The notes beneath the pieces are model-generated. The model worked only from the letters and a program-made list of their open reading frames with translations, did no database searches and was not told the DNA's origin. A DNA stretch of 50,638 nucleotides from Candidatus Methanomethylophilaceae archaeon (GTDB lineage: Archaea; Thermoplasmatota; Thermoplasmata; Methanomassiliicoccales; Methanomethylophilaceae): positions 1 to 50,638 of the forward strand of contig JAFYAH010000002.1 in the NCBI GenBank assembly GCA_017540825.1. Reading direction: 5' to 3'. Each line of letters begins with the position of its first letter. Positions within the stretch are counted from its first letter, which is position 1. A program made the translations under genes and the position numbers. This document shows positions 1 to 50,638 of the stretch, one piece after another.

Positions 1-223
1 CGGTCCGTTTGGCCCCACCTTTCTTGCCATTTAATTACCCTATATTATATAGTATGTGGTAATAGAATATAAAGATTAGCCAGATCAACTTCAGACCGTC
101 AAAATCGGCTCGGATTACCGCATAAAAAATAATTTCGGTTTACAGGAACATTTTGGACGGCTATGCCCGTACGTTCTATGTTCAATTCTAGTTTCTTAAA
201 TTCGTGAGCTTCATGGAACCGAG

Positions 224-430
224 GTGTTCAGGAACAACCAGGAGTTCTACAAGGCCCCGCTGTTCTGCCTCATGGACGTGTACAAGGATATGGAGATCCA
301 GATCTACATGATGGTGGCTTTACAGGCCTCCTCTTTCCGCGTGCGTTCGTCATTCGACGAGGAGATCGACAGCATCAGGAGAGAGCTGGAAAGGAACGGC
401 AGTCAGAAAGGAATGGTCCCCACTCCCTGA
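224..430 (+). CDS. short hypothetical ORF in the left flank of the element
   Basis: This 68-codon frame starts at GTG and ends inside the attachment core, so its last five residues come from the tRNA-derived repeat. The C-terminal half is charged (EEIDSIRRELERNG). I recognise no family. It lies in the DNA that must have followed tRNA-Tyr before the element integrated, and it may be the tail of an older integrated gene or chance coding. The 223 bases to its left are AT-rich, with TATA-like stretches near position 45, and hold no gene I can support. Confidence 0.25.
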   Translation: MFRNNQEFYKAPLFCLMDVYKDMEIQIYMMVALQASSFRVRSSFDEEIDSIRRELERNGSQKGMVPTP

Positions 431-468
431 TTTGTTGACGCGCTGGCCGTTGGGGAAGCGGGGACCAT
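403..468 (-). pseudogene. detached 5' end of the rep gene
   Basis: An ATG at 466-468 is preceded by a strong AGGAGG site about 8 bases upstream and lies 2 bases after the integrase stop. In the integrated state it encodes only 21 residues (MVPASPTASASTNQG, then GVGTIPF) and stops at 403-405. Across the attachment core its frame equals the frame of rep at 6764: position 421 in this copy corresponds to 6762 in the other. Recombination between the two cores would therefore fuse this start to the rep body, adding 15 residues. I infer that this is the true start of rep in the circular element. Confidence 0.8.
414..434. repeat. left attachment site (copy of tRNA-Tyr 3' end)
   Basis: These 21 bases are identical to 6755-6775, which include the CCA, discriminator base, acceptor 3' strand and T-stem of tRNA-Tyr. 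The bases just outside differ between copies, so the repeat is sharply bounded. It is the copy of the tRNA end left at the far side of the element after integration. Confidence 0.93.
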
Positions 469-470
469 GT

Positions 471-1433
471 TCACTTCCTCCTGGTGAGATCGTACTGGTA
501 GGCGTACATCCTGGACAGCGCGGCGCCCATGTCGTCGAGGTCTATGCCTAGGTAGCGGATCGTCGTTTTGACGTCCTCGTGGCCGAGCAGCTTCGCTATG
601 GTCTCGATCGGTATGCCGGCACGATATGCGGTGCGGCCGAAGGTCCTGCGGAGGGTGTGGTTGGAGAAGCGGAACCCGAGACGCTCGGACAGCTTGTGCA
701 TGACCGCGCGGTCGATGCTGTGCCCCCGGTCGGTGTAGGGCGCGGCCGTGGGATTCTTGTTGTAGTGGCACCAGAACAGGAGCTCGTCCGGGTCCCTCCA
801 CGTGGGGTCGTAGGCGTGCATCCTGGCGACCATGGACCCGCGCTCCTCGTACCATCTCTGGAGGACCTGCTAGGTGAGGGGATGGAAGGGGACGGTCCTC
901 CACTTGCCGTCGCCCCTGCCCTTTCCGCGGACCGAGACGTAGCACTTCTCCGGTACGTCGCTGCAGTGTATGTCCATCCTCCTGAGGCGGATGACCTCGA
1001 CCACTCTCATCCCGAGGCAGAGCTCCAGATGGACCACTATGTCCTCGAGGGGGGTCTTCTCGCAGGCCATGAGGATGTCGCGCTCCTCGTCGGAGAGCCA
1101 GTTGACGTTGGGGCGGTCGTCCTGTCCGAAGTCTATGCCCATGTCCTCAATCACGCTGTTCTTGAAGTAGCGGAGGTACCGGCCGAGGATGTGCTTGTAC
1201 CAGTCCTTGGTGGAGACCGCGAGGCCCTGGGAGTTCCAGGTATCCACGATGAACTGTATCGTCTCCTCGTCGTACTCCCTGGGGTTGTCGTTGTAGCCGT
1301 TCTCCCTGACGAGGGTGTTGATGTTGTAGAGCACGGCGGCGTACTTGTTCCTGGTCTCCTCCTTCGACTTCCTGTAGGTGTGGTCCAGGTGCTCCTTTAT
1401 GCAGCTCAGGCCCGAGAAGTTCCCTTTGGCCAT
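471..1433 (-). CDS. tyrosine integrase with in-frame TAG
   Basis: Tyrosine recombinase that would integrate and excise the element at the flanking 21-bp cores. An N-terminal SAM-like core-binding region covers roughly residues 1-110. The catalytic domain shows Arg I (LGMRVVEVIRL), a Lys strand (RGKGRGDGKWRTVPF), HxxR (HTLRRTFG), the second His (LLGHEDVKTT) and a Tyr in IRYLGID. The gene is interrupted at 870-872 by TAG, between the Lys strand and HxxR. The frame stays open for 12 codons on to the next ATG and then to TGA at 471-473, so nothing else is broken. The start at 1433 is chosen because GGAGGAG lies just upstream; ATG 1460 is an alternative. Without readthrough the protein lacks HxxR, His and the nucleophilic Tyr. 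TAG may be read as pyrrolysine, or the gene may be dead. Confidence 0.88.
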
Positions 1434-1548
1434 GCTCGCTCCTCCCCGCCCGAGGGCCATTCGACGGCCAATTTCTCGTTCAAACCGGGGTTCTCGAAGA
1501 ACCCCGATGGATCAGGACCTCCCTTGAGTTCCGATGTATTGTCAATAA

Positions 1549-1620
1549 TGCCAATTACATTCATAATTGGCAATAGTGCCAAATATCTATTTTATACTTT
1601 TGGCATCATTGCCATTATTG
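1549..1620. promoter_or_regulatory. inverted-repeat operators upstream of the AbrB-like gene
   Basis: TGCCAATTA at 1549-1557 and TAATTGGCA at 1564-1572 form a perfect 9-bp inverted repeat with a 6-base spacer. Further TGGCA/TGCCA half-sites follow at about 1569-1580 and 1601-1614. They flank the AT-rich probable promoter (TATCTATTTTATAC) just before the start at 1628. Spaced palindromes of this kind next to a DNA-binding protein gene suggest autoregulation, and perhaps control of the divergent integrase. Confidence 0.6.
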
Positions 1621-1627
1621 GGAGAAC

Positions 1628-1969
1628 ATGGTTCAGATTGGAAAGAATGTCAAATATGACGACTACGGAAGAGTGACGATTCCGGCGCAACTGGCCGAGA
1701 TGCTCAATCTAGTGAAGGGCCATGATGAGGTATGGTGGAACGTCGTGAACGGAAACGTATGTCTCATGAAAGTCACTAAGTCTTACAGCGGCTTCGACTT
1801 CGAAGTAAAGGAGATACAAGAGAATCTAAGGGAGTATGAAAAACGCTACTTGGATGAATACGATCCGACAAGCGAACTCTCCATGGAGGAGCTCGAAGAA
1901 AGGGCTCGCCAGGAATATCTGCGCGACAAGGCAGAGAGAGAAGCTTTCGTGAAGAGCAAAAAGAGTTGA
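1628..1969 (+). CDS. AbrB/SpoVT-type swapped-hairpin transcription regulator
   Basis: Residues 5-50 match the AbrB swapped-hairpin DNA-binding fold: the segment VKYDDYGRVTIPAQLAEML is the typical strand, loop and (R)VTIP core. The rest, to residue 113, is a highly charged, probably helical or coiled-coil tail (EVKEIQENLREYEKRY and later). Such proteins act as dimers on palindromic operators, often as plasmid or antitoxin regulators. It is transcribed divergently from the integrase, with palindromic sites in the gap between them. It probably represses its own promoter and may govern integrase. No partner toxin is seen next to it. Stop is TGA. Confidence 0.8.
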   Translation: MVQIGKNVKYDDYGRVTIPAQLAEMLNLVKGHDEVWWNVVNGNVCLMKVTKSYSGFDFEVKEIQENLREYEKRYLDEYDPTSELSMEELEERARQEYLRDKAEREAFVKSKKS

Positions 1970-2137
1970 AACTGGCCGAAGCGAAGGCGAAACTTCGCTT
2001 CGGCAACCACAAATGAAAAGCAAAAATCACGTTAGAACTGTAAGCGGAAAACCTAGTGCTACTTCTGGTGGCATCTTAGGTTAAGGTTTCCCTTCGGAAA
2101 CCCTCCGTATATATGCACGCGGTGCGTTATGCTCAGC

Positions 2138-2470
2138 ATGAGCACCACTGTCAACGTCAACATGCGCGTATGCGACAAGACCTGCAGAATCACCGCTACC
2201 CACCGCGAGGGCGGGGACGACATCGTCATCGTCTCCAACTGCGACAAGCTCCAGCAGCTCGGCGACGCCCTGAAGGACGGTGTGTCCTCTGACGACATCC
2301 TCGACATCTACAACGGGAAGATCATGACCCCCGAGGTCCGCGGCAACGTGTGCTATGAATGCCTTGCCATGCCGGCCGTGTTCAACGCCTGCTGGCTGGA
2401 GGAGGGCATGATTTCCAAGGGCCTGGCGAAGAGGTGCGGCAACAATTCCGTCGACTTCGACGAGGTCTGA
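2138..2470 (+). CDS. small cysteine-containing protein, DUF6951-like
   Basis: A protein of about 110 residues with cysteines in VCDKTCR, VSNCDK, NVCYECL, NACWLEE and KRCGNN. The pattern resembles a small archaeal family found mostly in methanogens (DUF6951-type), in which a CGF-like start, an S-x-C strand and a late Cys-Pro region recur. The function is unknown; the cysteines suggest metal binding or redox chemistry. TATATA at about 2108-2113 lies roughly 27 bases before ATG 2138, which suits a leaderless transcript and is why I prefer that start to ATG 2129. It sits inside the mobile element between the regulator and the restriction gene, so it is cargo or a maintenance gene. The family match rests on pattern recall only. 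Confidence 0.6.
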   Translation: MSTTVNVNMRVCDKTCRITATHREGGDDIVIVSNCDKLQQLGDALKDGVSSDDILDIYNGKIMTPEVRGNVCYECLAMPAVFNACWLEEGMISKGLAKRCGNNSVDFDEV

Positions 2471-2505
2471 CCCTTTCCAGGGGACGTGCGCGTACAGGCA
2501 CAACA

Positions 2506-2536
2506 GATGAAACCTAGTGCTAAAATTGATTTCATC
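2506..2536. terminator. stem-loop between convergent genes
   Basis: GATGAAA at 2506-2512 pairs with TTTCATC at 2530-2536. The hairpin lies between the 3' ends of the small cysteine protein gene and the endonuclease gene. The inner sequence AAACCTAGTGCTA also occurs at 2049-2061, on the other side of the small gene, where AACCTA and TAGGTT form another short inverted repeat. A role as terminator is likely but unproven. Confidence 0.4.
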
Positions 2537-2547
2537 TAAGGGTGTAT

Positions 2548-3960
2548 TCATCTGAGATGCTTGTTAATTGTATCCTGGATGTAGGTGTCCTTCAGCCAGA
2601 ATGAGAGTTTCTTGACTTTACGGCCCTTATACATAGCCAAATCAGAACTATCACGTGCATGCGGCCTGACATGCGCAATCGGATTGCCAGACATTCCGAT
2701 GAAATTGTCGAAATCGTTCTTGAGAACCTTGCTCTTAGTATCCGACCACACAGATTCTATCACAGGCATGTCCTCGTCGGGAATGGTCCAAAAGAACGCC
2801 CCCTTGAATACAAGATCCTTACGAGATTGGGATTTAGGATTGTCAGTGAACGAGAACACCGTACTGAAGAACTCATGGTCAAGCTGATCGAAGAAATCGC
2901 TATCCTCCCAGTCTTGCTCAACGAGGCCATCGAACCTGATGTAGGGGAATGACATACTTTCCTTTGGCTTGCCATTCTTATATGTGCGAATAGTCTTGAA
3001 CAGGATGCCAGCTTCCTCGAATTCTTTGATGTGCTTCTTGCCAATGACCCCGGCCATGGCCAGGGACAACGTGCTGTAATACTGCTTGCTTCCATCATCG
3101 ATGGAAATATCCAATGCTGATTCAATTTCGCGGCAGGTCATTCCTTTGAATCTGCTGTAATAGTTGACGACATGCTCCTCGAACGTCTCCTCCGGAGACC
3201 AATTGCCGTGCAGAATGGACGTGGTGTCATCATTGATAATCGCTGCCAGAGTTTCGTTTATGTCCGCATGGCTATGGTACAGCTCGGTCATGAAAGAGGC
3301 CTTGAAGGAAAGAGCACGCTGCTTGGCTGGCTCCAAGGAGAACGGCTGGGAACGCATGTCCTTGCCATGACCTGCACCCTTGGTGCAGGCCGCAAGGTAC
3401 TTGGTATGCCTTTCCGAAAGGAGATGGGCCTCTCCGCGCATAACGTACCCCTCGATTACCGACCAATCCTCGCGGATCATACGGAGCTCCTCGGGAGTGG
3501 GCTTCCAGTCAACGACCTTCAGGAATTCATAGTCGTAGATGTCGGTGTTTTCCTCCCAGAGGTAGAATACGATGAGGATGTGTGAATCCTTGTCGAGGAA
3601 AATGTCGAAATGCCTCGTAGGGACCTCGTCGTAATTGATGATGCCGAGGATGAGCCTCTCCTTAGAAACGAGGCCCTTGGAGGTCTTTTTCATGGGGGTG
3701 ACCTTCAATTCAATCCCCGCATCTTGAAAGTCCGGAAGAGGGGAGCTGTTGTTTTCAATTAAGAAGTAGCCCTCCTCCACAATCTGGCCGAAATACCCCT
3801 TTGTATTGACGCCTCCGACAATGTGTTCGCCGAACTCTATGAGGCCGTTCAAGCTGTTCCCGGTGAGCTTGGCAGCATGAAGCAGGATTGACTTCTCATC
3901 GGTCTTATCATACGGCAGATAGGGGTCTATTTTTTTCTGCACCACGCCAGCGCGAATCAC
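2548..3960 (-). CDS. Sau3AI/MutH-family type II restriction endonuclease
   Basis: About 470 residues, close to the 489 of Sau3AI, which cuts GATC. The N-terminal MutH-like catalytic domain shows an early acidic and Lys-rich region (LPYDKTDEKSIL), then PDFQDAGIELKVTPMK, whose D and ExK form the PD-(D/E)xK site. A second MutH-like C-terminal domain follows, as in Sau3AI, where it binds DNA without cutting. The open frame extends upstream to 4278, but that part overlaps the divergent methyltransferase. I choose GTG at 3960 because a TATA-like CTTAAAG lies about 30 bases upstream. The gene is divergent from the methyltransferase across 66 bases, a normal restriction-modification layout. GATC specificity is inferred from family. 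Confidence 0.85.
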   Translation of the reverse strand: MIRAGVVQKKIDPYLPYDKTDEKSILLHAAKLTGNSLNGLIEFGEHIVGGVNTKGYFGQIVEEGYFLIENNSSPLPDFQDAGIELKVTPMKKTSKGLVSKERLILGIINYDEVPTRHFDIFLDKDSHILIVFYLWEENTDIYDYEFLKVVDWKPTPEELRMIREDWSVIEGYVMRGEAHLLSERHTKYLAACTKGAGHGKDMRSQPFSLEPAKQRALSFKASFMTELYHSHADINETLAAIINDDTTSILHGNWSPEETFEEHVVNYYSRFKGMTCREIESALDISIDDGSKQYYSTLSLAMAGVIGKKHIKEFEEAGILFKTIRTYKNGKPKESMSFPYIRFDGLVEQDWEDSDFFDQLDHEFFSTVFSFTDNPKSQSRKDLVFKGAFFWTIPDEDMPVIESVWSDTKSKVLKNDFDNFIGMSGNPIAHVRPHARDSSDLAMYKGRKVKKLSFWLKDTYIQDTINKHLR

Positions 3961-4026
3961 AGTAAATGTACATAAATGGGATGCGATCCAAACCTTTAAG
4001 AAACAGGTAAGATATGGCGAATCGAG

Positions 4027-5238
4027 ATGGGAGAGATAAAGGTCGTCGAACTGTTCGCAGGAGTCGGAGGATTGAGAGTCGGTCTCGAAAGGGCCTCTCC
4101 GGACTTCAAAACCATATGGGCAAACCAATGGGAACCGGGAAAGAAGAATCAGTTCGCATTCGATTGCTACAGTAAGCATTTCGGAAATACCGGTTCCATC
4201 AACATCAACGACGATATCGCCAAGGTGAAGGACCAGGTCCCCGAGCATGACCTTCTTGTCGGAGGTTTCCCATGCCAAGATTACTCAGTTGCAGCCACCA
4301 AGGCCAAGGGGATAGAGGGAAAGAAAGGCGTGCTGTGGTGGAGCATCCACGATATAATCAAAAACAAGCATCCAAAATACGTCATTCTGGAGAACGTGGA
4401 CAGGCTTGTCAGATCCCCTGTAAAGCAAAGGGGTCGCGACTTCGGAGTCATACTCAGATGCCTGGCTGATGAAGGCTATTACGTGGAATGGCGCATAGTG
4501 AATGCCGCAGAGTACGGTTTCCAACAGAGGCGCCGCCGTACATTCATATTCGCATGCAAGTCGGACGTCCCATTCGCCAAAACATACGAATCTGATTATT
4601 TCGAGAACATAATCAGGAGCAAGGGCTTTTTTGCAAGAGCGTTCCCGGTTACTGACAAGGTGTTCTCCAGCAAAGTCAACAAGTTCTCGATGGGCAAATG
4701 CAATTACACCACCCTGGTGGAGGTCTCGGATAATTTCGCAGAGGATTTCTACCGTGCTGGTGTGATGGTCGGCTACGATGTGTATACCAGAGAAGTGGAG
4801 CCGAAATCTCCGGACACCCAGATTACACTGAGGGACATTCTCGAGAAAGATGTGGACGAGAAGTACTACAAAATCGATATCGAGAAATGGCAGTACATGA
4901 AGGGTGCGAAGAAAGCTCTCCGCACCAGGAAGGACGGTAGCACCTACCATTATTCGGAAGGAGCCATACCGTTCCCCGACATTTTGGACAGGCCGGGCCG
5001 CACTATGCTTACCAGCGAGGGGACAGTGAACCGTTCGAGCCATTTGATTGAGGATCCGCAGACTAAGAGGATGAGAATCCTTACGCCGATTGAATGCGAA
5101 CGCCTCAACGGATTTCCCGATGATTGGACCAACACAGGAATGACTGAACGTCAGAGGTATTTCACCATGGGGAATGCCCTCGTGGTCCAGCTCATAGAAC
5201 GCATGGGTTCTACACTCATTAACGAAGTTATCAACTGA
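4027..5238 (+). CDS. C5-cytosine DNA methyltransferase of the restriction system
   Basis: Transfers methyl from S-adenosylmethionine to cytosine C5 and so protects host DNA from the neighbouring endonuclease. All main motifs are present in order: I (ELFAGVGGLRVGLE, near residue 6), IV with the catalytic Cys (GGFPCQDYSV), VI (ILENVDRL), VIII (QQRRRRTFIFA), a target-recognition region around 200-320, IX (RPGRTMLTSEGTVNR) and X (MGNALVVQLIERM). Its 403 residues are usual for the M.Sau3AI group. A TTTAAG box about 30 bases before the ATG suggests a leaderless transcript from the shared divergent promoter. The motifs look intact, so methylation is probably active. Confidence 0.93.
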   Translation: MGEIKVVELFAGVGGLRVGLERASPDFKTIWANQWEPGKKNQFAFDCYSKHFGNTGSININDDIAKVKDQVPEHDLLVGGFPCQDYSVAATKAKGIEGKKGVLWWSIHDIIKNKHPKYVILENVDRLVRSPVKQRGRDFGVILRCLADEGYYVEWRIVNAAEYGFQQRRRRTFIFACKSDVPFAKTYESDYFENIIRSKGFFARAFPVTDKVFSSKVNKFSMGKCNYTTLVEVSDNFAEDFYRAGVMVGYDVYTREVEPKSPDTQITLRDILEKDVDEKYYKIDIEKWQYMKGAKKALRTRKDGSTYHYSEGAIPFPDILDRPGRTMLTSEGTVNRSSHLIEDPQTKRMRILTPIECERLNGFPDDWTNTGMTERQRYFTMGNALVVQLIERMGSTLINEVIN

Positions 5239-5552
5239 ATTCAAATCGCAATTCAGCAACCGATGATGCCCGGGTTTTAACTCCGGCTATCTTTATCGAG
5301 TCGGCGCCCGCCCCGGGGCTCGCTACGCTCGCCCGGGCCGTCCGCTGCCGTCCAAGGGCCCCATCGGATGGGATGGGGAAGCGCGTCCGCGCGCCGGCGC
5401 CCCTGGCCCTGCGGGCAGGCGGGGCTTCCTCCGCGCGTCCGCGATTGACAATTGCGAAGGGACATCGGTCATCCGGTGAAGAAGATGGATGGCTGCAGCT
5501 AAGAGGATAGAAAAAGGAACAAGGGTTGAAAAGAATAACAGCAGTTCTAGCG
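5239..5552. other. GC-rich non-coding segment, possible replication origin
   Basis: No convincing gene lies here. From about 5300 to 5450 the sequence is extremely GC-rich, with repeated short palindromes (GCCCGGGC, CCCGGGG) and a direct repeat GCGCGTCCGCG near 5380 and 5433. It lies just past the 3' ends of the methyltransferase and rep genes. In rolling-circle plasmids the double- or single-strand origin is a structured region close to rep, so this is the best origin candidate in the element. No conserved nick site could be recognised. Confidence 0.3.
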
Positions 5553-6764
5553 TTAAGAGTTGGGTGTGTTGTCCACAAGCCCCAGTCTTATGCAAGCCTG
5601 GATGAGATTGAATTCTTGTTCGGTTATGGTTTTCACGAGTTTCCATGGAGACTTCTCTTCCGATTTGGGTTCAGGTAGCAGCCCTATCCGGTCCTTGAAA
5701 CCCTTCCCGAAGGACACGTCCCTCGTCCTGAAGCACTTGTTCCCGAGGTGCGTGAAGAGCATGGTACGGAGGCCCTTGTCCTTGACGGACGAGATATCTG
5801 GAAGATTCTTGATGGAGCTCTTGCCGTCCTCGGTGAGGCACTTGACGAGGTACTTGAAAGCGTAGGAGACGGTGTCCCTTCCCGACCTGGACCCGTCTCC
5901 CTTGACGATGCCCTCGAAGTCGATGAAGCCGTGCTTCCAGATGGGATTCATCCGTATGGCCTTGCGATGGTCGGTCCTGCAGAGCTTCCTCATGAGTGGC
6001 CCCTTCCCAATCCTGTCGAGGATGCGGGGGTCGCAGATCCTCCACGACTCGTTCCCTCCCTTTCCCCTGTGCTCCTCCACCATCACAGGCTTGTCGAGGA
6101 CGTAGATGCAGTGAGGGGCAGGGTAGCCGGAGGACTGGGCCTCCTTGGCCGTCAGCGTGCCGTGCTTACCGAATATCTTGCTTATGTTGGCGTTCAGGTT
6201 GTTCATGACGTTGTACTCGTAGTCCGCCCCCTCGGTGGGGGTGGACCGGAGGGCGGCCCAGGCCTCCTCCGCAGTGTACTGCTCGCGGTCGAAGTTGACA
6301 GTGGTGAGCAAGAGCCTGGTGTACCTCCTGTTGCGGAAGCCCTTCACCGGTATGTCGAATTCCTTACCATCCAGCGCAGCTTCGATCTCGTTCCTCTTCT
6401 TGGACTTCCTAGTTGCGTAGACCTTGTTGCCCCTCTTGGCTGAAAGCGCATATGTGAAAACCCCCGTTTCCTGGTTGAGAAATACGTTGTGGTCCTCCGC
6501 CTCGATCCAGTCGAGGAGGAGGGCCTGGAGATGGGAATCGTAGAGCGACAGCTCGCCGTCGAGGAGCTGCCTGATGAGGTCGCCCGGCTCGAAGGGCCAG
6601 TCCCCTCCGGCGTCCGTCCGGCGACGGACCTCGGCGCTGTGCAGGAGCTCGTCGATAATGCTGGGACGGCCGTCGGAGCCCTGCTCCGGCTTAACTCCGT
6701 AAGAGCATGCGGGACAGTTTAAGCCGTCAAATCTAGAAGGGTGCTGGGAAGGGGTGGTCCCCAC
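5553..6764 (-). CDS. rolling-circle-type replication initiator, body of a gene split by the att site
   Basis: A cysteine-containing N-terminus (CPACSYG) is followed by a core with LLLTTVNFDREQYTAEEAW, then GYPAPHCIYVLDKPV, resembling the metal-binding motif 2 of HUH initiators, then VSYAFKYLVKCL, resembling the catalytic Tyr motif 3 (YxxKY). This would nick the plus origin and start replication of the circular element. Only one His of the HUH pair is obvious. In the integrated state the frame begins at a GTG inside the tRNA-Tyr acceptor stem, with no ribosome site of its own, and could only be read from the tRNA promoter. The matching ATG and ribosome site lie at 466-482; excision would give a 418-residue protein. 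Stop is TAA. Confidence 0.72.
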   Translation of the reverse strand: MGTTPSQHPSRFDGLNCPACSYGVKPEQGSDGRPSIIDELLHSAEVRRRTDAGGDWPFEPGDLIRQLLDGELSLYDSHLQALLLDWIEAEDHNVFLNQETGVFTYALSAKRGNKVYATRKSKKRNEIEAALDGKEFDIPVKGFRNRRYTRLLLTTVNFDREQYTAEEAWAALRSTPTEGADYEYNVMNNLNANISKIFGKHGTLTAKEAQSSGYPAPHCIYVLDKPVMVEEHRGKGGNESWRICDPRILDRIGKGPLMRKLCRTDHRKAIRMNPIWKHGFIDFEGIVKGDGSRSGRDTVSYAFKYLVKCLTEDGKSSIKNLPDISSVKDKGLRTMLFTHLGNKCFRTRDVSFGKGFKDRIGLLPEPKSEEKSPWKLVKTITEQEFNLIQACIRLGLVDNTPNS

Positions 6765-6775
6765 TCCCTGATTTG
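6755..6775. repeat. right attachment site within tRNA-Tyr
   Basis: These 21 bases are identical to 414-434. They cover the CCA (complement at 6755-6757), discriminator A, the 3' acceptor strand and the T-stem of tRNA-Tyr. Because the tRNA is complete on this side, this is the original chromosomal copy joined to the element. Confidence 0.92.
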
Positions 6776-6867
6776 AACAGGGGGCCTGCTGATTTCAGCG
6801 GCTGTATCGGATTTCTTCCGAAAACACTCTACAGTCAGCCGCTCTGGCCAGTCTGAGCTAAGTGGGG
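6755..6867 (-). tRNA. tRNA-Tyr (GTA) with a 35-base intron
   Basis: Folds as a full tRNA: acceptor CCCCACT (6867-6861) with AGTGGGG (6765-6759), D-stem GCTC/GAGC, anticodon stem GCTGA/TCAGC, T-stem CCCTG/CAGGG with loop TTCAAAT, discriminator A and an encoded CCA. The anticodon GTA is at 6832-6830. An intron of about 35 bases (6828-6794) follows base 37, the usual archaeal site, and should fold into the bulge-helix-bulge cut by the tRNA splicing endonuclease. The C1-G72 pair is a known identity feature of archaeal tRNA-Tyr. The 3' end is the target site of the integrated element. Confidence 0.95.
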
Positions 6868-6890
6868 ATAGGGATGCATTATGGATGTGT

Positions 6891-6898
6891 TATTTAAA
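6891..6898 (-). promoter_or_regulatory. TATA box of tRNA-Tyr
   Basis: TTTAAATA on the minus strand lies about 25-30 bases upstream of the tRNA 5' end at 6867, the usual spacing for an archaeal promoter. In the integrated state transcripts from here could run on into rep. Confidence 0.6.
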
Positions 6899-7040
6899 CA
6901 TATCGATTGAATTCGAACGGTTTCCGAGACTTGTTCGACCCAGGTGCAAACTATAATAGAATTAAATCAGGTGTATGCGTCGAAGGCCGACAGCAGAAGA
7001 CGGCCCGGGATCATTACAGGAGCAAAGGAGTTGTGGACAT

Positions 7041-7700
7041 ATGGAAATCGACGAGGCGATCAGGAGCAGGCATTCAGTCAGGCAGTACACCGACAAGAAG
7101 ATAGAAGGCGAGACTCTCTCCAAGCTTCAGGCCGAGATAGACGCTATAAACAAAGAAAGCGGCCTGAAGATAAGGCTCATTCTCGACGAGCCCAAGGCCT
7201 TCGGCAGGCTCCTTCTGAAATCCGTCGTCAAGTTCAAGGGCGCGGTCAACTATTTCGCCATAACAGGAAAAGATTCCGACGACCTGGAGGAGCGCTCCGG
7301 ATACTACGGCGAGAGGCTTGTGATATACGCCCAGTCCCTCGGCCTCAACACGTGCTGGGCCATGATGGCAGGCAAAAAGGAGTCGGAGAGCCGCATCGAC
7401 GAAGGCTTCGAGCATGTGATCAACATCTCGGTGGGCTACGGCGAGAACCAGGGCGTCCCTCACAAGGACAAGCCTGTCGAGAGCGTGGCAGACCTCGAGG
7501 ACGCGCCCGAATGGTTCGTCAGAGGCGTGGAATACGCCATGATGGCCCCGACAGGCATGAACAAGCAGGGATTCAGGTTCGAGAGGGACGGCAATAAGGT
7601 CAGGATCGTCACCGGCTCAGGAAAGCTGGCCAAGATCGACCGGGGGATAGTGAAATACCATTTCGAGTGCGGAGCAGGGAAGGGCAGCTTCTCTTGGGAG
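7041..7700 (+). CDS. nitroreductase-family flavoprotein without a nearby stop
   Basis: An FMN-dependent oxidoreductase of the nitroreductase fold. The N-terminal signature IRSRHSVRQYTDKKI binds FMN phosphate; the middle (GYYGERLVIYAQSLGLNTCW) and the C-terminal part (APTGMNKQGFRF, then IDRGIVKYHFECG) match the TM_nitroreductase branch. The start at ATG 7041 has AAGGAG 11 bases upstream. The family fold ends near residue 220 (about 7700), but no stop follows: the frame stays open to 9014 through the antisense of three genes. I give the end of recognisable homology. The convergent PAC2 gene has the same defect from its side, which suggests a deletion that joined the two 3' ends. Substrate unknown. 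Confidence 0.8.
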
Positions 7701-8429
7701 CGAGGCTCGCCCGAAATACGGAGGGTCGGCTTCCGCCGAAGGCTCCTCGTCCTGAACGGCGTCGTCCTCGCGCAGGCTGGACGCATCTATGTCGACTCCG
7801 AGTATGCCGGACAGCGCTTCCACTATGGATCTGGCTCCCAGAGGGTCGTCGAACAGCCCTCCGGTCTCCGCTATCATGCACAGCCCGTCAACCTCGTACG
7901 CTTCGCAGAGGGCCATGAGCGTTCCCGGCATGCCTGCGATGCCCTGATCCGGGGTCCCTGGGACGAACTCTATCCCATGAGCCTCGAAGCGCTTTTTCAT
8001 GCGGGGGTCGGTGACGGCTCCCAGCAGCCTCGCCGGCGCTTCTTGGTCGTCCATATAGCAGCCCCCCAGCGCTATCGTCAGCGAGGGGTCATGCTTCAGC
8101 GCCTCGCGGAACGCCTCTCTGGCGAGGCTAGCCTGTCCCTGAAGGCTGGTGGCCTGGCAGTCTCCCCGGAGTATCATCACGTCGCGGCTCTCCAAGCGGG
8201 CGGCCCAGAGGCCGTAGGACGGGACGGCCACGGAGCAGTCGTCGTCTACACGGGCTGTCGGCGGAAGGTCGTCGGAATAGAAGCGGACCAGGCGCACGGC
8301 ATGGAGCTGCTCGATGAGGAGGTCGGCGGCGATCCTGCCGACGCTGCCTATCCCGGAAACCCCGGCTATAAAAATAGGCTTATAAAGTTCGATATCGGCG
8401 TCGCGCCTTGCGAAGCTTGCCATTCTCAC
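7617..8429 (-). CDS. PAC2-family protein (proteasome assembly chaperone-like)
   Basis: Archaeal members of the PAC2 family are ATP-independent chaperones linked to proteasome assembly. The sequence shows the family pattern: IFIAGVSGIGSVGRIAADLL near the start, VMILRGDCQATS in the middle, and GMPGTLMALCEAYEVDGLCMIAETGG later. Homology ends at about 7700 (residue 243); the last 27 or so codons are antisense to the nitroreductase end and are probably not ancestral. It overlaps nop10 and follows aIF2 alpha in the same direction, a gene order widespread in Archaea. The start may be GTG 8429 or ATG 8423; a GAGGAG site suits either. Stop TGA. Confidence 0.85.
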   Translation of the reverse strand: MRMASFARRDADIELYKPIFIAGVSGIGSVGRIAADLLIEQLHAVRLVRFYSDDLPPTARVDDDCSVAVPSYGLWAARLESRDVMILRGDCQATSLQGQASLAREAFREALKHDPSLTIALGGCYMDDQEAPARLLGAVTDPRMKKRFEAHGIEFVPGTPDQGIAGMPGTLMALCEAYEVDGLCMIAETGGLFDDPLGARSIVEALSGILGVDIDASSLREDDAVQDEEPSAEADPPYFGRASLPREAALPCSALEMVFHYPPVDLGQLS

Positions 8430-8589
8430 CGTACTCCTCGGCGATGGCTCTTCTGCGGTACTCCCCCATCCTGTCCTCCGGAGAATATCTTGGAGGGACG
8501 GGGCAGGAGGTCAGGGAGCCGCAGGCTGGGCAGGAATGCCGCAGCGTGTATCTGCCGCATCCGTCGCATCTGCGGATCTCCGACCTCAT
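8380..8589 (-). CDS. nop10: H/ACA RNA-protein complex protein Nop10
   Basis: Small zinc-ribbon protein of the archaeal H/ACA particle that guides pseudouridylation of rRNA, together with Cbf5, Gar1 and L7Ae. The 69 residues contain CDGCGRYTLRHSCPACG, a four-Cys zinc site, then PVPPRYSPEDRMGEYRR, the linear segment that binds Cbf5. It follows aIF2 alpha by one base and overlaps the PAC2 gene by 50 bases, so the genes are probably one transcript. Stop TAA. Confidence 0.95.
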   Translation of the reverse strand: MRSEIRRCDGCGRYTLRHSCPACGSLTSCPVPPRYSPEDRMGEYRRRAIAEEYGENGKLRKARRRYRTL

Positions 8590-8590
8590 G

Positions 8591-9373
8591 TCACTTGCTC
8601 TCGCGCTTGAGGACAGCCGTCCCGCCGCTGGAGGTCAGCTCCTTGATGGCGCGGTCGGAGACCCTCTTCATGGCCTCCTCGGCTTCCTTGTATTCGCTCG
8701 CGGTGACCAGGATCCTGTACTTGGGGCATCCGACGCAGGTGATCTCCACGTCGTCGTCGCCTGCGGCCTCCATCCCGGCGAGGAGCGCGTTCTTGATGAG
8801 CTCCATCCCGTTGGGGGCGGGAGAGGTCATCTCAAGTATGGCGTCTATCTGCACGATGGGGGGCGCGACGTTCTCTTTGGCGACCTCCATGAACTTGTCG
8901 TTCCACTCTCCGGGGAACTCCTCGAGGAAGTCGTCAGGGTACGAGACCGCGGATTCGAAGGCGCTGTACAGGGTCTCGTACTCCTCCAGCAGCTCGTTGC
9001 CGAACACGTCGTAGGCGTCGTCCACGGATATGGACATCCTCTCCGCGACGATCTCCATGAGCTTCTCGGCCTTCTTCTCGTTCTTCCACTGCTGGATCTT
9101 CTCTCTCTTCTGGTGCTCGTTGACGGACTTCAGGGAGAGGTCTATGTGTCCCTTGTCCGTGTCGACGCCCAGGACCTTGCAGACGATCTTCTGGCCTTCT
9201 CTGATATAGTCCTTGATGTACTTTACCCAGCCCGTAGCGACGTCCCTGACGTGGATGAACCCTTCCCTGTCGTCGTACTCGTCGAGCGTGACGAAGGCGC
9301 CGAAGTTCTTTACCGTCTTGACGGTGCACACGACGAGCTCGCCGTTCTCGGGAAAGCCTCTGACCCTGGACAT
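8591..9373 (-). CDS. translation initiation factor aIF2, alpha subunit
   Basis: Alpha subunit of the heterotrimer that carries initiator Met-tRNA to the small ribosomal subunit. The N-terminal S1/OB domain (ELVVCTVKTVKNFGAFVTLD, then REGFIHVRDVATGWVKYI) is followed by a helical domain and a C-terminal alpha-beta domain (ITCVGCPKYRILVTASEYKE) that contacts the gamma subunit. The open frame reaches 9514, but the true start is ATG 9373, which overlaps the S27e stop codon by one base. The length of 260 residues is normal. It lies in a ribosomal L44e-S27e-aIF2 alpha-Nop10-PAC2 operon; the gamma subunit is at 48798-50036. Confidence 0.96.
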   Translation of the reverse strand: MSRVRGFPENGELVVCTVKTVKNFGAFVTLDEYDDREGFIHVRDVATGWVKYIKDYIREGQKIVCKVLGVDTDKGHIDLSLKSVNEHQKREKIQQWKNEKKAEKLMEIVAERMSISVDDAYDVFGNELLEEYETLYSAFESAVSYPDDFLEEFPGEWNDKFMEVAKENVAPPIVQIDAILEMTSPAPNGMELIKNALLAGMEAAGDDDVEITCVGCPKYRILVTASEYKEAEEAMKRVSDRAIKELTSSGGTAVLKRESK

Positions 9374-9540
9374 CAGCCGACTACCTCGAGCACTTCGCCC
9401 TTGATCTCTCCGACGCCGCCCTTGGGGACTATGAGAGTGGAGCCGCACACGTTGCATGTGACCTTGGTGGCGGCCTTCCTGAAAGCGATCTGCTCGTTCG
9501 CACAGTCGGGGCACTTGATCTTTATGAAATCTCCAGTCAT
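9373..9540 (-). CDS. rps27e: ribosomal protein S27e
   Basis: A 55-residue zinc-ribbon protein of the small ribosomal subunit. It has the two zinc knuckles CPDC (residues 10-13) and CNVC (29-32) followed by GSTLIVPKGG, as in archaeal S27e. ATG is at 9540 and TGA at 9373-9375 overlaps the start of aIF2 alpha. It lies 4 bases after the L44e stop, so the genes are translationally close. Confidence 0.95.
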   Translation of the reverse strand: MTGDFIKIKCPDCANEQIAFRKAATKVTCNVCGSTLIVPKGGVGEIKGEVLEVVG

Positions 9541-9544
9541 GAGA

Positions 9545-9823
9545 TCACTCCGTCAGTTCGAACTTCTTCGCGCGGATGCAGGGGGATATGTTGGCCTTCT
9601 TGCAGGTGGAGCACCTGTACCTGAGGTTGATCCTCTTGGTGGGCTTCTCCCTCCCTTCCGGCTTAGGCCTCGGGAAACCTCCGTAACCGGCGGTGACCCT
9701 CCTGAATCTCCTCTGACCCCACTTGAGCTCGCTGGCCTTCTTCTTCTTGACCCTCTCGACCTCCTGGCTGGTGTGGGCGTTGCAGTAAGGACAGTATCTT
9801 TTTATCGTTCTGGGCATCTTCAT
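9545..9823 (-). CDS. rpl44e: ribosomal protein L44e
   Basis: Large-subunit zinc-binding ribosomal protein. Visible are the MKMPRTIKRYCPYCN start, the basic GQRRFRRVTAGYGGFPRPKPE segment, and the second zinc half YRCSTCKKA. About 92 residues, normal for the family. ATG 9823 is preceded by GAGGTGA; ATG 9817 is possible. It is the first gene of the operon. Confidence 0.95.
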   Translation of the reverse strand: MKMPRTIKRYCPYCNAHTSQEVERVKKKKASELKWGQRRFRRVTAGYGGFPRPKPEGREKPTKRINLRYRCSTCKKANISPCIRAKKFELTE

Positions 9824-9867
9824 GATGTTCACCTCAACGAATGAATCGGAACGTGCTAATACTGAGG

Positions 9868-9877
9868 TTATATAAAA
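9868..9877 (-). promoter_or_regulatory. TATA box of the L44e operon
   Basis: On the minus strand TTTTATATAA lies about 45-55 bases before the L44e start, so the transcript should have a leader of about 20 bases, long enough for the GAGGTGA ribosome site. Confidence 0.6.
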
Positions 9878-9912
9878 AAGGCGCTGTTTGGCTTATTATA
9901 GCCGAAAACCGG

Positions 9913-10659
9913 TCAGAGCAGCCTGATCTCCTTGCCTCCGAGCCTCTCGTTGACTGCTTCGGCCATGGCGTGTATGCTGCCGTTCCCGTCGCAGACGAGG
10001 ACCTCGTAGGCGGTGTTGAGGAACAGCCCGTTCTCGATCACGCCGGGTATGTTGTTGATCGCCATCTCCAGGTAGAACGGGCGGTCTATGCCGTCGAACC
10101 TGCAGTCGTAGACCAGGTTGCCGCTGTCGGTGACGAACGGCTTGCCGTCCTTCGTCCTGAGGACGGGCTCGCATCCGAGCTTCTTGAGGGCGTGGCCGGT
10201 GTGCTCGTGGCCGAACGGGAGGACTTCGACCGGGAGCGGGGACTTCGTCCCGAGCTTGTCGACGATCTTGCCGTCCCCCACGATTATGACCTCCTTCACG
10301 GTGGCGGCCGCGACGATCTTCTCCCTCAGCAGGGCGCCTCCGAGGCCCTTGATGATCTGCATCTCCGGGTCCACCTCGTCCGCGCCGTCGATGGTGACGT
10401 CTATGCTGCCGACCTGGTCCAGGTCCAGGACCTCCATCCCGCAGGACGCCGCGAGGGCCTCGCTCTGAACCGACGTCGCCACGCAGGTCAGGTCGTACCC
10501 TCCGGAAACCAGCTCCCCCATCTTCCTGATGGCGAACTCCGCGGTAGACCCAGTCCCGAGGCCGACAGTCATGCCGTCCTTCACGAACCTGTCCACTGCT
10601 TCCTCCGCTACGACCCTCTTGATGTCGTCTGGGCTGAGAGCTGGACCTTCCGGTTTCAT
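9913..10659 (-). CDS. rpiA: ribose-5-phosphate isomerase A
   Basis: Interconverts ribose 5-phosphate and ribulose 5-phosphate, supplying ribose for nucleotides. Visible motifs: VGLGTGSTAEFAIRKM (phosphate loop), TIDGADEVDP (catalytic Asp region), KGLGGALLREKIVA and a GDGKIVDKLG segment. The 248 residues are slightly longer than the typical 220-230. ATG 10659 lies downstream of a TTTTTTATGG box at about 10693. It is divergent from the diphthamide gene. Stop TGA. Confidence 0.96.
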   Translation of the reverse strand: MKPEGPALSPDDIKRVVAEEAVDRFVKDGMTVGLGTGSTAEFAIRKMGELVSGGYDLTCVATSVQSEALAASCGMEVLDLDQVGSIDVTIDGADEVDPEMQIIKGLGGALLREKIVAAATVKEVIIVGDGKIVDKLGTKSPLPVEVLPFGHEHTGHALKKLGCEPVLRTKDGKPFVTDSGNLVYDCRFDGIDRPFYLEMAINNIPGVIENGLFLNTAYEVLVCDGNGSIHAMAEAVNERLGGKEIRLL

Positions 10660-10730
10660 GGTATCCTACGCTTTACTGCATAAGCAACTCCATAAAAAAC
10701 TTGGCGCATGGTTTAAGCAGGTTATTAGAA

Positions 10731-11438
10731 ATGAATGGACGATTACCTGGCATGAAGCTGGCATCCTTGTATTCCGGCGGGAAGGATTCGATGTTCTCGC
10801 TGTATCTGGCCGAGCAGATGGGGCACGAGGTCCCGTGCCTGGTCAGCGTCATGCCGCAGGACGAGGCGTCCTGGATCTTCCACACCCCCAACCTGGGGAC
10901 GATACCCCTCATGGCGGAGTCCATGGGGAAGAGGCTGGTCACCGCTCCGAGCTCCGGCACCGAGGAGGGGGACATGGACGGCCTCCGTCGCGCGCTGGAA
11001 GGCCTTGACGTCGACGGCGTCGTGGTCGGCGCGATATGGTCCGACTACCAGTGGGACAGGATGAACCTGGTCTGCGGCGACCTGGGGCTGAAGGTCGTAG
11101 CCCCCCTGTGGAGGAAGGACCAGGACCTGCTGATGGACGAGCTGCTGGCGTCCGGGATCCGCGCCATCATAGTGGGGTGCTACGCCGAGGGCCTCGGGGA
11201 GGAGTGGCTGGGGCGCGAGATAGACGCAGGCGCCGTCGAGGATCTGAAGAGGGTCCGCGCGAAGACGGGGATAAGCATAATGGGGGAGGGAGGGGAGTAC
11301 GAGTCGATGACCCTGGACTCCCCGCTCCATTCCGCCCCTCTGAGGGTGGACTCGTCCGAGAGGGACTGGTCCCGCACAGGGGGGACCCTGAGGGTAAGGT
11401 CCGCCTCCCTCGGCTCGAGGAGAGGGCCTTCGGCCTGA
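10731..11438 (+). CDS. diphthine--ammonia ligase
   Basis: ATP-dependent amidation of diphthine to diphthamide on elongation factor 2. The ATP-pyrophosphatase loop [13 protein letters not shown] near the start is diagnostic; later [26 protein letters not shown] and [20 protein letters not shown] match the Dph6/MJ0570 family. The start may be ATG 10731 or ATG 10752; family members often begin at the equivalent of the latter ([13 protein letters not shown]). A GTTTAAG box near 10710 fits a short or absent leader. Its end abuts the convergent copper ATPase gene, whose frame runs on through the antisense of this gene. Confidence 0.9.
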
Positions 11439-13623
11439 ACCTGCGGAGGCGGAGGGTGTTCGTCACCACCGATATGGAGGAGAGGGACATCGCGGCGGCG
11501 GCCAGCATCGGCATCTGGTCGACGAGTCCGTCGTATCCCAGCAGGACCGGGAGCCCGGCGGCTATGGGTATGCAGACCGCGTTGTACCCGAAGGCGAACG
11601 CCAGGTTCTGCTTCACGACCTTCATCACCGCCTTCCCGGTCTCCAGCGCGGCCGGGACGCTGCGAAGGTCGCTGTTCATCAGGACTATGTCCGCGGACTC
11701 GATGGCGACGTCGGTCCCGGCTCCCACAGCCATCCCGACGTCCGCCTGGGACAGCGCAGGGGCGTCGTTTATCCCGTCCCCGATCATCGCCACGTAGCTC
11801 TGGGCGACCTGCATCTGCTTGATCAGATTGAGCTTGTCCCCAGGCTTCATCCCGTGGCGGACCTCGTCTATTCCGAGCTCGGAAGCGATGGCCTCGGCGG
11901 CGGCCTCTCCGTCCCCGGTGGCCATGATGACCTTCACTCCGTCCTCCTTGAGGAAGCGGATGGCCTCGGCGCTCTCCGGCCTCACCGGGTCCGATATCAG
12001 CACGGAGCCGGCGAACCTCCCGTCCACCGACGCCATGACGCAGGTCATCCCGGGCTTCTCCTCGTGCCCGGCGGGGATGTCAGTCCCGCGGTCCTTCATG
12101 AGGCCAGAGTTCCCTACCACTACCTTCCTTCCGCCGCAGACGCACTCGATCCCGTTGCCGGAAATGCTGCCGAACTCCTCGTGAGGGGGGATCTCGACGC
12201 CCTTACCGGCTGCGTAGGCGTATATGGCCTTGCCGAGGGGATGCTCGGAATCCGACTCGGCCGAGGCCATGAGGCCCAGCAGGACGCCCTCGTCCATCTC
12301 GGCCCTCACCTGGCTGACCGACGGCGAGCCCATGGTGCAGGTCCCCGTCTTGTCCAGGACGATGGCGTCCGCCTTGGACGAAGACTCCACCGCCGTGGCG
12401 GTCTTGAACAGTATGCCGTATTCCGAGCCCTTCCATGTCCCGACCACCATGGCCAGGGGGGTAGCCAGGCCGAGCGCGCAGGGGCAGGAGATGACCAGGA
12501 CGGATATCGCTATGTTCAGGGAGAACTGCAGGTCCTTCCCGGCCAGCATCCAGCCGGCGAAGCTCAGGACGGCTATACCGATGACCGCGGGGACGAACAC
12601 GGCGGCGACCCTGTCGGCCATGCTGGCCACCGGTGCCTTGGTGCTGCGGGCCATCTCCATCATGCGGGCGATCTGGAAGAGCACGGTGTCCTCGCCCGTC
12701 TTCTCCGCCCTCACCTGTAGGCTTCCTCCGCCGTTCACGGTGGCCCCGTACACGAGGTCGCCCTCCTTCTTGTCCACGGGCATGCTCTCGCCGGTGAGCA
12801 TCGACTCGTTCACAGTCGAGCTCCCGGACACCACCGTCCCGTCGGTGGGGATGCGCTCCCCCGGGCGGACCAGCATGACGTCCCCGGGGACCAGCTCCGA
12901 AGACCTCACCCTGACCTCTACGCCGTCCCTGATGACGCTGGCCTCCGCCGGGGCGGTGTCCAGGAGCTTCCTGACGGAGTCGTCCGTCCTGAACCTGGAG
13001 CGGGCCTCCACGTACTTGCCGACGCTCACCAGGGCGATGATCATGGCCGCGGAGTCGAAGCAGACCATGTGCGCGGCGTGCATGTCGCCGGTGTACACCA
13101 GGTAGGTGTTGCACGTCCCCAGGATAACCGAGGCCGTGGACCCCAGCGCTATCAGGGAGTCCATAGTGGGGTGCCCGGAGAAGAGCGCCGGGAAACCCTT
13201 GATGAAGAACCGCCTGCCGGCTATCAGCACGGGGATGCACAGCAGGCCCTGGATCGCGGAGTAGGGGAACGGGTCCAGGAAGCGGTCGAACAGGCCGAGC
13301 ATGGGCCCCATGGCCATCATGCTGAGCGGGATCGCGAACACGACGGCGACGACAAGGTCCCTCAGCTGGGCCTTGAGCGCCTTCATGCCTTCCGCTGCGG
13401 CCTCCTCGCGGTCGTCGCTCACCACCGCGTACCCTGCGGCAGTGACCGCCCTGGCGATCGCCGCCTCGGTCTCGGCGGTCCCGTCGTAGGTCACGGCCGC
13501 GGTGCAGCTGCCGATGTTGGCCTCCGCCGATTCCACGCCCTTCACGGACTTTATGGCGCTCTCCACCCTCCCCACGCACGCGGCGCAGGTCATGCCCCCG
13601 ATGCGGAACACGCGGGTCTTCAT
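11167..13623 (-). CDS. copA: copper-exporting P1B-type ATPase with antisense-coded tail
   Basis: Pumps monovalent copper out of the cell using ATP. In order: an N-terminal metal-binding domain ([16 protein letters not shown]), transmembrane helices, the actuator TGES, the CPC ion site ([13 protein letters not shown], near residue 381), the phosphorylation motif DKTGT (near 424), SEHPLGKAI in the nucleotide domain, and [10 protein letters not shown] (near 616). ATG 13623 overlaps the stop of the small metal-binding protein gene upstream, so the two are coupled. Homology ends near 11430, about where the diphthamide gene ends on the other strand, yet the frame continues for about 88 more codons with an Arg/Ser/Pro-rich tail. 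That tail probably has no function. Confidence 0.93.
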
Positions 13624-13841
13624 GAGAACAGTCCTTTCTTGACGGAAGCCCGGAACCCTATGTCCACGACGGCCCCTATGAGCTTCTCGTCGGGAACCCC
13701 GTCGTGCATGACGGTGGCGGTCCCTTTCTTGAGGTCCACGGCCGCGGATCCCACCCCTTCCGTCTCCTCCAGCGCCTTCTTGACGTTCGAGACGCATCCT
13801 TCGCACATCATGCCTTCTATCTTGAGCACGGTCTTAGCCAT
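13620..13841 (-). CDS. heavy-metal-associated domain protein, probable copper chaperone
   Basis: A 73-residue single HMA domain with the metal site [11 protein letters not shown] and a ferredoxin-like pattern of strands and helices. It probably delivers copper to the ATPase encoded next, with which its stop codon overlaps (ATGA). A TATA-like AGTATAATTAA lies about 27-35 bases upstream of the ATG, giving a leaderless or nearly leaderless transcript, and a palindrome lies between the two. Stop TGA. Confidence 0.9.
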
Positions 13842-13856
13842 ATGGATGTCATGTCC

Positions 13857-13876
13857 TAACGACGTTAATTATACTT
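13857..13876 (-). promoter_or_regulatory. promoter and palindromic operator of the copper genes
   Basis: TAACG at 13857-13861 and CGTTA at 13863-13867 form a palindrome around one base, placed directly downstream of the TATA-like stretch at 13868-13876. A repressor bound there would cover the transcription start of the copper chaperone/ATPase operon. A copper-responsive regulator is a guess. Confidence 0.45.
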
Positions 13877-13878
13877 TC

Positions 13879-16800
13879 TTACAGAGGGAGTCGGCGCCGC
13901 GGGGACCTGGCTATCTCCTCCAGCCTCCTGGCCTCCCCGTCAGGGTCCCTCCAGACCAGAGGGGTCCACAGGCGGGCCACGTCCCATCCCCTCGCCCTCA
14001 GGAACATGCGCCGGAGGCAGTCCCTGGACCTGGGGCCCTCCCCGGTGCCGTACGCGGAAGAGTCCAGCTCTATCCCCAGCGGGCGGCGTCCCTCGCATCT
14101 CACGGCGAGGTCGATCCCGCACCCGTCCGCCCCCAGGCCGCTGTCCACGTCCAGCCCGGCGGCCCTCAGCCTCTCCTCGATCATGCGGACGGCGGCGGCC
14201 TTCCTCCTTCCTTCGGAGCCTTTCGGCCCGAGCGAGGACAGGACTGCCTCGGCCTCCTCCCTGTTCCCGGAGCTGACCGCGTCCGCGTACATCATGAACC
14301 TCTTGAACGCCTCCGGCCCGCCCTCCGCGCGTATGTCGGACGGGTCGAAGGACCTCACAACTATCATCCTGGCCCGGGCGCGGGTGACGGCGACGTTGAG
14401 GCGGTTCTCCCCTCCGCGAGCCCCCAGCCATCCGAACCTCTGCATGAACCTCCCCTCGTGGTTCCTGCCGTACCCCGCGGAGAAGATTATCACGTCCCTC
14501 TCGTCGCCCTGGACGCTCTCCACGTTCTTCACGAACAGCCCGACGTCCTCCCCGTTCTCCGTCCGGCGCATCTCCTCCGCTACCATCCTCCCGAACTCCG
14601 GGTCCGAGGAGCACTCCTCGTCCAGCAGGTCGCTGACCAGGTCCCTCTGGGCGGAGTTTATGGTGATCACCCCTATGGTCTCCTTCCCCTCGCGCTCGGA
14701 GAGGGCCTTCCTCAGCAGCCTCACGACCTCCTCCGCCTCCCTCTCGTTGCGCCTGTCCTCCCAGACCCCGTCGACGACGTGGACCTCTATGGGAGGGGAG
14801 GCGGGGACGTCGGCGTCCGGGGCTATGCGGAGCCTCCCTCCGTAGAACGCGCGGTCCGAGAAAGCTATCAGCGCCCCGTAGCGGGAGCGGTAGTGGTGGT
14901 CGAGCAGGAACGTCCCGAACCTGGAGCAGGCCATGTCCAGGAGGCTCTCCGCCCCGTCGGGGTCCGCCCCGAACCTCCCCGTCCCTAAGCTGGACGGGCG
15001 CAGCTGCATCGGGTCGCCCGCCACGGCCACCCTCTTGGCGCGGAACAGCGACGGGACCCCCTTCTCCACATACATCTGGGAGGCCTCGTCGAACACCAGC
15101 AGGTCGAACAGCCCCATCTCCAGGGGGAGGACCTCCGACACCGCCTCGGGCGTCATCAGCCATACGCGGATCCCGCTGAGGAGCTCGTATCCGAAGCGCC
15201 CCACGAACCTGCCTACGCCCCATCTCCTCCTGGATCCAGCTATCCTCGATATGTCCCCGAAGCGCCTCGAGCCCTTGATGGCGGAGAGGCTGTCGAACAG
15301 GACGCCCTCGGCCTCCATCCTCGCCAGGCGGCGCTTCTCGGCCATCAGCGACTCGGCCTCCTTCGCGGAACCGTCGAAGGACAGTAGCTCCGAAGGGTCG
15401 AAGGACTCGTCGAAGCGCGCTATCTGGGCGGCCTCCACGACCTCGAACATCCTCCTCTCGCTCTCCTGCAGCGGTAGCCCCGTCGCGGAGGACAGCTCGA
15501 GGACCCCGTTCCCGTAGGACTTCCACGGCCATGCAAGGTCCCCGAACGCCGCCGAGCCCGCGGAGTACGCGCGGTAGCTGTCCAGCGCGGCGATCGCCTT
15601 CTCGGGGGACCTCAGCACGGCCTCGGATATGTCGCGGTTGTACCTCGTGAAGTATTTGCCTATCACCGAGGCGGCGGCGTTCTCCGCCCTAGCCCTCTCG
15701 GAAGCCCTCCTGAGGGCCTTGTCGGAGCCCTCGCCGGGGTCCGATAGGGAGGCTATGTCCTCGGCCATCTGCGATATCTCCTCTCTGGAGAGGCCCTCCT
15801 TCATCCCCAGGAGGATGGGATGCTCCCTGGCGGCCTCCTTGTACCTCCTGTACAGCTCCAGCCTCGCCGGGTCGGAGAAGAACCTGTGCATCTCCCAGGC
15901 CTCGGAGAACTCCATCGATCCCGTTTTCGACGGGACGTTCTCCCGCACGACAGGGTCGAAGCCCCTCCCGGCCTCGCGGCGCTCGACGTCGTCCGCGTAC
16001 ATCCTCGCCGGCTCCATCCCGGACGCCTGCCTCCTGTAAAGCTTCTGGCAGATGGAGTCCAGCCTGCCCAGGGCCTCCTCCACGGCGGAGCTGACCTCCT
16101 CGAGCCCGGTCGAAGTCTCCGGGCGGCCCAGGGACAGCATGCGGACGAGCTGCCCGTAGAAGGCGTCCTTGTCGCTGGCGTCGTCCACCATCATGCAGTA
16201 CTTCGACAGGGGCCCCAGGCGGGAGTATACCACGTCCAGCGCGGTCTTCTTCTCCGACACCAGCAGCACGCTCCTCCCTCTCATGGCGGAGGATGCGACC
16301 GCCTCCGCGATGACCTGCGACTTCCCGGTCCCCGGAGGGCCGTGTATCACCAGCCCGCCGCTCTCTTCCAGCATGGCCACGATCCTCTCCTGCGCGGAGT
16401 CCAGCGGCCTGGTGAACGCGACGTCGCTCTCGCGGATCTCCGGAGGGGCGGCCTCCTCGGCGGGGCGGGGGCGCGACACGAAGCGGTCCAGCACCCCGCT
16501 GACGGCGTTGCCGGCCATAATCGACGCGAAGTCCTTCTGCACGGAGCCGGAGTACAGGGGGAACCTTCCCAGGACGGCGTAGGGGAGGACGGCCAGCTCT
16601 CCATCGGCGCATGGGCGCATCCTCTCCGGGTCCCCTTCCCTGAACGGGACCGGCCGCTCCAAGGACCAGCTCATCTCCATGCCGGCGCATCTATAGAATT
16701 CGAGCATGCGCTCCGCGAAGCCCTCCTCGGAGGCGTCCTCAACGGTGCAATCCGGCAGGGGGCCGTCGACGGACGACGCCTTCATGTTGGCCAGTACCAG

Positions 16801-17508
16801 GGCCCCGTTGAATATGGGCTCCTTGGAAGCGTCAATGCACGCCTTGACGACGCCCTTCTCCCTCTCTATCGAGACGGGGAACAGCGCGAGGGGGGCCCTC
16901 ACCGGGAACCCGTCCTTCAGCCTCCCCTCCACGAAGGGGTACGCCACGTAGAGGTCGAACCGGCCCTTGTCGCGGAGCTCTCTCCCGGCCTCCCGCACGA
17001 TCTCCACGGCATGCCTGCGCACGGCGTCGTCCGAGGCCTCGGTGCTCACGGCCCCGTTCCCGAAGAGCATCCCCAGCACGTCCGCTCCTTCCACTCCAGC
17101 GAGGTCGAGGCTGCCGTTGGCGTACATGCGGGAGAGGAAGAGCATCCTGTTGCCCCTGCCCAGGTCAGTGAGGTTCTTCTCCAGGTCCCTGAGCATGACG
17201 GCGGTCTCGCATCTGATCTCGGTCCCGCCGGCGGCGATGGCGGAGCGCCTCCTGGACACCTCCAGGAACGCCTCCCCGTACTGCTCCGTGAACCTCTGGC
17301 CGACTCCGGGTATCGCCGCCAGGTCCTCCATCCTGACCGGCAGGCGGCGAGAGATCTCCTCCAGGACCTCGTCGGTGCACACGGAGCGCCTCCCGTCGCC
17401 GTCCCGCAGGGAGTCCCTGACCGCCCTCAGCTCGGCGACGACGTCTGACGCGGGGTCGTCTGCGCGGACGGAGCAGGCTCCCATGAGCTCGGAATCAGCG
17501 GCATCCAT
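13879..17508 (-). CDS. large SF1 helicase with HRDC-like and C-terminal nuclease-like domains
   Basis: 1209 residues. Residues about 22-88 look like an HRDC nucleic-acid-binding domain (EISRRLPVRMEDLAAIPGVG). A DUF4011-like segment follows (LRDLEKNLTDLGRGNRMLFL). The helicase core has Walker A GPPGTGKS (near 390), Walker B LLVFDEASQM (near 808), AGDPMQLRPS, ESVQGDERDVIIFS and NVAVTRARARMIVV. The last 110 residues (GCGIDLAVRC, PLGIELDSS) look like a Vsr/DUF559-type PD-(D/E)xK fold. Helicase plus nuclease in one chain resembles single-gene anti-phage helicases, but repair is also possible. ATG 17508 has GAGGTGA four bases upstream. Stop TAA. The 290 bases upstream hold no gene that I can support. 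Confidence 0.8.
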   Translation of the reverse strand: MDAADSELMGACSVRADDPASDVVAELRAVRDSLRDGDGRRSVCTDEVLEEISRRLPVRMEDLAAIPGVGQRFTEQYGEAFLEVSRRRSAIAAGGTEIRCETAVMLRDLEKNLTDLGRGNRMLFLSRMYANGSLDLAGVEGADVLGMLFGNGAVSTEASDDAVRRHAVEIVREAGRELRDKGRFDLYVAYPFVEGRLKDGFPVRAPLALFPVSIEREKGVVKACIDASKEPIFNGALVLANMKASSVDGPLPDCTVEDASEEGFAERMLEFYRCAGMEMSWSLERPVPFREGDPERMRPCADGELAVLPYAVLGRFPLYSGSVQKDFASIMAGNAVSGVLDRFVSRPRPAEEAAPPEIRESDVAFTRPLDSAQERIVAMLEESGGLVIHGPPGTGKSQVIAEAVASSAMRGRSVLLVSEKKTALDVVYSRLGPLSKYCMMVDDASDKDAFYGQLVRMLSLGRPETSTGLEEVSSAVEEALGRLDSICQKLYRRQASGMEPARMYADDVERREAGRGFDPVVRENVPSKTGSMEFSEAWEMHRFFSDPARLELYRRYKEAAREHPILLGMKEGLSREEISQMAEDIASLSDPGEGSDKALRRASERARAENAAASVIGKYFTRYNRDISEAVLRSPEKAIAALDSYRAYSAGSAAFGDLAWPWKSYGNGVLELSSATGLPLQESERRMFEVVEAAQIARFDESFDPSELLSFDGSAKEAESLMAEKRRLARMEAEGVLFDSLSAIKGSRRFGDISRIAGSRRRWGVGRFVGRFGYELLSGIRVWLMTPEAVSEVLPLEMGLFDLLVFDEASQMYVEKGVPSLFRAKRVAVAGDPMQLRPSSLGTGRFGADPDGAESLLDMACSRFGTFLLDHHYRSRYGALIAFSDRAFYGGRLRIAPDADVPASPPIEVHVVDGVWEDRRNEREAEEVVRLLRKALSEREGKETIGVITINSAQRDLVSDLLDEECSSDPEFGRMVAEEMRRTENGEDVGLFVKNVESVQGDERDVIIFSAGYGRNHEGRFMQRFGWLGARGGENRLNVAVTRARARMIVVRSFDPSDIRAEGGPEAFKRFMMYADAVSSGNREEAEAVLSSLGPKGSEGRRKAAAVRMIEERLRAAGLDVDSGLGADGCGIDLAVRCEGRRPLGIELDSSAYGTGEGPRSRDCLRRMFLRARGWDVARLWTPLVWRDPDGEARRLEEIARSPRRRLPL

Positions 17509-17799
17509 GTTCTCACCTCAGCAGTGCGCCGCAGCGGACATCTGCCAACCGCTGAGACGCTCTGCCGCAATGCCTACTGTTGTTACGTATTTGAATCTGA
17601 GATTGGGGTGGCCGAAAGTGGGTTCCTGCCTTGCGCGTCAATCCTCGGACGGTCCGCGACCAAGGCCGAAGTCATTCCCCAGGGTCCGCCTATGCCTCGT
17701 TCCGTATGCAGGATTCCCCAGGGCGCGACAAATCGACCTGCAGATTCCCAACGCAGCATCGCGGCGGGCCCGTCTGCATCCTTGCGGATCCCATCCGGA

Positions 17800-18461
17800 T
17801 CACGGGATCACAGATGGAAGCCCGTGTCGGAGCCTGACTCGTCTTCTGACGGCCCATCCTCCTCTTGCTCCGGTCTTTTCGAGGAGGCCGCATTCCTCCA
17901 GTACGGCGATGTCTCTTCTGACTGTTTTTTCCGACACTCCCATCTTTTCGCTCAGCTCCGCTATTTTCGTGCGCGGCTCTTCTTTCATGATGTTCAGTAT
18001 GTCCTTCTGCCTCGCCGTCAGCCTGACGTCGTTGTCGATGAGCGATATCGTAACCGTCACGCTAGAGAACGGGAACGTCCTTTCTTCGATGGACAGGTCG
18101 AGTATTCCGCCGCTTCTTCTCGTGTTCTCCATCATTCTGATCCCGGAGCCTATGCGCTCCACGAATCCTGCCATCAGCGCCATCCGCATCAGCGCTCCGT
18201 TCCTCGGGTCGCTTATCCCACCTTCCGAAGCCATCTCCACAGGTATGCGGAAGCTCCCTGGGTTGGTCACAGTAATTTTGCGACTTCCGACACGCCGAGC
18301 ACTATCGTTCCCCCGAACGTGTTGCAGAACGACGAATAGGTTTCCCACATGGATCTGGGAGTCCCGTTCTCCGCTGATTTCGCCTCGAAAGTATTGGATT
18401 CTTTCCGTTTGAGGATGTTTCGATGTCCCGGCTTGTCATAGTTTTCACAACTGGAGTTCAA
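17800..18461 (-). pseudogene. remnant of AlbA_2 (Schlafen-like) ATP-binding regulator, internal deletion
   Basis: Two ends of one gene in different frames. The N-terminal piece (KRKESNTFEAKSAENG, then FCNTFGGTIVLGVSE) is the start of an AlbA_2/AAA_4 domain. The C-terminal piece (ITVTNPGSFRIPVE, GGISDPRNGALMRM, GFVERIGSGIRMM) is its usual continuation, followed by a winged-helix domain (LTARQKDILNIMKE, MGVSEKTVRRDIAVLEECGLL). The 200 or so residues normally between are missing, and the join near 18285-18300 shifts the frame. TTG at 18461 would be the start. Functional full-length protein cannot be made; the C-terminal HTH part could still be expressed. Confidence 0.8.
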
Positions 18462-18683
18462 AATTAAATTATATTGACAAATATGGTCATTTATCGGTCA
18501 TTTTAGGAAATTATTCGGTCATAGTGGACATAAATGGACATGACTTCAATCGTGATTGGACATGAACCTGCCATAGACAAACGGATGAGATACGATAAAA
18601 CGAGCGGACGCAGTGCGGCGAATTTCATGGAGCCTTCAAGGGGGTCCGAAGGCTGGAGTCCGGGAAGAGCGGCAGGCGGGTCG

Positions 18684-20384
18684 TCAAGGCCTCCTGCGAC
18701 GGCATCCGTCATATACGCCCATGCCATCGCACTGGCTATGATAGAGGCAGGAATCAGAGGCAGGAAGTCCGTCGTCGTCGAGGAGGGTAGCACCGCCGCG
18801 GCGATGGGGAGCGGGACCCTCCAGGTGTTCGCCACCCCGGCGATGGTCGCGCTCATAGAGGCGACGGCGTCGGAGAGCGTGGCTCCCTTCCTGGAGGAGG
18901 GGCAGAGCACCGTCGGGACCCGTCTCGACATCTCGCACTCGGCGCCTTCTCCCGTGGGGGCGGGCGTGGTCTGCGAGACGGAGCTCGTAGAGGTCGACAG
19001 GAGGAGGCTGGTCTTCAGGGCGACGGTCAGGGACGGAGCGGGAGAGGTCGGCTCCGGGACCCACGAGCGCTTCGTGGTGGACGACGGGAGGTTCATGTCC
19101 AAGGCGGCGTCGAGGCTGCGATCGGACCTGCATCAGGAGGACCGGTAGCAGGAGGCATCCGCATAGGACGGTCCTGTCGGTGCCGAAGGACCCCGGGAGG
19201 AACCCCACGACCGAGGAGACCAGGAGGACCATGAGCCCGAACGGCCCGGTCAGGACGGCGACGAGGGCCGTGGTGAGGGCGAGGACGGCCCTGCTGAGCC
19301 TCCTCTGGTCTATCCTCCCCGCGAGGGACGAGAACATCTCCCCGGCCTTTATCGTCATGGCGTACCCGCACAGGGAGCCGAGGGCGGCGGCCATGAGGAG
19401 CAGGAGGAACGCCTCGGAGGCTATCCCCGACACGGAATCACCTGCGATCTCTCCGATTACTAGCACCGTCCCGGACCTCCCGCTCCCCGAGACGGACAGG
19501 GTGACCAGCGACAGCACGGCGGTGACCGAGCCGATGGACGCCACGGTCGCTATGAACCTCTCCGGGCGGTTCTCCGGCATGAAACAGGCGGATATCGAGG
19601 CCCCCACGGTGGACGTGATCCCGGGGAACCATCCGGCCACGCACCCCATCAGCACGCCTTTCAGGCCGGCCGAGGCCACCTCCGGGTCGCGACGCTCCTC
19701 CTTCTGCGCGGGGACCCTCCCCCCGGCGGCCGTCAGGAGCACGGGCACGCCGAACAGCCCCGACAGCATGGGGAACATCAGGGTGCCTTCGCCCGCGATC
19801 CCTGTTGAAGGTATGGGCAGGAACATCACGGCGACACCCACTGCGCCGGAGAGCAGGAACGCTACGGTCCCGGCGAGGCCCGAGCCCTTGCGGAACTGGA
19901 TCATCAGCAGGACGACGGCTGCTCCGATGACCACGAGGGGCGTCGCCTTGGCCAGCATGCCCTCCAGCCCCCAGGACATGGCGAGCTGGAGGGGGACGGA
20001 GAGGAGGATCGCGGCGGAGGTCCCCACCACGCTCCCTACCGCGGCGGCGCGGACGGCCTCCATGCCCCTTCCCTGAAGGAGGAGCCTGTGCCCGGGGAGG
20101 ACCGAGACGCAGTCCTCGGAGTCGGGGGCGCCGATGAACACCGACGGCACGAAGTCCAGGAAGGAATGCACCACGGAGGCGGACATTATGCAGCAGCACA
20201 CGGCCACGGACGCCCCGTACGCGCCTGCGGCCGGCTCCAGCACGGACTCGATGGCAGGATACGCCGCCAGCAGGACCGATGCCAAGGTGTTGACGTGGAT
20301 CCCGGGGACGATTCCGCTGAAGGCCCCCATGCAGGAGCCTGCGAATGAAAGAGCGACGCATATCAGGATGAGCCCCGGGTCCAC
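18684..20384 (-). CDS. TctA/DUF112-type membrane transporter with antisense-coded tail
   Basis: The first 410 or so residues form many hydrophobic segments with repeated Gly-rich signatures: FSGIVPGIHVNTLASVLLA near the start and its second-half counterpart (GCVAGWFPGITSTVGASISA), the inverted repeat typical of the TctA family of tripartite carboxylate transporters. Archaeal members occur without the partner subunits. GTG 20384 is the start. Homology stops at about 19130 (LLLPVLLMQ), yet no stop codon follows and about 150 Arg/His/Pro-rich codons run on through the antisense of the thioesterase. The tail is unlikely to be part of the original protein. Confidence 0.8.
   Translation of the reverse strand: MDPGLILICVALSFAGSCMGAFSGIVPGIHVNTLASVLLAAYPAIESVLEPAAGAYGASVAVCCCIMSASVVHSFLDFVPSVFIGAPDSEDCVSVLPGHRLLLQGRGMEAVRAAAVGSVVGTSAAILLSVPLQLAMSWGLEGMLAKATPLVVIGAAVVLLMIQFRKGSGLAGTVAFLLSGAVGVAVMFLPIPSTGIAGEGTLMFPMLSGLFGVPVLLTAAGGRVPAQKEERRDPEVASAGLKGVLMGCVAGWFPGITSTVGASISACFMPENRPERFIATVASIGSVTAVLSLVTLSVSGSGRSGTVLVIGEIAGDSVSGIASEAFLLLLMAAALGSLCGYAMTIKAGEMFSSLAGRIDQRRLSRAVLALTTALVAVLTGPFGLMVLLVSSVVGFLPGSFGTDRTVLCGCLLLPVLLMQVRSQPRRRLGHEPPVVHHEALVGPGADLSRSVPDRRPEDQPPPVDLYELRLADHARPHGRRRRVRDVETGPDGALPLLQEGSHALRRRRLYERDHRRGGEHLEGPAPHRRGGATLLDDDGLPASDSCLYHSQCDGMGVYDGCRRRRP
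18738..19148 (+). CDS. FlK-like hotdog thioesterase
   Basis: About 136 residues matching the fluoroacetyl-CoA-thioesterase-like family: GTLQVFATPAMVALIEATA, EGQSTVGTRLDISH, SAPSPVGAGVV and GTHERFVVDDGRF. These cleave small acyl-CoAs; the natural substrate here is unknown. I choose ATG 18738 from the family length; the frame is open back to 18534. The whole gene is antisense to the long tail of the TctA-like frame. It is the only conserved gene in the window whose stop is TAG (19146-19148), with a second in-frame TAG five codons later. Upstream, at 18484-18525, three GGTCAT repeats may be regulatory or remnants of an older gene. Confidence 0.8.
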   Translation: MIEAGIRGRKSVVVEEGSTAAAMGSGTLQVFATPAMVALIEATASESVAPFLEEGQSTVGTRLDISHSAPSPVGAGVVCETELVEVDRRRLVFRATVRDGAGEVGSGTHERFVVDDGRFMSKAASRLRSDLHQEDR

Positions 20385-20438
20385 GGAGCGGGTCTCGTCC
20401 GGCGCCCTCTAATAGTTCAATTACCGGTTTTAAGGTTG

Positions 20439-20999
20439 TTAGCCGCGGACGAACGGCCTGGGCCCGTCCATGCCTATGTCGAGGAGGCGGCAGACCGGCG
20501 CCCCCATCCGCTCGGACACGGCCGGCAGGTCCTCGCGCATCGAGTACACCACCAGGACCTGGACGAGCTCCGCCCCGGACTCCCGGACAGCGTCGGAGAT
20601 CGCCGTCAGCGTCCCGCCGGTGTCGATGACGTCGTCCACTATGGCGACCTTCATGCCCTTGCGGAGGCCGTTGACGAACATGCGCGACTTGGAGTATCCC
20701 GTCTTCTGGGATATCTCGATCTCCCCGGGCAGCCCGTAGGACTTCTTCCTGACCACCGAGAAGGGCACCCTCGTCCTCAGAGACAGCGCCGCGGCCAGCG
20801 GGATCCCCATTGCCTCGGGGGCCAGCACGAGCTCCACGTCCTTGTCCAGGAGCTCCGAGAGCCCAGCGGCGGCCTCCTCCAGCACCTCCGGCATGACCGC
20901 CGGGACGCCGTCGCTTATCGGGTTCAGGAAGTAGTGGTACTCGCCGATCTGTTTCACGGAGCTCTCGAGGAAGCATCTCCTCAGCAGCGGGAAGTCCAT
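20439..20999 (-). CDS. hpt: purine phosphoribosyltransferase (hypoxanthine/adenine type)
   Basis: Purine salvage enzyme that joins a base to PRPP. The PRPP-binding signature VAIVDDVIDTGGTLTAI lies near residue 120, with ELVLAPEAMGIPLAAALS and RKKSYGLPGEIE upstream, as in the archaeal Hpt/Apt-like group. 186 residues from ATG 20999, overlapping the end of the DHH gene by 19 bases; the two are probably co-transcribed. The open frame continues far upstream but only as antisense or out-of-frame sequence of the DHH gene. Base specificity is not certain. Stop TAA. Confidence 0.9.
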   Translation of the reverse strand: MDFPLLRRCFLESSVKQIGEYHYFLNPISDGVPAVMPEVLEEAAAGLSELLDKDVELVLAPEAMGIPLAAALSLRTRVPFSVVRKKSYGLPGEIEISQKTGYSKSRMFVNGLRKGMKVAIVDDVIDTGGTLTAISDAVRESGAELVQVLVVYSMREDLPAVSERMGAPVCRLLDIGMDGPRPFVRG

Positions 21000-21955
21000 C
21001 GCCTGGCCTCCTTGGATCTGATCTCCCTGAACGCGTCCATCGCCCTGCATGTGCATATGTGGAGCATGGCCTCCGCGTCGCCGATCCCGCAGATCCCGGC
21101 GGCCCCGTCGTGCCCTCCTCCCGCGGTGGCGGTCTCGTCGCCTATGCCCTTCAGCATGGAGCCGAGGCTCACCCCTCTCCTGACGGCCTCCTGGGTGGCG
21201 CGGGAGCTCAGGCGGAATGAGTCGTCCCTCTGCGACGCCACGAACGCCACGTCGGCACCGGCGCAGAGGAGAGCCTTGCAGACGGAGGACTCGAAGCTCC
21301 CGGCCATGGACGTGGCCACTATCATGTCCCCCACGCGGTCGAGCCTCGTGCGCTCCAGGGCCTTGACGGTGGCCACCCTCTCGGACATGCTGGCCGGGGC
21401 GCGGGTCAGGTCCAGGGCCTCGTCCATGGGTATGCCGCACCTCTCCATGATGCTGGAGAAGGCGCGGAGGAGCCGATGGTCGGCGTACTGGAAAGTGCCG
21501 CTGTCGGTTATCATCCCGCCCAGGAGCATCAGCCCGGCGTCGCGCCCCAGCTCCGCGCCCTCCTCGTCGTACATGTCCAGCACGATCTCGCAGCAGGAGA
21601 CGCGGGAAGGGTCGATGAAGGACGGATGCCCCTCCCATCCGCCAGTGGCGCCGTGATGGTCTATGGCTATCGCGTCCGGAGGGACCTGCTGGCCGGTCTC
21701 CAGCTGCAGGGGCGAGGAGGAGTCCACGACGACGACCTGCTCGTACGAGGAGAGGTCGCATTCCGAGAGGACCTTCGCCCCCGTCTTCTCGGCCACCATC
21801 CCGGCGACCCTGTCCAGGCCGTTCGGGGCGAATATGTCGGAAGGATAGAGCTTCGACAGGGCGTATGCGGAGCCTAGGGCGTCCATGTCGGCGTTCCCGT
21901 GCATGACGACGACCGTCCTTTTTCCTTTCATGAGGCCGGAGATGCTCTCGAACAT
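20981..21955 (-). CDS. DHH/DHHA1-family phosphoesterase (NrnA/RecJ-like)
   Basis: 324 residues. The metal-binding motifs are HGNADMDALGSA (residues 19-30), VVVVDSSSPLQ and the name-giving AIDHHG; the C-terminal DHHA1 motif is GGGHDGAAG. This family hydrolyses short oligonucleotides, cyclic dinucleotides or related phosphodiesters with Mn. Which substrate applies here cannot be told. It overlaps hpt downstream and starts 7 bases after the stop of the AAA protein gene upstream. Confidence 0.9.
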   Translation of the reverse strand: MFESISGLMKGKRTVVVMHGNADMDALGSAYALSKLYPSDIFAPNGLDRVAGMVAEKTGAKVLSECDLSSYEQVVVVDSSSPLQLETGQQVPPDAIAIDHHGATGGWEGHPSFIDPSRVSCCEIVLDMYDEEGAELGRDAGLMLLGGMITDSGTFQYADHRLLRAFSSIMERCGIPMDEALDLTRAPASMSERVATVKALERTRLDRVGDMIVATSMAGSFESSVCKALLCAGADVAFVASQRDDSFRLSSRATQEAVRRGVSLGSMLKGIGDETATAGGGHDGAAGICGIGDAEAMLHICTCRAMDAFREIRSKEARRWTSRC

Positions 21956-21961
21956 GCGGGC

Positions 21962-23710
21962 TCATGGGATGATGAATATATAAGGAGGTAAGGGGCGTCG
22001 CTGGAACGCCACTTCGATCGTCTTCATGCGCACGCCGATCCCCACGCGGACGGCGCCTTCCGTTCCTGGCTCGTCGGCGTAGCGGCGGTCGTCTATCTGG
22101 TCCAGAGCTTCCTTCGCGAGGCTTTTCAGGTCGGCATGGGGGTCGATCGTGGACTTGACCTCGACTATGACGGGAGGCTTTCCTCTGAACCCGGGGTAGA
22201 ATATGTCCGTGAGCCCGTATCCCTTGGGGGACTCGGTGCTCATGGCCATGTCGGGCGAGAGGAGGTACGCGGCTATCAGGTCGCGGTAGCGGTTGTGCCT
22301 CTCCACGGGGCTGTCCTCGAGCTTCCATGTGGAATCCATCTTGAATCCGGCCAGCAGGGCTTCTATGCTGGTCTTGGACCTCGTCGGGTCGCGGGCGTAG
22401 ACGGCGTCCATGGCGGACCCGGAGTACATCCCTATCCTTTCAGCTCTCTCGACGAGGGAGTCGAAGGCGGGCGCGATCTCTCTGTTGACCATGCCGAAGC
22501 GGCACATAGGCCTCGTCCCGGGTCCGATCTCGTCGAGGCGAGATGCTTTCAGGTATCCCGCCATGGCCAGGTATGAATAGACCGAGTTAGGCTTCACGTT
22601 CGGAGAGAACAGCTCCGCATGGTCGATCCTCTGGTCCATCTCGGCGCACACCGAGAATCCCAGGTCTTCGCGCATGGCCTTCAGGACCGCCAAGGGCTCC
22701 GCGCCCAGCCTGGAGACGAGGTCCGCGGAGAGGCCCCCGGAGGTGGAGCCGTCCCAGTACGATCCTCTGGAACAGCCGCTCTTGAGGTATTTCATGACGC
22801 TGTACGGGTTGTACATTTCCGCGCTCCCGAACCTGTAGCCGTCGTACCATTCGCGGATCTCCTCCATCACGCCTGGACGGTCGTTGCCGGACTCTGACAG
22901 GATGCTGTCGACCTCCCTCTCGGTGAAGCCGAACCATTCCTGCCCTTCCGTGCTGATTATGTCGCACACCACGGGGTTGTTGAAGCTGCTGAGCATCCCT
23001 GCCTTCACGAGGGGCATTATGCCGGTGACCACACCGGTGCGGAGGGAGTCGTTGAACTTGAAGGTCTGCTCCATGAACGGCCTCATTCTGTCGACGATAG
23101 CCTTGTATTCGTTTTCTGACGACACGTTTTGAACGCAATGGTCGTATTCGTCCACCAGAATTATAGATTTCTTACCGAATGTCCATTCGAGTATGCGGCA
23201 TATTTTGGAGATGGAGTCGTCGATTCTTATGTTGTCGAGGCACCCGTCGCGGCATCTTTCCAGGAAACCTATATCATGCTTCTTGAAGACGTTAGAATCG
23301 TAAGATCTGAGGATCCTGTCGGCCGCTTCCGACACTACGTTTTCCAGGCTCCCGTCTAGTTTCTCTTCGGAACCTGTTTTCAGCTTCCCGAAGTTCATCC
23401 TTATGACGGGGTATGCGTTCCTATGTTCTTGGCATTCATCGCAGCGCGAAATGGAGAGTCCCTCGAAGAGGTTCGGCTCGTCTTTGTGCTCCATGTTGAA
23501 AAAGTAGTCAAGCATCGACAGGTTGACGCTTTTTCCGAACCTTCTGGGACGGGTGTATAGGAGGACCATTCCCGGCGCCCTGCAGACGTCCCTTACCATC
23601 ATCGTCTTGTCGACGAAATAGAAGCCGCCGGTGACGAGATCCTTGAAGTCGTACACGCCGTCAGGGTATTCCAGCCTCTCCATGGAGAAGGATTCGAAGT
23701 GCCTATTCAT
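21962..23710 (-). CDS. AAA-ATPase-like protein with PD-(D/E)XK domain (DUF1703 type)
   Basis: 582 residues. The N-terminal AAA_ATPase_like domain has VDKTMMVRDV, a P-loop-like RPRRFGKSVNLSML and Walker B SIILVDEYDHCV. The C-terminal PD-(D/E)XK-like domain has YGLTDIFYPGF followed by VIVEVKSTIDP (D, then ExK). These proteins occur in many copies in gut bacteria and archaea, and their role is unknown; a nucleic-acid or mobile-element function is suspected. ATG 23710 fits the family start; the open frame further upstream (to 25699) is the antisense of the surface protein gene. Stop TGA. Confidence 0.88.
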   Translation of the reverse strand: MNRHFESFSMERLEYPDGVYDFKDLVTGGFYFVDKTMMVRDVCRAPGMVLLYTRPRRFGKSVNLSMLDYFFNMEHKDEPNLFEGLSISRCDECQEHRNAYPVIRMNFGKLKTGSEEKLDGSLENVVSEAADRILRSYDSNVFKKHDIGFLERCRDGCLDNIRIDDSISKICRILEWTFGKKSIILVDEYDHCVQNVSSENEYKAIVDRMRPFMEQTFKFNDSLRTGVVTGIMPLVKAGMLSSFNNPVVCDIISTEGQEWFGFTEREVDSILSESGNDRPGVMEEIREWYDGYRFGSAEMYNPYSVMKYLKSGCSRGSYWDGSTSGGLSADLVSRLGAEPLAVLKAMREDLGFSVCAEMDQRIDHAELFSPNVKPNSVYSYLAMAGYLKASRLDEIGPGTRPMCRFGMVNREIAPAFDSLVERAERIGMYSGSAMDAVYARDPTRSKTSIEALLAGFKMDSTWKLEDSPVERHNRYRDLIAAYLLSPDMAMSTESPKGYGLTDIFYPGFRGKPPVIVEVKSTIDPHADLKSLAKEALDQIDDRRYADEPGTEGAVRVGIGVRMKTIEVAFQRRPLPPYIFIIP

Positions 23711-23814
23711 AAAACTGACGTTCGCAGTTCGCTCATAGGCGGATGGGCGAAACCGTCCGTCAGGCCTGTTCGTATAAAGGGAGGGGCATGCGCCCCATGT
23801 TTGTTCAGGCTCGT

Positions 23815-26800
23815 TCAATCGACGACGAGGCTCAGCTGACGGTCCGCTCCGGCGTACTCGTTCCCGCGGAGGGCCTTGGCCGTGTGGCTCACGACGTTGC
23901 CGGAGGCGTCTAGGAAGGTCGTTCCCGAGAACGCTTTGCTTCCGAGGGTCTTCAGGGAGTCGCCGAACGTCACGTGACTCAGCGAGGAGCACTTGAGGAA
24001 CGCGTTGGACCCGATCGTCTTCACGGTCTCCGAGAACTCGATCTCCGAAAGGGCCTTGCATCCGTAGAATCCGTAGGCGCTGACGGTCTTGACGCTGTCG
24101 CCCATGTCGACGGAGGCCAGCTTGGTGCAGTTGGCGAAGGCCTTGACCCCGATGGACTTCACGTTCGTCATGGAGACGCTGGTCAGCGCCTTGCACCCGT
24201 AGAACGCCTTGGATCCGATGCTTGAAACGGGCCCGAGGTCTGCGGTCTTGAGGGTCGTGCAGCCCTCGAAGGCGCCTTCGTCGATGCACTTCACCTTGAC
24301 CGAGTAGCCGTCGAAGGAGACGGTCTCGGGCAGGGATATCGAGGTGATCCCTCCGTCGTACCCGGTCACAGCGGCTTCGGCGGGCAGGGTGGTCACTACC
24401 GTGTATTTGACGCCCTCCGAGGTGGCCGTCGATCCGATGTGGACCGGCGCCTGGCGCTCGAGGACCGATCCGACCCTGTCGTAGGCGTATCCTTTCAGCG
24501 ATTCCAGGTTGCTTTCCAGAGGCTCTCCGTACTCGTCCACGAAGCTCACGCTGAACGCGTTGGAGCCCAGGGTGGTGACATAGGACGGGATCGCGATGTG
24601 CTCCAGCGAGCCGCACTTGTAGAAGGAATAGGACCCGAAGGCCCTCATGGCATACGCGGAGTCTTCGATGTCGATGGTCTTGAGCGCGGCGCATTTGTAG
24701 AAGGCGTACGCGCTTATCGTGTCGACGTTCTCGCCGATGTTGGCGGACACGATCCTGCTGCAGTTGGCGAAGGCCTTGACCCCGATGGACCGGACGTCCC
24801 CGAGGTCTATGCTGGTCAGGGACCTGCATCCGAAGAAGGCCTCCTTGCCGACTGAGACCACGGCCATGGCCTTGGTCTTGTATACGACCTCGCTCGGGAC
24901 GACCAGCGACGTCGGGGCCACCGTGTATCCAGAGACGGACACCTCGTACGGTTCGATGGAGACGATCCTGTAGACGAGGCCGGACTGTCCGAACGTGTCG
25001 CCGACGGACGCTCCGAAGATGCGGACGAGCCTGCCCTCGGAGCCCTCGTAGGCGAATCCCGGCAAGGATCCCGCGCTGATCTCCAGCTCCGTCGAGCCGT
25101 CCGTGTCGTAGAAGGAGCATCCTTGGAAGGCGTCGGCTTCTATGTGCGAGACGCCGGAGGGTATGGCGACGGACTTCAGGGACGTGCACCCGCCGAAGGC
25201 GCTCGCGCCGATCTCCGACACCCCTTCGGCCATGTCGACGGTCTCGAGCGCGGCGCATCCGTAGAAGGCATCGGCTCCGATGGACGAGACGCCGGAGGGC
25301 ATGGAGGCCGATTCCAGGGACGTGCACTCGGCGAACGCTCCTTCTCCGATGGCGGAGACGCGCACGACGACGCCGTCGAAGGCCACATTCTCCGGGACTA
25401 CGAGGGACGACGGGGGGATCGAGTATCCGACGAGGGCGACGGTGTTGTCCTCCTCGGGGTTGGCAGCGTATCTTAGTCCGTCGGCTTCGAACGCCGTCCC
25501 GGCCTTCAGATGTTGGGAGAGGACGCCGTTCGATCCCTTGAAGTAGCGGCCCGCGAGGTTCTCGGCGTTCACGTCGATAGGCGTTCCCAGCGAGTCGGTG
25601 ATGGAGAGCCCGTCGAAGGCCAGCGGGTCTATGTATGCGAGGGAGCCCGGGAAGGTCACGGACTCCAAAGAATCGCATCCGCTGAATGCGCGCTGCCATA
25701 TGATCTTGGATCCATCTATGGTCACTTCTTTGAGATTGGTGCAGTTCTGGAACGCCCCGAACCCTATGCTCTCGACCGAGTCCGGGATCACTATGGAGGT
25801 CACGCTGGAATATCTGAAAGCGTAGTTTCCGATGTATGTGATCGTGGACGGGAGGGTCACAGAAGTATAGGGCGCGTATTTAAGCGCAGAGTCCCAGATG
25901 TATTTCACGGTAGCTTTATGGTTGTTGAACACAACCTCTTCAGGAATCGTCGCGGTGCTGGTCCAGGTATCTATGCCGATCAGAGCGGCGGCAAATGGCT
26001 GGTTGGACACAATTTTGTAGTTCAATGTCACGCCGTCGTATGTATAGCGGAACGTTTTGTCTACATAGTCCTTTACGAGGACTCCATCGGAGCCGACGAA
26101 GGTCTCTCCGCAGAGGGATTCCAATGTCGGATCTATGACGCTTCCGTCGACATCGACGAAGGTAAGGCCGGAGAACGCGTCGTCGCCGATGGATTCTATG
26201 TCGTTCGGTACCGATACACGTTTCAAAGAGGTGCATCCAGAGAACGCGCCGTCGCCGATGGCTGTGACAGAGTATTCATTGCCGTAGTAGTAGACAAAGT
26301 ATGGTATGTACGCCGATTTCAATCCAGGCTCGTATCCTGTAACAGACGCTTTGACGTTGTTGGAATTGGTAATTGTATAGATGATGCCTTCACTATTGAA
26401 TGTGCTCCCTACCACGGTGGAACGCAAGCTTATTGTTATGGACCCAGTGTCGTTATACCAATCGAAGCCGATGCGGAATGTGATCGTTTCGTGCCGCGTT
26501 AGCGAGTACACGAACTCGGCAGACCCATAACTATAGGAGTAGCTGCTGTTGGAGTAGTGCCTATCGATTCTGATGTTGTGCTCGCCATCTATATCAAATA
26601 TGAACGTCCCATCGTTCTCTGCTTCAAATCTGAGTATCTTGAAGGTTCCAGGTTCATCGATCGACAGGCAAAGATCATCATTGTCGTTAATATTAACATA
26701 GGGGGACATGCTCAGACGCACTTCGAAGCTCCCCGTGTCGAACGGAGAACTCAAGGTGACTAGTAGATAGTATGTATTTCCCGAAGTCAGCCATCTCTCT

Positions 26801-28632
26801 AAGTGGAAGTTCTGGCCGAGAGCATAGTAGTTCAACTTGTTGCTGCTGAGATTAACGGAAGCGTCCTTCTCGCCAATGGACTCGAAGATGTAGAACATAT
26901 CTTCTTCAGGAATGAACCGGAACAGTTCGTAGCCGCCTTGGGTGTCTATATTGACATTCAAGCGGTCTCCGACGGAAATGTCCGTGTATTCAAGCTCCTT
27001 CAGATACACTTCAAAACTTCCGGTGTCTGAAAAACTGTTCAAACACGCAGTAAGGTAATGCTTTCCGCTTTCAAGGAAGGTCCTGATGAGGAAGTTGCCA
27101 TCCTCAGTTTCGTTTCCATATAATTCATAATCAAAAATCGTTCCGAAGGTGTTTTTCGATCCTATGGAACCGAACTCATAGAATCCGGCGTGATCGGCGG
27201 TGAAGCAGAAGAGTTCAGTCATCCTAGCGACATCTATATTGACTTTCAGTACGTCTCCTACGGATATATCTATGAATTCGGATTCTTTTAGATAAACGTT
27301 GAAGCTTCCTGTGTCGGACGGGGAACTGAGTTTTGCAATCAGGTAGTAGGTGCTGTTGCTGTACAGGTATTGCCTGACGAAGAAGTTCTTGTCTTCTCCA
27401 GCATCGTTGCTGTATGGGTAGTTTGCGAACCCGCCATATGTGTCTTTGGTTCCGGTGGAGCCGAAATCGTAATAGCCGTTCGTCTCGGGGACGAAGCAGA
27501 AAAGTTCGGAATCTCCAGGCGAATCGATGACGACTTCCGAGACATTGCCCAGGGATATCTCTCTGCATTCTGATTCCTTCAGGAACACCTTGAAGCTTCC
27601 GGTATCGGCAGAAGATGCCATTCCGGCAACCAGATAGTTGTATCCATCCCGGTCCCCTATGTATTTCATGTTCTTCAGGAGGAAGTTATCGCCATCGCCT
27701 CCGGTGATGCAAGATCTTTCATATATCCTGCATCCGAACGTATCCTTTGTCCCAGTGGATCCGAAGTCGAAGAAATCACCGCCATCGGAGACGAACCTGA
27801 ATATGTCCACGTCTCCGGCGTTCTCGATCGTCACGTCAAGCACGTCGCCGACGGATATGTCCCTGTATTCTAATTTTTTCAGATATACTTTGAAGCTGTC
27901 AGTTTTTGAGGAGTCCTTGAGATAGATCGAGAAGCTGAACGTGGAATCGGCGTATAAAGTGGTGCAAGCAAAGTCGCTTTCTAATTCTTTGTTGTATTCG
28001 TGATAAGAGACGACAGCATCTGGCGATCCTGTAACTCCTATTACGTATTGTCCTTTTTCTTCAGGGATGAAATAGATCATCTCGACTTTTCCAGGAGTGT
28101 CGATGTTGACATCCAGGATGCCTCCTGCTGTTATGTATCTCGTATGGTGGATAAGCACGCTGAAGCTTCCTACATCCGATTTGTTAAACAACTGGACTTT
28201 CAAGATGTATTGCTGTCCCGCCGACAATTCTTTGGTCATTGAATAATTGTAGCCATTGTATTCATTGCAGCTTTCGATGAGCTGCCCCTCGGAATCATAT
28301 AGACATCCATAGGCATCACGGTTGTCTAAGAACTCGAACGTGTACGATCCGTCGCAGTTGGGGGCGAAGACGAACATCGCGATGTCGCCAGGCTCGTTGA
28401 TGTCGACGTCTACGATCTCTCCGATCTGGATGGTTCTGTAATCGATGGAGGTCTCGAAGTCGATGCCATACTGCAGGCGGATATCAGTGCCGTCTTCGAC
28501 GGGCGATTCCGGAACAGCGTCAGATTCTGTCGCCATGGACGTTCCAGCGATCGCGAATACGATGACAGCTAAAGCGATCAGGACGCGGCAGAGCCGACGA
28601 TCGCCGTTTTTATCGTAATCTATCATGGTCAT
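23815..28632 (-). CDS. giant BspA-like surface protein with seven PPC-like repeats
   Basis: 1605 residues. A signal peptide (hydrophobic LIALAVIVFAIAGTSMA) is followed by seven repeats of about 80-100 residues, each with a core like DISVGDVLDVTID and then ELFCFVPE and FGSTGTKDTFG, resembling bacterial pre-peptidase C-terminal (PPC) beta domains. From about residue 740 come BspA-type leucine-rich repeats (AIGDGAFSGCTSLK, SIGVKAFANCTKL, SIGSKAFYGCKAL) in blocks separated by a spacer strand (VTGYD/E). Such proteins are exported adhesins in gut microbes. No C-terminal anchor is seen. A GGAG site precedes ATG 28632. The gene is divergent from a second giant LRR protein. Confidence 0.88.
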   Translation of the reverse strand: MTMIDYDKNGDRRLCRVLIALAVIVFAIAGTSMATESDAVPESPVEDGTDIRLQYGIDFETSIDYRTIQIGEIVDVDINEPGDIAMFVFAPNCDGSYTFEFLDNRDAYGCLYDSEGQLIESCNEYNGYNYSMTKELSAGQQYILKVQLFNKSDVGSFSVLIHHTRYITAGGILDVNIDTPGKVEMIYFIPEEKGQYVIGVTGSPDAVVSYHEYNKELESDFACTTLYADSTFSFSIYLKDSSKTDSFKVYLKKLEYRDISVGDVLDVTIENAGDVDIFRFVSDGGDFFDFGSTGTKDTFGCRIYERSCITGGDGDNFLLKNMKYIGDRDGYNYLVAGMASSADTGSFKVFLKESECREISLGNVSEVVIDSPGDSELFCFVPETNGYYDFGSTGTKDTYGGFANYPYSNDAGEDKNFFVRQYLYSNSTYYLIAKLSSPSDTGSFNVYLKESEFIDISVGDVLKVNIDVARMTELFCFTADHAGFYEFGSIGSKNTFGTIFDYELYGNETEDGNFLIRTFLESGKHYLTACLNSFSDTGSFEVYLKELEYTDISVGDRLNVNIDTQGGYELFRFIPEEDMFYIFESIGEKDASVNLSSNKLNYYALGQNFHLERWLTSGNTYYLLVTLSSPFDTGSFEVRLSMSPYVNINDNDDLCLSIDEPGTFKILRFEAENDGTFIFDIDGEHNIRIDRHYSNSSYSYSYGSAEFVYSLTRHETITFRIGFDWYNDTGSITISLRSTVVGSTFNSEGIIYTITNSNNVKASVTGYEPGLKSAYIPYFVYYYGNEYSVTAIGDGAFSGCTSLKRVSVPNDIESIGDDAFSGLTFVDVDGSVIDPTLESLCGETFVGSDGVLVKDYVDKTFRYTYDGVTLNYKIVSNQPFAAALIGIDTWTSTATIPEEVVFNNHKATVKYIWDSALKYAPYTSVTLPSTITYIGNYAFRYSSVTSIVIPDSVESIGFGAFQNCTNLKEVTIDGSKIIWQRAFSGCDSLESVTFPGSLAYIDPLAFDGLSITDSLGTPIDVNAENLAGRYFKGSNGVLSQHLKAGTAFEADGLRYAANPEEDNTVALVGYSIPPSSLVVPENVAFDGVVVRVSAIGEGAFAECTSLESASMPSGVSSIGADAFYGCAALETVDMAEGVSEIGASAFGGCTSLKSVAIPSGVSHIEADAFQGCSFYDTDGSTELEISAGSLPGFAYEGSEGRLVRIFGASVGDTFGQSGLVYRIVSIEPYEVSVSGYTVAPTSLVVPSEVVYKTKAMAVVSVGKEAFFGCRSLTSIDLGDVRSIGVKAFANCSRIVSANIGENVDTISAYAFYKCAALKTIDIEDSAYAMRAFGSYSFYKCGSLEHIAIPSYVTTLGSNAFSVSFVDEYGEPLESNLESLKGYAYDRVGSVLERQAPVHIGSTATSEGVKYTVVTTLPAEAAVTGYDGGITSISLPETVSFDGYSVKVKCIDEGAFEGCTTLKTADLGPVSSIGSKAFYGCKALTSVSMTNVKSIGVKAFANCTKLASVDMGDSVKTVSAYGFYGCKALSEIEFSETVKTIGSNAFLKCSSLSHVTFGDSLKTLGSKAFSGTTFLDASGNVVSHTAKALRGNEYAGADRQLSLVVD

Positions 28633-29223
28633 TGCCTATTCTCCAATCATAAACGATTTTGAAAGAAACGAGTCTTTCAAGAATGCGGGTATTCTGATGG
28701 CCTGGGGCTCTAAATCGCAGGAACGAGAGCCCTAAATCGGCAGCTGCTATTATGCAGGGAATTTGAAATCGATAGCTGAGAAAAGGTGTGCCCGTCGTTC
28801 TTTTTATGTACCTCTTTAATGTAATGAGGAAGAATGAGGTTATGCATATTTAGTATAATCTAGGATACTTAATTTCCGTTTTTAGCATCACAGATTATTT
28901 TGGAGGGTCTTTTCGATCATCGTCGTCATTCATCGTCCGTCCCGGTTTACGAGGACGTTCGATGGAATTTGATTTCAGCAGGCTATTCTGAGAACGATGG
29001 GCATCGCCTCCTGTTGCTGAATCTATTATTCACTGTAAACTTATCCTTTACCTAAAACAAATACATGAAAAAAACAGAAACAAGGATATAACATGTACGG
29101 CATTCGTACGAATTTGCTGAAGGGTGTGCAGAGGTTCCTTCCGAAAGCGGGTCGAACATGTCTATCCGCTTTTCGTCGGGCCGCAGGCTCTTCTCAGAAT
29201 CATCCTTGCAAGGAGAAACTACG
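28633..29223. other. long divergent intergenic region of the two surface protein genes
   Basis: No gene is supported in these 590 bases. The sequence is AT-richer than its surroundings from about 28790 and has several TATA-like stretches (TTTTTATG near 28801, TATTTAGTATAATC near 28846). An imperfect repeat with CTAAATCG occurs at about 28710 and 28732. The region must hold the promoters of both surface protein genes. Confidence 0.5.
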
Positions 29224-32200
29224 ATGGATTCCAAAACAAAAGCGGCTTTGCTCATTCTGACCGCTGTCGCGTTCGCGCTCGCTGCGCTTCCAGCAGAAGA
29301 CGCGGATGCGGCCTCCGGGGTCTGCGGAGACAACGTCACGTGGTCTCTTGCGAACGGGGACCTAGCCGTAACCGGCTCCGGCCCGATGAGCAATTTCGAA
29401 TTCGGCAAAGCGCCCTGGTACCTAGACAGGGCCAGCATCAAGACATTGACTATCAACGGCCCGGTGACGTCCATAGGCAACTATGCGTTTTACGGATGCT
29501 CGTCCCTTGAAAGCCTCGATCTGCCGAGGACGACCTCGGTGGGGTTCAAGGCGTTCGCCAACTGCACGAGCCTCTCCGAGGCGAACCTGGGTGGCGTCAA
29601 GGAGATCGGCGGCTATGCGTTCTACGGATGCACCGGCCTCAGCAGCATAACCTTCTCCGACAGCCTCTCGAAGATAGGCACCAACGCGTTCGGGACGGTC
29701 AAGTTCAGCGCCGGCTCCGGATCGCTCTCTCCCACGGTGAGCAACCTGGCCGGATGCCAGTTCGTCGGTTCGGGCAGCGTGCTGTCCCTGAAGGCGGACG
29801 GGCTGTCCGTCGGGGAGGAGTTCGTGTCATCCGGCATAAGATACAAGGTGACGTCCCTGAGCCCCAACCAGGCCTCCGTGACCGGATGCCTTCAGGGAAC
29901 GACTGCCATAGACGTTCCCGAGAGCGTACTGTGCAAGGGAACGAGGTTCGCTGTGGTGTCTGTCGACAACCAGGCGTTCTACAACAACAGCAAGATAGCC
30001 TCCATAGATCTGGGAGGCGTCAAGACGATAGGATTCAAAGCTTTCGCCAACTGCACCGCGCTCAGGTCTGCCGATATCGACAGCGTAGTATCCATCGGAA
30101 GCTACGCCTTCTTCGGATGCACCGCGCTGTCTCATATAGCCTTCGCAGACGGCCTCTCCAGCGTAGGGACGAGCGCGTTCAGCAAGATCAAGTTCGTCGC
30201 AGGCGGCACAGATGTCATTCCTGCTGCGAAGAACCTCGCAGGAAAGGAGTTCTCCGGCATAGGCGGCGTCCTGAGCGAGGTCCAGAGCACGGTCGGCGTG
30301 GGCACGACGTTCTCCTCGGATTCCGTGAAGTACGAGATCGTGTCCATGGCGCCTAGGCAGGTGTCTGTCGCTGGATGCGAGTCCGGAACCAGCAGCATAA
30401 CGATTCCTGGCAGCGTTTCCTACAAGGGGAGCTCCTACAGCGTAGTCTCGGTGAAGGACCAGGCGTTCTACAACAACACTGCAATCCAGTCCGTCGACCT
30501 GGGCGGCGTCGAGTCCGTCGGGTTCAAGTCCTTCGCCAACTGCGCGTTCCTGGAGACCGTGAAGATGAGAAGCGTCGAGTTCATAGGGGGCTATGCGTTC
30601 TTCGGATGCACCGGGCTCTCCTCGATAGAGTTCTCCAACGATCTCAAGACGATAGGGACCAGCGCATTCTCCAAGGTGAAGTTCTATTCGGGCTCCACGG
30701 AGCTGTCGGCAAAGGCGCCCAATCTCGCTGGCAAGACGTTCGCTGGGTCGAGCGGATTCCTCTATCTGAACGAGGCCCAGGTGTCGATAGGGACCACGTT
30801 CAAGGCGGATGCGCTCATCTGCGAAGTGATCTCCCTCAACCCCAACAAGGTCGCTCTGTGCGGCGCATCGGTCGGCGCCCGCGACATCGTCGTCCCGGAC
30901 AAGGTGGCATACGGCGGCCTGGAGTTCGTCGTGACATCGGTGGCAGACCAGGCGTTCTACAACAACAAGGTCATCCTGAACGTCGACCTCGGAAGCGTGG
31001 AGACAATCGGGTTCAAGTCCTTCGCCAACTGCGTCTTCCTCGAGACAGCCAAGCTGGGCAAGGTCTCGAGCATCGGGAAGTACGCGTTCTTCGGCAGCAC
31101 CGGACTCTCGTCGATTAGCTTCTCCTCTGGTTTGAAGGCTGTCGAAAGCAGCTCATTCGGAAAGATAAGCTTCTACAGCGACTCCGAAATCGTCAGCGCG
31201 ACCGCTTCCAACCTCGCAGGCAAGACCTTTGTCGGATCCGGAAGTGTCCTCTACAGTAAAAATACTGGAATAACCGTTGGCACTGTGTTCTCCGCAGACG
31301 GGGTGCAATACAAGGTCATATCCACTAGCCCTCTAGAAGTCGCTGTCGCAGGGTCCGCGCTGAAGAACATAGTCGTTCCGAGCGAGGTGAATTATGCTGA
31401 TCAGATTCTTGCGGTCGTGTCTGTGGCTGATCAGGCGTTCTATAACAACAAGGTCTTGGAGTCCATTGATTTGGGGAATGTGAAGTATGTTGGATTCAAG
31501 TCCTTCGCTAACTGCACGTCTTTGAGAAATGTTTCGCTGCCGATGGTAGAGAGCATAGGCAAATATGCGTTCTTCGGATCCACAGGGTTAGAGTCTATCG
31601 CATTCTCCGACAGTTTGTCTTCTATCGGTACGTCTGCCTTCACCAAGATTTCTTTTAGTAGAGAGTCTCAAGAAATAACTCCTACAGCTGAGAATCTTGC
31701 TGGAAAAACGTTCTTGGGATCTTCTGGAGTTTTGATGGAGAAATCTTCAGAAATTATTAAATCATGTGTAATCACGATTATTGTTCAGCAGGAAGGTTTC
31801 GGAACAGTTACTCAGAGTCGCGTTATGGTAGAAAAAGGGACGACAGTATCCTCAGAGGGTAATAATCTCAATTTAGGAATGACGATAGTAAAAGCTCTTC
31901 CTTCAGAAAGAACTGCACAGTATACATACGTCTTTTCAGAATGGACGATACCTAGCTCCATAGTTAACGGAGATGCCACCATCACAGCTCATTTTGCGAG
32001 AACTATTAACCAATACCATATAGTTTGGCAATATGAAAATGGGGGAATTATTGCTGAAGATAGTCTGAATTGGGGTGAACAACCTCCTGTGAGAGTTCCA
32101 GCGAGAGAGTCGGACTCAGGTTATGCATACGTATTCGTTGGCTGGATTCCAGAAATCAAAGTTGTCACAGAGGATGCAACATATACTGCAGTGTTTGAAA

Positions 32201-34917
32201 AGACAATTAAGGACTATAATGTTAATTTCATCAATTGGAATGATGAAATTGTATACAGTGGAACCCATCACATTGGTGATTTGATTGTTGTTCCAAATGT
32301 TTCAAGACAGGGGTATACATTTATAGAATGGAGGTCAGGCAATACATCCTTGCATATCGGATCGAATTATTATGTGGACAGTGACGCATCGTTCAATGCA
32401 GTTTTTGCTGAGAATGTTAGGATAGTGTTCTCTACTGATTCCTTTGATAAAAATTATAAAGCGTATATAGATGACAATGGCACCAGCACAAATACAATTA
32501 ATACATACGTTGGAGCTACAATAAACAAATCATATTTGAATACATATCGTGCTAATTTCACATTCATGGGTTGTTATATAGATGAAAAGTGTACAATACC
32601 ATGGGACTATACTGTTAAAAATGACAATCTTAATGAGTATAACCAGATGTATGTATACATGAAGTGGGATTCCAAATCATACCCACAATACAGCCCTGTT
32701 GCAACATACAAAGATGAACCAGTTCTCATAAGCATATATTCGGATGAGAATGGGAATCAATATTATACTTACATAGTTGGTGTTGCTGAAGATGTACTTT
32801 TGTATGACATTAAACATTTCTTTGCAGCAGAAGGAAACATTATAAGTTTTACTGATTGGTCAACTTCAGAAACAGAGATAACGAATTATGTAGAAGTTAC
32901 AGTAACAGATGGCACAAGTAGCTCTACTACAACTAGCACAATGTCTAACCCCTCATCAACTTTGGATGGAATATCATCTGTACTTGGTGGAATATCGTCT
33001 GTATGTGGTGTATTCGGGGGACCATGGGGAAAAGTAATATCAGCTTCAACTGGAGGAATAGGAGCTATCCTTGGTACGGTTTCGGCTTCGTCACCTACAG
33101 AATATACAACATCTACGGAAGAAAAGATACACAGTATAGCAAATACTACTGGTTATTCCGATGCAAAAAAGTCGGGAACCGGATCGTCAATTTCTTCTCA
33201 GTTCAGTCTTGCGACAGCAAATCCTAATGACATTTTGATGTACGGTGTTTTTGGAAATGTCGAATACATTCAAATTGTCAAAATAGATTCGAAAGGTATT
33301 GTAACTAATCACTATACATATAATCTGTATTCTTCGCATGAATGCTGGAAATCATTTGATTACTATGGCAGTAGTGATGGTGTTGATGAATATCTTAACA
33401 AATATCTTTCAGACAATTCATTGATGAAGAGAAACGATAAAACCAGTGCAGAAATCAAATATGAAATCGACGCAATAATGAAAGAATTGGGGGTGTCTGG
33501 TTCTGGCTCATCTAACAAACCATATTTGCTAAAAGATGCCGAAGATATGAGGGCATTAGGATTACAACCCTGTTCTCATTTCAAATTGGCAAATGACATA
33601 GATATGAGTTACGTGAAGAATTGGATACCTATCTTAATGTTCAATGGCGAGTTAGATGGAAATGGACACACGCTATACTCATTGAACATCACGAAAGATT
33701 ATGGAACTAACTCAACGGGTCTGATTGAAAAAACTGGAAAAACATCCAATATACATGACCTAACGGTTCAATGGTTTCATACGATAATCGATGCCGACAA
33801 GGTATATGCCATAGGCAGCCTTATTGGAGATAATTGGGGGACACTTAGGAATGTTACAGCAAAGAATTGCGTATTTGAATTTACACGTGAATGTGAGGTA
33901 GAAAGATTTGGATATTTGATAGGATCAACTGTCGAAGTATTCGGATGCGATGCAATAGATTGTTATTTCACTGGAGTGACCGATCCCAAAAAACTGGGTG
34001 CTGTAAAGGTCATCGGTCCGAACGATCTCTTGGGCGTTACTATCAATGCTTGTAGCTATGTACTTGTATCAGATTTAGACTTGTCTGATGTTTCTAACTA
34101 TATTTCCTACCATAATTATTCATTTCATGGAACATTGGATGGGAAAGATCATACAATATCAAATCTAAATATCAATGTCGACTATTCTTTGAAAAAAGAA
34201 GACTCGTATGGACAATCATATTCAGGATTGTTTTGGAGCAATCATGGATCGATAAGTAATATTAGATTTGTCAGCCCTAATCTAACTGTTAATAATGGTA
34301 CACATAGTGATTTTACTTCTTTGTTGTGTGGATTTAATGAAGGTACTATAAATAATATAAAAGTCGATAGTCCCTCTGTACATTGCCAATCTCAGAGGTT
34401 CGAATATGCAGGTATTGTTACCGCCCTTAACAAAAGTACAGGAACAGTGTCGAACTGTACTATTAACAACATGAGTGCATATGTCAGTGGTGATTTTGGC
34501 GGAATAGTTGGTATAAACTGGGGAACACTAAGTTCGTGCACAATATCTGGTGGGTACATAGATTGTTATGCCTATTATGGCGGATATAAGAATGTTTACA
34601 TCGGAGGTGTAGTCGGATATACAGCTAATGATGTGAGCTACTGCAATGCATATGATTTGGATCTGTATCTAAATCGTTCATATAGGGATTACATGTGGGA
34701 TAATGATATGTATCCTTTTATGGGGTATGTTGTGGGATATGCATATAAATGCACAGTTAGTTATTGTTATGTGGACAAATATTGTTCAAAAACAAATAAC
34801 GACGTGTATCTAGGGTGGTTTGCAAATAATCACTATTATGGGTACAACGGACAAAATGACGGTATAATAGGGCATTCGAGTGGAGCCAAATTCAAAGAGT
34901 GTAAAAAAGTGAATTAA
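29224..34917 (+). CDS. giant BspA-like LRR surface protein with composite C-terminus
   Basis: 1897 residues from ATG 29224, which has AAGGAG upstream. A signal peptide (ALLILTAVAFALAALPAEDADA) leads into about six LRR modules of some 150 residues, each with DQAFYNN, GFKSFANC, IGGYAFFGCTGLSSI and a closing NLAGKTF segment. About residue 850 onward come InlB-type beta repeats (YTFIEWRSG, ITAHFARTINQY), then a Gly/Ser-rich hydrophobic stretch (SSVLGGISSVCGVFGG), and a C-terminal region with GLUG-like or beta-helix repeats (NDIDMSYVKNWIPI, GELDGNGHTLYSLNI). Base composition changes from GC-rich to AT-rich at about 31390, inside the last LRR module, so the 3' part looks imported. Stop TAA. Confidence 0.88.
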   Translation: MDSKTKAALLILTAVAFALAALPAEDADAASGVCGDNVTWSLANGDLAVTGSGPMSNFEFGKAPWYLDRASIKTLTINGPVTSIGNYAFYGCSSLESLDLPRTTSVGFKAFANCTSLSEANLGGVKEIGGYAFYGCTGLSSITFSDSLSKIGTNAFGTVKFSAGSGSLSPTVSNLAGCQFVGSGSVLSLKADGLSVGEEFVSSGIRYKVTSLSPNQASVTGCLQGTTAIDVPESVLCKGTRFAVVSVDNQAFYNNSKIASIDLGGVKTIGFKAFANCTALRSADIDSVVSIGSYAFFGCTALSHIAFADGLSSVGTSAFSKIKFVAGGTDVIPAAKNLAGKEFSGIGGVLSEVQSTVGVGTTFSSDSVKYEIVSMAPRQVSVAGCESGTSSITIPGSVSYKGSSYSVVSVKDQAFYNNTAIQSVDLGGVESVGFKSFANCAFLETVKMRSVEFIGGYAFFGCTGLSSIEFSNDLKTIGTSAFSKVKFYSGSTELSAKAPNLAGKTFAGSSGFLYLNEAQVSIGTTFKADALICEVISLNPNKVALCGASVGARDIVVPDKVAYGGLEFVVTSVADQAFYNNKVILNVDLGSVETIGFKSFANCVFLETAKLGKVSSIGKYAFFGSTGLSSISFSSGLKAVESSSFGKISFYSDSEIVSATASNLAGKTFVGSGSVLYSKNTGITVGTVFSADGVQYKVISTSPLEVAVAGSALKNIVVPSEVNYADQILAVVSVADQAFYNNKVLESIDLGNVKYVGFKSFANCTSLRNVSLPMVESIGKYAFFGSTGLESIAFSDSLSSIGTSAFTKISFSRESQEITPTAENLAGKTFLGSSGVLMEKSSEIIKSCVITIIVQQEGFGTVTQSRVMVEKGTTVSSEGNNLNLGMTIVKALPSERTAQYTYVFSEWTIPSSIVNGDATITAHFARTINQYHIVWQYENGGIIAEDSLNWGEQPPVRVPARESDSGYAYVFVGWIPEIKVVTEDATYTAVFEKTIKDYNVNFINWNDEIVYSGTHHIGDLIVVPNVSRQGYTFIEWRSGNTSLHIGSNYYVDSDASFNAVFAENVRIVFSTDSFDKNYKAYIDDNGTSTNTINTYVGATINKSYLNTYRANFTFMGCYIDEKCTIPWDYTVKNDNLNEYNQMYVYMKWDSKSYPQYSPVATYKDEPVLISIYSDENGNQYYTYIVGVAEDVLLYDIKHFFAAEGNIISFTDWSTSETEITNYVEVTVTDGTSSSTTTSTMSNPSSTLDGISSVLGGISSVCGVFGGPWGKVISASTGGIGAILGTVSASSPTEYTTSTEEKIHSIANTTGYSDAKKSGTGSSISSQFSLATANPNDILMYGVFGNVEYIQIVKIDSKGIVTNHYTYNLYSSHECWKSFDYYGSSDGVDEYLNKYLSDNSLMKRNDKTSAEIKYEIDAIMKELGVSGSGSSNKPYLLKDAEDMRALGLQPCSHFKLANDIDMSYVKNWIPILMFNGELDGNGHTLYSLNITKDYGTNSTGLIEKTGKTSNIHDLTVQWFHTIIDADKVYAIGSLIGDNWGTLRNVTAKNCVFEFTRECEVERFGYLIGSTVEVFGCDAIDCYFTGVTDPKKLGAVKVIGPNDLLGVTINACSYVLVSDLDLSDVSNYISYHNYSFHGTLDGKDHTISNLNINVDYSLKKEDSYGQSYSGLFWSNHGSISNIRFVSPNLTVNNGTHSDFTSLLCGFNEGTINNIKVDSPSVHCQSQRFEYAGIVTALNKSTGTVSNCTINNMSAYVSGDFGGIVGINWGTLSSCTISGGYIDCYAYYGGYKNVYIGGVVGYTANDVSYCNAYDLDLYLNRSYRDYMWDNDMYPFMGYVVGYAYKCTVSYCYVDKYCSKTNNDVYLGWFANNHYYGYNGQNDGIIGHSSGAKFKECKKVN

Positions 34918-34937
34918 GGAATTGAATAAACATTTTA

Positions 34938-34952
34938 CCCGCGTTATGCGGG
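34938..34952 (+). terminator. hairpin terminator after the surface protein gene
   Basis: CCCGC and GCGGG pair around GTTAT, followed by ATTTTAACTTTATAG. It lies about 20 bases after the stop codon of the LRR protein gene. Confidence 0.5.
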
Positions 34953-34979
34953 GATTTTAACTTTATAGTGCATCTTAGT

Positions 34980-35002
34980 GTGTCTAATCGTACATTAGAC
35001 AC
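34980..35002. repeat. perfect 9-bp inverted repeat
   Basis: GTGTCTAAT at 34980-34988 and ATTAGACAC at 34994-35002 are exact complements around 5 bases. It lies between the LRR gene terminator and the IS element. A second terminator or a protein-binding site is possible. Confidence 0.45.
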
Positions 35003-35123
35003 CCTTGGTTTGAAATTCTCGGTTTTTCTCGTTACATCAAATAATGAGTTCCCACCCTAGCGTACTATAGTTTTGAGCGCCTGAACAGGGGCTGTTTTTC
35101 CTTTCTGGGCCTGAACAGTACAC

Positions 35124-35151
35124 CCTAACCTCGACATGAAATGAGGGTTCT
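35124..35151 (+). repeat. left terminal inverted repeat of the IS
   Basis: These 28 bases are the exact reverse complement of 37122-37149. They begin CCTAACCTCGACATG. Sequence just inside also stays similar (GGGTTCTCTATA against GGGTTCTATTCTA). Confidence 0.9.
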
Positions 35152-35260
35152 CTATAGTACTCGCGCACGTGCGCACGCACGCGAATGGCGATGGCCGGTG
35201 CCGGCCACCGATAGCTGCAGCTAGGGGGCCCCACCGGTGAGTCGCATCCCCAATCGACAG

Positions 35261-37054
35261 TTACGATGCGGATGCCTGAGAAGATGCCGCCGGATACGCG
35301 TCGAGCCCTTTGGGAGCCTTCTTTCTCGCCTCTATGCGCTCGAAAATGCCCGTGGATTCGGGCTTCACGCCGCTCAGAACCACCTGATTGCGGTTGTTAT
35401 CGTCGCGGTAATAGGTTGCTGTCAATTGGGTCAGCATCCTGCATATGGATTTGTTGTCGGGGCGATGGCTCCTGATCGCTCTGATTCCTTTGCGCATGAC
35501 GGCCACCACGTCCGCCGGATACTCGTAGCGTATGGCCGAAAGTACCGCCTCGGCCAGCAGGGCCAGCACCATGCGGCCCGTGATGGAGTCGTCGTCCCAG
35601 ACCCTCATCGGCTTGATGCCCGCAACGTTCTTCAGGGACCTTATCGCATGCTCTATAGCTATCCTCTTGCGGTACTTCTGTATGGCCTCCAACGGTGTCA
35701 AAGGGGCGCTGGATTCCAGATGGAAAAATCCGCAGTAGCGGCCCTTGTACTTCTCGACGAGCGCGGCCTTCTCCTCTTCCGAGTACTCAGTCAGTATCTG
35801 TTGGATGCTCACCTTAACGTCGAAGTCTATGAACTCGTTGGTCTTCACGTCCACGAGGCTCATGGGATCTATCTCGCCGTTCTATAGCGCCCTCGCAGCT
35901 TCCGCCATGCGCTCGACCTTGCGCTCGGCGGCATGTGCCTTGGCATCGGCGAGATAGTCCGCCCTGAAGACGTACTTCGTTCTGCCGGAGGACTCGAACG
36001 TCTCGCACCAGCATACGAGGCCCGGTTCCACCTCGATGGGTTCCTTCTCTTTCGCCAGCTCGAGATCGGCCTTGTTCATGCTCTTCCGGGTCAGGTACTC
36101 ATGCCCCATCCTGTTGATCGCTTCGGTGTTGTACACCGAAGCTCCGCCGTTGTCGAATATCACCCATGACGCGTTCCCGAGGGCCCTGTTGATCTCGAGG
36201 AGCGCGTTCTTCTCGGGCCCTTCTTCTTCATCGTCCTTGGGCTTCTTCTTGCGGCCCTTCCTGGCTTTGCCCCTGCTCAGACTGCTCAGTTCGCGCTCCT
36301 TGCTGCGGAGCCTTATGTTGGACACCAGCTTGTCGGAGATCCGCTCATATGCGTGGAGATCCTCGTGGTCGATAAGCCCCATCATCTCCGGCAGCGATTT
36401 CGCATACTGCTCCTCGTCGCTGACGTTGCCGGCATACTCGTGGATGTAGAACGGTATCCTGCTGTCTTCGAACATGCCCAGCATGAACTCGGCCTGCAAG
36501 CCGTCCGGGTTCTTGTCCCTGGGATATCCCGCCTTGCGGAGGCCGCCCTCGCTGTTGGCGGCTATGGACGAACCGTCGGCATCGACGTCCGTATCCAGTT
36601 CCGGGAACGTCTTCCTCAGCCCCCTGTAAAGTGCGAGGATCACCCCCTCCCTGTTGCGCCCGAGGATCTGCAGAGCGCGGTTCAGGGTCCTCTGCGAGAC
36701 CTCCTCTTTGATTCCGAAGAGCTTGCGGACGCGCGGATCCTTCAGCCACTCGGCGCACGCCGCCATCGAATTGTCCTCGGACAGGGCGAACGACATCAGG
36801 ATGGCGGTAAGCGATGCCATGCCCACGCCCTTCTTCTTGAGCGAGTCCAGGTATTGGCTCAGTCCCAGGCTATCGAAGTAGGCCCTCACCGCATCTATGA
36901 GTCCGATGGGAACTGTTATATTGTTGGCCGACGCCTTGCAGGTGTCGGCCGACACGGTTGCTTTGGTCACAACATGACGACAGTGCTCGGCCGTACACAT
37001 TATTGCCGACGTTACATGCGATCCATGCATGCATCCCCGAAATTGAGGCCGCAT
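35261..37054 (-). CDS. IS4-type DDE transposase with in-frame TAG
   Basis: The first Asp lies in DTDVDADGSSIA and the second in WVIFDNGGASVYN. At 35882-35884 a TAG interrupts the frame (after AARAL). The frame continues NGEIDP, then MSLVDVKTNEF, to TAA at 35261. The catalytic Glu lies after the TAG, in YRKRIAIEHAIRSLK, which fits the IS4-family YREK signature (Y-x2-R-x3-E-x6-K) exactly. A truncated product therefore cannot transpose; readthrough gives 597 residues. No other lesion is visible, and both terminal repeats are perfect, so the element looks recently active. The N-terminal start (37054 or a later ATG) is uncertain. If the host reads TAG as pyrrolysine the enzyme would be complete. 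Confidence 0.88.
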
Positions 37055-37121
37055 ACCCCTGTAGAGGCCTTGTCATATGGTGGCGAATCAATCTCACGCG
37101 TGCACATGCGCGCAATAGAAT

Positions 37122-37149
37122 AGAACCCTCATTTCATGTCGAGGTTAGG
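37122..37149 (-). repeat. right terminal inverted repeat of the IS
   Basis: Exact reverse complement of 35124-35151. It lies upstream of the transposase gene and immediately before the open part of the HEPN gene. Confidence 0.9.
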
Positions 37150-37866
37150 CTCGAGAACACAATACGTTTTGGAAGGCCTCTAGGAAAAAGGAAGGAACGC
37201 TTCATAGAGAACAAGATCAGGTCCATCGAATCCCTCGAGCCGTATCCGGAAGGCAAAGGCATCGAAGGATTGGCCGAAACAACAAGAAAAGCGTTCGAGG
37301 GGATCGACATCTGTATGCAGAGGATCGAGACGGACGATCCTCTCGAATTTCGCAAAACCCACTCGACCTTCATGGACATTGAACAAATGGGTCAGACCCT
37401 CAAAGATATGAACGTATCTGCCAGAAGGCTCAAGAATCTACTGGCTACAGGGAAACCAGAAACGATCATCCCTTCTCTGGTAACCCAGTACAATACGGTA
37501 TTCGAGAACTGGTACAAACCCGTATACGGCATCATACAGGAAATCCTGAAAGACAGCATCGAAGATAGGAAAGAACGCAACGAACGCATAGAGGAGATCT
37601 TGTCTATCGAAAGGACCCATTTGTGCAAGGACGGGGTCAAATCGGACCTCAGATGCATCAGGAACGCCATATCGCATCCTCGTGGATGTGACTGTTATGA
37701 TCACTACCACTTCGAGTTCGAAGACGGATCGTCCCAAGAAATGAGCATCGAAGAATTCCACAGGACGCTCGCCCTTATGACCAATAAAACAACGCTGGTA
37801 TGGCGCTCTCTGGACGTGTTCCTGGACTTCAGGATGTACCATCTCCTGTTCGAGAGGACTGCTTAA
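37150..37866 (+). CDS. HEPN-domain protein, 5' end cut by the IS
   Basis: The open frame runs in from the IS without a start codon of its own; the first in-frame candidates after the IS are TTG 37270 and ATG 37315, so the N-terminus is probably lost. The sequence is mostly helical. CIRNAISHP contains R-N-x3-H, the active-site motif of HEPN ribonucleases, near the C-terminus. HEPN proteins often act as toxins or anti-phage RNases that cut tRNA or mRNA. A long helical stretch before it (IIQEILKDSIEDRKERNERIEEIL) is typical. The ATPase and nuclease-like genes 140 bases downstream may be its partners. No named family recognised. Stop TAA. Confidence 0.65.
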   Translation, partial: LENTIRFGRPLGKRKERFIENKIRSIESLEPYPEGKGIEGLAETTRKAFEGIDICMQRIETDDPLEFRKTHSTFMDIEQMGQTLKDMNVSARRLKNLLATGKPETIIPSLVTQYNTVFENWYKPVYGIIQEILKDSIEDRKERNERIEEILSIERTHLCKDGVKSDLRCIRNAISHPRGCDCYDHYHFEFEDGSSQEMSIEEFHRTLALMTNKTTLVWRSLDVFLDFRMYHLLFERTA

Positions 37867-38006
37867 TAAGGGGCACCTTCACCATATCGATGCCCCGTAC
37901 CGATTCGAATGCTCAAATCGTCTTGATAACGATCTGCCCTTAGAACTGATGGAACCTGTTCGTCACCTACAAATACGGCCCAATCCATCTTTCGAGTGTT
38001 GAGAAG

Positions 38007-39182
38007 ATGCGCTTGGAACTCCATAACGTCGGCTGCATTGGGGATGCGGACATCCGCCTGGACGGCATCACGGTGCTGACCGGCTACAACTCCACCGGCA
38101 AGAGCACAGTCCTCAAAGCCGCCTACGCCCTCCTGTCCTCGCAGCACGATGTGCGGAAGCGCGTAACGGACGACATAGAAGACAGAGTGTACATGGCTCA
38201 ACACATCGATGGCCGTTTCTCCGAGTCCGAAGAGCCCTCGGGCACGCTCCTACAGCGCCTCTCAGATGTCCTTTCCAAGAAAGAGCCCGAAAGGAAACTC
38301 CCGGCTCCCTACCTAAAAAAGCTCAGCCTCATGAAAGATTACCTCGAAGGCAAAACAAAGACCTCCGTCTTCAGCAGGCAATACCTTCTGGACTGTGTGG
38401 AAAAAGAATTCGACGGCCAGATGTTCACAATAGGATCAGAAGGAGGATTCGCACGCATAACACTCGACGACAAAACTGTCATATCCATCGATGCCGAGAT
38501 GAATGTAGACGTAGTAGATGATGTGGAAACACCATCCGTCTCCTATGTGGACACTCCCCTCGTCCTGGATGATGGATCGCCGTTCATGATCTCGTACGAT
38601 ATTATGCAGTGTGATCACCGGTCGGACATCGCAGAGAAGCTGTTTCGCAGCAATAATGCCACCAGCGTGTTCGACAGGATCGCATCCGAAGAATCTGTAT
38701 CCAAACTGGATTCCATCGTCTCCAGAGCCCTTCCGGGGACATTGAGATTCACCAACAAGGGCCTCGTATACGACTCCGAGGAAGCGAAAGGCGTCAAGGC
38801 GTCCAACCTGGCGTCCGGCATGAAGGTCTTCGCCATAATCCGCATCCTGGTTAAGAAGGGACACCTCAGGGAGGGGGACGTGCTGCTGATCGACGAGCCG
38901 GAGATCCACCTGCATCCGGAATGGCAACACGTCCTGGCCGAGCTGCTGGTATCCATGAGCAAAGAGCTGGGCGTCAGGATACTGATGACCACCCACAGCC
39001 CCCAGTTCCTGATGTCTATAGAGGGCTATTCTAGCCAGGAAGATGTAGACGCACGCTTCTATCAAGCGGTCGACAGCGGAAAGAGGACATTCAGGGATGT
39101 CACGGACGACCTGGAAGCTGTATATCGCAGCATGACGCAGCCGCTGATCGAAGCCGACGACATGAGGCATGGCGATGAATAA
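38007..39182 (+). CDS. AAA_21-type (SMC/OLD-like) ATPase
   Basis: 391 residues with the ABC/SMC-like ATPase layout: Walker A GYNSTGKSTVLKAAYALL (near residue 27), a variable insert of about 200 residues, signature KASNLASGMKVFAII, Walker B VLLIDEPEIHLHPEWQ and the switch His MTTHSPQFLMS. These ATPases work with a nuclease or other effector in defence systems of the OLD, Gabija or PARIS kind. The next gene overlaps by 14 bases and carries an ExK nuclease-like motif, so they form a two-gene unit. Stop TAA. Confidence 0.88.
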   Translation: MRLELHNVGCIGDADIRLDGITVLTGYNSTGKSTVLKAAYALLSSQHDVRKRVTDDIEDRVYMAQHIDGRFSESEEPSGTLLQRLSDVLSKKEPERKLPAPYLKKLSLMKDYLEGKTKTSVFSRQYLLDCVEKEFDGQMFTIGSEGGFARITLDDKTVISIDAEMNVDVVDDVETPSVSYVDTPLVLDDGSPFMISYDIMQCDHRSDIAEKLFRSNNATSVFDRIASEESVSKLDSIVSRALPGTLRFTNKGLVYDSEEAKGVKASNLASGMKVFAIIRILVKKGHLREGDVLLIDEPEIHLHPEWQHVLAELLVSMSKELGVRILMTTHSPQFLMSIEGYSSQEDVDARFYQAVDSGKRTFRDVTDDLEAVYRSMTQPLIEADDMRHGDE

Positions 39183-39939
39183 AGGAGGGAAGCTGTCGGA
39201 CCTTCAGGACTTCGTCTGCAGCATGGATGAGATGAAAGGCGACCTGGAGATCCATCCGATGGCAGAAGCAGTGAATTTCGACGGCCTGGTGGAATCATGC
39301 TTCAAGAAGATGCGGCCATCATCGGCAGACTGCATGTTCCTGTCCGATGGAAAGACCGTATATCTGGAATTCAAGACATGGCCGTACAGCCCCGAATCCG
39401 GATCTGACGAGACGGATCCTTTTGACTTCGGAAGCGACCCCTGTGGGAGACTTCAAACGGAATACCAGCGCATGAAGCACGATCAGAAGATTAAAGAACA
39501 GGAGTGGAGCGTCTGCAAGAAGCTCACGGACACTGCAATGATACATCGCTGTTTCATGAGCCAGCTTAACCCCCTGCCTGCGGAATCCGAGTTCTGGCTG
39601 GTCGACGACAGGCCTTCGGAAGTCAATGTCAGCATCATGGCCAACAGATCCGGACTCGATCACATACCGAGCTATCTCCGCCGGTATCTGCACAGATACG
39701 AGGGGGAATAGTTCTACTTCGACTGCATCAGATACTACAGCCCCGGCGAATTCATGAGATGGCTGAAAGAGAACGAGAAGACGATAGCGATCCCATGCAC
39801 AGGCCAGAGCCGATGCAGGCCTAACACGGGGCCAGTGGACCGGACAAAGAACCTGGTGTATGCAACAGCCGCGAAAGGCCTGGTCCCGAAGACGGGTTCC
39901 AAACTACCGGCCGGGCATGCTGGCGATGGAACACTATAG
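39169..39939 (+). CDS. PD-(D/E)XK-like partner of the ATPase, with in-frame TAG
   Basis: ATG 39169 overlaps the ATPase stop. Residues 1-180 contain CMFLSDGKTVYLEFKTW, whose later E-x-K resembles the PD-(D/E)xK nuclease core. At 39709-39711 the frame meets TAG (after HRYEGE), then continues in protein-like sequence (FYFDCIRYYSPGEFMRWLKENE) before becoming Pro/Arg-rich and meeting another TAG at 39937-39939. The first 30 codons after the TAG look genuinely coding; the rest may not be. Its function as an effector nuclease is inferred from motif and context only. Confidence 0.55.
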
Positions 39940-40698
39940 TCTTACCTATGCTTTGAATACTCTTCGGGTCGAAAAGCGTCCGATATGACGCAAGAAGGCG
40001 CCGATGCATCCATGGCGCCTGTGTCCTATGCCGCAACCTCGACAGTCATCCTGTTCGATGGTGTTAAATCGCAGGACACACATGCGATACCTGGACACCT
40101 TGGCCGGCCCCGAAGGGCCGTAAGGCGTTTCACCTCCTTGACAGGAGGCCGATGATGCCAACAATGAGTTGGAGCAACATCAGGACCAGGGACAGTTTTG
40201 CAGTCAGGCCCTGGTCCTTCTCGTCTTCCAGGATTACACCTCCTCAAAGATTCTCAGGACGGGGTCCAGCACACATGGAAGCCCTGCATGCCGGACTTCC
40301 ACCCTGGCGACGATTGATTCGGCACCCTGGTATATGATGGTTCTGCGCGCAATTCGCTCGACCGACGGCTCGGATATGGAGGGCCCCTGGTTCTGAATGC
40401 GAGCGATCGAATCCGGATCGACCGTGCCATGATTCCACCGTTATAGAATATGTGATTCTATGGTATCTGGACAAGCGCTCTTCAAGAGAACAGCAATACA
40501 CAGCAAAGAGGAAACAGACCTTCCGACAGCCAGGGTGAACCATGATAAGAGATAGACTATAGTCTCCACATGATGAAAGAATCTGCCGAGGCCGTCGCAA
40601 TTCTGCTTTTCATAAAACTATAGTATTACCATGGCCGAACAAAACATCAGCAGGAGCAATATGCTAAGCATGAGCCGGAGCGAATAGAGCGAAATCCG
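39940..40698. other. gene-poor stretch with degenerate coding traces
   Basis: No intact gene is seen. On the minus strand a coding-like frame at 40234-40421 (SVERIARRTIIYQG, then VARVEVRHAGLPCVLD and VLRIFEEV) ends in TAA but lacks an in-frame start; ATG 40430 is one base out of frame, which suggests a frameshift. ACTATAGT palindromes occur at 39933-39940, 40556-40563 and 40617-40624. The stretch looks like decaying accessory DNA. Confidence 0.4.
40130..40231 (-). CDS. possible 33-residue membrane peptide
   Basis: A GAGGTG ribosome site near 40239-40245 is followed by CTG 40231 and 33 codons: a charged start (LEDEKDQGLTAK) and one hydrophobic helix (LVLMLLQLIVGIIGLL) ending in SRR, then TGA. 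The start would have to be CTG, so it is either an unusual start or a decayed ATG. Single-helix peptides of this size resemble small toxins or accessory membrane proteins. Weakly supported. Confidence 0.25.
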   Translation of the reverse strand: MEDEKDQGLTAKLSLVLMLLQLIVGIIGLLSRR

Positions 40699-40949
40699 TC
40701 AGACCTTTCCCCGCCTCTTCAAAAGATGATCCCAGAAATCCGCGATATTCATGCCAGCAAGCTCCTATGCCCTCTCCAAGCTCGCCTTCCTCCCCAAATA
40801 AATACGGGTCGCGATCCCAACCCTGCGTCTGAGAAGGTCGTCCTTCACCTCCGACATAGAGAGGTGTTCACAGCCGATGCTGTCCAAATCGTCTAATAAA
40901 CCGATAGCAACAGCTCGTCCTCGTCCAGGCCTGCCAGATACCTGCTCAT
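40699..40949 (-). pseudogene. remnant of a UPF0175-type antitoxin-like gene
   Basis: ATG 40949 starts MSRYLAGLDEDELLLSVY, then a frameshift near 40893 leads into GCEHLSMSEVKDDLLRRR and YLGRKASLERA, a TAG at 40765-40767, and ELAGMNIADFWDHLLKRRGK, ending in TGA at 40699. The pattern, with the small helix-turn-helix around ELAGM, is that of UPF0175 proteins, often antitoxin-like. With both a frameshift and a TAG it is probably dead. Confidence 0.6.
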
Positions 40950-41161
40950 CCTGCCTATTCTGAAGCCAGCATACCCGGATAGGGTCTGATCCTGGTCGTC
41001 TCCTTCGCCGCATCAGACGATGTGCTGCGGGGCCCCTCTTTTCCACGGGACAGCCCGTATCGTTCGGACCCCTCTTCTTCTCATCGACAGGACAGTCGTA
41101 TAGACCGAATTTGTAAGAGAACTGAGACCCTCATGCGAATACAATATAGTCTAAAAGTGAT

Positions 41162-41192
41162 ATTTGTGAAATCTTCACAAAAATGATTTAAA
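41162..41192 (+). promoter_or_regulatory. operator palindrome and TATA box of the AbiL-like genes
   Basis: TTTGTGAA (41162-41169) and TTCACAAA (41173-41180) form a perfect inverted repeat around 3 bases. It stands just upstream of a TTTAAA box at about 41187-41192, which is 25 bases before ATG 41217. The spacing suggests a leaderless transcript controlled by a dimeric regulator. Confidence 0.6.
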
Positions 41193-41216
41193 CTCATATC
41201 TTCTGACCACGTCAGA

Positions 41217-42599
41217 ATGATACTGGATTTCACAGTCGAGAATTACGGGCCCTTCAAAGACGAGGTCGTCCTTGACTTCAGGCCGTCCAAGCTGAGCGAC
41301 CCGGAGGACAACATCCTTCGTTCCGGCAGCCACGAGTCGCTGGACTCCATAGTCGTTTTCGGCCCCAACGCTTCCGGGAAGTCCCGCCTTCTCCATGCTG
41401 TCGGCGTAATGTCCAACCTGATGCGCTTTCCGCTTCCGGCGAACATGCCTATACCGTTCTACGACCCTTTCAGGCTGGATCCCCGCTCCAGGAGATCGCC
41501 CACGAGGATGAGGGTACGCTTCGTGGAGGACAGGATCCTGTACGACTACTCCGTGTCCTACAACTCCGACAGGATCGTCTCCGAAGAGCTGTACCACAGC
41601 CCGAACGGCACCCGCTCCAAGGTGTTCACCAGATCCGCGGACAGCATATCCGTGACCTCGACGCCGTCGGGAAAGAAGCTGTCCCGCATAAAAGGACAGG
41701 CAGGGAGGAACTCCACGTTCGTCTCTGTTGCGGCCCAGTTCAACCATGAAGTGTGCCTGAAGGTCAACGAAGCCATGAGCAGGGTCATCCTGCTGACAGG
41801 CGAGATGGGAGGCGTCATAAACTCCACGATCATGCGGATGAATTCGGATGCAGAATTCAAGTCGAAGCTCGTGGAGGCCATGAACGTCGCCGACTTCAGC
41901 ATATCCGGTATCGACGGCTCGGTCAGAGAGAGGCATGTGGCGGACATGCGCAACATCATTCCGGAGCAGATCATCGGGCTGATGATGGCGACGAGCTCCA
42001 CCAGGATCAATGAGATGACGCTGAGCATGACCCATGACGTCGTCTCGTCGGGACTCAGCGATGCGGACCGCACGTTCCCGTACATCATGGAGTCCAACGG
42101 GACCATCCGCATGCTGTACATAATGGGGCCTGTCATAGAGACCCTCCGCACCGGAGGGTTCCTCGCGGTGGACGAGTTCGCTTCGTTCCTTGACGACTCC
42201 ATCTGCAGATGGATCATAGGGCTGTTCCGCAGCGATAAGAACCCGAACGGCGCCCAGCTCCTGGTGAACACGCACGACCAGCTCCTCATGGACACCGACG
42301 AGCTCCTCCGCAGGGACCAGGTATATCTGGTCTCCAAGGACAGGAGCACGCAGCAGTCCGAGGTCAAAGCGCTGTCCGAGTTCAGCATCAGGAAGGACTG
42401 CGACCCCAGAAGATGGTTCTCTTTGGGAAAGCTGGGGTCCAGGCCCACCATATTGGACGAGGGGTGGTCCGATTTCGAAAGACCCCCGTCCCAAAAAGAT
42501 AGGCCATATCCAGCCGCGGAAGACGGTATTGATGATGGTGGAGGGAGAGTCCGAGGAGGTCTACTTCAACCGCATAGCGCGCATGACAGATCGCTATAG
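41217..42599 (+). CDS. AAA_15/21 ATPase, AbiLi/RloA-like
   Basis: 460 residues. MILDFTVENYGPFKDEVVLDF is the usual start of these RecF-like ATPases; Walker A is FGPNASGKSRLLHAV (near residue 50), Walker B FLAVDEFASFLDDSI and the switch region NTHDQLLMD. The family pairs with RloB in the AbiL abortive-infection system, and an RloB remnant follows directly. The expected end is near residue 410 (SLGKLGSRPTIL); the last 50 codons overlap the RloB frame and are low-complexity, ending in TAG, so a small deletion at the junction probably removed the original stop and the RloB start. Confidence 0.82.
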   Translation: MILDFTVENYGPFKDEVVLDFRPSKLSDPEDNILRSGSHESLDSIVVFGPNASGKSRLLHAVGVMSNLMRFPLPANMPIPFYDPFRLDPRSRRSPTRMRVRFVEDRILYDYSVSYNSDRIVSEELYHSPNGTRSKVFTRSADSISVTSTPSGKKLSRIKGQAGRNSTFVSVAAQFNHEVCLKVNEAMSRVILLTGEMGGVINSTIMRMNSDAEFKSKLVEAMNVADFSISGIDGSVRERHVADMRNIIPEQIIGLMMATSSTRINEMTLSMTHDVVSSGLSDADRTFPYIMESNGTIRMLYIMGPVIETLRTGGFLAVDEFASFLDDSICRWIIGLFRSDKNPNGAQLLVNTHDQLLMDTDELLRRDQVYLVSKDRSTQQSEVKALSEFSIRKDCDPRRWFSLGKLGSRPTILDEGWSDFERPPSQKDRPYPAAEDGIDDGGGRVRGGLLQPHSAHDRSL

Positions 42600-43060
42600 C
42601 ATAAAGACGAAGGTCTCCAAGGACAAGAAATGCGTAGACATAGTCAAGAACTGCGCTGAGGAGGCGAGACGCCTCGGCCTGGAAGACGACGAGATCAGAG
42701 TCGCAGTCTTCGATTCGGATGCGGCTAGCAAGGAAGAGATCGAAGAGGCCGTCCGCATTTCAAAACAGGAAGGCGTCATGGCCATGACATCGAACCTTTC
42801 TTTCGAGGTCTGGCTGCTGATGCACCTCGAAGACGTTTCGCATGTCTATACGCAGAAGGACTACGAGGACAGGCTGTCCTAACTTCTGGGACGCAGATAC
42901 AAGAAATCCCAAGGCCTGAAGGAAATGGTCAGCCCCGACTCGGTCGAATCGGCTATGAGGAGGGGCAGGCGTTATCTGATCGATCCGTCTCCTGCCATCT
43001 GCAAATCCAAGCCTAATTCCACGACCCTGTGGCTTCTGCTGGCCGACTTGCTGGAAATCC
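42532..43060 (+). pseudogene. RloB-like gene interrupted by TAA
   Basis: The frame upstream (PRKTVLMMVEGESEEVYF) and LEDDEIRVAVFDSDA, SNLSFEVWLLMHLEDV match RloB, a Toprim-like effector of AbiL-type defence systems. After RLS there is a TAA at 42880-42882; the same frame then resumes with LLGRRYKKSQGL, SVESAMRRGRRYL and TTLWLLLADLLE, the normal RloB C-terminus, fading near 43060. No clear ATG precedes the conserved start; ATG 42532 is internal. The gene looks inactivated. Confidence 0.78.
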
Positions 43061-43499
43061 GTTTACGATTCGCACCTGGCCCCGTTCGAGGTCCTAGTCT
43101 CCCTGCCAGTCGGCATGCTCCGGTGAAGTGGAGCCCCTCCCTCCGAGGGAGCTCCCCGACCTGGGGCGAGGCGAAGATACAGGCGAACATGACCAGGACT
43201 ACTTCATGAAATCGTGCAGAAAGTGCATGATCCGTTACGGCCCCCGCCTCGACCTGTGCCGCTTCTTCAACGTTGAGACCGATCAAAGGTCGTCGGCATT
43301 CCTATCCCTGATGGGGGTCCCAGAGGGGACACTTTTCTCAGGTAGCCTCGACGCCTTACAATTGCCCCCTCAAAATCCCAAGGGTGCGAATGCCCGTCGT
43401 ATCGGAATGAGCGCCCCCTTTTGTAGATATCCTTCGCGTGGGACAGGAAGATCTGCAGGATATCCCTCAGGAGAGCACGGGACGTGGGACGGCCGACGC
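43061..43499. other. no recognisable gene
   Basis: About 440 bases between the RloB remnant and the zinc-ribbon genes. A short plus-strand frame near 43205-43260 contains CRKCMIRYG and a further Cys, a faint zinc-ribbon likeness without start or full domain. I see nothing else. Confidence 0.4.
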
Positions 43500-43808
43500 T
43501 CAGTACCCGTAATGTATATGGAACGACCCGAACCAGAAGAACACGGCGAAGAAGCCTATCGCGCCCACGACCAAGGATATTATGGTGCCGTACGCGGCCA
43601 TCTTCGAGCACTTGGGCTTCTCGTCGTGCCAGGCGGCCCACAGTATTATCCCGACCACGGGTATGAGGAACGCTATTATCGCCCACAGGACGCTCCCGTC
43701 GTCGTTAACCTCCTTGTCGGTCCTCACGGTGTTCTGCTGGACCCCGCACTTGGGGCAGAACACCGCCTCGTCGTCTATGACCTCGCCGCACTTCCTGCAA
43801 TACGCCAT
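43500..43808 (-). CDS. zinc-ribbon membrane protein, copy 1
   Basis: 102 residues. An N-terminal zinc ribbon (YCRKCGEVIDDEAVFCPKCG) is followed by an acidic linker and two hydrophobic helices (LWAIIAFLIPVVGIILWAAW and GTIISLVVGAIGFFAVFFWF). Function unknown. The first 75 bases of the gene are identical to those of the next gene upstream, so the pair arose by tandem duplication. Stop TGA. Confidence 0.8.
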   Translation of the reverse strand: MAYCRKCGEVIDDEAVFCPKCGVQQNTVRTDKEVNDDGSVLWAIIAFLIPVVGIILWAAWHDEKPKCSKMAAYGTIISLVVGAIGFFAVFFWFGSFHIHYGY

Positions 43809-44121
43809 CCGACCTCCTCCTGCCTCGATGCCAAGGCGCCGTCGCGAGAAGCCATATCGCAGGGATCGCCAGGAACGCCCATATTATGGCCGCCGCCAGG
43901 GCCCCCAGCCCGGCCATCTTCGCGCTCCTGGGCTTCTCGTGCAGCCATATTATCCACAGGACGAGCCCTGCGACGGGGATTATGAACCCCAGGACCGCCC
44001 AGAGGAAGCTGCCGTCGTCGTCGGAGCGGTCCGACTTCAGAGGAGCCTGCTGGACCCCGCACTTGGGGCAGAACACCGCCTCGTCGTCTATGACCTCGCC
44101 GCACTTCCTGCAATACGCCAT
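43705..44121 (-). CDS. zinc-ribbon membrane protein, copy 2, stop lost
   Basis: Same layout as the following copy: zinc ribbon, acidic linker (SDRSDDDGS), helix FLWAVLGFIIPVAGLVLWII and a second hydrophobic segment (ALAAAIIWAFLAIPAIWLL). The natural end is near 43820 (ATAPWHRG). The frame then runs out of phase through the start of copy 1 to 43705, adding an Arg-rich tail. This suggests a deletion of the spacer between the copies. Confidence 0.72.
   Translation of the reverse strand: MAYCRKCGEVIDDEAVFCPKCGVQQAPLKSDRSDDDGSFLWAVLGFIIPVAGLVLWIIWLHEKPRSAKMAGLGALAAAIIWAFLAIPAIWLLATAPWHRGRRRSDGVLQEVRRGHRRRGGVLPQVRGPAEHREDRQGG
43734..43808. repeat. 75-bp direct repeat, first copy
   Basis: Identical to 44047-44121 at offset 313. 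It encodes the shared zinc ribbon. Perfect identity at silent positions, beside diverged downstream helices, points to recent duplication or gene conversion of this part only. Confidence 0.9.
44047..44121. repeat. 75-bp direct repeat, second copy
   Basis: Second copy of the repeat at 43734-43808, covering the 5' end of the upstream zinc-ribbon gene. Confidence 0.9.
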
Positions 44122-44201
44122 ATGACCGCCTCTCAGCCTTAGAAGTAAAGGGATGCCCCGATATAAACGTCTGTCCTTGGTTCACGAGAACCCCGCACGT
44201 C

Positions 44202-45563
44202 ATGTTTTTACATGGAATCGCCGTTGACAATCTCATGATGGAGGACCTCCGCACCGAGTTCAAGCGCGAATGGAGCAGGGAACACCTCCGCAACGTCGCC
44301 GCGTTCGCCAACACGGACGGAGGAACCTTGTACATAGGCTTGGCCGACGACGGCACTCCGATCGGAGTGAAAGACATAGAGAAGGCCTGAAACGCATCCC
44401 TGACGAGATACAGAACGCCCTGGGGATAGTCCCGACCGTTGACCGCTGCTCCGTGGACGGGAAGGAATGCATATCCATAGCAGTCGAAGAGCGCCGAGAC
44501 AGTGTTCCTGAGCGGGAGGGCATGGGTGAAGTCGGGAAGCACCACAAGGTCCCTGTCCGGCGCGGAGCTCAGGGAGAGGATACTGAAGGACTCCCGCATC
44601 TCGTGGACCGACCTCCCGGCGGACGGGATCGGCACAGACGACCTATCCCCCGAAGCCGTCAGGCATTTCATCAGGTCTTCCGGCAACGACGCCAACGTCT
44701 CGGAGCCTATAGCCGAGGGCGACATCCGCAGCGTGCTCTCCCATCTGGACATGATCAAGCCCGACGGCCGCATCTCCAAAGCCGCGGTGCTCCTCTTCCA
44801 TCCCGAGCCGTGGAGGGTCGTCCGCGGGGCCTTCCTCATGATAGGGGAGTTCTCGGAGAAGGACGACCTTATGAGGTAGGAGTACGTCAGATGCCCTCTG
44901 ATCTTGCTCCCAGACAGAGCCCTGTCCGTGCTCATGGACAAGTTCGTCCCCGGATCGTTCGACTATTCCGACATGAGAAGGAAGACGGTTCACAGGTACC
45001 CTCCCGAAGCGGTCCGCGAAATGCTGACCAACGCCATAATCCACAAAGACTCCTCCTCCCAGGAGCCTATAACGGTAAAGGTACGTCCTGGGAGCCTGTC
45101 CGTATTCAACTTCGGCAGTCTCCCCGAGGGCTGGACCGTGGAGGACCTGTACAGAGAGCACGCGTCGGTGCGCCACAACTACCTCATGGCCGAAGCCTTC
45201 CACGAGGCGGGATACATCGAGAAGTGGGGAAAGGGCATAGGCATGATCATAGAGTCCTGCAAAGAGGCGGGGCTCCCTGTCCCGATCTTCCAGGTACGCC
45301 AGAACGGCCTGGACGTCACCATCGAGAACCCGTCTGCAGAGACGGTTCCCGCAGGGCTGAGCGACGCAGAGGAGGCGGTCATGCGCGCCATAATGAACGG
45401 CTGCCGCACCAGAACGGCGATTTCAGCGGAGACGGGATTCTCGGATGCGAAGGTCAAAAGGGCTATATCCTCGCTCACCGAGTCGAATCGGATTAGAAGA
45501 GAAGGCTCCAACAAGAACGGACGCTGGGTTGTCCTCAGCGGCCAATTTTTTATCGGTTCATAA
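44202..45563 (+). pseudogene. AlbA_2 (Schlafen-like) regulator with frameshifts and in-frame TAG
   Basis: The first part (TEFKREWSREHLRNVAAFANTDGG read in pieces, then IGLADDGTPIGV) is an AlbA_2 domain. At about 44385 the frame shifts to KRIPDEIQNALGIVPTVDR and ECISIAVEE, and near 44490 it shifts back to TVFLSGRAWVKSGSTTRSL. A TAG at 44877-44879 follows DLMR; the frame goes on with EYVRCPLILLPDRALSVLMD, YPPEAVREMLTNAIIHKDSS and a C-terminal winged helix (AEEAVMRAIMNGCRTRTAIS-like). Three lesions make a functional protein unlikely. A sister remnant lies at 17800-18461. Stop TAA. Confidence 0.82.
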
Positions 45564-45631
45564 TGACCCGATAAATGACCCGATAAAACAGATGAAAGGA
45601 AAGTCGCGGGAACCTTCGCCCCGCTTTGAGA

Positions 45632-46429
45632 TCATTTCTTGATCGCATCCGCGACGCGGTCGACGAAGAGCTGCCTGAACTCCGGGATCTCCCCCAGCCC
45701 TTTGACGACCGGGAACACCTTGTACCCGTTGTGCTCCATCACAGATTTGAGAGAGTCTTCCTCGTCGCCGGCCATGTCGTTGTTGGCATGGTCCCCCGCG
45801 ACTATCATGAAGGGCTGCAGGACCACGTTCCTTATCCCGGCCCCCTTCATCAGCGCCATGGTGTCGTAGAAGTCGGGGAATCCCTCCACCGTGGTCACGA
45901 ACACGTCGTCCAGCCCCGAGAGCCACAGCGCAAGCTGCAGCTGGCTGTACGCAGAGTTCGCGAAGTGCTCCGTCCCGTGCCCCATGAGGACGACCGCCGC
46001 GTCCGGCCCGGCCATCTCCTTGGCGGGCTCGACTATCCCCACGCCGATGGCCTCGACCACCTTGTCGTAGTCCTCCTGCGACGTCAGCAGGGGCTTCCCC
46101 ATCCTGATGCACCTGAACCTGTCCCTGAACTGCTCCACGAACCCTGCCACGAAGTCGTACTCGGTCCCGTTCATGATGTGCGTGGGCTGCACCACCACGG
46201 TGTCGAACCCGTCGTCGGCCAGCCTCTGGAGGGCGGCGTCTATGTAGTCCACGCTCTCCCCGTCGCGCTCCTTGAGCTTCTTGATGATCATCTTGCTGGT
46301 GAAGGCCCTGCGGACCTCCCATGCGGGGAAGGATTCGGCCAGGAGGCCCTCGATGGCCCCTATGGTCTTCTCGCGGTTGTCGTTATAGCTCGTCCCGAAG
46401 CTTATGACCAGAAGCGCTTTCTTCGCCAT
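45632..46429 (-). CDS. cbiK: sirohydrochlorin cobaltochelatase CbiK
   Basis: Inserts cobalt into sirohydrochlorin in the anaerobic route to cobalamin-type cofactors, which methyl-transferring methanogens need. The start LLVISFGTSYNDNREKTI is typical. Catalytic histidines are visible in VVVQPTHIMNGTEY and FMIVAGDHANNDMAGDE. The 265 residues from ATG 46429 match CbiK rather than the shorter CbiX-S; ATG 46450 is an alternative. No other cobalamin genes are adjacent; it stands alone between accessory genes. Stop TGA. Confidence 0.93.
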   Translation of the reverse strand: MAKKALLVISFGTSYNDNREKTIGAIEGLLAESFPAWEVRRAFTSKMIIKKLKERDGESVDYIDAALQRLADDGFDTVVVQPTHIMNGTEYDFVAGFVEQFRDRFRCIRMGKPLLTSQEDYDKVVEAIGVGIVEPAKEMAGPDAAVVLMGHGTEHFANSAYSQLQLALWLSGLDDVFVTTVEGFPDFYDTMALMKGAGIRNVVLQPFMIVAGDHANNDMAGDEEDSLKSVMEHNGYKVFPVVKGLGEIPEFRQLFVDRVADAIKK

Positions 46430-46539
46430 GATATCGGCTGGACATGACATCCATCGGATAAATCACTTGTCGGCGTACGGAGGATGTCCCGTGCGCGCAC
46501 GCGCCCCTTTTAAGACAGCAAGGGGAATGATCGCCGTCC

Positions 46540-47487
46540 ATGGCACAGAACGGGCGCATGAGGCCGACGGCGGACCAGGACTTCAAGGCGATGATGGGGG
46601 ATCCCAGGGTGCTCGCCTGCCTGCTGAGGATCGCCGTGCCGGAGATGGATAACACGAGCGCGGAGTCGGTCCGCGAGATGATGAGGAACGGCACGATAGC
46701 GCCGCTGAACACCGAGCTGGTGACGCCCATGGGCCGGCCCATGCGCATGGACGTGTTTTACAAGGTCCTCTTACCGGGAGGAAGATGGGCATAGGTCGAC
46801 ATCGAAGGGCAGATGTACCGCGATCGCGGCGACAGGTATCTCCGCAGGGGGCTGGCGTACACAGCAAAGGTCCTGGACGACCAAAGAGGGCTGCCCGGAT
46901 GGAAAGGATACTCGAGCACGTGCAAGGTGTACGCGATATGGGTGCTCTTCGAGCCGCACAGGACGGAGCGCAACGCGGTCGTCAGGCACAGGATAGAAGG
47001 CGCCGTCGAATCGCGCCTGCACAGGCCGGCACCCGAAAGCCTCGACATGATCGACCTTGTCACCGTGGGGATAGGGCACCCGGACGATGCCGAGACCGAG
47101 GACATGAAATCGTTCGACGCCCTGTTCTATAAGAAGATAGGAAGAAGGAAGCAGGAGAGAATTCTGAAGGAAGCTTTTAAGTTGAGTCCGAAAGATGGTC
47201 TTCTGAGACTGACAAGAGGTTGGAGGATGAGCCTAGACAAGGAGTTCGAGAACCACTGGAAGAGGATAGGAAGGAAAGAAGGAGTCGCGATTGGCGTGGA
47301 GAAAGGAGTTGCAAAAGGGAGAGCAGAGGAGCGCGAGAAAACCGTGGAGATGTACGCTGACTCGGTCCTGGCCATCATGAAGGAGAAAGGGGATTCCCTC
47401 GAAGACTCGATGAGGTACGTTCCGTCCCAATTATCCGATCTGGTTAGGAAAAGGGTGGAAGACAGATTGGCCAAAGCTACCCCATGA
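46540..47487 (+). CDS. Rpn/YhgA-like PD-(D/E)XK nuclease-transposase protein with in-frame TAG
   Basis: The N-terminus (TADQDFKAMMGDPRVLACLL, then LNTELVTPMGRPMRMDVFYKV) is that of the PD-(D/E)XK transposase-associated family (Rpn-like), with the catalytic Asp in RMDVFYKV. TAG at 46792-46794 follows GGRWA; four codons later comes VDIEGQM, with the catalytic Glu and Gln. The frame then continues unbroken through RRGLAYTAKVL and WVLFEP to a basic, helical C-terminus, ending in TGA at 47487. A stop here would remove half the active site, so the gene works only with readthrough. A CTTTTAAG box lies about 28 bases before ATG 46540. Rpn proteins are nucleases linked to recombination and phage defence. 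Confidence 0.8.
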
Positions 47488-47535
47488 CGAGATCAATGCG
47501 CGCGTGTAATTCGAATCGCAGGAGATGAATCTACC

Positions 47536-48246
47536 ATGGGCAACCTGGACAAGGAGTTCGAGAACCACTGGAAGAGGATAGGATGGAAAGAAGGCTGGGA
47601 AAAAGGATGGAAAGAAGGCTGGGAAAAAGGATGGAAAGAAGGCTGGGAAAAAGGATGGAAAGAAGGCTGGGCTCAAGGCGTAGAGGAGGAGCGCAAAAAG
47701 GCCGCGGACGGGTTTGCCTACTTTGTATTAGCCCTCATGAAGGAGAAGGGATGCGCGCTCGAGGACTCGATGAGGTACGTTCCGTCCCAATTATCCGACC
47801 AGGTGAAAAAGAAGGTGGAGGACCGCCTCAGGCATGCGTCCGGCGATTCCCAAACCTCTGACTCGCGCACGAACCTATTTGATGTTCAGACGACATCCGC
47901 TGTCCATGACAACCGTCATAATGCACACGTCCATGGGAAACATCGTCATCAAGCTGCACGAAGACATGCCGATCACCACCGGCAACTTCGTGAAGCTCGC
48001 CAACGAAGGCTTCTACGACGGCGTGATATTCCACAGGGTCATCGAGGACTTCATGATCCAGGGCGGCGACCCGGACGGAACCGGATGCGGCGGACCGGGA
48101 TACACCATCGAGGACGAGTTCGGACATGGGCACTCCAACGTCAGGGGGACCATCGCCATGGCCAACACCGGGCGCCCCAACACCGGAGGAAGCCAGTTCT
48201 TCATCAACACCGTCGACAACAGCTACCTCGACAAGGAGAACCCTAG
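47536..48246 (+). CDS. duplicated C-terminal part of the Rpn-like gene with WKEGWEKG repeats
   Basis: NLDKEFENHWKRIG and EDSMRYVPSQLSD repeat the end of the preceding gene, with nearly identical DNA, so this is a partial duplication lacking the catalytic part. Between them a 24-bp unit coding WKEGWEKG is present almost four times. The recognisable part ends near 47826; the frame then runs out of phase through the cyclophilin gene to 48246. Whether it is expressed is unknown; an AGGAGATGA site lies upstream of ATG 47536. Confidence 0.5.
   Translation: MGNLDKEFENHWKRIGWKEGWEKGWKEGWEKGWKEGWEKGWKEGWAQGVEEERKKAADGFAYFVLALMKEKGCALEDSMRYVPSQLSDQVKKKVEDRLRHASGDSQTSDSRTNLFDVQTTSAVHDNRHNAHVHGKHRHQAARRHADHHRQLREARQRRLLRRRDIPQGHRGLHDPGRRPGRNRMRRTGIHHRGRVRTWALQRQGDHRHGQHRAPQHRRKPVLHQHRRQQLPRQGEP
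47581..47672 (+). repeat. 24-bp tandem repeat, nearly four copies
   Basis: Perfect units at 47581-47604, 47605-47628 and 47629-47652, and a partial fourth to 47672. Each unit encodes eight residues (GWKEGWEK in register), so gain or loss of units keeps the frame. The mix of Trp, Lys and Glu suggests an amphipathic helix or coiled coil. Confidence 0.92.
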
Positions 48247-48388
48247 CACCCCCTACGCCCACCCCGTCTTCGGCACCGTCATCGAGGGGATGGAAGTGGC
48301 CGACGCCATCAGCAAGGTCAAGACCGACCGCAACGACAAGCCCCTGAGAGACGTGGTCATCGAGAGGATGCAGGTCCTCGACGACTGA
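47906..48388 (+). CDS. cyclophilin-type peptidyl-prolyl isomerase
   Basis: Catalyses cis-trans isomerisation of prolyl bonds. Hallmarks: TTGNFVKLANEGFYDG, the active-site Arg in VIFHRVIEDFMIQGGDP, and MANTGRPNTGGSQFFI. About 160 residues, a single cytoplasmic domain with no signal peptide. I choose ATG 47906 because the domain starts there (TTVIMHTSMGNIVIKL) and an AT-rich CTATTTGA box lies about 28 bases upstream. Stop TGA, followed by a hairpin terminator. Confidence 0.95.
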   Translation: MTTVIMHTSMGNIVIKLHEDMPITTGNFVKLANEGFYDGVIFHRVIEDFMIQGGDPDGTGCGGPGYTIEDEFGHGHSNVRGTIAMANTGRPNTGGSQFFINTVDNSYLDKENPSTPYAHPVFGTVIEGMEVADAISKVKTDRNDKPLRDVVIERMQVLDD

Positions 48389-48399
48389 GGGCAAAACCC

Positions 48400-48427
48400 G
48401 GAGGGTCTCCCCCTCCGCTTTCTTTTT
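48400..48427. terminator. hairpin with T-tract between convergent genes
   Basis: GGAGGG (48400-48405) pairs with CCCTCC (48411-48416) around TCTCC, followed by CTTTCTTTTTT. It serves the cyclophilin gene and perhaps the convergent PIN gene. Confidence 0.7.
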
Positions 48428-48793
48428 TCACTGGACGAGGTAGTCGTCCACCACAAGATGCCTTCCGGAGCGGAGGTATATCAGCGGGACCTTCTCCTTC
48501 CTGAGCCTCCCGCGGAGCTCCTTGTCGTTGGTTAGGACGTAGGCGCCCTCCTTGAGGGCCAGCTCTATGACGGAGTCGTCGCCGGAAGCCTTCGTAGGGA
48601 TGATCTCGTACCTGCGGGCGAGCATGAGGGCCGCCCTGGCGTACCTGTGCTTGAGATGCTTCAGCTCCCCTATAAGCGGGCCTGGGACGACTATCCTGGA
48701 CTCGCCCAGAAGGTCTCTGAGGGCGATGTCCAGGTTTATCCTGACCTCGAAGGGCATCAGTAAGGCGTTTGTGTCCAAGACCACGGTCTGCAT
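48428..48793 (-). CDS. PIN-domain protein, Fcf1/VapC9-like
   Basis: 121 residues. The PIN acidic residues lie in VVLDTNALLMPFEV, PGPLIGELKHL, SGDDSVIELAL and VLTNDKELRGRL. This archaeal group (UPF0129 type) is related to Fcf1/Utp24, which cleaves pre-rRNA. It follows aIF2 gamma by 4 bases, a conserved arrangement with S6e upstream, which supports a role in ribosome or RNA maturation rather than a toxin; no antitoxin gene is adjacent. Stop TGA. Confidence 0.88.
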   Translation of the reverse strand: MQTVVLDTNALLMPFEVRINLDIALRDLLGESRIVVPGPLIGELKHLKHRYARAALMLARRYEIIPTKASGDDSVIELALKEGAYVLTNDKELRGRLRKEKVPLIYLRSGRHLVVDDYLVQ

Positions 48794-48797
48794 GGCC

Positions 48798-50036
48798 TCA
48801 CTGTTCTACTATGCCGTAGCCGATGAGTCTCCACTTGTTGGAGATCCTTCTCGATATGGCGACCCTCTGGCCGGGAAGTATGCACACGGGTATCTTGAGC
48901 ACGACCTCGGCCGACCCGTTCCTCGCGCTCTTCACCACGCCGACGGTGGTCGCGGTGCCGACGCTCAGCATCAGGGGCTCGTTGCTCTTGATGTCCTCGA
49001 CGGACAGCTCCGAGGACGAACCGACGACGCGGTCCAGCAGGGTGGTCCTCATGGTGAAGTCGTGCGCCACCTTGGGAAGGTTCCCGGGAACGCCGATGAC
49101 CCTTCCGGTCAGGCCGTCGGACTTCGTAATGGACGCGTCCAGGCCGGTCCCGATGGCTATGAGGCCTCCGGGGAGCACCTTCTTGACGCTCTTCCCGCCC
49201 GCCTCGAGGGAGGTCACCTTCGCGGTTATCCTCTCGTACACGGTCTTCCCTGCCACCTCGGTCTTCCTGCCGGGGAGTATCTCGATGTCGTCCCCCACCT
49301 TGAGAGTCCCCTGTATCAGGGTCCCTCCGAGCACCCCTCCCTTGAGCTTCTCGGGAACGGTTCCAGGGGAGTTGATGTCGAACGAGCGGGCGACGTGCAT
49401 CAGCGGGGACGCGTCAGGGTCCCTCTTGACCTTAGAGACGATGTTGTCCTCTATCGCCTTCACGAGCATGTCGATGTTGACGCCGCGGTTGGCGGAGATG
49501 GGGATGATGGGCGCGTTCTCGGCTATCGTCCCCTTGACGAACTCCTTGATCTCCTTGTAGTTCTGAACGGCCTGCTCCCTGCTGACGATGTCGATCTTGT
49601 TCTGGACGATGATTATGTTCTCGATCCCTATGATCGACAGGGCCATCAGGTGCTCCTTCGTCTGCGGCTGGGGGCACTTCTCGTTGGCGGCCACCAGGAG
49701 CAGGGCGCCGTCCATCAGGGCGGCTCCGGACAGCATGGTGGCCATCAGGGTCTCGTGACCGGGGGCGTCCACGAAGGACACGGCCCTCAGGAACTCGGTC
49801 TCCGCTCCGCAGTTGGCGCACTTCTTCTTGGTGCCGTAGGCGGCGGGCCCCTGGCATTCGGGGCACTTGTAGAACGCTACGTCCGCGTACCCGAGACGGA
49901 TGGAGATGCCTCTCTTGAGCTCCTCGGAATGGCGGTCCGTCCACTCGCCGGAAAGCGCCTTGGTCAGGGTCGTCTTCCCATGGTCGACGTGGCCGATCAT
50001 CCCGATGTTTATCTCGGGCTGCTGAGGTACTTTCAT
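48798..50036 (-). CDS. translation initiation factor aIF2, gamma subunit
   Basis: GTPase subunit that binds initiator Met-tRNA. G1 [14 protein letters not shown] is near the N-terminus, G3 [16 protein letters not shown]4 VQNKIDIV; a zinc knuckle of the gamma type lies in between (YKCPECQ, KKCANCG). Two beta-barrel domains follow. The start is ATG 50036, overlapping the stop of S6e (ATGA); the frame is open a little further upstream. 412 residues, normal. Together with the alpha subunit at 8591-9373 it belongs to the core translation set. Confidence 0.97.
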
Positions 50037-50443
50037 CAGCTCTCCGCGGGCGCCTCGGGGTTGAGGCACTCCTCGATGGTTTTGGGCCCGTACTCGGCGA
50101 CGGCCATGTTGATCTGGGATATGTTGGTGGAGATGACGCGTCCGCAGATCGCGGTCCTCTTCCTCTCGCCGTGGTACCTCTCGTGGAACCCGAGGCTGTC
50201 GGAGAGCAGGAGGTTGACCCTCTTGTTGCCGGGAAGGTCCTTCCTCATGGGGGTCCCGTTCTTGTCGGAACCGCCGGTAATCTTGAGCTTGTACCCGGGG
50301 AGCCCCAGGAAAACACCGTCTATGACATCTCCGAGGCTCATGCGAGTCAGGGATGCCGCGTGGTTACCTTTGACGACGACGTTGTAGGACTTTCCAGTCT
50401 TGACGTCGTTGACAACGACCTTGTATTCAAGTTCATTAGCCAT
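50036..50443 (-). CDS. rps6e: ribosomal protein S6e
   Basis: Small-subunit ribosomal protein. [42 protein letters not shown] and [20 protein letters not shown] are diagnostic. About 135 residues, normal for Archaea. GAGGTG lies upstream of ATG 50443. First gene of the S6e-aIF2 gamma-PIN operon. Confidence 0.96.
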
Positions 50444-50478
50444 TTGAACACCTCAGGTTGGCGTTAACGGCACGTCGT

Positions 50479-50489
50479 TAATAAATATT
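50479..50489 (-). promoter_or_regulatory. TATA box of the S6e operon
   Basis: AATATTTATTA on the minus strand lies about 35-45 bases before the S6e start, with the GAGGTG ribosome site between. Confidence 0.6.
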
Positions 50490-50562
50490 GGGTATGGTAT
50501 GCTAAACATAGACTTCGTGAGTGACAGGTTGCTGATTTGTTAGCCTAAGATAAATCTGTCTG

Positions 50563-50618
50563 TACGCCTGCGCAGAAGCGAAGGGTACGCTAGTGCCCGT
50601 AGCGTATGCGCAGGCGTA
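50563..50618. repeat. long GC-rich hairpin at the right end of the window
   Basis: TACGCCTGCGCA (50563-50574) pairs perfectly with TGCGCAGGCGTA (50607-50618), and inside it TACGCTA (50586-50592) pairs with TAGCGTA (50600-50606). An 11-base bulge separates the two stems on the left side. It lies upstream of the S6e operon promoter. It could end the transcript of a gene beyond the window or be part of a repeat element. Confidence 0.6.
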
Positions 50619-50638
50619 TGCGTCAGGCCGCATCCGCC

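Follow-up and report, generated by a model that had tools for sequence, protein, structure and literature searches.

Does an in-frame TAG within an archaeal integrase gene end the protein, or is it read as pyrrolysine (Pyl)? The question is posed by a 50,638-nucleotide stretch of a Candidatus Methanomethylophilaceae genome (the window, in the genome here called G000), in which a tyrosine integrase gene (471..1433, minus strand) carries a TAG at 870..872 (minus strand; codon 188 of 320), as located from the reverse complement, the reading frames and an alignment. An earlier note on this DNA had placed the TAG between the strand bearing the catalytic Lys and the HxxR, His and Tyr motifs, in a frame intact on both sides with all catalytic residues present. 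It had suggested that the enzyme would be complete in a Pyl-decoding host, and that the codon could restrict the element to such hosts or tie integration and excision to Pyl supply.

The integrase gene and the element that carries it

The gene was assigned from Pfam (PF00589, Phage_integrase), a PHROG integrase match (E = 1.2e-29) and its homologues. The TAG joins, in a single frame, an open reading frame at 1460..873 and a continuing frame at 869..471. From the start placed by homology (an ATG at 1433, opening the MAKGN common to the closest relatives), the frame (1433..471) runs across 320 codons with no further stop or frameshift, giving 320 amino acids if the TAG is read through and 187 if it is a stop. 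The Pfam match spans the TAG (E = 1.7e-15; 57.7 bits against a cut-off of 27.1), and a 27-sequence alignment revealed a complete active site (R143, K171, H259-x-x-R262, H285 and Y294), with the TAG in a non-conserved column between the β-hairpin catalytic Lys and the HxxR motif; the position and the intact frame described in the earlier note were thus both borne out. In the fold model (mean pLDDT 88, approximately 95 around the TAG residue), for which XerA and Cre were the closest structures, the TAG residue is the second of a helix (residues 187–208) that directly follows the strand after the catalytic Lys. Activity in site-specific recombination is putative, with att repeats found for the enzyme.

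These repeats are 27-nt direct repeats at 408-434 and 6749-6775 (25/27 identical) that bound an element of approximately 6.3 kb. The integrase-proximal copy (408..434) reads AAGGAATGGTCCCCACTCCCTGATTTG, and the copy at the distal end (6749..6775) was recognized by the repeat match and by a flank beyond it that is conserved in two related genomes (G014 and G018). The 19-nt att core, GTCCCCACTCCCTGATTTG, recurs at the ends of related elements in G014 and G021 and, with two mismatches at one end, of one in G018; because the sequence beyond the distal repeat is common to G014 and G018, the elements of these two genomes occupy the same chromosomal site as that of the window. Inward from the integrase, the window element encodes a weak match to AbrB/MazE-like DNA-binding proteins (1628..1969, plus strand; Pfam MazE_antitoxin, E = 0.0085, below the curated cut-off), a DUF6951 protein (2129..2470, plus strand; PF22263, E = 1.4e-9), a MutH-domain (Sau3AI-like) restriction endonuclease (2548..4278, minus strand; Pfam MutH, E = 3.7e-29), a C-5 cytosine DNA methyltransferase (4027..5238, plus strand; PF00145, E = 1.7e-66) and a 403-amino-acid protein (5553..6764, minus strand). 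By their domains, the endonuclease and methylase are a type II restriction–modification pair; the true start of the endonuclease probably lies near 3950, since the 5′ part of its frame overlaps the methylase in antisense. The 403-amino-acid protein matched no Pfam or PHROG family and is common to the related elements, with 86–91% DNA identity to the copy in the G018 element and weaker similarity in G014 and G021.

The related elements differ in arrangement. G014 holds a tandem array of two (L059 and L055, G014:C1:1587738-1611718), with the same att core and an integrase of its own ending each. In G018, the element at the same chromosomal site (L060 1033-8765, G018:C32) has the integrase N-terminal half and the restriction–modification cargo replaced by another region, with an iron/siderophore-type ABC transporter (named by sequence inspection) and an AraC-like regulator. 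Excision in the related strain ISO4-H5 has been reported for a mobile element whose genes include an integrase, cytosine methylases and a mismatch endonuclease (PMC5011839).

Evidence for TAG decoding in the host genome

The earlier note had proposed looking for pylS and pylT in the genome, and both are present: G000 encodes a tRNA-Pyl with anticodon CTA (tRNA-Pyl(CUA)) and, at G000:C68, a pylS above the curated cut-off; pylB is likewise above its cut-off, and open reading frames for pylC and pylD follow in the cassette. Adjoining the cassette is mtmB (monomethylamine methyltransferase), whose internal TAG is spanned by a PF05369 match (E = 1.6e-228). Along with the Thermoplasmata label of a relative, the cassette and mtmB point to a place in the Methanomassiliicoccales.

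We also surveyed stop usage across 447 kb (approximately 19% of the genome). Open reading frames continued as coding sequence past the stop for 11 of 26 TAGs, 23 of 292 TGAs and 1 of 38 TAAs, figures that serve as a guide only, as by eye the TGA cases look mostly like in-frame neighbouring genes downstream. As a terminator TAG was rare in this survey, ending few convincing genes, and coding continued past TAG in about ten. Four of these lie within the window: the integrase, a DDE transposase gene (35261..36970, minus strand), a HATPase_c_4 protein gene (44502..45563, plus strand) and a gene with no family assigned (46540..47487, plus strand), several homologues of which were also flagged for TAG. 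Together, these patterns indicate that TAG is probably a working sense codon in this host.

In-frame TAGs were also seen elsewhere in G000. A tandem set of three tyrosine recombinases that looks like a recombinase-trio element (L057 6973-9919, G000:C56) has two in its first member and one in its second, both members seemingly without catalytic residues, and a DUF6270/Sel1-repeat protein (L071 15769-17583, G000:C18) has two; a Sel1 protein is likewise on the Methanomethylophilus alvus (M. alvus) amber list (PMC4153887).

The most telling case lies in rpoA2, the single-copy gene for RNA polymerase A″ (L093, G000:C48:36359-37846, minus strand), which has an internal TAG at codon 103, in the linker between the HHH domain and A″. 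Seven species of the genus (G000, G018, G002, G001, G006, G026 and G029) have TAG at exactly this codon (CTC TAG), the six besides G000 having proteins 71–86% identical to that of G000; no internal TAG occurs in the remaining family members, and those of their flagged TGAs that were checked proved to be terminal stops. We considered, and dropped, the idea that TGA and TAA flags marked decaying rpoA2 copies, as the coordinates place most of them immediately ahead of the start Met or at the genuine C-terminal end. We also considered that the gene is split at the linker. This is disfavoured by the lack of any ATG, GTG or TTG for 48 codons after the TAG in G000, among them those of the conserved LPxKII motif, and by the finding of no TGA or TAA at that site in relatives; the linker position leaves splitting a small chance. 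PylS was above the cut-off in five of the seven species and PylB was found in a sixth (G002), while the seventh, G006 (82% complete), yielded neither PylS nor PylB. On this comparative evidence, TAG is almost certainly decoded in rpoA2.

These cases also bear on the possibility that the genome, which was assembled from a metagenome, carries a sequencing or assembly error at the integrase TAG. The Lys codon AAG differs from TAG by a single base, and the contig (C9) begins near the site, yet several other genes of G000 are interrupted by TAG, one of them in seven separate genomes, and we regard an error as highly improbable.

Origin and consequences of the integrase TAG

In which relatives, then, does the codon occur? 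The earlier note had called for an alignment of close homologues, allowing that sense codons there, in a genome lacking Pyl machinery, would tell against decoding; the sense codons were found, in every homologue examined and including congeners that decode Pyl, and the Pyl machinery is present. Lys occupies the TAG column in the two nearest intact integrases, those of G021 (68% identity) and G014 (67%), both of the same genus, and in other homologues the column is filled by E, R, Q, K, S, A, G, M, N, L or Y. Pyl is thus not conserved at the homologous position as it is in MtmB, MtbB and MttB. Across the genus, approximately 90 catalytic-domain matches from 19 genomes were compared, and the window copy alone has an internal stop. 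TGA and TAA flags in homologues might suggest decaying integrases, but nearly all of them sit immediately ahead of the start Met or at the C-terminus, and we dropped this reading. The searched collections contained no near-identical full-length copy that would show the TAG to be maintained; the viral contigs yielded no relatives, and the genome contigs only a fragment in G018.

That fragment is C-terminal and shares 98% protein identity with the region downstream of the TAG. Over the 110 codons that it shares with the window downstream of the TAG, there are 10 synonymous and 2 nonsynonymous differences, a ratio implying selection on the post-TAG sequence as protein since the split from G018; judged by these substitutions, the sequence downstream of the TAG is real coding sequence under purifying selection.

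The main rival reading is a fresh nonsense mutation that has inactivated the integrase, stranding the element at the onset of gene decay. Such a mutation is possible, and several observations fit it: TAG was absent from all homologues examined; the related G018 element retains only the C-terminal part of its integrase, its loss of the N-terminal half indicating that this element lineage can decay; and approximately 66% of random single-base nonsense changes in the gene were computed to yield TAG, making it the likeliest random nonsense codon here. For this last reason, the letters TAG alone are weak evidence for Pyl, and we rejected them as proof. However, the evidence from the host is strong, as TAG is decoded in its mtmB and, almost certainly, in its rpoA2; no second stop or frameshift has accumulated in the 320 integrase codons, and the ten similar TAG cases in 447 kb represent a share far above that of TGA or TAA. 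On balance, we consider inactivation unlikely, if less so than an error.

We instead favour, with fairly high confidence, a full-length integrase containing Pyl, in which AAG (Lys) changed fairly recently to TAG at a tolerant surface position and did so harmlessly in a host that reads TAG. The variability of the TAG column in homologues indicates that the position tolerates change, and AAG to TAG requires one base; the change would have been harmless because this archaeon routinely reads TAG as Pyl. Translation of the integrase messenger RNA would then place Pyl at residue 188, where a helix begins behind the catalytic-Lys β-hairpin, and the product, a 320-residue XerA/Cre-like recombinase, would have as its substrates the 27-nt att repeats that bound the 6.3-kb restriction–modification element. 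In this account we infer that the integrase is transcribed, that Pyl insertion exceeds termination at the TAG, that residue 188 lies at the protein surface and that an enzyme containing Pyl is active. The integrase probably contains Pyl, a prediction from the host pyl genes and from an in-frame TAG with homologous protein on both sides. The earlier suggestion of a complete enzyme in a Pyl-decoding host accordingly describes the likeliest product, since each sequence-based test pointed to TAG decoding in the host: pylT, pylS and pylBCD, the amber codons of mtmB and, conserved across species, rpoA2, and the rarity of terminal TAG.

The further suggestion of an adaptive TAG, which would link integration and excision to Pyl supply or confine the element to Pyl-decoding hosts, found no support. 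The host decodes TAG, and the codon lies where it would make the catalytic half Pyl-dependent; but Lys stands at this variable position in homologous integrases whose elements share the att core and reside in the same Pyl-decoding genus, and genomes in which no PylS passed the cut-off carry related integrases too. Moreover, because the RNA polymerase gene of the host carries a TAG too, Pyl supply would make no sensitive switch: a fall in Pyl would stop transcription before any specific effect on the integrase. We therefore judge adaptation to be very improbable. In a host without Pyl the element would lose its full-length integrase, as a side effect with no evidence of selection.

Implications and comparison with known systems

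The integrase is most informative for where it led: in seven species, an essential RNA polymerase gene present in single copy has TAG fixed at the same codon, a clean and testable indication that the clade cannot live without TAG decoding. A full archaeal genetic code with TAG as Pyl has reportedly been proposed. As a conjecture that may well prove wrong, we tentatively suggest that TAG is now an obligatory sense codon of the seven-species clade, even for RNA polymerase A″, that its resident mobile elements acquire TAGs of the kind seen here and thereby travel poorly to hosts lacking Pyl, and that this difference in decoding forms a barrier to gene transfer. In practice, many genes in this clade, among them genes of mobile elements, will be split by gene callers that assume TAG to be a stop.

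For this order, incidental amber codons are already on record, some of them in insertion sequences, and the integrase adds one more case. In M. alvus, Borrel and colleagues listed 16 amber-containing non-methyltransferase genes, with TAG at 1.6% of stops, and argued that amber codons become stable mutations in such hosts (PMC4153887); ISO4-H5 has 46 amber-containing genes, ten of them insertion sequences (PMC5011839). The window host resembles both (PMC4153887, PMC5011839) in belonging to the same order, in its full pyl cassette and rarely terminal TAG, and in carrying TAG in individual genes where homologues use sense codons, theirs including insertion sequences, Cas1 and Cas3. It differs in that the TAG lies in an integrative element with defined att repeats, and the amber table of M. 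alvus names no integrase (PMC4153887). Pyl-containing transposases known from Methanosarcina, where they form Pyl clusters (PMC3639795; also cited in PMC8211752), are likewise recombination enzymes of mobile elements with an in-frame TAG in a Pyl-decoding archaeon, whereas the window case is one tyrosine integrase with homologues lacking TAG. Finally, the integrase shares its fold and its R-K-HxxR-H-Y active site with XerA/Cre-type tyrosine recombinases (PDB 5hxy, 4a8e and 3crx) and, unlike them, is encoded by an element, adjoins its own att site and carries a TAG at codon 188.
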